From assembly GCA_026414265.1 (NCBI GenBank), contig JAOAJI010000004.1:1-44842 (forward strand): DNA of 44,842 bases. Direction: 5' to 3'. Every line of letters begins with the position of its first letter. The first letter of the stretch is position 1. This stretch comes from Microcaldota archaeon (GTDB lineage Archaea; Micrarchaeota; Micrarchaeia; Anstonellales; SKW190). The notes under the pieces are model-generated. The model was not told the origin of the DNA and ran no database searches. It worked only from the letters and a program-made list of their open reading frames with translations. Of this stretch, positions 1-44,842 are shown in pieces. The position numbers were made by a program, and so were the translations under genes.

Positions 1-669
1 ATCATAGTCTGTGAACCAGGAATACAATCTTTCGATTATTTTACCAAATTCAAGTTGGACATAAAAAAAGTAATGGCAATAATTGTATCTCATAACCATT
101 TGGACCATGTGAATGATTTACTGAGATATTTGGAGGCATGTGATTTCATTGCTCGTAAAAAACCAATCATTCTTGCAAGTAAGAACGTTCTAATTGGTGA
201 TGAAAGATATGACAAATATTTATCTAGATACCATGCCATGAAAGCAGAATGTATTGTTGGAGAATCTGGTAAAGAACACTTATTGGCAAACAAATACAAT
301 ATACGACTAACAAAAATGAGGCATGATGAATATTCGGGTTTTGGGTTTGTTATTGACATTATGGGGAAAAAAATCGGTTACACATCTGATACTGAGTATT
401 TTGATGGTTTAGCTGATCAGTTCAAGGGTTGTGATATATTAATTATCAATAATCTTAAACCTGAGAACGACAACATTCCTGACCATCTTTCAACAAACGA
501 TACGATTAAGATTTTGAATATCTCAAAACCAAAATTGGCAATTCTTTATCATCTAGGCATGTCAATGTTCAGAAAAGGAATAGAGAAGGAAACCAAAAGG
601 ATTGAAGAAATGACTGGTTTAAAAACTATAGGTGCTTATCCTGGTCTTGAGGTTTCGTTGAACCTTTAA
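1..669 (+). CDS. Metallo-beta-lactamase-fold hydrolase, 5'-truncated by the window edge
   Basis: The frame is open from base 1 (IIVCEPGIQSFDYFTKFKLDIKKVMAIIVSHNHLDHVND); HxHxDH motif SHNHLDH and later GYTSDTEYF. The TTG at 55 is an ORF-caller start, not the real one. Confidence 0.8.
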   Translation: MIVCEPGIQSFDYFTKFKLDIKKVMAIIVSHNHLDHVNDLLRYLEACDFIARKKPIILASKNVLIGDERYDKYLSRYHAMKAECIVGESGKEHLLANKYNIRLTKMRHDEYSGFGFVIDIMGKKIGYTSDTEYFDGLADQFKGCDILIINNLKPENDNIPDHLSTNDTIKILNISKPKLAILYHLGMSMFRKGIEKETKRIEEMTGLKTIGAYPGLEVSLNL

Positions 670-850
670 TACGGCGTGTTTTAAGATGTTTTAAATAACG
701 ATTAGGTTGTATTCTTTACTTTGTAGAAGAAAGAACAAAAAATTTCCCATTTTCTGCGAGATACTTATTGACTGATATTAGACGAGAATTTACAGATCAA
801 AACAAATACTTTTTACTATAACGTGCCTATATAATCATAGTATGTATTGA

Positions 851-991
851 ATGGAGGGTTTAAGCAATATATACATACTGGATCGTGTTGAGCGATATTT
901 AAAAAAGCCTAAAAGTAATCAAAAAAATAGATGTATAAGTGTAACACTCGATTTGTTAATCTCACGAAAAGGATGGCTTGTCATATATTAA
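851..991 (+). CDS. Possible 46-aa small protein, unknown
   Basis: ATG-to-stop ORF MEGLSNIYILDRVERYLKKPKSNQKNRCISVTLDLLISRKGWLVIY* in a 416-bp gap, with TATA-like cctatataatc upstream. Not in the ORF track. Confidence 0.25.
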   Translation: MEGLSNIYILDRVERYLKKPKSNQKNRCISVTLDLLISRKGWLVIY

Positions 992-1085
992 CTATGCCGA
1001 ACAGATATCTTATTCTGGTGTAAGAATAATGTTTTTTCATTATCGCATAATGATAATTTGTTAAATAGTTTTACTGATTATCTTA

Positions 1086-2090
1086 ATGATGAGTAACAAA
1101 TACTGTTTAGGTATAGAGAGTACTGCACATACTTTTGGTATAGGCATCTGTGATCAAGATTTTAATTTACTTGCTAATGAATTTTCAAAGTACAATCCTG
1201 AAAAACCAAGTGAAGGTATAATCCCGTGGAAATCTGCTTTGTTTATGGCTTCTGAAGCACACACTGTTTTACAGCGAGCTCTTGATAAAGCGTCACTGTC
1301 TTTGGAAGACATAGACGTGTTTGCTTTTTCTCAGGGACCTGGAATAGGAAACTGCTTGAAAATTTCTTGTTCGATTGCTAGAAAATTTGCTTTTTATTAC
1401 AACAAACCGATAGTGCCTGTTAATCACGCACATGCTCACATCGAAGCAGGAAGAATAACTTTGGCAGTTGAGCAGCCATTGGTACTCTACCTTTCAGGTG
1501 CTAATTCTCAAATAATCTTACCTTATTACGAGAAAACAGGCAAAGAGCGCTTTCATGTCTTAGGCGAAACAGTGGACATGGGCATAGGAAACTTATTCGA
1601 TTCTCTCGCAAGAGCTTTATCAATATATCCTTCCCATGGCAGCATGGTAGAAAAGCTTAGTGAAACTGGAAAATATCATTATATGCCTTATACAGTCATA
1701 GGAATGAACATGGCATTTTCAGGCCTTTATACGCATGCAATCAAAATGTATAAAGACAAAAAGTTAGATGTTAAAGATATTTGTAAAAGTGTGATGCATA
1801 CAGCTTTTGCAATGACTGTGGAAGCAACAGAGAGAGCCTTAGCACTTACTCAGAAAAAAGAACTATTATTGTGTGGTGGAGTAGCACTAAACCGAAAACT
1901 TAGAGAGATGCTTAGACTAATGTGTGATGATCACGAAGCAAGACTTTATGTGCCTGATGATAGTTTGAATGCTGACCAAGGCGGCATGATTGCTTTGGCC
2001 GGAATGAAGTTATACAAAAAGAAACAGTATAAAGACATTAAATATTGTATACCTCAACCTTATCAGAGAATCGATGAACTCTCTATTTAA
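1086..2090 (+). CDS. kae1: KEOPS complex Kae1 (tRNA N6-threonylcarbamoyladenosine synthesis), not fused to Bud32
   Basis: GIESTAHTFGIGI, NHAHAHIEAGR metal-binding motif, CGGVALNRKLREML; ends after about 334 aa without a kinase domain. Confidence 0.93.
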   Translation: MMSNKYCLGIESTAHTFGIGICDQDFNLLANEFSKYNPEKPSEGIIPWKSALFMASEAHTVLQRALDKASLSLEDIDVFAFSQGPGIGNCLKISCSIARKFAFYYNKPIVPVNHAHAHIEAGRITLAVEQPLVLYLSGANSQIILPYYEKTGKERFHVLGETVDMGIGNLFDSLARALSIYPSHGSMVEKLSETGKYHYMPYTVIGMNMAFSGLYTHAIKMYKDKKLDVKDICKSVMHTAFAMTVEATERALALTQKKELLLCGGVALNRKLREMLRLMCDDHEARLYVPDDSLNADQGGMIALAGMKLYKKKQYKDIKYCIPQPYQRIDELSI

Positions 2091-2137
2091 TCAAACAAGA
2101 CACATTATTAAAAAATAATGAATTCTCATAGATATTT

Positions 2138-2758
2138 ATGGTCAACATTGTAGTACTGGCTTCAGGATCAGGTAGCAATTTTGAAGCCATAGTTAGGAAA
2201 TCGGAAGAAGGAATAAACATAAAGGTTTTAGCACTCATTACAGATAACCCTCAAGCCTATGCTATTCAGAGGGCAAATAATCATGGAATAAAAGTCGAAG
2301 TTTTGGACTTCAACTCGTTTAAAAGTAGAGAAGCCTATGAAGATAGATTATTTAATGTTATAGATTCTTACTGTCCTGATATTGTAGTTTTAGCAGGTTA
2401 CATGAGAATTATTAAAAGTAGAGAACTTTTAAACAAATACAAGTATAGAATCATTAATTTACATCCATCTTTACTACCATCTTTTCCTGGTAAGAATGGA
2501 ATTTCAGACGCATACAATTACGGTGTCAAAGTAACTGGTATCACTATTCATTTTGTTGACGAAGGTATGGACACAGGTCCGATAATCTTCCAGAAAGCCA
2601 TCAGGATAAAAAAATCATGGTCATTAAAAGATTTGGAAAATAAGATTCATGAACTCGAATATCGATATTTGTGGCGCGTCATAAACTCATTTAACTATGG
2701 GACATATATAGTTCAAGGCAGAAGAACTATTTTTATTCGAAAAAGCACAAACACTTAA
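2138..2758 (+). CDS. purN: Phosphoribosylglycinamide formyltransferase
   Basis: VVLASGSGSNFEAI, VVLAGYMRIIK, INLHPSLLPSFPG, VTGITIHFVDEGMDTGPIIFQKAI. Confidence 0.93.
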   Translation: MVNIVVLASGSGSNFEAIVRKSEEGINIKVLALITDNPQAYAIQRANNHGIKVEVLDFNSFKSREAYEDRLFNVIDSYCPDIVVLAGYMRIIKSRELLNKYKYRIINLHPSLLPSFPGKNGISDAYNYGVKVTGITIHFVDEGMDTGPIIFQKAIRIKKSWSLKDLENKIHELEYRYLWRVINSFNYGTYIVQGRRTIFIRKSTNT

Positions 2759-2783
2759 AAATGTTTCTTTATAAACAATTTTC

Positions 2784-2900
2784 TGTCAGCGGCCATAGGA
2801 AGCTGGAAACACCCGATCCCATTCCGAACTCGGAAGTTAAGCAGCTTCACGACTGCTCCAGTACTGCGCTTCGGCGCGGGAAAGGCAGTTGCTGCTGACA
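2784..2900 (+). rRNA. rrf: 5S ribosomal RNA
   Basis: GTCAGC...GCTGAC closing helix; core acacccgatcccattccgaactcggaagttaagc and cttcggcgcgggaaaggc typical of archaeal 5S. Confidence 0.92.
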
Positions 2901-2941
2901 TAATATTTATGCCTTATGTCGTTATGTTGTTGTGATTATAT

Positions 2942-3097
2942 ATGAAAAAAAACTGTACGTGTTGCGGAAGACATGCAATTATTTATTCACATTTTAAATG
3001 TCCTGATTGTGGTGATGAAGAAATAATAAGATGTCAAAATTGTAGAAAAAAAGTTGTCGAATACGTTTGTGGTAAATGCGGCTTTGTAGGGCCTTAA
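2942..3097 (+). CDS. Small archaeal zinc-ribbon protein (about 51 aa)
   Basis: Manual translation MKKNCTCCGRHAIIYSHFKCPDCGDEEIIRCQNCRKKVVEYVCGKCGFVGP*; four CxxC knuckles and the C-terminal CGKCGFVGP. Below the length cutoff of the ORF track. Confidence 0.88.
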   Translation: MKKNCTCCGRHAIIYSHFKCPDCGDEEIIRCQNCRKKVVEYVCGKCGFVGP

Positions 3098-3110
3098 AGG
3101 TGTTTATAAG

Positions 3111-3617
3111 TCACTGTCTTTTTTTGTCAGTGTTAAAATAAAAGTCGTAATTTTTTACTAACTTACAGGTCTTTTTCAATAATTCTTTTTGCTCTTTGTA
3201 TTTTAATTCATCAATAAGTTGATGATAATCAATCCATTTGTAACCAAAATGTTCACTTGAGATTTTTACTTGATCAACAGTGGTATTAATCTCACCTACG
3301 TAAAACACAACCTTTTTTTTTATTAGTTTGTTGTTTTTTTTAAAAGAATAAGAAATTTCTAATGGCTGATCTTTATTTAGTATCGTAAAGTTTGTTATAC
3401 CTGTTTCTTCTTTGGTTTCTCTTATTGCTGCATCTAAAGTAGTTTCGTTAGGTTCAACATGACCTTTCGGAAAATCATAATGACCGTCTCTGTGAACTAA
3501 AACGAGAAAAGCTAATCTGTTTTCAATTAAATTTCTTGAGAATATAACGATACCTGCACTAACTTCATCAGCATCAAGGTTTTTGCCTACATTTTCTTCT
3601 GAGTTCATAATATCCAA
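3111..3617 (-). CDS. NUDIX hydrolase, Ap4A hydrolase-like
   Basis: Nudix box GHVEPNETTLDAAIRETKEETGI preceded by DFPK. Confidence 0.9.
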   Translation of the reverse strand: MDIMNSEENVGKNLDADEVSAGIVIFSRNLIENRLAFLVLVHRDGHYDFPKGHVEPNETTLDAAIRETKEETGITNFTILNKDQPLEISYSFKKNNKLIKKKVVFYVGEINTTVDQVKISSEHFGYKWIDYHQLIDELKYKEQKELLKKTCKLVKNYDFYFNTDKKRQ

Positions 3618-3794
3618 TACTTAATATATATAGTAATTAAAATTTTATGTTTACTTTATGTACGTATTAATTCTTAATTAATTACAGAAAAAAAGGCAAT
3701 AATGGTTAAAAAATGCCAATAAATTTCTCTTATTTAATCTAATTTTTACATAATTTTATATATTAATTTCATAAATAGAAAAAATGTGATTTCT

Positions 3795-4595
3795 ATGAAT
3801 GAACTCAAAATCGCAATTTCTGGTATAACTGGAAAGATGGGTAGTGCAGTTTTTGATGAAATTCAAAAAAGTTATCATAGTAAGATTAGAGTTGAATTTG
3901 GTATTTGTAGTAGAAGTTATGGAGAAAAAAACGGAGTTAAGTTATGTGATCTTCATTCATGTAATTTTCAGAATGTTAATGCTCTTATTGATTTTACTAC
4001 ACCTGAAGTATTTATTAATACCTTGAGAAAAATTACAGAAACCGCAAAATCAACTGAAACCTTCTATGTAGTAAGTGGTACCACAGGAATTCACGATCAA
4101 CAGTTAGCAGAAATAAAACAATTAGTTACTAATTCGAATATGTCTTTACTGCACTCTCCAAACTTTTCTATTCTAGTTAATTTGCAAATTTATTTATCAA
4201 GAATAATTGCAAAGAAGTTATCTAAATTTGATTATAATTTTGGATTAGTTGATGAACATCATGTTATGAAAAAAGATAGCCCTTCTGGTACCGCAAAAAA
4301 AATTATAAAAAATATTATTTCAGAGAAAAGTAATTTACGTGTCAACTTTTGGCATGATGAGATAAGAACTAAAGATCCTAATGAATTAGATGTTTCTGTT
4401 TTGCGTTTAGGAGGAACTGTTGGAATGCACGAACTTCGTGTAGTAGGTCAACACGGAAGGTTAACATTAGAAACTTTAATGTATAGCAGAAGTGAATTTG
4501 CAAAAGGTGCAATTGAAGCTTTGTTATGGTTAGTAAAAAATGGAAGAAAACACAATATACACACTTTTGAAGAAGTTATAGGAACTTTTGATTGA
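3795..4595 (+). CDS. dapB: 4-hydroxy-tetrahydrodipicolinate reductase
   Basis: ISGITGKMG nucleotide-binding loop, SGTTGI, DEHHVMKKDSPSGTAKKI, GQHGRLTLETLMYSRSEFAKGAIEALLWL. ATG at 3795 follows GTGAT. Confidence 0.92.
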   Translation: MNELKIAISGITGKMGSAVFDEIQKSYHSKIRVEFGICSRSYGEKNGVKLCDLHSCNFQNVNALIDFTTPEVFINTLRKITETAKSTETFYVVSGTTGIHDQQLAEIKQLVTNSNMSLLHSPNFSILVNLQIYLSRIIAKKLSKFDYNFGLVDEHHVMKKDSPSGTAKKIIKNIISEKSNLRVNFWHDEIRTKDPNELDVSVLRLGGTVGMHELRVVGQHGRLTLETLMYSRSEFAKGAIEALLWLVKNGRKHNIHTFEEVIGTFD

Positions 4596-4635
4596 ACAAT
4601 TAAATCGATAAGCATTAAAACATACTATACGAAAT

Positions 4636-5568
4636 TTGTATATGGATAAAAAGTTACTTTCTGTATTTGAATTTTTAAGAATCGACCATGCTATAATAGT
4701 TGCTCTTGTTATACTCATTGGTTTGGCAGAAAATTTCAAAGCCGGGTTTTTGTCTATTTCTACAGATGTAATAGCTATTTTTGTTGCAATACCTTTTTTT
4801 ATAACATTGTATTCTTTTGGATTAAATGACCTTGTTGATATTAGAACAGATATTGAAAATAAGCGAAAAGATAGGCCATTAGCTAATAATTTAATTACAC
4901 TTGAAGAAGCTAAATTGGTAATTAGAGTAATTAACGTAATCTTATTATTGTTATTTCTTGCAGGTATGTATCTGGCTCTAAGCACACCTTACTTGTTATT
5001 CGTTTTAGGAATTTGCCTTATATTTCATATTTTTTCTATCCTTTACAGTTTTTTTTTAAAAGACATGTATGTAATTGGAAATGCATACATTGCATTTACT
5101 ATGGCGATCCCTTTTGCTTACTCTGGTATTGTTGCGTTAAACATAACCACAGCTCAGAAACTTTTATTCGTGATTGCTTTTCTTGTTGGGTTAAGCCGTG
5201 AGATTATCAAATCTATTCAGGACATGGAAGGTGACAAAAAAACAAGAAAAAGCAAAACATTGCCTATTGTACTTGGAGCACAAAATTCATATAGGTTGGC
5301 TTTTTGGTTTATTGCAACTTCACTTTTGATTGCATTGATTAACCTATTTGTTTCTGCAATTATTCTGATAGAACCTTTAAATTCAATAAATGTATTAATT
5401 TCTATTGTATTGGTTATAACTCTCGGCTATTTATATCTTTATTCTATAAATCTAAACGTTGATGACTTAGAAAAACTCGAAAAATTCCGACAACTAACAA
5501 AAAATTTAATGTTTATTAACGTAATATTCTATTTAGTATGTGTTGTGATTGGAGTTCCTTATACGTGA
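4636..5568 (+). CDS. UbiA-family prenyltransferase (archaeal lipid type plausible)
   Basis: Polytopic; Asp-rich motifs NDLVDIRTDIENKRKDRPL and DMEGDKKTRKSKTLPI. Confidence 0.82.
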   Translation: MYMDKKLLSVFEFLRIDHAIIVALVILIGLAENFKAGFLSISTDVIAIFVAIPFFITLYSFGLNDLVDIRTDIENKRKDRPLANNLITLEEAKLVIRVINVILLLLFLAGMYLALSTPYLLFVLGICLIFHIFSILYSFFLKDMYVIGNAYIAFTMAIPFAYSGIVALNITTAQKLLFVIAFLVGLSREIIKSIQDMEGDKKTRKSKTLPIVLGAQNSYRLAFWFIATSLLIALINLFVSAIILIEPLNSINVLISIVLVITLGYLYLYSINLNVDDLEKLEKFRQLTKNLMFINVIFYLVCVVIGVPYT

Positions 5569-5574
5569 TATGAT

Positions 5575-6855
5575 ATGATTAGACATTCTACAAAAAAATT
5601 ATGTTATTTTTATTTAAGTATTGTTATAGTTATAGTAATATCTATATTGATTTCTGGTTGTGTTGCTGAAAACCAAAAGAGTAGAGAAGTTATTACTGTA
5701 CAAGAAAAGAAGAACGATACAGATTCTAAATTCTTACAAACTAATGATACCTCTGTTAAAGATACAAATCTCTCTAATTTCGATACAAATAATATATCAT
5801 TAGATAACTGTAAACTTTTGAATGAAATTGAAAGAGATGAGTGTTATTTGAACAAAGCAAAAACAATGAACGATTTTTCAATTTGTAAAAAGATTGTTTC
5901 TTCTGATGTCACAGACAAGTGCTATAGTGAATTAGCACAAATATCAAAAAATAGTTCTGAATTATGCTTTGAGATCAGAGACAGTGGCAGAAGACAAGAA
6001 TGTTACTTTTTGGTTGCTGTAAAATTCAATGATTCGTCTTTTTGTAAAAGGATATCTGATTTAGCACTTCTAAGAAAATGCTCTCAACAAATTAGTTCAA
6101 AATGTTATGCCTATGATAACGTGGCTCAGATTAACAGATGTCTTAGCTTAGAACTGAATAATTCTGTTTTATGCGAAAATGATGAGCTTTGCCTTATTGA
6201 TTTTGCTGTAAAGTCAAATAACATACTAACTTGTGATTTGATCAGCAACGAAGAAACTAATAAGGCGTGTTTGACATTGACATCAGGTGATGATTACTGT
6301 GCCGGTATAAAGGATCTCAAAAAGAGATACAACTGCTATGATATTGCTGCTAATTTGTCTAACAATATGCAGTTCTGTAACATGATCGATTCATCAACAT
6401 TACTCCATAAAGACTGCTATATTAGAACAGTAATAAACCAAAAAAAGTCACATTTGTGTGATAATGTCTATGCGCCTCATAACAGGAAAGTAGACTATGT
6501 CAACGAATGCTATCTAAAGTATGCCTTAACAAATAACGATGTAAATGCGTGTTTAAACATTTCAATAAGAATGGACAGAATACCTTGTATAACTAAAGTT
6601 GCATATGGATTGAATGATCCTACAATCTGCAATTACGTTGAGACTTTAACTGAAAAGACGAGATGTTATGGGAATATCGTATATGGCGATAAAGAATTAG
6701 ATGCGAACAAATGTATTGCTATAGAAATAACCGAATGGAAACATAACTGTCTGATAACGAGTGCGTTCAGAACGAAAAATGAAACTTTATGTATGCAGAT
6801 TGACAAAACGACGTATCCTGATACGTATCAGAGATGTGTGTCAAGTGCCAAGTGA
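5575..6855 (+). CDS. Secreted lipoprotein with about a dozen Cys-containing repeats
   Basis: Hydrophobic leader and lipobox ILISGCVAE; repeated (L/I/F)Cx(2)I...(R/K)xxC(Y)...A units of about 25-30 aa. Confidence 0.75.
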   Translation: MIRHSTKKLCYFYLSIVIVIVISILISGCVAENQKSREVITVQEKKNDTDSKFLQTNDTSVKDTNLSNFDTNNISLDNCKLLNEIERDECYLNKAKTMNDFSICKKIVSSDVTDKCYSELAQISKNSSELCFEIRDSGRRQECYFLVAVKFNDSSFCKRISDLALLRKCSQQISSKCYAYDNVAQINRCLSLELNNSVLCENDELCLIDFAVKSNNILTCDLISNEETNKACLTLTSGDDYCAGIKDLKKRYNCYDIAANLSNNMQFCNMIDSSTLLHKDCYIRTVINQKKSHLCDNVYAPHNRKVDYVNECYLKYALTNNDVNACLNISIRMDRIPCITKVAYGLNDPTICNYVETLTEKTRCYGNIVYGDKELDANKCIAIEITEWKHNCLITSAFRTKNETLCMQIDKTTYPDTYQRCVSSAK

Positions 6856-6895
6856 TTAAATACCATTAAATAATTTACTTTCTTAATTTTTCTTT

Positions 6896-7858
6896 ATGGT
6901 TTCTGTAATTGATTTTGAAAAAGTATTTGATACTAATGGTATACGCGTTTACAAACCATCAAAAGCGCTTTTCAGTAAATTACAATTACCTTCTTCTACT
7001 TATATTATGTGTTCTCAAGCGAGTAGAGATATTCTATACAGTCCTTATTTAGCAGGTAAAGAATTACAAGAAAAAATGAAAGAAGTTAGTAAAAATTTCT
7101 TCAACGTCATTTCTGGCTTGGGATTATTAAAAAATAAGAAAAAACAAGCTATGACTGAACTAGTTTTTCTTGCTGGTGGATTATATTATTATCTAAATCA
7201 CGGCTTTAAAGCAATATTTGATTATGCGTTACCCCAATGTTTCATAGGTATTCAGAGAGCAAGAGTAGAAGGTTCTGTTGGTCAATTCATAGCTAAAATT
7301 TCGTATGAAAACTACGAGTCTCTTCCTAATAACGCAATAATCTTTATAGGTGATACTATTGCTACAGGAGCAACAATAACCAAAGGTATACTATCTCTTC
7401 AATCATCATTGCTTGAAAAAAATTATGTTTTAGATGAAATACATGTATTTAGTTTGGCGTGTAGTACAACAGGCGCATGTAAATTGGGTGAGTTTGAACA
7501 GAGATTAAAATCTATATTTAAACAATCAAAAATTAATTTGTTTGTTACAGAGCAGTTATTTACTCTAATGGAGGACGGTACAGACTTAAGATTTTTAGAG
7601 AAAGACTCAATTATGCCGCAAGAAACGTATGACTATACTCTAAAAACTTATGGAACATGGTTAGGCAAAAACATGAAGTGCGCTGTATTTGATTGGGGTA
7701 CAAGGTGTAAAAATCCTCTTAAACATTATCATGAATTCATAGACTATGCTTCAAACACATTAAAGGACAAATCAATACCGCAAGAAGCAAAAGTTATTCT
7801 GTCAGAAATGAAAATCAAGGCACAACAGAGTTTAGAAGAATCGCTTGCAACATTATAG
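6896..7858 (+). CDS. Phosphoribosyltransferase-like protein
   Basis: PRPP-loop-like AIIFIGDTIATGATITKGI; the rest of the protein is not recognised. Confidence 0.65.
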   Translation: MVSVIDFEKVFDTNGIRVYKPSKALFSKLQLPSSTYIMCSQASRDILYSPYLAGKELQEKMKEVSKNFFNVISGLGLLKNKKKQAMTELVFLAGGLYYYLNHGFKAIFDYALPQCFIGIQRARVEGSVGQFIAKISYENYESLPNNAIIFIGDTIATGATITKGILSLQSSLLEKNYVLDEIHVFSLACSTTGACKLGEFEQRLKSIFKQSKINLFVTEQLFTLMEDGTDLRFLEKDSIMPQETYDYTLKTYGTWLGKNMKCAVFDWGTRCKNPLKHYHEFIDYASNTLKDKSIPQEAKVILSEMKIKAQQSLEESLATL

Positions 7859-7859
7859 G

Positions 7860-9533
7860 TTAAGACTGTTTTAAGTAATAGACTTTTTTAACAATTTGAT
7901 TTAGATTAGGTTTAGTTGTTTTGAACTTGATTGATTCAAGTATTTGTTTTTTAGCTAAATTAGTAAATTGATCTGAAAATGAATTATTTACTATTTCAGT
8001 AAGGTTTTGATCAACTTCAATTTTTATTTTTGAAGAGCTAGGTATTCTAATAGATGGCTTTTTATCAACTCTATTAATATAGTTATTTTCACGTAATGAA
8101 GTTACAACTTTTTCTAGTTCTTCTATGATTTGTTTGTTTGTATATTCTTGAGAATATGAAATAGTCGCAATTATATTAGATAAACCTGTAATTAAGTGAG
8201 GAATTTTTTCTTGTTCTTCTTTTGAATGAACCAGTATTACTGGAGTTTTTGTTATAAATGCCCGTGCCAATTCCAATCCTGTGCCTAGAGAATCTCCGTA
8301 AAGTGTTATTAAGAGACCTGCGTTTTCTACTGAATATTGATCAATTAAGTAACAGACATAAGGCATCAATTCTTTTGAGAAATTAGAAAGACCTGCTTCG
8401 TTATCAAGCAATGCGAATGATGCATTGATACCAAACTTTTCATACAGCATGTTTACTATGTTCATTTTCAAATCTAAATGATTACCGAAGTCATGCTCTT
8501 TAACGTTTGTTATGGATCCTATAATGAATGCGTTCATGTTTCTTTCATACTTTTTGTTGAACTCTAATATTTCTTGAATGTATCCCATGGATTCATTATC
8601 AATGTCTACATTCTGCCAGTAGTCAAGTTTTTTCACTATCTCTTTACCACTTATCAATTTTGATAAAGGCGATTCAATAATTTGATTAGCAATTAAATAC
8701 TCATAGATTTTTGATATAGCCGATTTTAACTCAGTTCTTTTTTCTTCATTGATAAAAGATTTGATCATTTTTATATTATCTTCGTCCAAAGTTAGTTGAG
8801 TATTTTTCAAAAATTGTAAAAATTCGTCAATTAAAATGTATGCATTCATACTGCTGATTGTTGATGAAAACCTATGAAGAATGGTTGATGAATGAGGTAA
8901 GTCTGCCAATACTCTATTGAGTTGTTGCAAGGCAGAAAAAATTACGAGGCTGCGTTGCTCAGAAGAATCAACAAGTAATCTATCGTTGTAATAAATATAT
9001 TTGTCTACAACGCCATCGTACATTAAAGAAATATTTCTGCCTCTGTTCGTGTATTTAACTTCTTTAGTTCCATCACTATATTCAATTACGTATGCAGAGC
9101 CTTGTTGATGATTATGCGTTTTAGATTCAGGAATCAAAGCAATAACAGGTATCCTTGTTGGTAATTTTGACACAGCATCATATGCTGCTATTTCTGTTAA
9201 AAAACCTGTTTTAATTGAAGGTATTTCTAGCAATGATATGACAAGATTGGCATATCTGACATTGTTAATGTTTTCATAAACAACAAACTTAGATATCTGC
9301 TCATCAGTCAAGTTTAATCCGTGTTCTTGTGCATAAGATTTACATTCATTGAACCTTGTTTCGTGAATTGAATGGTAACCATAGATCTGAGCAAGTAATT
9401 TAATCCAGCTCTTAAACTGTATAATGTCAGCTTCGATTATTCCTTCCTCAGGGTTACTCCCTGAAGTTACAAATACATAGTTTGCTTTATCTTTTTCACG
9501 GAAATGGCTTTCATTGTTTACAGGTATTTCCAT
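7860..9533 (-). CDS. Protein with two nucleoside 2-deoxyribosyltransferase-like Rossmannoid domains
   Basis: N-domain VFVTSGSN...NVRYANLVISLLEIPSIKTGFLTEIAAYDAV...IPVIALIPES; C-domain FIIGSITN...ENAGLLITLYGDSLGTGLELARAFITKTPVILVHSKEE. ATG at 9533 is preceded by GGTGATC. Confidence 0.5.
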   Translation of the reverse strand: MEIPVNNESHFREKDKANYVFVTSGSNPEEGIIEADIIQFKSWIKLLAQIYGYHSIHETRFNECKSYAQEHGLNLTDEQISKFVVYENINNVRYANLVISLLEIPSIKTGFLTEIAAYDAVSKLPTRIPVIALIPESKTHNHQQGSAYVIEYSDGTKEVKYTNRGRNISLMYDGVVDKYIYYNDRLLVDSSEQRSLVIFSALQQLNRVLADLPHSSTILHRFSSTISSMNAYILIDEFLQFLKNTQLTLDEDNIKMIKSFINEEKRTELKSAISKIYEYLIANQIIESPLSKLISGKEIVKKLDYWQNVDIDNESMGYIQEILEFNKKYERNMNAFIIGSITNVKEHDFGNHLDLKMNIVNMLYEKFGINASFALLDNEAGLSNFSKELMPYVCYLIDQYSVENAGLLITLYGDSLGTGLELARAFITKTPVILVHSKEEQEKIPHLITGLSNIIATISYSQEYTNKQIIEELEKVVTSLRENNYINRVDKKPSIRIPSSSKIKIEVDQNLTEIVNNSFSDQFTNLAKKQILESIKFKTTKPNLNQIVKKVYYLKQS

Positions 9534-9612
9534 GAAACTGATCACCATTTAAAATTTGATTAAATATAACAAATAGATGAATTTAAAAAATTAGCATGAT
9601 TTTACAAATTGC

Positions 9613-10977
9613 CTATATCTCTGATCTTTCAGTAATCTCGTGAGTGATGTTTGTTTCCATTACTTCCTTTATTTTTTTCATGTTACCTTTGTATTCTTTT
9701 TGACCCAGCACCCACATGAGTTTTACCATTGCAGTTTCAGGTGTCCAGTCACATAAATTGCCTATCACACCAGCTTCTATAAGTATTCTTCCAGTTGAAT
9801 AAACGTTCATGTTGATTCTCCCATATATTGTTTGAGGTGCCATTACAACAGGAATTCCAGAGGATATGAGTTCTTTTACCTCTTGTAACAGAGATACGCC
9901 AAATTTATCGTTGAATGGATTCACAGGCAAATGTCCTAATCCTGTACCTGCTATGACTACTCCATCATAGGAACTGAGAAATTTAAAGAGTTTTTTCTTA
10001 ATTCCAGGATGAGTGTATATGAGTGCAACGTTATCATTTAAATCAGATTTCAATTCGACTTTACTTCTTAGATTTTGTGATTTTTTGTTATAATTCTCAT
10101 AATTAAACTTTATTTCTTTTTTGCCATAATCAACTAATGCTAGAGGCTGAGTGTTAATTGATTTGAACGCGTCTCGTCTACTTGTATGCATTTTCCTTAC
10201 CCTGGTGCCATAGTGAAGAGCGCAGTATTTATCGTTGAGATCGTGATGCATACATACGAGTACTTCAGCTATTTCAGATTCTGCAGTTAGAATGGCAGAG
10301 AGCAAATTTAGCTTGTTATCGCTTGATCCTCTGTCACTTGATCTCTGAGCTCCAACAAGCACAACTGGAAAAGGTAAATTTTTTATCATGAAAGAAAGTG
10401 CAGAAGCTGTAAATGCCATTGTGTCTGTTCCGTGCATCAACACAATACCTTTGCACTCATTATTTTTTGCTTCATTGTAGATTTCGTTTGCCATGATTTT
10501 CCAGTGTTCTACTTGCATGTCTTCAGACAACAAAGAAAAAAGGAGTTTTGATTTGATTGGAGAATGATAACTTAGTTCAGGAAAATCTTTTAATAACTCG
10601 TTTGGCGAGAAAGAAGGAAAAGCAGCACCAGTCAGGTATTCTACCTTAGACGCAATGGTGCCTCCACATCCTAAAATTGAAACATATTCTGTATTATCTT
10701 TGAACGTGTTTTGTGGATAATCTTGCGTTTGTTGTTCATCTTTATTTGATGTAGACCTTTTTTCGTTTTTTCTAATTAACTTCATCTCTTTTATAAACTC
10801 GATATCTAAACCTACATTATAGCCTGATGACAATTTTAGTATCAGAGAGTCTTGATTCTTTGTATTGTTTGGCATTATAATTCCTTTGATTGAAGTTCCT
10901 TTATACTTGATTTCTATTAGGTCTAGCTCTTCAGCTCCAATACTTTTAAGAAGCATAAGGACTTTTTCAGAATACAT
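9613..10977 (-). CDS. gatD: Glu-tRNA(Gln) amidotransferase subunit D (asparaginase-like)
   Basis: YVSILGCGGTIASKVEYLTGAAFPSFSPNELL, MHGTDTMAFTASALSFM, VVLVGAQRSSDRGSSDN; N-terminal GatD-type domain. Confidence 0.93.
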   Translation of the reverse strand: MYSEKVLMLLKSIGAEELDLIEIKYKGTSIKGIIMPNNTKNQDSLILKLSSGYNVGLDIEFIKEMKLIRKNEKRSTSNKDEQQTQDYPQNTFKDNTEYVSILGCGGTIASKVEYLTGAAFPSFSPNELLKDFPELSYHSPIKSKLLFSLLSEDMQVEHWKIMANEIYNEAKNNECKGIVLMHGTDTMAFTASALSFMIKNLPFPVVLVGAQRSSDRGSSDNKLNLLSAILTAESEIAEVLVCMHHDLNDKYCALHYGTRVRKMHTSRRDAFKSINTQPLALVDYGKKEIKFNYENYNKKSQNLRSKVELKSDLNDNVALIYTHPGIKKKLFKFLSSYDGVVIAGTGLGHLPVNPFNDKFGVSLLQEVKELISSGIPVVMAPQTIYGRINMNVYSTGRILIEAGVIGNLCDWTPETAMVKLMWVLGQKEYKGNMKKIKEVMETNITHEITERSEI

Positions 10978-11051
10978 GTTTTGTATTATATGGACATAAG
11001 TTTAAATGAGTGTTTAGGCTATCGAGTATTTTGAAGAATCGTAATGTAATG

Positions 11052-12662
11052 TTAACGAAGGTTTTTTACCATGTAAGGACCAACTAACTCATAGCCTAAT
11101 TTTCTGTAATACTCTCTGACTCCTATGCCAGATATTATCGCTATTTTTTCTTTTCCTTTTTCTAATGCTATTTCTTCTGCTTTTTTTAACAGATTTTTAC
11201 CAAGTCCTTTGTGTTGCGCAACAAAAGAATTTCCTAAATAGTCTTCGTTGGCTGTATTTTTACTAGAGAGAGGTATCTGTGTGCCATAAACATGTAATTC
11301 TCTGACAACCATGGAATCTAATAGTTCATTCCTGTGTGATTCTTTAACATCTCTTAGTCTAATGAATCCTGCAAGTGTTTCATCTGATGCTTCATACGAT
11401 ATGAAATATTCTGTTGAACCACTAGCATTATATTTGTCAATCTTCAGTTCAAAGTCTGTCTTTGGGCTTTCGTTATACATTTGCCTTATTCCTAGTTCCC
11501 TACATCTAATACACTTGCATTTCAATCCTTGTGCTTTGAGTATTTTCAGTGCTAGCTCTCTTGCATTGCTTATGGTTGGGCCAGCTGCAATCATTTTTGC
11601 AGGAATGTCTCTTTGAACACGCATGATTCTTACATATTTTGGGATAATTTTTTTGATCTCTACGAGTAATTGAATAACATCATTGTTTGTGTAAGGCTTG
11701 TAGAGGCCTTTTTTCCACATATTGTAAAGGCCCGTGTTAGGAAGTACTAGTGTAGGATATATTTTTAACATGTCAGGTCTGAAATTTTCGTCCTCAAAAA
11801 GTTTCTTGAAGTATTCTAAATCTTTTTGTTTATCAGAAAACAGACCTGGCATCATGTGATAACATATTTTGTAGCCTGCGTTTTTTGCTATCTTTGTTGC
11901 TTCAATTACATCATTTAGTGTGTGGCCTCTGTTAACAAGTTTATAAGTTTCGTCATCAAGTACCTGAACACCAATTTCTACTCTTGTACCTCCCAAATGA
12001 AGCATTAAATCTACATGTTTTTCTTTGCACCAGTCAGGTTTAGTTTCAAAAGTAGTGCCCACTACTCTATGTAATGCATTTTCATTATCTTTGATCGCAT
12101 TTTCTAACGATTCTGATCTTTTTCCATTAAATCCTTCATACGCGCCTTTCATGAACCATTTTATGTAATTCAAGTTCATAGATAGAAATGTGCCACCCAT
12201 TATTATCAATTCGCATTTTTCTGGTTCATATCCAAGTGCTTTGTAGTGATTCAATCTTGCTTGAACTTGTAGATAAGGGTCAAAATTGTATTGCCTTGCT
12301 CTTAAAGATGCAGGTTCTTCTCCAGTGTAGCTCTGTGCTGAATTATCTCCTTTAGGGCAATAAATGCATCTTCCATGTGGGCAATCAGATATGGTCATTA
12401 TTGCTATAGGAGCAACTCCTGAAATAGTTCTTGTTCTTTTTATTGCCAGTATTTTTTTTAACAAGTTTAAATCAATGTCATTCATCTTATTTTTAGCAAA
12501 TTCGATCAATTCGCTATTTTTGAGTATCTTCGTTCCTTTAGAGTATTTGTTTTTGATTTTGTTTATTTCGTTCTTAGTAATCTTTCCATACGTTCTATAG
12601 TGATTTATGATTTCATTTATACAGTTTATGAAAACTGATTCCATTTTAAGGTTCTCCATCAT
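11052..12662 (-). CDS. elp3: Elp3: radical SAM + GNAT tRNA U34 modification enzyme
   Basis: CPHGRCIYCPKGDNSAQSYTGEEPASLRARQYNFDPYLQ; GNAT C-terminus VAQHKGLGKNLLKKAEEIA. Confidence 0.96.
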   Translation of the reverse strand: MMENLKMESVFINCINEIINHYRTYGKITKNEINKIKNKYSKGTKILKNSELIEFAKNKMNDIDLNLLKKILAIKRTRTISGVAPIAIMTISDCPHGRCIYCPKGDNSAQSYTGEEPASLRARQYNFDPYLQVQARLNHYKALGYEPEKCELIIMGGTFLSMNLNYIKWFMKGAYEGFNGKRSESLENAIKDNENALHRVVGTTFETKPDWCKEKHVDLMLHLGGTRVEIGVQVLDDETYKLVNRGHTLNDVIEATKIAKNAGYKICYHMMPGLFSDKQKDLEYFKKLFEDENFRPDMLKIYPTLVLPNTGLYNMWKKGLYKPYTNNDVIQLLVEIKKIIPKYVRIMRVQRDIPAKMIAAGPTISNARELALKILKAQGLKCKCIRCRELGIRQMYNESPKTDFELKIDKYNASGSTEYFISYEASDETLAGFIRLRDVKESHRNELLDSMVVRELHVYGTQIPLSSKNTANEDYLGNSFVAQHKGLGKNLLKKAEEIALEKGKEKIAIISGIGVREYYRKLGYELVGPYMVKNLR

Positions 12663-12729
12663 TGGAAATCCAATAATACATAACGTTTAAATAAATGTGT
12701 CTCAAAAAATAATAAAAAAGGTAATTTTA

Positions 12730-13893
12730 ATGGTGGTTGATCAAGAGACATCTAAAAATGTTGTAACGTTATATTCGAAATATATGAAAAAAGCAATTAA
12801 ACTTGCAAGAACTACTAATCCTTTTCCTAATCCCAGAGTTGGGTGCCTTATCTTTGATGAAAATGGTAAAATTATTTCTCAAGCTTATCATGAGATGAAA
12901 GGACGCGATCATGCTGAAATAATTGCCATAAGAAAGGCAAAAGAAATAAAGCAAGATTTGTCAAAGTGCACTTTAGTAACGACGTTAGAGCCGTGTACTG
13001 AATTTGAAGGAAAATGCACTAAATCATGCACTGCAGAAATAATAAATTCAGGTATCAAGACTGTGGTTATTGGTTGTATTGATCCACTTGAAAAAATAAG
13101 AGGAATAGAATACTTGAAATCAAAAAACATTAACGTTGTTCAAGAAGTAATGAAGCACGAAGCTTCTGACTTAATTAAAGAATATGCAGTATTCATTAAG
13201 TACAAAAGACCGTTTATTGCATTGAAATGCGGAATAAGCATAGACGGAAAACTTGCAACTGATAACGGAGTTTCTAAGTGGATTAATTCACAATCCATGA
13301 GAGAATATTCAAATTCATTAAGGGGTTTATTTGATAGTATACTCGTTGGTATTAACACACTGTTAAATGACGATCCATTGCTTACACAAAGATATGGTAA
13401 TATCATCAAGCAACCCGATTGCATCGTTGTAGATTCTTCTCTTAAAACTCCATGTAATGCAAAAATTTTCAGTGAAAAAAGAAGAAGAATTTTCATTATA
13501 ACGGACAAGAACAATAAAGTTCAAAAATTAGATAGAATAAATGAGCTAGAAGAGAATAACGCCATCATGATTTATACAGATAAAATTTACGATAAGCATA
13601 CTAATGGATACGTGCTTGATCTTAAGCCAGCACTTCAAATCCTTGCTTCTGACTTCAATGTTTCTTCAGTTGCAGTTGAAGGAGGTTCGCAAATCCATTC
13701 ATATTTCTTACAGAATAATTTATTTGATGAGCTCTATGTTTACATAGCAGGTAAAATAATAGGCGGGACTAAATACAGGTTATGCAACTATCCTATCTGT
13801 TTAGATGCATTGACTAATTGCCTCAAGTTAAAACTAAAAAGAATCAAAAAAATTGACGATGATGTATTACTTTTGTATCAGAATGTACATTAA
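12730..13893 (+). CDS. ribD: Bifunctional riboflavin biosynthesis deaminase/reductase
   Basis: NPFPNPRVGC, GRDHAEIIAI, TTLEPCTEFEGKCTKSCTAEII followed by the reductase domain KRPFIALKCGISIDGKLAT...DSILVGINTLLNDDPLLTQR. ATG at 12730 favoured over the upstream start. Confidence 0.92.
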   Translation: MVVDQETSKNVVTLYSKYMKKAIKLARTTNPFPNPRVGCLIFDENGKIISQAYHEMKGRDHAEIIAIRKAKEIKQDLSKCTLVTTLEPCTEFEGKCTKSCTAEIINSGIKTVVIGCIDPLEKIRGIEYLKSKNINVVQEVMKHEASDLIKEYAVFIKYKRPFIALKCGISIDGKLATDNGVSKWINSQSMREYSNSLRGLFDSILVGINTLLNDDPLLTQRYGNIIKQPDCIVVDSSLKTPCNAKIFSEKRRRIFIITDKNNKVQKLDRINELEENNAIMIYTDKIYDKHTNGYVLDLKPALQILASDFNVSSVAVEGGSQIHSYFLQNNLFDELYVYIAGKIIGGTKYRLCNYPICLDALTNCLKLKLKRIKKIDDDVLLLYQNVH

Positions 13894-13973
13894 ACAGATA
13901 TCTGATATAGGTTATCTTAATACTGAAACTATGTGCATGATAATAAAGCTACTGACACTAAGATATCAAAAAA

Positions 13974-14285
13974 TTAAGATATTTTAAGTCTAACTTGAAC
14001 GTTATCAGGGATTCTAATTCTCAGTAACTGCCTTAAGACCTTTTCATCACACAGTAGTTCTACTAAAACATTGTGAAACCTTAGTTCCCAATGTTCATAT
14101 GTGTCTGAGCCATCGCCACATGGTGTTTTCCTACAGTTAATTTTCAACGCTCTTTTCGGCAATGGAATTATTTTCAAAACAGATTCTGTAGCATTAGCCA
14201 ACTGAGATATCTGGTCAGTTATTTGCTTGATGTCTTCTAATCTATTTGAAGTAATCTTCACTCTTACACGGACCTTAGATACCAT
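13974..14285 (-). CDS. rps10: Ribosomal protein S10 (uS10)
   Basis: 103 aa; KVRVRVKITSNRLEDIKQITDQI, IPLPKRALKINCRKTPCGDGSDTYEHWELRFHNVLVEL; directly downstream of EF-1A. Confidence 0.95.
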   Translation of the reverse strand: MVSKVRVRVKITSNRLEDIKQITDQISQLANATESVLKIIPLPKRALKINCRKTPCGDGSDTYEHWELRFHNVLVELLCDEKVLRQLLRIRIPDNVQVRLKIS

Positions 14286-14341
14286 ACCAAATCACTTAGA
14301 TGCTTATCATAAAAATAAAAAAACTATTATATACGAGAGAA

Positions 14342-15631
14342 CTACTTGCCTATGTTTTGCATTCTCTGTTCGTCAGGAACCACTGACAAGACAATTCCTA
14401 AAGCAACAGTAGTGCCCATGTCTCTCATTGCAAATCTTCCAAAGTCTTTTAATTTAGAGTATTCTTCAACAACTACTGGTTTCTTAGGCACTACTCTTAC
14501 TACTGCAATGTCACCGTTCTTTATGAAGTCAGGATTCTTCTGTAATGTTTGACCAGTTTTTGGATCTTTCTTCTCCACAATTTCAACTATGCTACATGAC
14601 ACATGCGCTGTCTGAATGTGGAAAACAGGTGCATAACCTTTTGCTATTGCAGTAGGATGGTTTGTAACGAAGATTTGTGCTGTGAACTCTTTTGCAACAA
14701 TAGGTGGATTATCTAGTTTACCGCACACTTCCCCTGTGGAGATATCTTTCTTTTCTATGTTCTTAACGTTAATACCCACGTTGTCACCTGGTTTTGCTTC
14801 AGGCAATTCCTTATGGTGCATTTCTATCTTCTTAACTTCACCGACTTTACCAGAAGGCATGAATACAACCTTGTCACCAGGTCTAAGTACTCCAGATTTA
14901 ACTTCACCAACGACAACAGTACCGTGTCCTGCAATAGAGAATATACCTTGTACTGGTAATCTAAATGGCTTGTCAATAGGAGGTGGTGCAACTGTAAATG
15001 TATCAATTGCTTCAGCTAACGTAGGTCCCTTGTACCAGTCAGTTTTGTCAGATTTTTTGAAAACATTGTCTCCATAATATCCGGAAACAGGTACAAATAA
15101 TATTGATTCAGTTTTGTAACCTGTTTGTTTTAACATCGTAACCAGTTGAGATTTAATGTCTTCAAATTTTACTCTGTCATAGTTGACAGTGTCCATTTTG
15201 TTCACAGCAACTACTAATTGATCAATCCCCAATGCTTTGGCAAGTAATGCATGCTCTTTTGTTTGTGGTTGAATTCCTTCTTTGACTGAGCACACTAATA
15301 CAGCACCTTGTGCTTGAGAAGTACCTGTAATCATGTTCTTAATAAAGTCTTTGTGTCCTGGGGCATCGATAATAGTGACGTGATATTTCTGTGTTTCAAA
15401 TTCTTTGTGTGAAATATCGATAGTAACTCCTCTCTCTCTTTCTTCTTTAAGCTGATCCATTGCAAACGCAAATTCAAAGGTTTCTTTACCCACTTTTGCT
15501 GCTTCTTCTTTTAGTTTCTTTAAATCTTGTTCAGACAATGCACCTGAATCGTATAACAATCTACCTACTGTTGTAGACTTACCGTGGTCTACGTGGCCAA
15601 TAAAAACTATGTTTATGTGTGGCTTTGCCAT
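14342..15631 (-). CDS. tuf: Translation elongation factor 1-alpha (aEF1A)
   Basis: IGHVDHGKSTTVGRLLYDSGAL, DAPGHKDFIKNMITGTSQAQ, VNKMD; GAGGTG Shine-Dalgarno upstream. Confidence 0.98.
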   Translation of the reverse strand: MAKPHINIVFIGHVDHGKSTTVGRLLYDSGALSEQDLKKLKEEAAKVGKETFEFAFAMDQLKEERERGVTIDISHKEFETQKYHVTIIDAPGHKDFIKNMITGTSQAQGAVLVCSVKEGIQPQTKEHALLAKALGIDQLVVAVNKMDTVNYDRVKFEDIKSQLVTMLKQTGYKTESILFVPVSGYYGDNVFKKSDKTDWYKGPTLAEAIDTFTVAPPPIDKPFRLPVQGIFSIAGHGTVVVGEVKSGVLRPGDKVVFMPSGKVGEVKKIEMHHKELPEAKPGDNVGINVKNIEKKDISTGEVCGKLDNPPIVAKEFTAQIFVTNHPTAIAKGYAPVFHIQTAHVSCSIVEIVEKKDPKTGQTLQKNPDFIKNGDIAVVRVVPKKPVVVEEYSKLKDFGRFAMRDMGTTVALGIVLSVVPDEQRMQNIGK

Positions 15632-15687
15632 AATAACACCTCACAATGATTATAAAAATCAGATATCACATTTTACATACATATAGT

Positions 15688-15697
15688 TATATAAATC
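15688..15697 (-). promoter_or_regulatory. Candidate TATA box for the aEF1A-S10 unit
   Basis: Minus strand reads gATTTATATAAcTATATG about 57-66 nt before the EF-1A ATG. Confidence 0.45.
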
Positions 15698-16359
15698 TAT
15701 TCCTTGGTTTTCATTCTTGTATGTTTATAGTAATAACAAATTTTCTTGAATTCACACAAATCGCATTTTGGTTTTGCTTTACAGATTGTCTGACCAAATG
15801 CTACAAATGCAATGTTAATGCTTTTCCAAAATTTTTTAGGAATTTTTTTCATCAGAAGTTTTTTTGTATGAATAGGACTTTTTGACTTAGCAATTCCTAA
15901 TCTATTAGCGATTCTGTAAACGTGTGTATCGACTGCGATTTCATCCTTGTCAAGATAACTTGAAAGATACACAGAAGCAACTTTGTCTCCAACTCCAGGT
16001 AACTGCAAAAGTTGTTCTTTTGTAGTTGGAATAGGTTTATCTTTAAGTATATTTGCTAAAGATTTGAGCCTTTGTGCTTTGATTTTGTAAAGACCTATGC
16101 CTTTTAACAAGTTCATCAATTCAGATAAACTCAAAGCATCCAAATTTGTGAAATTATCTGCAATTCTTTTTAGTTTCAAAAAAACTTTTATAGTTGCCTT
16201 GTCAGTAGACCTAGGAGATAGAATTGCGTAAATCAAATGGTCATAATCTGTTATTAACATATCCTTTAATTTCAGCACAGGTGCATTATAACGTTTTCCG
16301 TAGTCTAACATTAATCCTAAAACTTTGTCAAAGTTTTTGTAGAGAATTTTTGAAGTCAT
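15697..16359 (-). CDS. nth: Endonuclease III-like DNA glycosylase/AP lyase
   Basis: HhH LLQLPGVGDKVASVYLSSYLDKDEIAVDTHVYRIANRLGI and Cys cluster CKAKPKCDLCEFKKIC. ATG at 16359 avoids overlap with the upstream gene. Confidence 0.92.
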   Translation of the reverse strand: MTSKILYKNFDKVLGLMLDYGKRYNAPVLKLKDMLITDYDHLIYAILSPRSTDKATIKVFLKLKRIADNFTNLDALSLSELMNLLKGIGLYKIKAQRLKSLANILKDKPIPTTKEQLLQLPGVGDKVASVYLSSYLDKDEIAVDTHVYRIANRLGIAKSKSPIHTKKLLMKKIPKKFWKSINIAFVAFGQTICKAKPKCDLCEFKKICYYYKHTRMKTKE

Positions 16360-16378
16360 AAATAAAACCTGATTTTTC

Positions 16379-17032
16379 TTATTTTTCTGGTTCATCTTTG
16401 TAGTTTGCAGTAGATGAAGCTGCATCACTTTCGAAAATTTTCAAAAATTTTTTAGCTGTGTTTTCGTCTTTGATATACACGGCAGCCTCTCTATTCCCTT
16501 TGAGAGCAGCTTCGCTTAAATTAATGGATCCTACAAAAACTGCTTTTTCATCAATAATAATAAATTTAGAGTGCATTACGTATTTACCAAAGTCCAAAAA
16601 GAGCACTTGTATTCCGTTTTTTCTTAATTTTTCAATTATAACTTTTTCATATTTGTCAATGTTGGCGTCAACAATTATTCTTACTCTTACACCACGTTTT
16701 TTTAGCTCAATAAGTTTATCTACAATATCATCTGATGTGATGCTATACACTTGTATGTCAACAAACCTTTCTGCTGAATCCAATATACTCAGTACGATAT
16801 TTTTTGAATTAGGAGAAAAAACAGTTACTATTTTGTCTTCTAAATTAGAATTAAGGTTAGAGTTTTTTACTATAAAAAAGTACCATATTAAGCAGGCAAG
16901 AAGAAAAGATGTAACAACTAATCCGAATAAGAATACAGGTGTGAATTTATTATTCTTAAACATCATCGAATTGATGCTAGGTAAAAAAGATTGATTAATT
17001 ATACTTTTTCTATTTCGTTTCAAAAAACTCAC
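16379..17032 (-). CDS. Membrane-anchored single-HKD phospholipase D-like protein (Nuc-like)
   Basis: N-terminal TM helix VFLFGLVVTSFLLACLIWYFF; HKD motif MHSKFIIIDEKAVFVGSINLSEAAL. Confidence 0.85.
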   Translation of the reverse strand: MSFLKRNRKSIINQSFLPSINSMMFKNNKFTPVFLFGLVVTSFLLACLIWYFFIVKNSNLNSNLEDKIVTVFSPNSKNIVLSILDSAERFVDIQVYSITSDDIVDKLIELKKRGVRVRIIVDANIDKYEKVIIEKLRKNGIQVLFLDFGKYVMHSKFIIIDEKAVFVGSINLSEAALKGNREAAVYIKDENTAKKFLKIFESDAASSTANYKDEPEK

Positions 17033-20000
17033 TCAGCTCATTTACAGAAATTGATTTTATATCTTTTGAAAGCTTCTTTAACGATTTTAATAAGGCCAAA
17101 CTTGTTTCAATTCGTGTTAAGCAAGGTACATTTTTTTCAATAGAAGCTCTTCTTATTTTATAACCATCTGTAAACTGGTCATTTCCTTTATTAGGTGAGT
17201 TTATAACAATGTCGATAGTGCCATTTCTAATAAGTGATATGATGTTATTCATGCTGTCCTCAGAAACTTTGTTTACTTTGAATAAGTCTATGCTTTTATT
17301 TGATAGGTTTTTAACGATTTTTTCAGAGTACTCATAGGTTCCTAACGTCATATACAAGTTAACGTTTAAATCACTGATTAGTTCTAGAAGGTTTGGTAAG
17401 TGGTGCTTTTCTTTGTCAGATAGCGATATGGCAATGTTTATTTTTTTACCTGATTGAAGTTTTTTGATAGGCTCTATAAGTTTAGTATTGGCAGCCAATA
17501 CGGCTTTCAAAAAAGCGATATCGAAATCTTTTGCGATTCCTATGGTTTCTCCTGTAGATTTCATCTCAGGTCCTAGAATAACATCTGTGCCTTTTAATTT
17601 GATGAAAGGAAAAACAACGCCTTTAACTGCATAATGGTTAATTTTAGCTATTTCTTGGAGACCAAAGTCTTTGAGTTTTTTGCCAAGCATTATGTGGGTT
17701 GCTATTTTAGCCATAGGTACGTTAATTGCTTTGCTTAAATAAGGAATTGTTCTTGAGGCTCGAGTATTAGCTTCTAGTACGTAAATCTCGTCGTCTTTTA
17801 CTATGAATTGGATGTTAATAAGTCCTATGACTTTTAAGCCTAATGCTATTTTCTTTGTGTATTCAATTAATCTCCTTTGTATCTTTTCGGATAAAGATAT
17901 CGGTGGCACGACACAATACGCATCACCTGAATGCACTCCTGCTTTTTCTACATGTTCCATAATTCCTCCAATAAATACATCTTTGCCGTCGCATATAGTA
18001 TCTGTTTCACATTCAATTCCGTCAATGTACTTGTCGATTAACAATGGATTGTCTTTATTAATGTAGTCGCCTTCTGCAATTAGATAATCACGAAGTTCGT
18101 TTTCAGTAAATATAATGTCCATCGCTCTGCCTGCAATGACAAAGGATGGCCTTACGACTATAGGAAATCCTATTTTTTTTGCAATTTCTAATGCAGACTC
18201 TGTATCATATGCGATTCCGTTGTCAGGCTGTTTTATATTCATTGATTTTAAAAATTCCCTGAATTTTTCTCTGTTCCCTGCATATTCTATACTATTAATT
18301 GAGGTACCCAATATTTTGTCTTCATATTTGTTTTTTAAGAGAAGTGCCAAATCTAAAGGTGTTTGTCCGCCAAACTGCACGATTATTCCGTCAATTTTTT
18401 GGGTTTCAATTAAGTCAACGACTTTCTCGTAAGTCAAAGGTTCAAAAAAGAGCATATCTGAAGTATCAAAATCTGTTGAAACTGTCTCAGGATTGCAATT
18501 AATGAGTACGCTTATCATATTCTCTTCTTTAACTGCCTTCGCAGAATGCACACAACAATAATCGAACTCGATACCTTGACCTATTCTAATAGGGCCTGAA
18601 CCTATAATTAAAATTTTTTTCTTTTCTTTCAATTCTTCTTTACGTGTGACGATACCTTTTTCTTCAATGGAATTATTTTGTATACTATCGTCTGTGCTCT
18701 CAAAAGTAGAATAATAGTAAGGTGTAATTGCTTTGAATTCGCCTGCGCATGTATCAACCATTTTATAAGTGGCATTAATTCCTGCCTTCTTGCGCATCTG
18801 GTAAACGTAATCTTCACCTATCCCTGTTAATAATCCTATTTGATTATCAGAAAGACCTAATCTTTTTGCTTTAAACAACAAATTTTCATTAAGCTTGTTA
18901 TGCTTCAGTTCATACTCTGTCAAAATTATGTTTCTGATTCTGTGCAAAAACCATTCGTGGATACCTGTAATCTTGTGGATCTCATTAATACTCATGTTAA
19001 GCCTCAGCGCTTCAAAGATAGCAAATATCCTTAGGTCTGTTGGTTTTTCCATGTGATAATACAATTCGTTTTTGTCAAGTTTAGGCCATTTCATTTCAAG
19101 TGAATACAATGCTTTCATCAGTGCTTCTTCAAATGTTCTTCCAATTGCCATTACTTCGCCAGTAGATTTCATCTGAGTACCTATTGTTCGTTCTGCTTTT
19201 GGCATTTTATAGAAAGGCCATTTTGGAATTTTCACAACACAGTAATCAAGAGAAGGTTCAAAAGCAGCAGAAGTACCTGTAATTTTGTTTTCTATTTCAT
19301 AAAGATGATAGCCAATTGCGATTTTTGTTGCAACTCTTGCTATAGGATAGCCTGTTGCTTTAGAAGCTAATGCAGATGACCTTGATAATCTAGGGTTAAT
19401 TTCAATTACGTAGTAGTCTCCAGACCTCTGATCAAGTGCATATTGGATATTGCATCCTCCTTTAATGCCGATTTTGTCAACAATTTTAATTGAAATATCC
19501 CGGAAAAAATTTATCTCTTCGTTTGAAAGTGTTTGACATGGAGCTACAACTATGCTTTCTCCTGTATGAATTCCCATAGGGTCGATGTTTTCCATGTTAC
19601 AAATACATATCGCATTACCATTACTATCTCTTATCATTTCATATTCAAGTTCTGCAATTTTGCTTACGTCTTTCTCTATCAAAGCTTGTGATACAGGGCT
19701 CATGGTTAAAGCGATGTCACAAATTTTTTCTAACTCGCTTTTGTTTTTTGCAATTCCTCCTCCTGTACCACCTAGAGTGTATGCAGGCCTTACTATGACA
19801 GGATATCCTATTTCATTAGCAAAATCTAGTGCATCAGGTATGTTTGTAATAGCTTTACTTGGAGGAATACTAAGATTAAGTTCTTTCATTGTTCTTTTAA
19901 AAACGTCTCTGTCTTCACCTGCTATGATTGCGTTTATATCTGTGCCTAATAGCTTCGTTGAATATCTCTCTAATATTTTTTTCTCATGAAGTGCATAAGC

Positions 20001-20300
20001 TAAGTTTAAACCAGTTTGACCACCCATGGTAGCAATTATGCCATCTGGCCTTTCCTTTTCGATAATGGCTTCTAAGACTTCTGGTAAAAGCGGTTCTAAA
20101 TAAATTTTATCTGCAGTTAGTCTATCTGTTTGAATCGTGGCAGGATTAGAATTAACTACAACTACTTTTATGCCCTCTTCCTTAAGAGCCTTGCATGCCT
20201 GTGAGCCTGAATAATCGAATTCAGCAGCTTGACCTATTACTATAGGGCCTGAGCCTATGACTAGCACTTTGTCTAATCTCTCTCTCATAGAATTCCTCAA
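17010..20300 (-). CDS. carB: Carbamoyl-phosphate synthase large subunit
   Basis: 1096 aa with two ATP-grasp halves: KVLVIGSGPIVIGQAAEFDYSGSQACKAL and KILIIGSGPIRIGQGIEFDYCCVHSAKAV. Confidence 0.98.
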   Translation of the reverse strand: MRNSMRERLDKVLVIGSGPIVIGQAAEFDYSGSQACKALKEEGIKVVVVNSNPATIQTDRLTADKIYLEPLLPEVLEAIIEKERPDGIIATMGGQTGLNLAYALHEKKILERYSTKLLGTDINAIIAGEDRDVFKRTMKELNLSIPPSKAITNIPDALDFANEIGYPVIVRPAYTLGGTGGGIAKNKSELEKICDIALTMSPVSQALIEKDVSKIAELEYEMIRDSNGNAICICNMENIDPMGIHTGESIVVAPCQTLSNEEINFFRDISIKIVDKIGIKGGCNIQYALDQRSGDYYVIEINPRLSRSSALASKATGYPIARVATKIAIGYHLYEIENKITGTSAAFEPSLDYCVVKIPKWPFYKMPKAERTIGTQMKSTGEVMAIGRTFEEALMKALYSLEMKWPKLDKNELYYHMEKPTDLRIFAIFEALRLNMSINEIHKITGIHEWFLHRIRNIILTEYELKHNKLNENLLFKAKRLGLSDNQIGLLTGIGEDYVYQMRKKAGINATYKMVDTCAGEFKAITPYYYSTFESTDDSIQNNSIEEKGIVTRKEELKEKKKILIIGSGPIRIGQGIEFDYCCVHSAKAVKEENMISVLINCNPETVSTDFDTSDMLFFEPLTYEKVVDLIETQKIDGIIVQFGGQTPLDLALLLKNKYEDKILGTSINSIEYAGNREKFREFLKSMNIKQPDNGIAYDTESALEIAKKIGFPIVVRPSFVIAGRAMDIIFTENELRDYLIAEGDYINKDNPLLIDKYIDGIECETDTICDGKDVFIGGIMEHVEKAGVHSGDAYCVVPPISLSEKIQRRLIEYTKKIALGLKVIGLINIQFIVKDDEIYVLEANTRASRTIPYLSKAINVPMAKIATHIMLGKKLKDFGLQEIAKINHYAVKGVVFPFIKLKGTDVILGPEMKSTGETIGIAKDFDIAFLKAVLAANTKLIEPIKKLQSGKKINIAISLSDKEKHHLPNLLELISDLNVNLYMTLGTYEYSEKIVKNLSNKSIDLFKVNKVSEDSMNNIISLIRNGTIDIVINSPNKGNDQFTDGYKIRRASIEKNVPCLTRIETSLALLKSLKKLSKDIKSISVNELSEFFETK

Positions 20301-20313
20301 AATGGTTGTTTAG

Positions 20314-21240
20314 CTAGTTTGAAAATATATACTCTAGTAATGCCTTATGCAAGTGTAACTTATTTTCTGATTGCAGAAATATTACGTTCGAATATTTTTC
20401 AATAATTGAATCTGTTATTTCAAAGTTTCTGTATGCAGGTAAACAATGCATGACAATGACATTTTTGTTCGCTTTCTTGATAACTGAGTCATTTACTTGA
20501 TATGGCAACAACTCTCTAATTCTCTCGGCTTTTTCATGTTCAATCCCCATACTTATCCACGTGTCAGTATAAATAATGTCTACTCCTTCTGCTCCTTTGA
20601 TTGGGTCAGTTTCTATTTCCAAGTTACCATATTTTTTAATCAATGTCCTGTATTCTTCGTTACTAGCATATTTCTCAGGAGATACAATTCTTACTTTTAA
20701 GCCGAACATAGCAGATACAACTAACAAAGAATTAGCAACGTTGAAATTAGCATCGCCATAGAACGCAAGTACATTTCCTTTTTTCAAATAACCGAGTTCT
20801 TTCAATGTCATCATGTCGCTTAGTGCTTGACACGGATGCTCTTTATCAGTTAAGCCATTAATAACAGGTATCGTAGAATATTTAATTAATTCATCAAGAT
20901 CGTTGTGCTTGTATAGCCTAACAACAAGCCCTTTTACGTAAGAATTAAGCACACGCATAAAATCTTTCATTGGTTCTCCTCTAGTAAGTTGTGTGGTAAC
21001 TTGGTCAAGGTAGATAGGAATCCCACCTAACGAACTTATTGCTACTTCAAAAGAAATTCTTGTACGCGTTGATGGCTTTTCAAAAAGCATGCAAATGTGA
21101 CTATTTCTTAGTAAATCTGATCTGTAGTTATTTTTTTTCATTTCAATAGCTCTATCTATGATTTTTTCTATCTCCTTTTTCGAGAAATCTGTAACTTTGG
21201 TAAAATGTCTAAAATTATTCATCATTTCAACCACTTCCAT
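20314..21240 (-). CDS. argF: Ornithine carbamoyltransferase
   Basis: FEKPSTRTRISFEVA, YTDTWISMG, VMHCLPAYR. Confidence 0.96.
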   Translation of the reverse strand: MEVVEMMNNFRHFTKVTDFSKKEIEKIIDRAIEMKKNNYRSDLLRNSHICMLFEKPSTRTRISFEVAISSLGGIPIYLDQVTTQLTRGEPMKDFMRVLNSYVKGLVVRLYKHNDLDELIKYSTIPVINGLTDKEHPCQALSDMMTLKELGYLKKGNVLAFYGDANFNVANSLLVVSAMFGLKVRIVSPEKYASNEEYRTLIKKYGNLEIETDPIKGAEGVDIIYTDTWISMGIEHEKAERIRELLPYQVNDSVIKKANKNVIVMHCLPAYRNFEITDSIIEKYSNVIFLQSENKLHLHKALLEYIFSN

Positions 21241-21282
21241 ATCATATCAAAAATTTATTCGTTAAGATTCATTAACATGTTA

Positions 21283-22356
21283 CTATAATTTTTTAACAAA
21301 CTCATCAAAAATCCATTTAGTGTCAAAAGTTCCTGGTCTTGCTTCAGGATGGAACTGAACAGAAGCAACGTCTAGTTCCTTGTGCTTTAAGCCTTCTATT
21401 GTTTTATCGTTCAAATTTATCATCCATACTTCCAGTTCTTTTGGAAGTGTGGTTTTTTCAACAGCATATCCGTGGTTATGAGTTGTTACATACACTCTAT
21501 TACTAAAAAGATCCAAGCATGCTTGGTTAACACCTCTGTGACCAAACTTAAGTTTGAATGTTTTTCCTCCAAATGCGTGGCCAATTAACTGATTACCTAA
21601 ACATATCCCAAAAATAGGATAATCTTTAGCAATAACAGGTATCTGCTCATATATGTATTTGAGTTCTGCTGGATTTCCTGGGCCATTAGTATAAAATACT
21701 CCATCAGGATTTATGTCTTTGATTTCTGTGCTTGTAATGTTACATGGCGCCAAGATAACCTGACAGTTTCTTTGTAAAAGTTCATTCACTATGCCTGATT
21801 TCGCTCCGCAGTCTACTACTAATACCATTTTGCTTCCATTACCAATGTATTTTATCTCTTTAATCGATACTTCTTTCACGTAATCAATTTCTTCGTAGTT
21901 AAACATTGTTATTCTGTTGTAGAATAACTTGTAATCTATTTCATTCAAACTGTCTTTTGATGTCTTCAAAAAAGCTTTCATTACACCTCGTTCACGTATT
22001 TTAGTGACTAAAGATCTTGTATCAATCTCATAAATACCAGGCACATTGTACTGTTTAAGGAACTCGTCTAAAGACATGGAAGATTTTCTGTGATAATAAT
22101 AATGAGACAAGTCTCTGATTACATAGCCTTCAACATACACTTTTTTGCCTTCATTGAAGTCCTTGGCAATTCCGTAATTTCCTATCATTGGATATGTAGA
22201 AATTAGAATTTGACCAGCATAACTAGGATCAGTTAGTGACTCTTGGTATCCAACCATAGATGTAGTAAATACGAGTTCTCCAACTTTTTCTGTTTCAGCG
22301 CCAAATCCTTTACCGAAATAAACGCTACCGTCATCAAGAACAAGGATACCGTACAT
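21283..22356 (-). CDS. carA: Carbamoyl-phosphate synthase small subunit
   Basis: FTTSMVGYQESLTDPSYAGQI; GATase Cys motif FGICLGNQLIGHAFGG; VQFHPEARPGTFDT. ATG at 22356 favoured (MYGILVLDDG). Confidence 0.97.
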   Translation of the reverse strand: MYGILVLDDGSVYFGKGFGAETEKVGELVFTTSMVGYQESLTDPSYAGQILISTYPMIGNYGIAKDFNEGKKVYVEGYVIRDLSHYYYHRKSSMSLDEFLKQYNVPGIYEIDTRSLVTKIRERGVMKAFLKTSKDSLNEIDYKLFYNRITMFNYEEIDYVKEVSIKEIKYIGNGSKMVLVVDCGAKSGIVNELLQRNCQVILAPCNITSTEIKDINPDGVFYTNGPGNPAELKYIYEQIPVIAKDYPIFGICLGNQLIGHAFGGKTFKLKFGHRGVNQACLDLFSNRVYVTTHNHGYAVEKTTLPKELEVWMINLNDKTIEGLKHKELDVASVQFHPEARPGTFDTKWIFDEFVKKL

Positions 22357-22469
22357 TATGTAAATCACTCTTATGTATTTAGTAATTTTTTAAACTTCCC
22401 CCTTAAGAATAAAGGATATTTTATTTAAAAATGTTTGTAAAAAAACTTGACAATCAACTGAGTCAGGTA

Positions 22470-22501
22470 TGTCATTTATTCGACTTGTCATTTATTTGAC
22501 T
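22470..22501. repeat. Tandem 16-bp direct repeat between carA and the ABC operon
   Basis: TGTCATTTATTCGACT immediately followed by TGTCATTTATTTGACT (one mismatch). Confidence 0.7.
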
Positions 22502-22577
22502 ATTCAAAAAAAGTAAGATTATTATATAAAAAATCGTTATTATTCGCAGATATAAAAATCAGTTCAAATTGATTATT

Positions 22578-23558
22578 ATGAATCATAAAAAATATTCATC
22601 TAGAAATCCTATTATAAAACTGGTTAACATTTCAAAGAGATTTAATGGCTTTGTAGCAGTCAAAAACATCAATTTTGAAATAAGAGAAGGCGAAGTCTTT
22701 GGATTGGTAGGACCTAATGGTGCAGGTAAGAGCACTATAGTAAAAATGCTCTGTACAATTTTAGAGCCATCTGAAGGATCAGGCATTGTAGATAACCTTG
22801 ATCTGTCAGTCGATGGAGAAAGATTGAGAAAAATAGTTGGTTACTTGCCTGAAGAGCCAAGAGTTTATGACTATATGACTGTAATGGAATACTTAAGGCT
22901 TTTCTCATCTATGTATGGTGTTAGTGATGACAAAATCTTCGAGCTTCTGAAAAAATTTGATGTTTATGAACACAAAGACAGGTTAATGGGTGATCTTTCA
23001 AAGGGTCTAAAGCAGAGAGTATCTATATGCAGGGCTTTGTTGCATGATCCAAAGATACTTATATTGGATGAGCCAACTATGGGTCTTGATCCTGCTACAG
23101 CCAGAGAACTAAGAGAAAAGATTTTCGAATTAAAAAAATCTGGTAAAACAGTGATCATATGCACACATTACATGGACGAGGCAGATTTTCTTTGTGATAG
23201 GGTTTGCATAATTAACAATGGAGAAATTATTGCAATAGACTCTCCTGAAAATCTCAAAATGATGATAAAAAAGGATTCTGAAACTGAAGTGGTTTTTGAA
23301 GGCGATGAAAAAGTATTACAACAATTAGAAAAAAGATTCAAGAAAAGAGGTAGGGCATTTATAATTTCTGGAGATAGTCAAGAATCAAACCTAAAGACAA
23401 TTGAAGAGCTGAAAAAAGCATATTCTTTGAAGATTATTGAACTTAAAACAGTCTTGCCTTCATTGGAGACTGTGTTTGTTGAGTTGATAAAGAATCAAAA
23501 TAGTTACGTTGGAAATAACATCATTAAACCTACCGAAAAATCAAGGACAGACACTTAA
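22578..23558 (+). CDS. ABC transporter ATP-binding protein (ABC-2/Nat type)
   Basis: Walker A GPNGAGKST, signature LSKGLKQRV, Walker B ILILDEPTMGLDP. Confidence 0.95.
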   Translation: MNHKKYSSRNPIIKLVNISKRFNGFVAVKNINFEIREGEVFGLVGPNGAGKSTIVKMLCTILEPSEGSGIVDNLDLSVDGERLRKIVGYLPEEPRVYDYMTVMEYLRLFSSMYGVSDDKIFELLKKFDVYEHKDRLMGDLSKGLKQRVSICRALLHDPKILILDEPTMGLDPATARELREKIFELKKSGKTVIICTHYMDEADFLCDRVCIINNGEIIAIDSPENLKMMIKKDSETEVVFEGDEKVLQQLEKRFKKRGRAFIISGDSQESNLKTIEELKKAYSLKIIELKTVLPSLETVFVELIKNQNSYVGNNIIKPTEKSRTDT

Positions 23559-23585
23559 TAATGCATTTTTTATTTAGTGATTCTA

Positions 23586-25220
23586 ATGATTTTGAAGTTG
23601 CGCAAAGAATTTTTCGTATTTTTTTTTAACGAATTTAAGAACATTATTGAAGTAAGATATTTGCTTTCAATTTTGATAACATTGTTGATAACAGTTGCTT
23701 TGTCTAATACGATGTTAGATATTTCTAAAGCTTTTAAAGAAGGCGAGCTTGCATCAGCTTTACCTATTGTAACAAAACTGGCAACATTAGGGATAGTAAA
23801 TGATACAGAAAGGCCTCTCATTAACGAAATTCAAAAGAGTAATTCTCTGTATGTTATTTACTACGATTCTCTAGATAAAGCGTATATAGACCTTAACAGT
23901 AATTTAATCCACGCAGTTCTTATTATCAACAATAATTCAATCACACTGGTCTTAGGTAACAACAAGATGAATACCTTCATTGAGCAAGTTATAAGAACAA
24001 CAATTGACAAACATTTGCGAAAAGACAGTCCTGCCTTTGAACTCAAAGATGATGTAGGTTTAGAAGAATTGCTTAAAGGTATTTTACTTCCTATCATGCT
24101 TTTTTCTCCTCTATTCTTGTTTTCTATACCTATTATCCAATCAGTTGCGTATGACAGAGAAAACAAATTATTAGAAATATTGTACACTCTTAATATAAGT
24201 AAGTCACAAGTTTATTTGGGCAAGCTTTTTGCAGCAATAATTTTTTCTTCTATGCTGTGTTTTCTATGGTTGCTCATACTACAATTTGTAGGATATAAGA
24301 CATACAATTTCATTGAGGTATACATTATTGTAGTGTGTGTAGCTGCATTAATTGTTTCAATAAACGGGATGATATCAACAATTTCAAGTTCAGTGCAAGA
24401 AGCAAGTTTAAGCGCTTCTATAGTTAGCACAATCATATTTGTAATTCTTTTCGGTTCTATGTTATTTAAACTGATTAAACCTTTGGAAAGCATCTCTAAT
24501 CTAACACCTACAACGTATATTTCATCTTCTGTATCGCAATATCAGACCAATTTTCCATTTTTTCCATTATTCTTTATTATTGTATTGATTGCTGTATTTG
24601 TTCTTATGGGCACTGCTGCATTCATTACTGAAAAATTTGCATTCAGTCAAAAACCTGGTATCGATGAGATATTTACTGGAACTATGAGCCTCATTCATAA
24701 TGATGTTCTTAGAAGGATCATAGCAGCACTTTTTTCTTACATAATAACGATACCGATACAGGTTTTGCTGGTACTGACAATTTTCTTCTTGGCTTTTTCT
24801 ATAGGCTTTTACAGATTTTTAACAGTTCTTGATCTCTTTGCTATAATCGCCATAGTATTATTTTCTTCATCAGAGGAATTGATGAAAGGTTATTCTGTCA
24901 GAGCAATTATAAACTCTAAATCTAATGCAACTAAATTTGATCAGTTTACAGGTTTAAAAGAAGGCTTCTATATTGGCTTGTTGTTCGGTGTCTTTGAGTT
25001 ATTAACGTTCATATTACTAGCTAACGTATCTGCAGACGTTGTATTAAGACGATTGTTATTTCCGAGATTAGTAGCCCTTGTAATACATACGCTATCTTCG
25101 TCTGTTCTAGGAGCAATGCTTGCCTCAGGTAATAGCTTTACTAAATCATTTTTCTTTGCGTCAATTATACATTCATTTTATAACCTTACTCTATACGCAA
25201 GGATGAGAAATTTTTTCTGA
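23586..25220 (+). CDS. ABC-2 permease with a C-terminal PrsW/CPBP-like intramembrane protease domain
   Basis: N-half ABC-2 membrane protein. C-half carries SEELMKGY, EGFYIGLLFGVFEL, RLVALVIHTLSSSVLGAML and IIHSFYNL, the order of PrsW motifs. Confidence 0.75.
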   Translation: MILKLRKEFFVFFFNEFKNIIEVRYLLSILITLLITVALSNTMLDISKAFKEGELASALPIVTKLATLGIVNDTERPLINEIQKSNSLYVIYYDSLDKAYIDLNSNLIHAVLIINNNSITLVLGNNKMNTFIEQVIRTTIDKHLRKDSPAFELKDDVGLEELLKGILLPIMLFSPLFLFSIPIIQSVAYDRENKLLEILYTLNISKSQVYLGKLFAAIIFSSMLCFLWLLILQFVGYKTYNFIEVYIIVVCVAALIVSINGMISTISSSVQEASLSASIVSTIIFVILFGSMLFKLIKPLESISNLTPTTYISSSVSQYQTNFPFFPLFFIIVLIAVFVLMGTAAFITEKFAFSQKPGIDEIFTGTMSLIHNDVLRRIIAALFSYIITIPIQVLLVLTIFFLAFSIGFYRFLTVLDLFAIIAIVLFSSSEELMKGYSVRAIINSKSNATKFDQFTGLKEGFYIGLLFGVFELLTFILLANVSADVVLRRLLFPRLVALVIHTLSSSVLGAMLASGNSFTKSFFFASIIHSFYNLTLYARMRNFF

Positions 25221-25228
25221 GTGGTTTT

Positions 25229-26242
25229 ATGCTTTTAGAAAAAGAAATCGCTGAAATTCTGAGAAACAGGGCGTTTTTGATCAGCGTTATTACTCAAATA
25301 TTTATGATTTTTGTACTTCTGTTTATGTATAAAACTTATTCCAACATTGACCATTACAATATACCTATAACAGTTGCAGTTAACTCAAATGACACCACAA
25401 TGATCAATGCATTGAAGCAATCAGGCGTTAATGTTGTTGTCAAAAATTCTTCAAGCACTCCAAATACAAACACTAATCCTATCCAAACGAATCAAACCTT
25501 TCAGAATCAAGTAGCTGAGATAGATTTGGAGAACAAAACAATAAAAACAGACTCATCGAATATCCTTTCGAGCATTGCTATTGCAAGAATTAAAGTTGCA
25601 AGCAAAATCAAAAGTTTCGAAGAAGTTCTCCAAGATAATAACTATACTTTCCAAGTTCAAGGAAACACTAAAAAAAACGAATTCGCACAGATTGCATACA
25701 GTTTAATAGTGCCTCTTATCGTATTATTCCCTGCAATAGTCTCTATGACCTTAGCTTCTGAAAGTTTGTTGCTTGAGAAAAAAAAGAAAACAATAGAACT
25801 CTTACTTGTGTCTCCTGTATCTAATCTCTACATACTCATTGTCAAGCTAGTGCCTTTAGTCATCTTCGGTGTCCTTACTTCATTGATTCTAATTTTGTTT
25901 GCTTCTTCGCAAATCGAAATTCTTAATCAACATGTTCTATTAGTTATCGCATTGATAATGAACGTTATAGCTACGTCATTGGGAATAATAATCTCTACTA
26001 AATCAAAAACTGTGAGAGAAGCCAATGCAATTTCTGCAATAATTGCAATAATTATAGTATCGTTTATAGTTATTTCTAATCCGTTTTCTATTTATTTCCC
26101 ACATACGATAGCTGCAAGAGTTTCAATAACAAATATTGACTCTGCAATAATACAAGGAATTATAATAAACATCATTTTCGCAATCATGATTTCCTTTTTA
26201 GCCTACAAGTCAATCGAAAGTATGAGGACTAACTATTACTAA
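25229..26242 (+). CDS. ABC-2 type permease
   Basis: N-terminal TM, extracellular Asn/Thr-rich loop, LASESLLLEKKKKTIELLLVSPVSNLYILIVKLVPL. Confidence 0.85.
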   Translation: MLLEKEIAEILRNRAFLISVITQIFMIFVLLFMYKTYSNIDHYNIPITVAVNSNDTTMINALKQSGVNVVVKNSSSTPNTNTNPIQTNQTFQNQVAEIDLENKTIKTDSSNILSSIAIARIKVASKIKSFEEVLQDNNYTFQVQGNTKKNEFAQIAYSLIVPLIVLFPAIVSMTLASESLLLEKKKKTIELLLVSPVSNLYILIVKLVPLVIFGVLTSLILILFASSQIEILNQHVLLVIALIMNVIATSLGIIISTKSKTVREANAISAIIAIIIVSFIVISNPFSIYFPHTIAARVSITNIDSAIIQGIIINIIFAIMISFLAYKSIESMRTNYY

Positions 26243-26297
26243 TTACTTAGATTCCCATATGGTTATTAATTTTAATGATGAATATATTTTGATTTTT

Positions 26298-27305
26298 ATG
26301 AGTATGAAGGCTACTGCAGTTGCAAATACCAACATAGCATTAGTAAAATATTGGGGTAAGAGAAATGAAGAACTGATTTTGCCTTATAACTCAAGTATAA
26401 GTGTAACTTTAAATAATCTGTTCACAATAACCACTGTTGAATTTTCAAAGAATTTGCCTCATAACGAATTCGTTATCAACAACAGACTACTGAACGAAAA
26501 CGAAGTTGAATATTCTAGAATAGATAATTTTTCCAGAATTTTTAAGAAATTAGCAGGAATGGACCTCAATCTTAAAGTAGTGAGCAAAACAAATTTTCCT
26601 ATAGCTTCCGGATTGGCTTCTTCTGCATCTGCGTTTGCAGCTCTTGCAGCAGCTTTTAATACTGCTCTTTCGTTAAACCTTACTTATGAAGAATTGTCAA
26701 AGTATGCAAGGTTTGGTTCTGGATCTGCATCTAGGTCAATATATGGCGGTTTTGTTAAATGGTTCAAAGGCGAATTTGACGATGGCAGTGATTGCTTTGC
26801 AAAACAAATAAAAGATGAAAATTATTGGCCAGATTTCAGAATTTTGGTCTGCATAACTTCATCCAAGGAAAAATTTGTTAAATCAAGAGAAGCAATGCAC
26901 AGAACTGTAAAAACATCTGAGTTTTATGATGCGTGGCTTCAAACTGTTGAAAAAGATTTAGATGAAATGGAAATCGCAATAAATAACAGAGATATTCGTT
27001 CCTTAGGTCTAATTGCAGAAAATAATGCATTGAAGATGCACGCCACAATGATTACTTCAAAACCTCCAATAATTTATTGGAACTCTGCTACTCTGAAACT
27101 GATTAAATCAGTATTGAGGTTGCGTGAAGAATTCAAAGTAAATGCATATATTACTATTGACGCTGGTCATCAAGTAAAAATAATTACTACTTCTGATGAG
27201 ATTGACAGAGTGAAAAACTATCTATCAGATATCAAAGAAGTAGAGCAATTTATTGTATCTTCTCCAGGGCAAGGTGTAAAGATAGTACAGGAGCATTTGT
27301 TTTGA
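26298..27305 (+). CDS. mvaD: Diphosphomevalonate decarboxylase
   Basis: ANTNIALVKYWGKRNEELILPYNSSISVTL, ASGLASSASAFAAL, ARFGSGSASRSIYGGFVKW, TIDAGHQVK. Confidence 0.9.
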   Translation: MSMKATAVANTNIALVKYWGKRNEELILPYNSSISVTLNNLFTITTVEFSKNLPHNEFVINNRLLNENEVEYSRIDNFSRIFKKLAGMDLNLKVVSKTNFPIASGLASSASAFAALAAAFNTALSLNLTYEELSKYARFGSGSASRSIYGGFVKWFKGEFDDGSDCFAKQIKDENYWPDFRILVCITSSKEKFVKSREAMHRTVKTSEFYDAWLQTVEKDLDEMEIAINNRDIRSLGLIAENNALKMHATMITSKPPIIYWNSATLKLIKSVLRLREEFKVNAYITIDAGHQVKIITTSDEIDRVKNYLSDIKEVEQFIVSSPGQGVKIVQEHLF

Positions 27306-27345
27306 TAATCTTTCTATAGATACTGAGATTAACTTACTTAGTAAT

Positions 27346-28479
27346 TCAAATTATACGTAATGGAATGTATTCAACAGTTAAGCCGTTGTGCTTGCATAGG
27401 TCTATAGTTTTATTGATTATTGGTTCCCAATCACTTTTTAATACCAAAAAACAGAAACCGTCCCATCCACCTGCCCCTGGTACTCTGCCAGCAATAACTT
27501 CTTCTGGAAAAGCGTTTTCAACCTCATCAATGATTCTGCCTATAACAGGAGGTTCAATATAAGTAATATCATCATTGATTTTAAGTTCTTCTCTCATATT
27601 TCTTTGTAGTTCTTTAAATTCAGTACGTATTTTGTGAGTTAGTTCCTTGACTTCATTATATTTTCTTTCTTTGAGTGAGTTTATCACGTTTTCGTCAAGA
27701 GCGTTTAAGTTTCTCATCATTTCATTAAACTTTTCTTTATTCATAGTCCTCCACGCATAGACTTTTTTTACTGATTCAATTGTATCTGTTTTTCTGTCAA
27801 TAATGTTAAAATACAGAATACTTATATCAGAAGGAACTATGAATTGTTTTACATGCATTTCTGGCCAGTCATTATCCGCCAAGAGTACCATTTCTCTGAG
27901 AATTTCTTGAGTATATCCATTTTCTTCATAAAGTTTGATAATGTCTGGATTGAATCTTTTATATAATATAGAGGTGTCATGAGCACATGTAGCTATGTCA
28001 AAACCGCTAGACACTTTTCTAGTATACAAGGCATTAGTTATCTGACCTAGCTTGTGGATAACATCTACATAATCTTTAAAAGAAAGTCCATTTCCCATAA
28101 AAACAGAGCGTATAACTGCAATAACTACTGCAGCAGAGCTTCCTAAACCACTCTTTCCATGAATACTGCCAAATATTTGGCTGTTCATTAAATTAATGAA
28201 CACATCTTTTTTCCATAGCTTTTTTTCTCGAAGATAAAGTTCTGCTATAACGTATGCGTACTCAACTAAAATGTTTCTTTTTATAAAGCCTTCAAACTGA
28301 GGCTCTATATCTATGTCAAATTGTGCTGAAACTATTCTTCTTTTTCCTGTAGTGAAATAAGATGTCACTCCCTTTCCTTTAAGGTCAGTAACTGCAAAGC
28401 TTAGCGCGATATTTCCTATCAATAGTACTGAATAACTACCGTAAATAAGAACTTTACCAGGAACAGACAGCATTTGCAT
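27346..28479 (-). CDS. GHMP kinase, ERG8-type phosphomevalonate kinase
   Basis: PGKVLIYGSYSVL, KSGLGSSAAVVIAVI, KVSSGFDIATCAHDTSILYKRFNP, GRVPGAGGWDGFCFLVL. Confidence 0.8.
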   Translation of the reverse strand: MQMLSVPGKVLIYGSYSVLLIGNIALSFAVTDLKGKGVTSYFTTGKRRIVSAQFDIDIEPQFEGFIKRNILVEYAYVIAELYLREKKLWKKDVFINLMNSQIFGSIHGKSGLGSSAAVVIAVIRSVFMGNGLSFKDYVDVIHKLGQITNALYTRKVSSGFDIATCAHDTSILYKRFNPDIIKLYEENGYTQEILREMVLLADNDWPEMHVKQFIVPSDISILYFNIIDRKTDTIESVKKVYAWRTMNKEKFNEMMRNLNALDENVINSLKERKYNEVKELTHKIRTEFKELQRNMREELKINDDITYIEPPVIGRIIDEVENAFPEEVIAGRVPGAGGWDGFCFLVLKSDWEPIINKTIDLCKHNGLTVEYIPLRII

Positions 28480-28563
28480 GATTATCAATGAGAAATTAGT
28501 GTTTATAATTCAAACTATTTTGTTTTAATAATTAATTTAAATTTTTTTTGTTATCAAAGCTAC

Positions 28564-29520
28564 ATGAAAATACTACTCCAATTTCCTGAGGGATTAAAAA
28601 AGTTTGCTGTTATTGAAGCAGACAAACTTGAAAATGAAGGCCATAATGTGTTTATTTCTGCTTCTGCTTGTTACGGTGCTTGTGACTTACCTCTAGAAGA
28701 AGCAAGGTTGTTAGATGTAGATAAAATCATTCACTTTGGCCATAATAAATTTGTCAAGAAAAAACTAAACGAGAAATTTGAAGTAGAATACGTGCCTTGG
28801 AGAATAGACATTAGCCTTGACAAATTAGAGAGATATAAAGCAGAATTTGAAAACAAATCTTTAATCTTGATAACTACAGTTCAACACTCTCATCAAATAA
28901 ATTATATGAAAGAATTTTTGAAAAAAATGAATTCCAATGTTTTTTCAGATACTGGATTCTATGCTACTGAAGAAGCACAAATCTTAGGTTGTGATGCACT
29001 CAATGTACAAAAAATATTGGCAAAAAATCAAAATATCGATATAATTCTTTTCATAGGTTCTGGAGCATTTCATCCAAAAGCATTGGCTTATCTTGACAAT
29101 TTTGATTTATTACAAAAGTTAAGAATTCTAAGCTTTGATCCTGTAGAAGGATCTCTCAAAGATATTACTGAAGAAATCAAAAGACTTCATAAAAAAAGGC
29201 TTATGGCTATAGCTAGATTTGTTCATGCAAATAACATTGGAATTGTGATTAGCACTAAAATCGGTCAGTTTTTTCCTCAGCAAGCAGAAAATGCCAGGAA
29301 GAAGCTCCATAAGCTTGGTAAAAAATGTTATTTCTTAATATGCAATGAACTCAACGATATGGTTATCAAAAATTTCTATGGGATAGATGCATTGCTAAAC
29401 ACTGCATGTCCAAGAATAATGGACGATCAAGAAAAGTTTCAAATACCTATTATAAATTATAAAGATTTATATCTTGTTGAAGAAATGCAAAATAGAATGA
29501 ACAAGAAAGCTTATCAATGA
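28564..29520 (+). CDS. dph2: Diphthamide biosynthesis enzyme Dph2
   Basis: LLQFPEGLKKFA, SACYGACDLPLEEARLLDVDKIIHFGHNKF; three separated Cys (ACYGACD, LGCDA, TACPRIMDDQ). Confidence 0.93.
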   Translation: MKILLQFPEGLKKFAVIEADKLENEGHNVFISASACYGACDLPLEEARLLDVDKIIHFGHNKFVKKKLNEKFEVEYVPWRIDISLDKLERYKAEFENKSLILITTVQHSHQINYMKEFLKKMNSNVFSDTGFYATEEAQILGCDALNVQKILAKNQNIDIILFIGSGAFHPKALAYLDNFDLLQKLRILSFDPVEGSLKDITEEIKRLHKKRLMAIARFVHANNIGIVISTKIGQFFPQQAENARKKLHKLGKKCYFLICNELNDMVIKNFYGIDALLNTACPRIMDDQEKFQIPIINYKDLYLVEEMQNRMNKKAYQ

Positions 29521-29525
29521 TTTTT

Positions 29526-30083
29526 ATGCTGCCTATAAATGTTCCAGCAGTTCACTTAATGGTCTTTGCATTTTTGTCCAGCTTTTTATTGTACTTTATT
29601 GACAAATACAAAAAAAATGACAAGAAAGACATAATATTGGCATTAGTTACTTCTTCTCTGATAGCTTTCATCATGGTACAAAGATTAGAGCTCACTACTT
29701 TGTTTTTAGCGCTTTTTATTGCAGTGTTACTTGCTAAAAAAGTAGACAAATCCGCTTTCGTTGCAGGACTCGTTATTACGCCAATATTGTTTCTTATTTA
29801 CGGAGCTTATGACGAAAGTGATATAAGTGCTTTATTCAAAACTTACTCTTCTTGTAATCAAAAATCATGTAAATGGCCATTGCTGCTTGTTCTCCTAACA
29901 ATAACATTTTTTTTGGACGAGATAATGCATGACAAATATCCAAAGTACTTTAAGTCTAGATTAGTTTTTCCTTTTGTTACTTTGCTGTTATTGACTCTTG
30001 GCATAATTGAAATAGAGATGTTTTTTATTTTTATTGCATTTGATTTAGGCTATGGGTTAATGAATTATTCCAGAATAGAATAA
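29526..30083 (+). CDS. Polytopic membrane protein, unknown
   Basis: Multiple hydrophobic segments; start codon overlaps the dph2 end region. Confidence 0.7.
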   Translation: MLPINVPAVHLMVFAFLSSFLLYFIDKYKKNDKKDIILALVTSSLIAFIMVQRLELTTLFLALFIAVLLAKKVDKSAFVAGLVITPILFLIYGAYDESDISALFKTYSSCNQKSCKWPLLLVLLTITFFLDEIMHDKYPKYFKSRLVFPFVTLLLLTLGIIEIEMFFIFIAFDLGYGLMNYSRIE

Positions 30084-30116
30084 AAAATTGAAATTATGAT
30101 TATAGGGGATGATTAA

Positions 30117-30617
30117 ATGGCTGTTCTTGCAGAATCACAAATTACATCTTTGATTTCAAATTATTTGGACAAAAAGCAATTTCAACCTGCTGGGGTTGAT
30201 CTAACGCTAAGAGAAGTACATGAATTGGTTTCTAACGGAGTAATTGATTTTGATAATAAGAAAAGGAAAGTAAGCGAAACAAGAAAAATTGAATTCGACG
30301 AAGAAGACAAAGTTATTTTACAGCAAGGAGTATACAAAGTAATTTACAACGAAGTAGTTTCAATACCAAAAAACTGTATAGCATTAGGTTTTACAAGATC
30401 CAGCTTATTGAGATCAGGTGCGATTATTCACTGTGCTGTATGGGACCCGGGGTATGTTGGAAGAAGTGAGTCTCTGTTAACAGTCAATAATCCAAAAGGA
30501 ATAATACTTTATAAAAATGCTCGATTAGTGCAGCTTATATTCATAAGACTTGAAAAAGAAGCGGAAAATGAATACCGTGGTATTTATAAAAACGAAAACT
30601 TAAACCTAAAGACTTGA
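30117..30617 (+). CDS. dUTPase/dCTP deaminase-family protein
   Basis: QPAGVDLTLREV, GFTRSSLLRSGAIIHCAVWDPGYVGRSESLLTVNNPKGI. Confidence 0.88.
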   Translation: MAVLAESQITSLISNYLDKKQFQPAGVDLTLREVHELVSNGVIDFDNKKRKVSETRKIEFDEEDKVILQQGVYKVIYNEVVSIPKNCIALGFTRSSLLRSGAIIHCAVWDPGYVGRSESLLTVNNPKGIILYKNARLVQLIFIRLEKEAENEYRGIYKNENLNLKT

Positions 30618-30631
30618 TAAATAAGATTGCA

Positions 30632-31630
30632 TCACTGATGCTTCTCATTTATCAGTTCTAACGCTTTCCTGTTGATTATATCTGTAACTATTACCATGCT
30701 ATTGATATCTTTTAGATTGACAGGCACCATAACCTCATAATGATTGCCTGTAAAAATTCTAAGTACATGCACCTTTAGTGAAGTTTGCGTTTCGGAAAGA
30801 TACGGTTTCAGCTCTTCATAAGCTGAACTTATCTTTTGCTCTAATTTTGTTATATCAATGTTATTTGGTACATAAAAAGTTACCAAGTTCTTCAAGATCG
30901 TTCCCCTAGAACCTATCTTTGTAACTCGTTCCTGAGCAAATCTTGAGTTAGATATAATGATTGTGTTACCTAAATGGTCGTATAATTTTGTAGTCCTCAT
31001 TCCGATTTTTCTTAGCATTACAATTTCTCCTGTCGTCAATCTAAGATAGTCACCGTAATGATAAGGCCTGTCTAATTGCAATGCTAAACCTGCGAATATG
31101 TTAGCCAAAGTTTCTTGAGAAGCCAAACCCAAAATCAGACCTATAACACTTGTTATAGTCAAAATTGCAGAGATGTCGTAGCCTAACACTCCTAAAGAAA
31201 AAGAAATACCAATAAACCATATGATTAATCTGCTCAACTTTTGCAAGAAAGGTAAAAGGTTTATGTCTATTTTTATTTTTGATGTTTTATGTCCTTCTTC
31301 ATAGAACCAATCAAAAAATGCTTTTACTATCCTGACTGCAAAAAAAGCAGTAACCAAAATTATTGCACTAACGACATATTTGTCAATTATTTCTACAGTA
31401 TAGTCGAATACATGGATGGTGTGTGTAATAAAATACATCCAAAAAACAAAAGAAAGAGAATCCAAAGGACCCTTAATCTGTTCTAGTATTCTGTCATCTA
31501 ATGAAGACTTTGTTTTGGAGCTAAGTTTTTGAAACGCATAAATGAAAATAGGCGTCATGACCCTTGCAAGCAAATATGACACTAGAAATAAAAAAATTGT
31601 TAATAGAATCAAAACTATTAAATCAAACAT
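30632..31630 (-). CDS. mscS: MscS-family mechanosensitive ion channel
   Basis: ITSVIGLILGLASQETLANIFAGLALQLDRPYHYGDYLRL; beta domain GNTIIISNSRFAQERVTK. Confidence 0.92.
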   Translation of the reverse strand: MFDLIVLILLTIFLFLVSYLLARVMTPIFIYAFQKLSSKTKSSLDDRILEQIKGPLDSLSFVFWMYFITHTIHVFDYTVEIIDKYVVSAIILVTAFFAVRIVKAFFDWFYEEGHKTSKIKIDINLLPFLQKLSRLIIWFIGISFSLGVLGYDISAILTITSVIGLILGLASQETLANIFAGLALQLDRPYHYGDYLRLTTGEIVMLRKIGMRTTKLYDHLGNTIIISNSRFAQERVTKIGSRGTILKNLVTFYVPNNIDITKLEQKISSAYEELKPYLSETQTSLKVHVLRIFTGNHYEVMVPVNLKDINSMVIVTDIINRKALELINEKHQ

Positions 31631-31663
31631 ATTATGTCACATTATTGAAAGGTTTTTAAAAGA

Positions 31664-32311
31664 TTACATGAGTAATTCACCAAACACTGCTCCAAAGATA
31701 GCACCTATTATATTACTCGTATATTTGTTACCTATTCCTTTTTCTTCAAGAATCCCTGCAAGACTATCGCCCATAGAACCAAAAAATCCAGTTATTCCAA
31801 TTATTAATATTAATTTCGGATCGTAAGCACCTTGACCTGTTAAAAATACCCATACAAAACCTATAAGTAATCCGCCTAAAAAAGACATTATCAATCCGTA
31901 CAAGCTTACTGCACCATTCGTACCTTTTTTGACACGCTTAAAAGAGCCCAAATAAACAGGGTCTTCTCCGAATACACCTAGTTCTGATGCAAATTTGTCT
32001 GCAGTTATTCCTGCTATTGATCCTACAAAGCCGTTTTTGTAACCTAACACCAAACAAATTATTGGGACTATTCCATTTGCTACTACGTTTTCAAATCCTC
32101 TCATGTGTTCATATAAGCCCATGGCTTTTTTTTCTTCTTTCCCTATTTTTGTTACAATAACACTAAAAACTAAAAACGCAAGAGTAACAAGCAAATAGTT
32201 CAAACCTAGTCCATGTAAGTATCCATAGTAAATTAGTGCCAAGCCTGTTATTATCGTCGCCACTAAAGCTTTTTCGTCTAATAACAGAGCTTTTTTTAAC
32301 ATTTTATTCAC
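31664..32311 (-). CDS. DUF92-like integral membrane protein
   Basis: GSIAGITADKFASELGVFGEDPVYL...VKKGTNGAVSLYGL...GSMGDSLAGILEEKGIGNKYTSNIIGA. Confidence 0.85.
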   Translation of the reverse strand: MNKMLKKALLLDEKALVATIITGLALIYYGYLHGLGLNYLLVTLAFLVFSVIVTKIGKEEKKAMGLYEHMRGFENVVANGIVPIICLVLGYKNGFVGSIAGITADKFASELGVFGEDPVYLGSFKRVKKGTNGAVSLYGLIMSFLGGLLIGFVWVFLTGQGAYDPKLILIIGITGFFGSMGDSLAGILEEKGIGNKYTSNIIGAIFGAVFGELLM

Positions 32312-32321
32312 TGCTTTAGCA

Positions 32322-32394
32322 TGGGGGAACTGAGATTTGAACTCAGATCATCAGCTCCCAAAGCTGACAGCATACCAAGTTAGCCCATTCCCCC
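32322..32394 (-). tRNA. trnP(tgg): tRNA-Pro (anticodon TGG)
   Basis: Acceptor GGGGGAA/TTCCCCC; anticodon arm TCAGC-TTTGGGA-GCTGA; T-arm CTGAG-TTCAAAT-CTCAG; 3' CCA not encoded. Confidence 0.95.
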
Positions 32395-32503
32395 AAATTA
32401 TAGTAGCCTAATTCGTATTTGTGGTATGATAGATTAATAAACTTTAAGATTTAACTTTTCTTTTTTAGAAAGATATATATATTGTTTTAGTTAATAATAT
32501 TGT

Positions 32504-33343
32504 ATGGAATATAATAAATACAAATATAGTCAAATACCTAAAAGACAAAAGAAATTAAGAGCAACTCCAATGACTGAGCAAAATATACCTAATTATTCTT
32601 CACTCTTACATAAAATCTTTGTCTTATCAAAAACAGCAAATAGCTTAACAGATAAAGACATTGCACATGACATAAAAAACGCTCTAGGAATTATAAGCAT
32701 AGCCCTTGGCTCATTCGAAGAAAGAGCTCAAAAAGCTGGCAAGCATAAACAACGTGTTTATTGGCATGTGAATAAGTTTTTAGATGTGATAGAAAAGAGA
32801 CTTGAGTTATATTTGACTAATAAAAGCCTTTTTTCCCCAAATCATCAAGTTAAATTCAATTTTTTGAGCATACTTGAATATGTCACTTCATATCTTGAAT
32901 TTTTGAAACATGCATTTTTTATTGATGAAACATCTTTGGTTTATAAAATAAAAAGAAACTTTACTTCTAATAAATATATTTTGATTGACGAATATGATTT
33001 GATATTTTCAGTATTGAACAACTTGATCAAAAACTCTCTTCGAGAAATCACGTCTTTGAATTCAGATACAGATAATAATAAAATTATTTCAATTTTAATT
33101 GATGTGTCAGAAAAATCTATTATTATTATTGTAAGTGACACTGGCAAAGGTTTTCCTTCGCAAGTATTAGAGTCTTTTAAAAAAGATCAGAGATACACTA
33201 CATTTCAAGAAAACACAGAAAATCACGGTTTTGGACTACTAAATGTAAAGCGTTCTGTAGAAAGAGCAAAAGGCACGGTTAACATTTATAATGACAACGA
33301 AAATCACGCATGTGTGGTTATCGAGTTACCTCTTGTTGAATAA
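32504..33343 (+). CDS. Orphan histidine-kinase-like protein (HisKA + HATPase)
   Basis: H-box DIAHDIKNALGII; N-box NNLIKNSLREI; VSDTGKGFPSQV; HGFGLLNVKRSVERAKGTV. No recognised TM, PAS or receiver. Confidence 0.85.
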   Translation: MEYNKYKYSQIPKRQKKLRATPMTEQNIPNYSSLLHKIFVLSKTANSLTDKDIAHDIKNALGIISIALGSFEERAQKAGKHKQRVYWHVNKFLDVIEKRLELYLTNKSLFSPNHQVKFNFLSILEYVTSYLEFLKHAFFIDETSLVYKIKRNFTSNKYILIDEYDLIFSVLNNLIKNSLREITSLNSDTDNNKIISILIDVSEKSIIIIVSDTGKGFPSQVLESFKKDQRYTTFQENTENHGFGLLNVKRSVERAKGTVNIYNDNENHACVVIELPLVE

Positions 33344-33853
33344 AAAATATTTCTCATATTTGTTCAAGAATAAATCTCCATTAAGCACATACAATTTGCC
33401 TTCTTTTAACTTAACTTTAAAATTCTGCCTCGAAAACAATAACTCTTCTTTTTGATTTGACTTTTCTATTATAATAATATTTTTTGTCAACCCAGTTCTC
33501 TTCGATAATATTTTTTGTGTATGACCAACAGCATCATAAATCCCTGCAAAATAGTTTGCAGAATAATCGTTATCGTATTTGAATCGCTCTAGTTCGTTTT
33601 CAACAATTTTTTCAAAAAAAGTTCTTAACTTAGTATGATAGAAGTAAGCAGTTTGTCCATCATCGTGAATAATTATTTTATCTGAGGAAGTCAGGTTTGA
33701 TTTTATTACTAATTCTATAAAGAATTGAACTCTTTCCTTATCCGCTGTTACACCAATTCCATCATGTGACCTTAACTTTTTCCAAAATCCTATAATATAA
33801 GATAGGTTATGCGTTAAACGCAGTTCCTTCAAGGTAGTATGTTCATCAGCCAT
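33326..33853 (-). CDS. Stand-alone protein with degenerate LAGLIDADG-like motifs
   Basis: Two motif-like helices, SYIIGFWKKLRSHDGIGV and ANYFAGIYDAVGHT, separated by about 80 aa. TTGAT-TGT-ATG start context. Confidence 0.55.
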   Translation of the reverse strand: MADEHTTLKELRLTHNLSYIIGFWKKLRSHDGIGVTADKERVQFFIELVIKSNLTSSDKIIIHDDGQTAYFYHTKLRTFFEKIVENELERFKYDNDYSANYFAGIYDAVGHTQKILSKRTGLTKNIIIIEKSNQKEELLFSRQNFKVKLKEGKLYVLNGDLFLNKYEKYFLFNKR

Positions 33854-33902
33854 ACAATCAATTTGTTGTTCATAGAGTTAAAAAACATGATGGTAAATAT
33901 TA

Positions 33903-33919
33903 TTTTAGAATTTCTAAAA
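33903..33919. promoter_or_regulatory. 17-bp palindrome copy 1 (half-site at 33923-33930)
   Basis: TTTTAGAATTTCTAAAA, perfect inverted repeat around one central base; TTTTAGAA recurs at +20 bp. Confidence 0.8.
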
Positions 33920-34207
33920 GTATTTTAGAAAAATATTAAATTTTTTTAATCCAAAAAGTAACCAACTAATTATTTTAATTTTAATATCATATAAGTAAAC
34001 CACTAATTTATTTTCAAACAGTTAATGTTTACATCGGTTTATCATATCAATATGAATACGCATTTTTTGATTGCACAATATTGCTTACGCAAAAAAAATG
34101 CCAACAAGCAGCAAATTTTGTTGAAATGGTTTATTTATATGGGGTGTAAAATATATACAATCAACAATGCCTGCAATATTTCAATATATAATTTTATGGA
34201 AAAATTA

Positions 34208-34224
34208 TTTTAGAATTTCTAAAA
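34208..34224. promoter_or_regulatory. 17-bp palindrome copy 2
   Basis: Exact TTTTAGAATTTCTAAAA, followed by tttttatac. Confidence 0.8.
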
Positions 34225-34265
34225 GGTTTTTATACACATGTTTAGTATAAATTAAACTAAAATAT

Positions 34266-34300
34266 TTTTGGAATTTCTAAATTTTTTTTGGAATTTTATG
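34266..34300. promoter_or_regulatory. Degenerate palindrome copy 3 and half-site at +20
   Basis: TTTTGGAATTTCTAAAT at 34266-34282; TTTTGGAATTTTATG from 34286. Confidence 0.65.
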
Positions 34301-34323
34301 TTGTTCATATGGAACTAAAACTA

Positions 34324-34340
34324 TTTTAGAATTTCTAAAA
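34324..34340. promoter_or_regulatory. 17-bp palindrome copy 4
   Basis: Exact TTTTAGAATTTCTAAAA, about 77 bp upstream of the GGDEF ORF; degenerate TTTTGACTAAAA follows at +21. Confidence 0.8.
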
Positions 34341-34416
34341 ATATTTTTGACTAAAAAAACTAAAACGCATTGATTTAAAAACATTATTTTTATTTAATTA
34401 TAACAACGGTGGGTGT

Positions 34417-35169
34417 ATGCACACACAACGTAGACGTTATTTTCAGATAAAAAAATTTCATGAAAACTACCAAAAGTCATCTAGTTTAAAAAAATCATTG
34501 TTGAGAGTTTTCAATCCTTTCTTATATCGTGATACAAAATTGTTCTACCCTATAATCGAAGAACTCGAAAGACTAAGGACCAATTTGAAATTGGATCCTA
34601 AGTTTGCCAGGTTAAAAGTACATAGTCCTTGTATACTCGATGAAATTTTTGATAACGAAAAAGCAAGATACGTAGGTAGAAGATCAATGGATATTATGCC
34701 AGAGCACTCATCGCTAATAATGCTTGACATTGACGACTTCAAAAGGATAAATTCTTTACTTACTCATCAAGGAGGAGACATTGTATTGGAGGAATTAATT
34801 AAATTAATAAGAAGTGTATTAAGAGACACTGACATGATTATAAGATACGGTGGAGAAGAGTTCATGGTTTATTTACCATATACTCCTGTACAGGATGCTA
34901 CACACATAGCAGAAAGAATAAGGATCAATGTCGAACAGAAATTACTTGAAAAAACATATTCACGATTCTTAAGCCAAAAAGAAACATGGACAAAAGAAAT
35001 CCAAAAGTTGGATCAATTATCTGCTATTACCGTAACTCTTGGTGTTGCTGAAATCTATAAATATGAATATCTTTTTGAGCTAATTAGAGACCTGTCAGGT
35101 GCAGTCATTACTGGTAAATTAAATGGCAAAAATACAATATGTGTTCCAGAAAGGTTTATTGATAAATGA
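34417..35169 (+). CDS. GGDEF-domain protein, putative diguanylate cyclase
   Basis: SLIMLDIDDFKRINSLLTHQGGDIVLEELIKLIRSVLRDTDMIIRYGGEEFMVYLPYT...AITVTLGVAEI; intact GGEEF; RDTD placed five residues before it. Confidence 0.93.
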   Translation: MHTQRRRYFQIKKFHENYQKSSSLKKSLLRVFNPFLYRDTKLFYPIIEELERLRTNLKLDPKFARLKVHSPCILDEIFDNEKARYVGRRSMDIMPEHSSLIMLDIDDFKRINSLLTHQGGDIVLEELIKLIRSVLRDTDMIIRYGGEEFMVYLPYTPVQDATHIAERIRINVEQKLLEKTYSRFLSQKETWTKEIQKLDQLSAITVTLGVAEIYKYEYLFELIRDLSGAVITGKLNGKNTICVPERFIDK

Positions 35170-35209
35170 ATAAATTTTTTAACTAGATTATAACTTATGA
35201 TGAAGAAGC

Positions 35210-35803
35210 ATGTGCAAACTTATTGGTATTGATCTCGGAATTTCAAAAGAAACAACTGCAGTTTCAGTCTTAAATAATAAGAAACTAATCACCTTCTTAG
35301 AAAGTGAAATAAATAACGATTTAATACAATTCATAAAAGAAAATGAACCTGAAATAGTTGCAATTGACGCGCCTTTATCCTTGCCTAAAGGTAGAACATC
35401 GATAGAAGAACTCTCTAACATACATTTCAGACAGTGTGATTTAGAGCTAAAAAAAAGTAATATAAGATTTTTTCCTATAACAATTGGCGCTATGCGTAAA
35501 TTAACGAGTAGAGGAATACATATCAGAGAAAAATTAGAACAACAAGGGCTCAAAGTAGTTGAGACTTATCCAGGCGCGAGTTATGATTTGTTGCGTATAA
35601 AACGGAAGAGTACTTATCAAAAGATTCAACATCTTGATGAACTATCAAAAAAGCTTTCTTTTAATTTATCGAAAGACCATTTATTTAATAAGCATAAACT
35701 TGACTCCGTTTATTGTTTGCTTAGTGCGTATGCATACAAATTAAACAAAGCAAAAGTTTTTTCAGGAGAAGATGGTTTCATAGTCGTTTATGCAGGTCTT
35801 TAG
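35210..35803 (+). CDS. DUF429-like predicted RNase H-fold nuclease
   Basis: IGIDLGISKETTAVSVL, EIVAIDAPLSLP, VVETYPGASYDLL, KLDSVYCLLSAYAY. Confidence 0.75.
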   Translation: MCKLIGIDLGISKETTAVSVLNNKKLITFLESEINNDLIQFIKENEPEIVAIDAPLSLPKGRTSIEELSNIHFRQCDLELKKSNIRFFPITIGAMRKLTSRGIHIREKLEQQGLKVVETYPGASYDLLRIKRKSTYQKIQHLDELSKKLSFNLSKDHLFNKHKLDSVYCLLSAYAYKLNKAKVFSGEDGFIVVYAGL

Positions 35804-35807
35804 AAAG

Positions 35808-36560
35808 TTATCTTTGTTTATCGCTATCAGTGTATTGTATTTTAGTTATTCCTTGACCTAAAACTAGCTCTGTATTAATGTTGCTAAATGATTCTGGCAT
35901 TTCTATTTGAAATGATTCTGGTTTTGAGGATCTACTACTAAATAAAGTTAATATAACAACTGTTCTAGGTGTTATTAGAGGCTCACTATTTTCGTCATAT
36001 ACGTTAATTAAAACTTCAGCTAAACCTCTTTCATGAACGTAAGGTTTTTCGTAAGAAAAAGATTCTGTCGGATCAGTAATAATTTTTATGCCAAAAGCCT
36101 TCATTGGGATGGATTCGTCAGAACCAGAATAGTTGTAGGTGTATGATACATTTTTGTAATCAATCTTTATAATTGCCTTAGATAAGTCAACGCTTCCATG
36201 GCCCTTATACGCCCTTACACGTAACTTTATTGAATTAGCATAAATATCGTTCTTTTTCTCAACAGACGCAGAAAGAACCTCAATTTTCGGTAAGCCAAGG
36301 TTTTTTATGTCTATTTGCTTTTCTGAAGATGAATTGGCAAGCTCTTCCGCAGACTTGATAATTTGCTCTTTTCGTTCTTGAGGGGCAGTAAGCATGAACA
36401 TTATTATAACAAAAACCAGGAAAAGACCAACAAAAGCAATCAAGATGCCATAATTCATACCTGATGTGGAGGTACGTTTTTCCCGTTGTTTATCTATGTC
36501 TGAACTAGAAGATTTGACATCAGATAAATCTGTTGTATATTCTTGATTCTCATCAGACAT
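35808..36560 (-). CDS. Single-TM protein with possible archaellin-like ectodomain
   Basis: TM GILIAFVGLFLVFVIIMFML; GSVDLSKAIIKIDYKNVSYTY and LITPRTVVILTLFSS...FQIEMPESF resemble archaellin elements. No clear class III signal peptide. Confidence 0.45.
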   Translation of the reverse strand: MSDENQEYTTDLSDVKSSSSDIDKQREKRTSTSGMNYGILIAFVGLFLVFVIIMFMLTAPQERKEQIIKSAEELANSSSEKQIDIKNLGLPKIEVLSASVEKKNDIYANSIKLRVRAYKGHGSVDLSKAIIKIDYKNVSYTYNYSGSDESIPMKAFGIKIITDPTESFSYEKPYVHERGLAEVLINVYDENSEPLITPRTVVILTLFSSRSSKPESFQIEMPESFSNINTELVLGQGITKIQYTDSDKQR

Positions 36561-36629
36561 ATGCTCACATCTGTTAAATAATTGACAATGATTTTTTTAA
36601 AGGTTTAACCAAAAACTTATTGTGATTCT

Positions 36630-37835
36630 ATGAAAAAGGAATCTGTTGTTTTGGCGTATTCTGGTGGTTTGGATACAAGTATTATATTACATTGGCTAGT
36701 ATATCAAAAAAATTTAGACGTAGTCGCTTTTACTGCAGACATAGGCCAGTGCATGTTTGATAGCACTTTGGTTAAAAAAAGAGCATATTTGTGTGGTGCA
36801 TCAAAGGTAGTTGTAAAAGACTTAAAAGAGGAGCTTGTAAAAGATTTTGCCTTCAAAGCAATCAATGCTGATGCTGTTTATGAAGATGGTTATCTTTTAG
36901 GTACTTCTATTGCTCGTCCGTTAATAGCAAAAGGCCAAGTTCAAGCAGCAAAAGAACATGGTTGTAACATTCTTGCACACGGAGCTACTGGAAAAGGAAA
37001 TGACCAAATTAGATTTGAATTTGCATACAAATCGCTATATCCAAAAGCCAATATTTTATCTCCATGGAAAGATGCTGAATTCTTGAAACAGTTTAAAAGC
37101 AGAGAAGATATGATAAAGTACGCAGATATGAATAAAATCGACATTTCAAGTTCAAGCAGGGAATATTCTATTGACGATAACATATTACACATCTCACACG
37201 AAGGAGGTATGTTAGAAGATGTGAATAACTCTTCGTATCCTATTTTGATAAAAGAATCTGAGCAAAACGAATGTTTAGAAATCATTGTTGAATTTGAAAA
37301 AGGAATACCAACTTCCTTGAACATTCAAGGAAAAAAGATATCTGATCCTGTTAGAATGTTTCAAGAACTAAACAAACTAGCAGAACTATACAAATTTGGA
37401 ATCGTCGACATAGTTGAAAACAGATATGTTGGAATAAAATCAAGAGGCGTTTATTACCAAGGCGCGATGGAAATATTTTACAGATCACATGTTACACTTG
37501 AAGCGACGATATTAGACAAAAAAACGTTCCACAAAAAACTTGAACTCGGTAGAGAGATAGGTAAGCTTATCTATGAAGGTAGATGGTACTCAAACTATCT
37601 GCAAAATCTATTCTTATTCTGCGAAAAAGTTAATGATATACTTGATGGACAAGTAAAAATCTTAATAAGGCCTAATGCCTTTAACGTGATCGCAAGAAGA
37701 CCAAAAAACATAATACTCTATAATAAGATTAGATCTACAGGTTCATTCAGTATGCTTAACTTTAATCCTGAAGACGCAAAAGGATTTATAAACATCGCCC
37801 ATATAGAAGATACGTGGAACAATAGTTCCGAGTAA
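36630..37835 (+). CDS. argG: Argininosuccinate synthase
   Basis: AYSGGLDTSIILHWL, LAHGATGKGNDQIRFE, GRWYSNYLQNLFLF; GTGATTCTATG start context. Confidence 0.97.
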   Translation: MKKESVVLAYSGGLDTSIILHWLVYQKNLDVVAFTADIGQCMFDSTLVKKRAYLCGASKVVVKDLKEELVKDFAFKAINADAVYEDGYLLGTSIARPLIAKGQVQAAKEHGCNILAHGATGKGNDQIRFEFAYKSLYPKANILSPWKDAEFLKQFKSREDMIKYADMNKIDISSSSREYSIDDNILHISHEGGMLEDVNNSSYPILIKESEQNECLEIIVEFEKGIPTSLNIQGKKISDPVRMFQELNKLAELYKFGIVDIVENRYVGIKSRGVYYQGAMEIFYRSHVTLEATILDKKTFHKKLELGREIGKLIYEGRWYSNYLQNLFLFCEKVNDILDGQVKILIRPNAFNVIARRPKNIILYNKIRSTGSFSMLNFNPEDAKGFINIAHIEDTWNNSSE

Positions 37836-37856
37836 TAAAAAACTAAGTAGATTATT

Positions 37857-38987
37857 ATGGTTCTGTGGTCATCAGAAAAAATTGATAAAAAAATACTTGA
37901 ATTTACTTCTGCAGATGACATAGAAATAGAAAAAATTCTTCTACCATATGTAAAAAAGGCATTAGAGCTTCATGCGAAAAATTTGAACGCAAATAGCATC
38001 TTATCAGATGAAGAACTCGCTAAAGCTATAGACATCATAAATAATGCAAATGTCAAAATAACTTCGAATAACGAAGATTCACATACAGCATTAATAGAGT
38101 TCATCACCAGGAAAGATAAAATTTTAGCAAACAAATTGAGAACATATAAGTCCAGAAACGAAGAAATTGCGGTAGCTGAAACTTATTATTTTGTTCAGAA
38201 ATTAAACGATATTGACTCACTTCTTGAGAAAATAATTAACAAGTTTAATTCTTTAGCCTCTAAACATGAAAAAACTAACTGGATTGGGTTTACGCATACA
38301 AGAATAGCCACTAAAGCGAAAGCAGCAGATTGGCTCAATTCCTACTCATACATGCTTTCCTTGATAAGATCCATGATTGTTCATGTCAAAAAAATAATGA
38401 GAAATGTTGCTTTAGGCTCAGGCCCAGGTTTCGGTTCGGAATTGAAAATCTTTCATGTAAATGGATTGAAGAACGTTGAGAATCCACAACTAATGCAGCA
38501 TCTCAGAATCTACAAACATATGATGGTTATTGAAATGTGTTTCAACATATCGTTTATTCTTTCAAAGTTCGCTTCAGATATCATATTTTATAGCTCTGAT
38601 AATAATGGCCATGTATGTCTTGACAAAAGGATTGCTCAAGGCAGTTCTGCCATGCCACATAAGATGAATCCTGATGTTTTTGAAATATTAAGAGCCAATC
38701 ATTCAAAGTTTGAGGGATTTCTTCTACTTTCTTCAAATACTTCAAATTTAATTTCTGGATATCACAGAGATTACCAAGTATCAAAAGAAGCTGCTGTTAA
38801 AGCAATAACACTCATTGAAAAAGAACTACAAATAATTCATATTGTACTTGACAGGATTTATTTGAATGTCAAAAAGATCGATAAAGACATAAAAAACAAT
38901 TTCAAATTATTGTCTTATGAAAACCTTTCAAACGAAGCTAAAAAAGGAAAAGATGTAAAAAGGCTCTACCATAAGTATAGATACTGA
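37857..38987 (+). CDS. argH: Argininosuccinate lyase
   Basis: GFTHTRIATKAKAADWL; fumarase/lyase signature GSSAMPHKMNPDVFE; directly after argG. Confidence 0.9.
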   Translation: MVLWSSEKIDKKILEFTSADDIEIEKILLPYVKKALELHAKNLNANSILSDEELAKAIDIINNANVKITSNNEDSHTALIEFITRKDKILANKLRTYKSRNEEIAVAETYYFVQKLNDIDSLLEKIINKFNSLASKHEKTNWIGFTHTRIATKAKAADWLNSYSYMLSLIRSMIVHVKKIMRNVALGSGPGFGSELKIFHVNGLKNVENPQLMQHLRIYKHMMVIEMCFNISFILSKFASDIIFYSSDNNGHVCLDKRIAQGSSAMPHKMNPDVFEILRANHSKFEGFLLLSSNTSNLISGYHRDYQVSKEAAVKAITLIEKELQIIHIVLDRIYLNVKKIDKDIKNNFKLLSYENLSNEAKKGKDVKRLYHKYRY

Positions 38988-39002
38988 AGAATTAGTGTCC
39001 CT

Positions 39003-40046
39003 CTATATTTTATTATATTGTGTTTGTGGTTTTTTGACAAAATACTGTTCAAAATACTGCTGGAAGACTAGTATATAAAATACTTGTGTAAACAAACCAA
39101 CTAATAATGAAATTAGTGAGTAAAGAACATTCATGAGTACGCCTATTTCATGAGGAGTGAATCTGCTTATTATAGAAAAAGGAAAACGTATAGCTATCTC
39201 CAGGACCAAGTAAACTAAAATTGAAATCAGTATGAAAATAATAAAATAACAACCCATTAACTCTTTGAAAGCCTGAGAAAAAAAGAAATCAACATCGCTT
39301 CTGTTTAAGGTAAGCTTAGGAACTTCGTTAATAATTGCGTTATAGTTTGACTGATATTGAAATCTGAGCGAATGAATAAGATATCCTAAAAAACTCGCGT
39401 TTATTCTTATCATGGAATACAGTATTACTAAACCAGCAAGTATAATCGCAACAGGAATTAAAATCAGGGTAATTGAAAGACCTAAAAATATAATCAATGC
39501 AATTCCATAATATAAAAACGTTTTGTTGGTGAAATAAAAACCCAGGCCTATTAAATCATTAAAATTGTGAATCAATATCTTATAAAACAAAAATATACCG
39601 TCAATAAACTCAGAAACAACACCTTTATCAAAATTCTTTAAATAAAAATTACGTAATAAGCCTAAAGTAAAAGCCGCGTATGTCATAAAGTTTAGTACGC
39701 TCCAGAAATATGCGACAATCACAAAAAAGATCATTATTAAAACTATAACAAAGGCAAAGCTTAATAGAAAAGATATCAAATTCCCAGATATTGTTTCTTT
39801 TATGACATTCTGAACGAATTTATTGATATCTGCGCTTCCTGTTGCTACTAAAAAACCTAATACAACAATCAATGCTAATATTATTACTAATATCAAGTAT
39901 AAAACCAGAGATCCTAAAGCAAGTCCGAATCCTCTGGCAATGTAGTCTTTGTAATTTTTTATCTCTGAAAAGACCTTTTTCGTCAAGTCTACTGTGTTTC
40001 CAAAAGGTTGCGTGAACTTATTCAAATCAAAATCAAATAATCCCAT
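39003..40046 (-). CDS. MGLFDF-family polytopic membrane protein, paralog 3
   Basis: MGLFDFDLNKFTQPF...YIARGFGLALGS...LNRSDVDFFFSQAFKELMGCYFIIFIL. Confidence 0.75.
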   Translation of the reverse strand: MGLFDFDLNKFTQPFGNTVDLTKKVFSEIKNYKDYIARGFGLALGSLVLYLILVIILALIVVLGFLVATGSADINKFVQNVIKETISGNLISFLLSFAFVIVLIMIFFVIVAYFWSVLNFMTYAAFTLGLLRNFYLKNFDKGVVSEFIDGIFLFYKILIHNFNDLIGLGFYFTNKTFLYYGIALIIFLGLSITLILIPVAIILAGLVILYSMIRINASFLGYLIHSLRFQYQSNYNAIINEVPKLTLNRSDVDFFFSQAFKELMGCYFIIFILISILVYLVLEIAIRFPFSIISRFTPHEIGVLMNVLYSLISLLVGLFTQVFYILVFQQYFEQYFVKKPQTQYNKI

Positions 40047-40075
40047 AAAGATCACGATCCACTTTAACCTTCATT

Positions 40076-41023
40076 TTAAGTTTTTTTAAATCTTTCATAG
40101 TACAAAAGAAATGACACTACTAATAGCGGTTGAAAAATAAAATTTAAAAATAGCGATACTACTAGAAAAATGATAAAAATAACACCAAAAAATTGAAGTA
40201 ACACCAATAGTATGAAGTTAATAAAATAGTTGCCTATGAAATCTTTATATGCACGTTCAAAGCAATGATCAAGATCCGATCTATTGAACTGTACTGTCAA
40301 CATAGTACTTTCCAAGCTGTTTGATGATATATTTGATGCTATTTCATTGCTTCTTATTTGACCAAGGGTATACACTAATAATGAGGTATTGATTCTTGAA
40401 TTTGCATAAACTAATATGACTATCATAATTAATAAAGAAATTAATATATACAGAAAATAGTCGTGAAATAAAAACAAATCCAACAAAAACAGAAATAGAA
40501 CAGCCATTGCAATCATAGCCAAATAAATAACATGAAATTTAGTAAAATACACACCTATAGCAACCAATGAAGAAATATTTTTTATTAAGGAATTAAGAAA
40601 GATTTCAAATCCGTTTATCAATTCTTTAAGTATCGATATCGAGGAATCATATCTTCTGTGAACTAAAGGCTTCATAATAATACCATAAACTAATGTTTGG
40701 CATAGTATAGCGGTTATATTAGATATCGGCACCCAAAAAAAGACGAACAGAGAAAGTTTCAACAGAGTACCTAAGTAAGCAAATGAAACTATCGGTTGAA
40801 TGTGAGAAAATACATAAGTAAGAAAATTATGTATAACATCCAAAAACATACTACAAAAGACTGTGACTGTAAGCCATAATAACCAAGCGCCAACCTGAGC
40901 TCCAAATCCGTTAGCTATAGATCGAATATAAGTTCTTAATGAAAAAATTACCTCGATATCAATTGAGAGAGTAGGTAATATCTGAGAGAAAAAACTTCTT
41001 AAATGAAAATCAAACAATCCCAT
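40076..41023 (-). CDS. MGLFDF-family polytopic membrane protein, paralog 2
   Basis: MGLFDFHLRSFFSQI...SIANGFGAQVGA...FNRSDLDHCFERAYKDFIGNYFINFIL. Confidence 0.75.
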   Translation of the reverse strand: MGLFDFHLRSFFSQILPTLSIDIEVIFSLRTYIRSIANGFGAQVGAWLLWLTVTVFCSMFLDVIHNFLTYVFSHIQPIVSFAYLGTLLKLSLFVFFWVPISNITAILCQTLVYGIIMKPLVHRRYDSSISILKELINGFEIFLNSLIKNISSLVAIGVYFTKFHVIYLAMIAMAVLFLFLLDLFLFHDYFLYILISLLIMIVILVYANSRINTSLLVYTLGQIRSNEIASNISSNSLESTMLTVQFNRSDLDHCFERAYKDFIGNYFINFILLVLLQFFGVIFIIFLVVSLFLNFIFQPLLVVSFLLYYERFKKT

Positions 41024-41034
41024 GTAAATCAATT

Positions 41035-42024
41035 CTACTTGAAACTCTTATTTGATTGAGCTCGCTTATGATAAATGAAAAACGAAACTACGTATAAAGC
41101 ATAGACAGAAGAATAAAATAATATTAGAAAAAGCAGGATGGATAAATTAATGAAAAATGAAAAAAATGGGAATAATGTTGTTATCAAAAGTACTGGAATA
41201 GTTAATATGATATTGAGTACTAATGAAATTAAAAATTGAATTAAAATGAAATTAACAAAATAATTTCCCACGTAATCTTTGAAGCCTTGTATATAGCAAT
41301 AATCGAGTTCTAATTTATTGAAAGGCATTATTAAAGGACCATTGTTTGAAATCTCTGACGAATTTTCTATATTATTAATTTGACGACATACATATAGTAA
41401 GATTGATGTATTGATTCTAGATATTGCATAAATAGCAACTACCAAGCTTAACACCAAAGAAATCGGTAAAAGATAGATAACAAATATCGCAGGTAGATAC
41501 AAAACTAAAATGACAAAAAGATAGATAAAATAGAGTATAGTTAAATAAACACCTATCGCAAATATAGAGCTAAGATTTTTGATTAAAGTTTTGATAAAGA
41601 TTAAAAAGCCATTAATCAATTCATTCAGAATAGACACTGTCTGTTTTTCTTTATTGTAAATTAAAGGCCTAATTATCGCTAACAATATTAAAGGTTGAGA
41701 AGAATTCACTACTATGGAAGCTAGCGGAACTCCAAAAATAAAAATCAACAAGAAATTTAACAAAAACAATGAGAAATAATTTAAAGATATGAATGATTCA
41801 ATTGCTGACAAGGTATAAGGAAGAAAACTCATTATCACAAAGATAAATACTATATATGAAATTCCGATTAATGCCATGAACAAAGCAGCGGCTAATTGTG
41901 CTCCAATTCCGTTAGCTACAGAACTTTTATATGCCCTGAATGAAAAAAATACTTCTCTCGTAACGTCTAAAGAAGGGCTTATCTGCGATAAAAAACTTCT
42001 TAAATCAAAATCAAACAATCCCAT
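41035..42024 (-). CDS. MGLFDF-family polytopic membrane protein, paralog 1
   Basis: MGLFDFDLRSFLSQI...SVANGIGAQLAA...FNKLELDYCYIQGFKDYVGNYFVNFIL. Start moved to ATG 42024, past the transaldolase stop. Confidence 0.75.
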   Translation of the reverse strand: MGLFDFDLRSFLSQISPSLDVTREVFFSFRAYKSSVANGIGAQLAAALFMALIGISYIVFIFVIMSFLPYTLSAIESFISLNYFSLFLLNFLLIFIFGVPLASIVVNSSQPLILLAIIRPLIYNKEKQTVSILNELINGFLIFIKTLIKNLSSIFAIGVYLTILYFIYLFVILVLYLPAIFVIYLLPISLVLSLVVAIYAISRINTSILLYVCRQINNIENSSEISNNGPLIMPFNKLELDYCYIQGFKDYVGNYFVNFILIQFLISLVLNIILTIPVLLITTLFPFFSFFINLSILLFLILFYSSVYALYVVSFFIYHKRAQSNKSFK

Positions 42025-42040
42025 ATTATCATTAGTTTTT

Positions 42041-42694
42041 TTACTTTTTGATTTTATTAGCTTTGTCCCAGTCCTTTCTGAATATTTCAAGTCCAGCATC
42101 AGTGAAAGGGTGTTTGAACATTTTTTCAAGTACTTCTGGAGGCATAGTACAGACATGTGCACCGAGTTCAGCTGCTGCAATCACATGCAAAGGAGACCTC
42201 ACAGATGCAACAAGAATTTGGGTCTTGAAGCCATAATTTTCATATATCTGCTTTATTTGTGCTATAATCTCTATACCATCAAAGCTTACGTCGTCCAATC
42301 TGCCGACAAAAGGAGAGACATAAGTGGCTCCAGCTTTTGCAACTAGTAAAGCTTGCGCAGCAGAAAAAACCAATGTTACATTTGTTTTTATACCTCTTTT
42401 TGATAGCAATTTAACTGCTTTGATCCCTTCTTCAGACATAGGAACTTTGACAACGATGTTTTTACCCCAATTTATGAACTCTTCTGCTTCTTTGATTATA
42501 TCTTCTGCATTTGTAGCTATTCCTTCAACGCTAATCGGACCATCGATAATTTTATCAATTTCTTGGATTACTGACTTGTGTTCCTTGCCACTTTTCATTA
42601 TCAACGTAGGATTAGTAGTAATACCATCTACTAAGCCTAAATCAGCAAACCTCTTGATCTTGTCTACTTCTGCTGTATCCAAAAAGAACTTCAT
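42041..42694 (-). CDS. tal: Transaldolase (TalC/fructose-6-phosphate aldolase-like)
   Basis: MKFFLDTAEVDKIKRFADLGLVDGITTNPTLIMKSG, IVVKVPMSEEGIKAVKLL, NVTLVFSAAQALLVAKAGATYVSPFVGRLDD. Confidence 0.94.
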   Translation of the reverse strand: MKFFLDTAEVDKIKRFADLGLVDGITTNPTLIMKSGKEHKSVIQEIDKIIDGPISVEGIATNAEDIIKEAEEFINWGKNIVVKVPMSEEGIKAVKLLSKRGIKTNVTLVFSAAQALLVAKAGATYVSPFVGRLDDVSFDGIEIIAQIKQIYENYGFKTQILVASVRSPLHVIAAAELGAHVCTMPPEVLEKMFKHPFTDAGLEIFRKDWDKANKIKK

Positions 42695-42696
42695 AT

Positions 42697-43686
42697 TCAA
42701 TCACCCATCACAAATTTCTTTATCTTATCAGCTATTTTATCACGCCACAAACCATAGTGCTTCAACAATTCTATGCCTTCGCCACTTTCTCCAAATTGCA
42801 TGTTCATACCTATTCGCAAAACCTTAGTTGGATAATTCTCAGATAGCACTTCTGCAACAGCCGAACCAAGACCGTTTACAATCTGGTGCTCTTCAACAGT
42901 AACAACTTTGCCAGTTTTCTTTGCGCTCTTTATAATTGTATTTTTATCAAAATCATCGTAAGAGAGAGTTGAGCAATCAATAACTTCTGCTCTTATACCA
43001 TAATTTTCGAGAATCTGAGCAGCTTGTATAGCTTCGTAAACTAAAGGACCTGTTGAGATTATTGTCACGTCTTCGCCAAAACACATAATGTTTGATTTAC
43101 CTATTTCAAAAGGCGTGTCAACAGTGGTAAATACCGGCATCTTTTCTCTGGACAACCTCAGGTAACAAGGCCCCTTTTTTTTGTAGATTGCATAAGTTGC
43201 CTTGTAGGCCTGTATACTGTCAGAAGGATAAACGACTGTCATTCTTGGCAAACCCCTCATCAAGCCTATGTCTTCGAGTGCCTGATGTGTAGCGCCATCT
43301 GGTCCAACAGTCAATCCTGTGTGGGATGCCACAACCTTTACATTTGCATTTGCGTAGCAAATCGCTACCCGTATCTGATCATAGTTTCTACCAGGATTAA
43401 AAACACCATAAGCGGCCATGAAAACTGTTTTTCCAGCGTATGCTAAACCTGCTGCAACACCTGCCATGTTCTGTTCAGCTACTCCGCATTGAATGAACCT
43501 GTATGGAAATTTCTGGGCAAAGTAATGTACTCTTACAGACTCTGCAACGTCAGCAGTCACACAGAATACGTTTTCGTCGTTTGTTGCTATATCTACTATT
43601 GCTTTACCCATGCCTTCTCTTGTAGGAATACTATCAAGCTTACCGAAAAGGTCTTTATTCAAGTTTATATCTTGGTTAATTTCCAT
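42697..43686 (-). CDS. tktC: Transketolase C-terminal subunit
   Basis: QCGVAEQNMAGVAAGLAYAGKTVFMAAYGVF, HTGLTVGPDGATHQALEDIGLMRGLP. Confidence 0.95.
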   Translation of the reverse strand: MEINQDINLNKDLFGKLDSIPTREGMGKAIVDIATNDENVFCVTADVAESVRVHYFAQKFPYRFIQCGVAEQNMAGVAAGLAYAGKTVFMAAYGVFNPGRNYDQIRVAICYANANVKVVASHTGLTVGPDGATHQALEDIGLMRGLPRMTVVYPSDSIQAYKATYAIYKKKGPCYLRLSREKMPVFTTVDTPFEIGKSNIMCFGEDVTIISTGPLVYEAIQAAQILENYGIRAEVIDCSTLSYDDFDKNTIIKSAKKTGKVVTVEEHQIVNGLGSAVAEVLSENYPTKVLRIGMNMQFGESGEGIELLKHYGLWRDKIADKIKKFVMGD

Positions 43687-43697
43687 AAATATCATCA

Positions 43698-44627
43698 CTA
43701 AGGTATTATTACATCCTGTTCTTTTTGCAGTAATTTAAGTTCTTCTGAAAGCTCTTCAAGTGCCTTTTCTGCCTCTTCCTTCTTAGGCGGTTTTCCGTGC
43801 CACTCGTAAAAATGTTCCATAAACTTTACGCCTTTTCCAGGAACAGTGTTTGCTAATATCACAGTAGGTCTGCCTTTAGTTTTCCTGGCTTCTTCAAGCG
43901 CGTCTATAATTTGCTCAAGATCATGTCCATTTATAGAAATTGTGTGCCAACCAAATGCCTTGTATTTATCTACTAAAGGTTCCAATGGCATGACTTCTTC
44001 AGTCTTACCATCAATCTGGATGTAGTTTCTATCAATTATATTGACTAAATTATCTAGCTTGTACTTGTTTGCCAACATCGCTGCTTCCCATGTAGAGCCT
44101 TCCTGATGCTCACCATCGGAAGTGACACAATAAACTCTAGAAAGGGATTTATCATACCTTAATGCATAAGCAATTCCACAAGCAATCGAAAGTCCATGGC
44201 CTAAAGGCCCAGAAGAGTTTTCAATGTAAGGCATCCAGTCTTTTGAAGGATGGCCTTGAAGCTCTGAACCTAACTTTCTCAGCGTAAGTAGTTTCTCTAG
44301 TTCAAAATATCCAGACCTTGCTAAAGCAGAATAATAAATAGGCGCTATATGGCCATTCGATAAAACGAACCTGTCCCTATTTGGGTCTAGTGGATATTTA
44401 GGATCATGGTGCATTTCCCTGAAAAAAAGGACGACGAATATTTCAGCCATTCCAAGTGGGCCTGCAGGATGACCTGATTTAGCTTCTGCAAGCATTGTGA
44501 TAACGTCTTGGCGCATGATATTTGCTAAAATCTTCATTTCTTTTAGATTGTGCTGTATGTCTTTGAATTTAGGCATAGGATGGATAATCATAAAAACTCC
44601 TGGTATTTGTGCATCCAACTTTTGCAA
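43698..44627 (-). CDS. tktN: Transketolase N-terminal subunit
   Basis: AKSGHPAGPLGMAEI, FVLSNGHIAPIYYSALA, GPLGHGLSIACGIAYALR, TSDGEHQEGSTWEAAMLA. Start uncertain by a few codons. Confidence 0.94.
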   Translation of the reverse strand: MQKLDAQIPGVFMIIHPMPKFKDIQHNLKEMKILANIMRQDVITMLAEAKSGHPAGPLGMAEIFVVLFFREMHHDPKYPLDPNRDRFVLSNGHIAPIYYSALARSGYFELEKLLTLRKLGSELQGHPSKDWMPYIENSSGPLGHGLSIACGIAYALRYDKSLSRVYCVTSDGEHQEGSTWEAAMLANKYKLDNLVNIIDRNYIQIDGKTEEVMPLEPLVDKYKAFGWHTISINGHDLEQIIDALEEARKTKGRPTVILANTVPGKGVKFMEHFYEWHGKPPKKEEAEKALEELSEELKLLQKEQDVIIP

Positions 44628-44687
44628 TAGCTATTTGATAAGTTGTAAATTAGAAGTGAATAAAAAGCTATTTTCAGTTAATAAACC

Positions 44688-44842
44688 ATGGGAAGCAAAT
44701 CTGATAATCTTGGTTTCTTGGGTTGGTTAATCAATCTTATAATAGTAATCATTGCCCTTTTCGTGATATTTAAAATCACTGAATTTCTATGTTTGAATTT
44801 TGATTCAGTAAGACAAACATTTGATTTCTGTAGATTTATTAG
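44688..44842 (+). CDS. Small membrane protein, 3'-truncated by the window edge
   Basis: MGSKSDNLGFLGWLINLIIVIIALFVIFKITEFLCLNFDSVRQTFDFCRFI... open to the window end, one TM helix. Confidence 0.45.
   Translation, partial: MGSKSDNLGFLGWLINLIIVIIALFVIFKITEFLCLNFDSVRQTFDFCRFI

Follow-up and report, generated by a model that had tools for sequence, protein, structure and literature searches.

The window analyzed here is a stretch of 44,842 nucleotides from the genome of a Microcaldota archaeon (assembly GCA_026414265.1, contig JAOAJI010000004.1), hereafter abbreviated as G000. It contains a 563-bp spacer without any open reading frame of 70 aa or more, which is flanked by a minus-strand gene (33326-33853) and a plus-strand gene for a GGDEF-domain protein (34417-35169). 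The GC content of this spacer is 20.6% (79% AT) versus approximately 33% in its surroundings (L180), so that it has the AT-rich intergenic character of archaeal origins of the ORB type, namely those built around origin recognition boxes. Both the GGDEF-domain protein and a HATPase_c kinase-like protein that also flanks the region (32504-33343; no HisKA domain detected) look unusual for an archaeon. That the genome is archaeal is nevertheless clear from its Cdc6_C match and from an eEF1A-type factor and GatD, and its size suggests a DPANN member.

The initial annotation of the spacer described a 17-bp palindrome, TTTTAGAATTTCTAAAA, in three exact copies and a degenerate one, with extra half-sites starting 20 bp after two of them and distances of 50 and 77 bp to the two flanking ORFs; all these elements are confirmed in the sequence (table 1), and the three right-hand copies follow each other at intervals of exactly 58 bp. 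The genome-wide scan proposed at the same time has now been run: no further match to the 17-mer with up to one mismatch was found in the 1,179,173 bp of G000, nor does the exact 13-bp core TTAGAAnTTCTAA have any copy outside the spacer in this 1.18-Mb genome. To the question, also raised by the annotation, of whether the motif merely follows base composition, a clear answer comes from 2000 shuffles that preserve the dinucleotides of this very spacer, with 0.0000 exact cores expected versus 3 observed; AT-richness is thus ruled out as their source.

Table 1. Position of the features of the spacer and of the adjacent LAGLIDADG-fold gene, in window coordinates
Feature	Position	Strand	Basis or remark
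LAGLIDADG-fold protein, 175 aa; weak candidate palindrome binder	33326..33853	-	fold; present in 59/59 genomes searched of the order
Predicted chromosomal replication origin, 563-bp non-coding region	33854..34416	.	no ORF >=70 aa; ORB-like array and bracketing palindromes
Palindrome copy 1, TTTTAGAATTTCTAAAA, left of ORB array	33903..33919	.	sequence match
Third half-site TTTTAGAA, starting 20 bp after start of copy 1	33923..33930	+	same arrangement in G017
Weak ORB-like element TGGTTACTTTTTGGATTA, 6.5 bits	33947..33964	-	assigned chiefly by position
ORB-like element GGTTTACTTATATGATAT, 22.7 bits	33984..34001	-	matrix scan
Head-to-head dyad GTAAACC-N34-GGTTTAC, 1 mismatch	33995..34042	.	sole match in genome
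ORB-like element GGTTTATCATATCAATAT, 10.0 bits	34036..34053	+	exactly 52 bp after the 33984 element
ORB-like element GGTTTATTTATATGGGGT, 16.3 bits	34128..34145	+	92 bp after the 34036 element; same distance in G017 and G007
Palindrome copy 2, right of ORB array	34208..34224	.	exact match
Degenerate palindrome copy, 2 mismatches	34266..34282	.	mismatch search; 58 bp after copy 2
Extra half-site TTTTGGAA, starting 20 bp after start of degenerate copy	34286..34293	+	sequence
Palindrome copy 3, exact	34324..34340	.	exact match; 58 bp after degenerate copy

Between the palindromes of the window we found a second repeat, with consensus GGTTTACTnTTArGGTAT, for which a position-weight matrix was built from 31 elements, including two from the window. 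All four ORB-like elements of the spacer (33947, 33984, 34036 and 34128) sit between the palindromes at 33903 and 34208, and three of the four are degenerate (6.5, 10.0 and 16.3 bits). When spacers of related genomes are placed side by side, most of them contain this second repeat, in the form of AGTAAACC in one orientation and of GGTTTACTTATA or GGTTTACTGTTA in the other. The matrix scan identifies one array per locus, with nearly fixed spacing: two elements lie about 31 bp apart, an inverted pair is separated by 52 bp start to start, and a further element or pair is found 104 (sometimes 92) bp off. Spacings of 30-33, 52-53, 103-104 (or 92) and 29-33 bp are found in families f5, f7, f9 and f11, a set that covers G006, G008, G010, G012, G017, G020, G022, G040, G043, G057, G062, G063 and G064. 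The arrangement is present with weaker elements in G000 (family f1), and related layouts are seen in f8 (G007, G029 and G038) and f4 (G011, G024 and G027), the elements of f4 being weaker. Repeated polar motifs with an inverted pair, by which origins of the ORB type are recognized, are therefore present across families. In each case the array sits in an AT-rich non-coding gap, and the neighboring genes differ between genomes.

The inverted pair can be searched for directly as the dyad GTAAACC-N34-GGTTTAC, which with up to one mismatch is matched in 33 of 84 genomes, some of the one-mismatch matches, like those of the reversed control, being due to chance. The central 34 bp of these dyads (for instance L395, L396 and L398) contain a CAAAAACAC/GTGTTTTTG-like string that is common to several predicted origins of one genus; in Sulfolobus, the place between inverted ORBs, namely ORB2 and ORB3, is occupied by the ucm motif (PMC12141716). 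The palindrome can be followed in a similar way. Its extended pattern, comprising the third half-site and allowing up to three mismatches, is matched in 29 of the 84 genomes, often several times per contig, and the reversed control gave fewer matches. In G017, which belongs to the same order, the palindrome flanks a non-coding stretch of some 400 bp on either side. The recurrence of palindromes at origin arrays across the order supports the initial annotation also with respect to conservation, and sequence comparison indicates that the layout of array plus flanking palindromes recurs across most of the order.

Separate searches with the palindrome and ORB patterns converged within about 2 kb in ten genomes. 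Because many of the loci were found through the palindrome, the clean test of this association is given by 13 arrays outside f4 that were located by ORB or dyad patterns alone: the surrounding 35.6 kb contain 7 exact cores versus 0.017 expected, and 11 cores with up to one mismatch versus 0.45 expected. Around 24 predicted origins, many of them found through the palindrome itself, the number of copies (up to one mismatch) falls with distance from the array, from 18 in the first 500 bp to 10, 12, 9 and 6 in the successive intervals of 0.5-1, 1-2, 2-3 and 3-7 kb. Inter-ORF gaps, which account for about 16% of the DNA, hold 47 of these 55 copies, and the motif is thus far from being equally frequent inside genes, as the annotation had considered it might be. 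The intergenic copies are distributed among divergent (15), tandem (23) and convergent (9) spacers roughly according to the share of DNA of each class, and in G000, G017, G029 and G043 the ORB core has palindromes on either side, 80-530 bp away. At three f4 origins, in which the ORB array is retained, no exact palindrome was found. At least 120 contigs from unrelated, mostly AT-rich taxa contain the exact 17-mer, and those listed show no ORB elements; given this lack of association, they serve as a negative control. The palindromes are, in sum, origin-associated, mostly intergenic and without promoter bias. Two exact matches in G036 and one in G017 (C34:6747) fall inside coding sequence and look like chance occurrences; they were set aside. 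A ScpB-like gene identified by eye in G017 (C34; L179:6233-6691), about 6 kb from the predicted origin, overlaps the adenylate-kinase-like gene that holds a chance exact palindrome.

Evidence that the array marks an origin comes from base composition in G040, a relative with ten contigs that was read almost in full (1.46 Mb scanned). On contig C3 its GC skew is mostly negative until about 290 kb, where it turns positive; on C5 it is mostly positive, and on C8 it is positive until about 620 kb and negative beyond, a pattern that fits one origin and one terminus. Only once in the scanned sequence do three GTAAACC elements cluster within 800 bp, namely at 287.5 kb of C3, and the only palindromes of at least 20 bits are at 288.0 and 291.9 kb of the same contig, where the skew changes sign. 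The minimum of the cumulative skew has a flat bottom and is reached at 268 kb, at a distance of 19 kb from the array; the curve is almost as low at 290 kb, so that the agreement is good to about 20 kb. At this resolution a compositional extreme coincides with the array in G040 only; the 52-kb contig of G000 has a local skew minimum at 32-34 kb, which is unclear, the contig being too short to decide.

A Cdc6_C domain was matched once per genome in all ten genomes checked; in three of them it is on a contig different from that of the predicted origin (C83 vs. C61 in G000, C72 vs. C34 in G017, C5 vs. C3 in G040). The adjacency of orc1/cdc6 that is typical, if not universal, of archaeal origins is thus not seen here, and G014-type relatives with the array likewise have the gene on another contig. 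Moreover, GGTTTACTnTTArGGTAT differs from the common ORB motif published for archaea, as judged by eye (PMC4164010). We conclude that the predicted origin has a novel origin-recognition-box sequence and is unlinked to the single orc1/cdc6 gene. Taking together the ORB-like array, the bracketing palindromes, the recurrence of this arrangement across the order and the skew turn in G040, we hold with high confidence that the window spacer is a chromosomal replication origin, and it is very probably the single place where copying of the chromosome starts.

At such an origin, the single Orc1/Cdc6 encoded elsewhere would bind the GGTTTACT elements as origin recognition boxes and load MCM at the head-to-head pair. 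The 52-bp inverted pair would be the likely loading platform by analogy with oriC1 of Sulfolobus, where Orc1-1 binds inverted ORBs and directs MCM to the stretch between them (PMC12141716). Less certainly, a second, dimeric protein would bind the flanking palindromes, and could either hold or segregate the replicated origins in a centromere-like manner or tune initiation. That the palindrome is a specific binding site for a dimeric protein is well supported, and this part of the initial annotation stands; its further implication, an operator acting on the promoters of the LAGLIDADG-like and GGDEF genes, does not find support. A centromere-like or initiation-control site fits better than an operator, because the palindromes lie outside the array and reach past neighboring genes, and origin segregation or initiation control is the likely function of the dimeric protein.

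That the palindromes constitute a centromere resembling parS or SegB sites, at which a dimeric protein separates or holds the new origins, is a reading to which we give slightly less than an even chance; this reading and the initiation-control role discussed below concern the palindromes only, and either agrees with the spacer being the origin. Several sites occur within 3 kb on both sides of the origin, mostly in intergenic position and irrespective of promoters, and the palindrome has one central base, as do the SegB sites of Sulfolobus, TCTAGASTCTAGA, which cluster near segAB, additional ones being located around oriC1 and oriC3 (PMC12284271). Palindromic sites clustered near an origin or near segAB are also a trait of SegAB centromeres. 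However, the ParB_N domain was found in none of eight genomes, 10 of 14 control genomes being positive; ParA-like matches are patchy (5 of 8 genomes, with none in G017, G010 and G063); the core differs from that of SegB sites, which are mostly intragenic; and f4 origins yielded no exact sites. No segAB was identified, nor was any conserved SegA/ParA found. In G043 only, two ParA/MinD-like genes (L361 and L364; G043:C24:12471-14277) are situated at about 8-10 kb from the predicted origin.

The alternative that the palindromes bind an initiation regulator or architectural protein, working with Orc1/Cdc6 on firing or unwinding in a role analogous to that of UBP in Sulfolobus, accommodates their bracketing of the ORB core, and the ucm-binding UBP shows that a second protein can be required at archaeal origins (PMC12141716). 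Nevertheless, a large number of sites are 1-5 kb away from the array, past intervening genes, and ucm is located between ORBs, which the palindromes are not; we regard such a role as rather unlikely. The operator reading, according to which the sites control transcription of the LAGLIDADG and GGDEF genes, derives from their location in a divergent intergenic region of the window, at 50 and 77 bp from the start codons. Yet across relatives the palindrome tracks the origin array and neither gene, the two genes are absent or occur at other places, and the GGDEF gene shows no conservation at origins; with the intergenic classes occupied near their share of DNA, this reading is largely refuted and we regard it as improbable.

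Recombination or cassette boundaries of a mobile array, similar to dif or attC sites, were suggested by G063 (C13; L230:9527-11441), in which one palindrome follows each of three consecutive small genes, and by the variation of flanking genes between genomes. A dif site has two arms around a 6-bp center, unlike the three half-sites with 1-bp and 3-bp spacers found here; moreover, the copies concentrate at the origin instead of in repeated modules, and those of G000 and G017 lie inside one spacer without genes in between. On account of site structure and origin clustering this idea was rejected as very improbable. Chance AT-rich sequence, even in a spacer of 79% AT, has next to no probability given the shuffles, the uniqueness in G000 and the conservation across the order.

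With respect to the possible binder, the initial annotation had pointed to the protein encoded at 33326-33853 next to the spacer; its LAGLIDADG fold is borne out, whereas as a binder it stays a candidate. The structural model, of high confidence (pLDDT 94.3), which in Foldseek matches E-DreI, I-DmoI and the N-terminal domain of WhiA, indicates that the protein has a LAGLIDADG fold; the protein itself has no Pfam match, and the LAGLIDADG_3 profile matched 9 of 20 family members (best E 0.0032). It is a single-domain member of an unnamed family, homologues of which were found in all 59 genomes of the order that were searched. LAGLIDADG-fold dimers bind long pseudo-palindromes. In B. subtilis, loss of WhiA affects chromosome segregation (PMC10714963). 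In nearly all relatives checked, the LAGLIDADG gene and the origin are on different contigs, and f4, at whose origins no exact palindrome was found, has the protein as well; G053:C30, examined for adjacency of this gene and an origin outside G000, has two ORB matches 603 bp apart and no dyad. The protein may thus be considered a weak candidate for binding the palindromes. The more specific proposal that the latter are the first centromere-like element recognized in this archaeal lineage, flanking the origin and conserved across families, and segregating origins through a binder that is neither ParB nor SegB and possibly is the LAGLIDADG-fold protein, is tentative and somewhat against the balance of probability.

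Overall, the feature is real and conserved, and is best described as the predicted replication origin of an archaeon, belonging to a new sequence class and accompanied by origin-associated palindromes, and not as an ordinary operator. Our literature search found no paper mapping replication origins in such uncultivated archaea, and common origin predictors rely on a neighboring cdc6 gene (PMC4164010). Here, sequence gives access to the origin, its repeat class and its geometry across an order, even where such a neighbor is lacking, which would allow growth rates to be estimated from read depth and the changes in Orc1/Cdc6 specificity to be tested. The flanking palindromes render archaeal origin segregation, so far studied mainly through SegAB in Sulfolobales, testable where ParB was not found and ParA is patchy. 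Array and palindromes together make it possible to map, in a form open to testing, the replication origins and perhaps the centromeres of microbes that have never been grown.

Compared with known archaeal origins such as Sulfolobus oriC1 and Pyrococcus oriC, the predicted origin is similarly AT-rich and intergenic, with polar repeats of which two are inverted, a turn in GC skew (in G040) and orc1/cdc6 in the genome. It differs in its repeat, GGTTTACTnTTArGGTAT instead of TCCA[CG]T[TG]GAAA[TC][GA]AAGGGGT (PMC4164010), in the initiator gene not being adjacent, in the near-fixed 31/52/104-bp geometry and in the extra bracketing palindromes. Bacterial parS/ParB systems share the presence of several palindromic sites near the replication origin, but their sequence is different and ParB_N proteins were found in 0/8 genomes here. 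The ucm/UBP system of Sulfolobus is comparable in having a second conserved motif beside the ORBs (PMC12141716), although ucm lies between ORB2 and ORB3 whereas the palindromes lie beyond the array, at distances of up to several kb. The SegB sites of Sulfolobales have a core of AGA-S-TCT and not TTAGAAnTTCTAA, and the sites described here are mostly intergenic, within 3 kb of the origin and not accompanied by a conserved SegA/ParA; with their one-central-base palindrome, TAGA/TCTA-type half-sites and partial location around an origin (PMC12284271), the SegB sites are the nearest known analogue of the palindromes.
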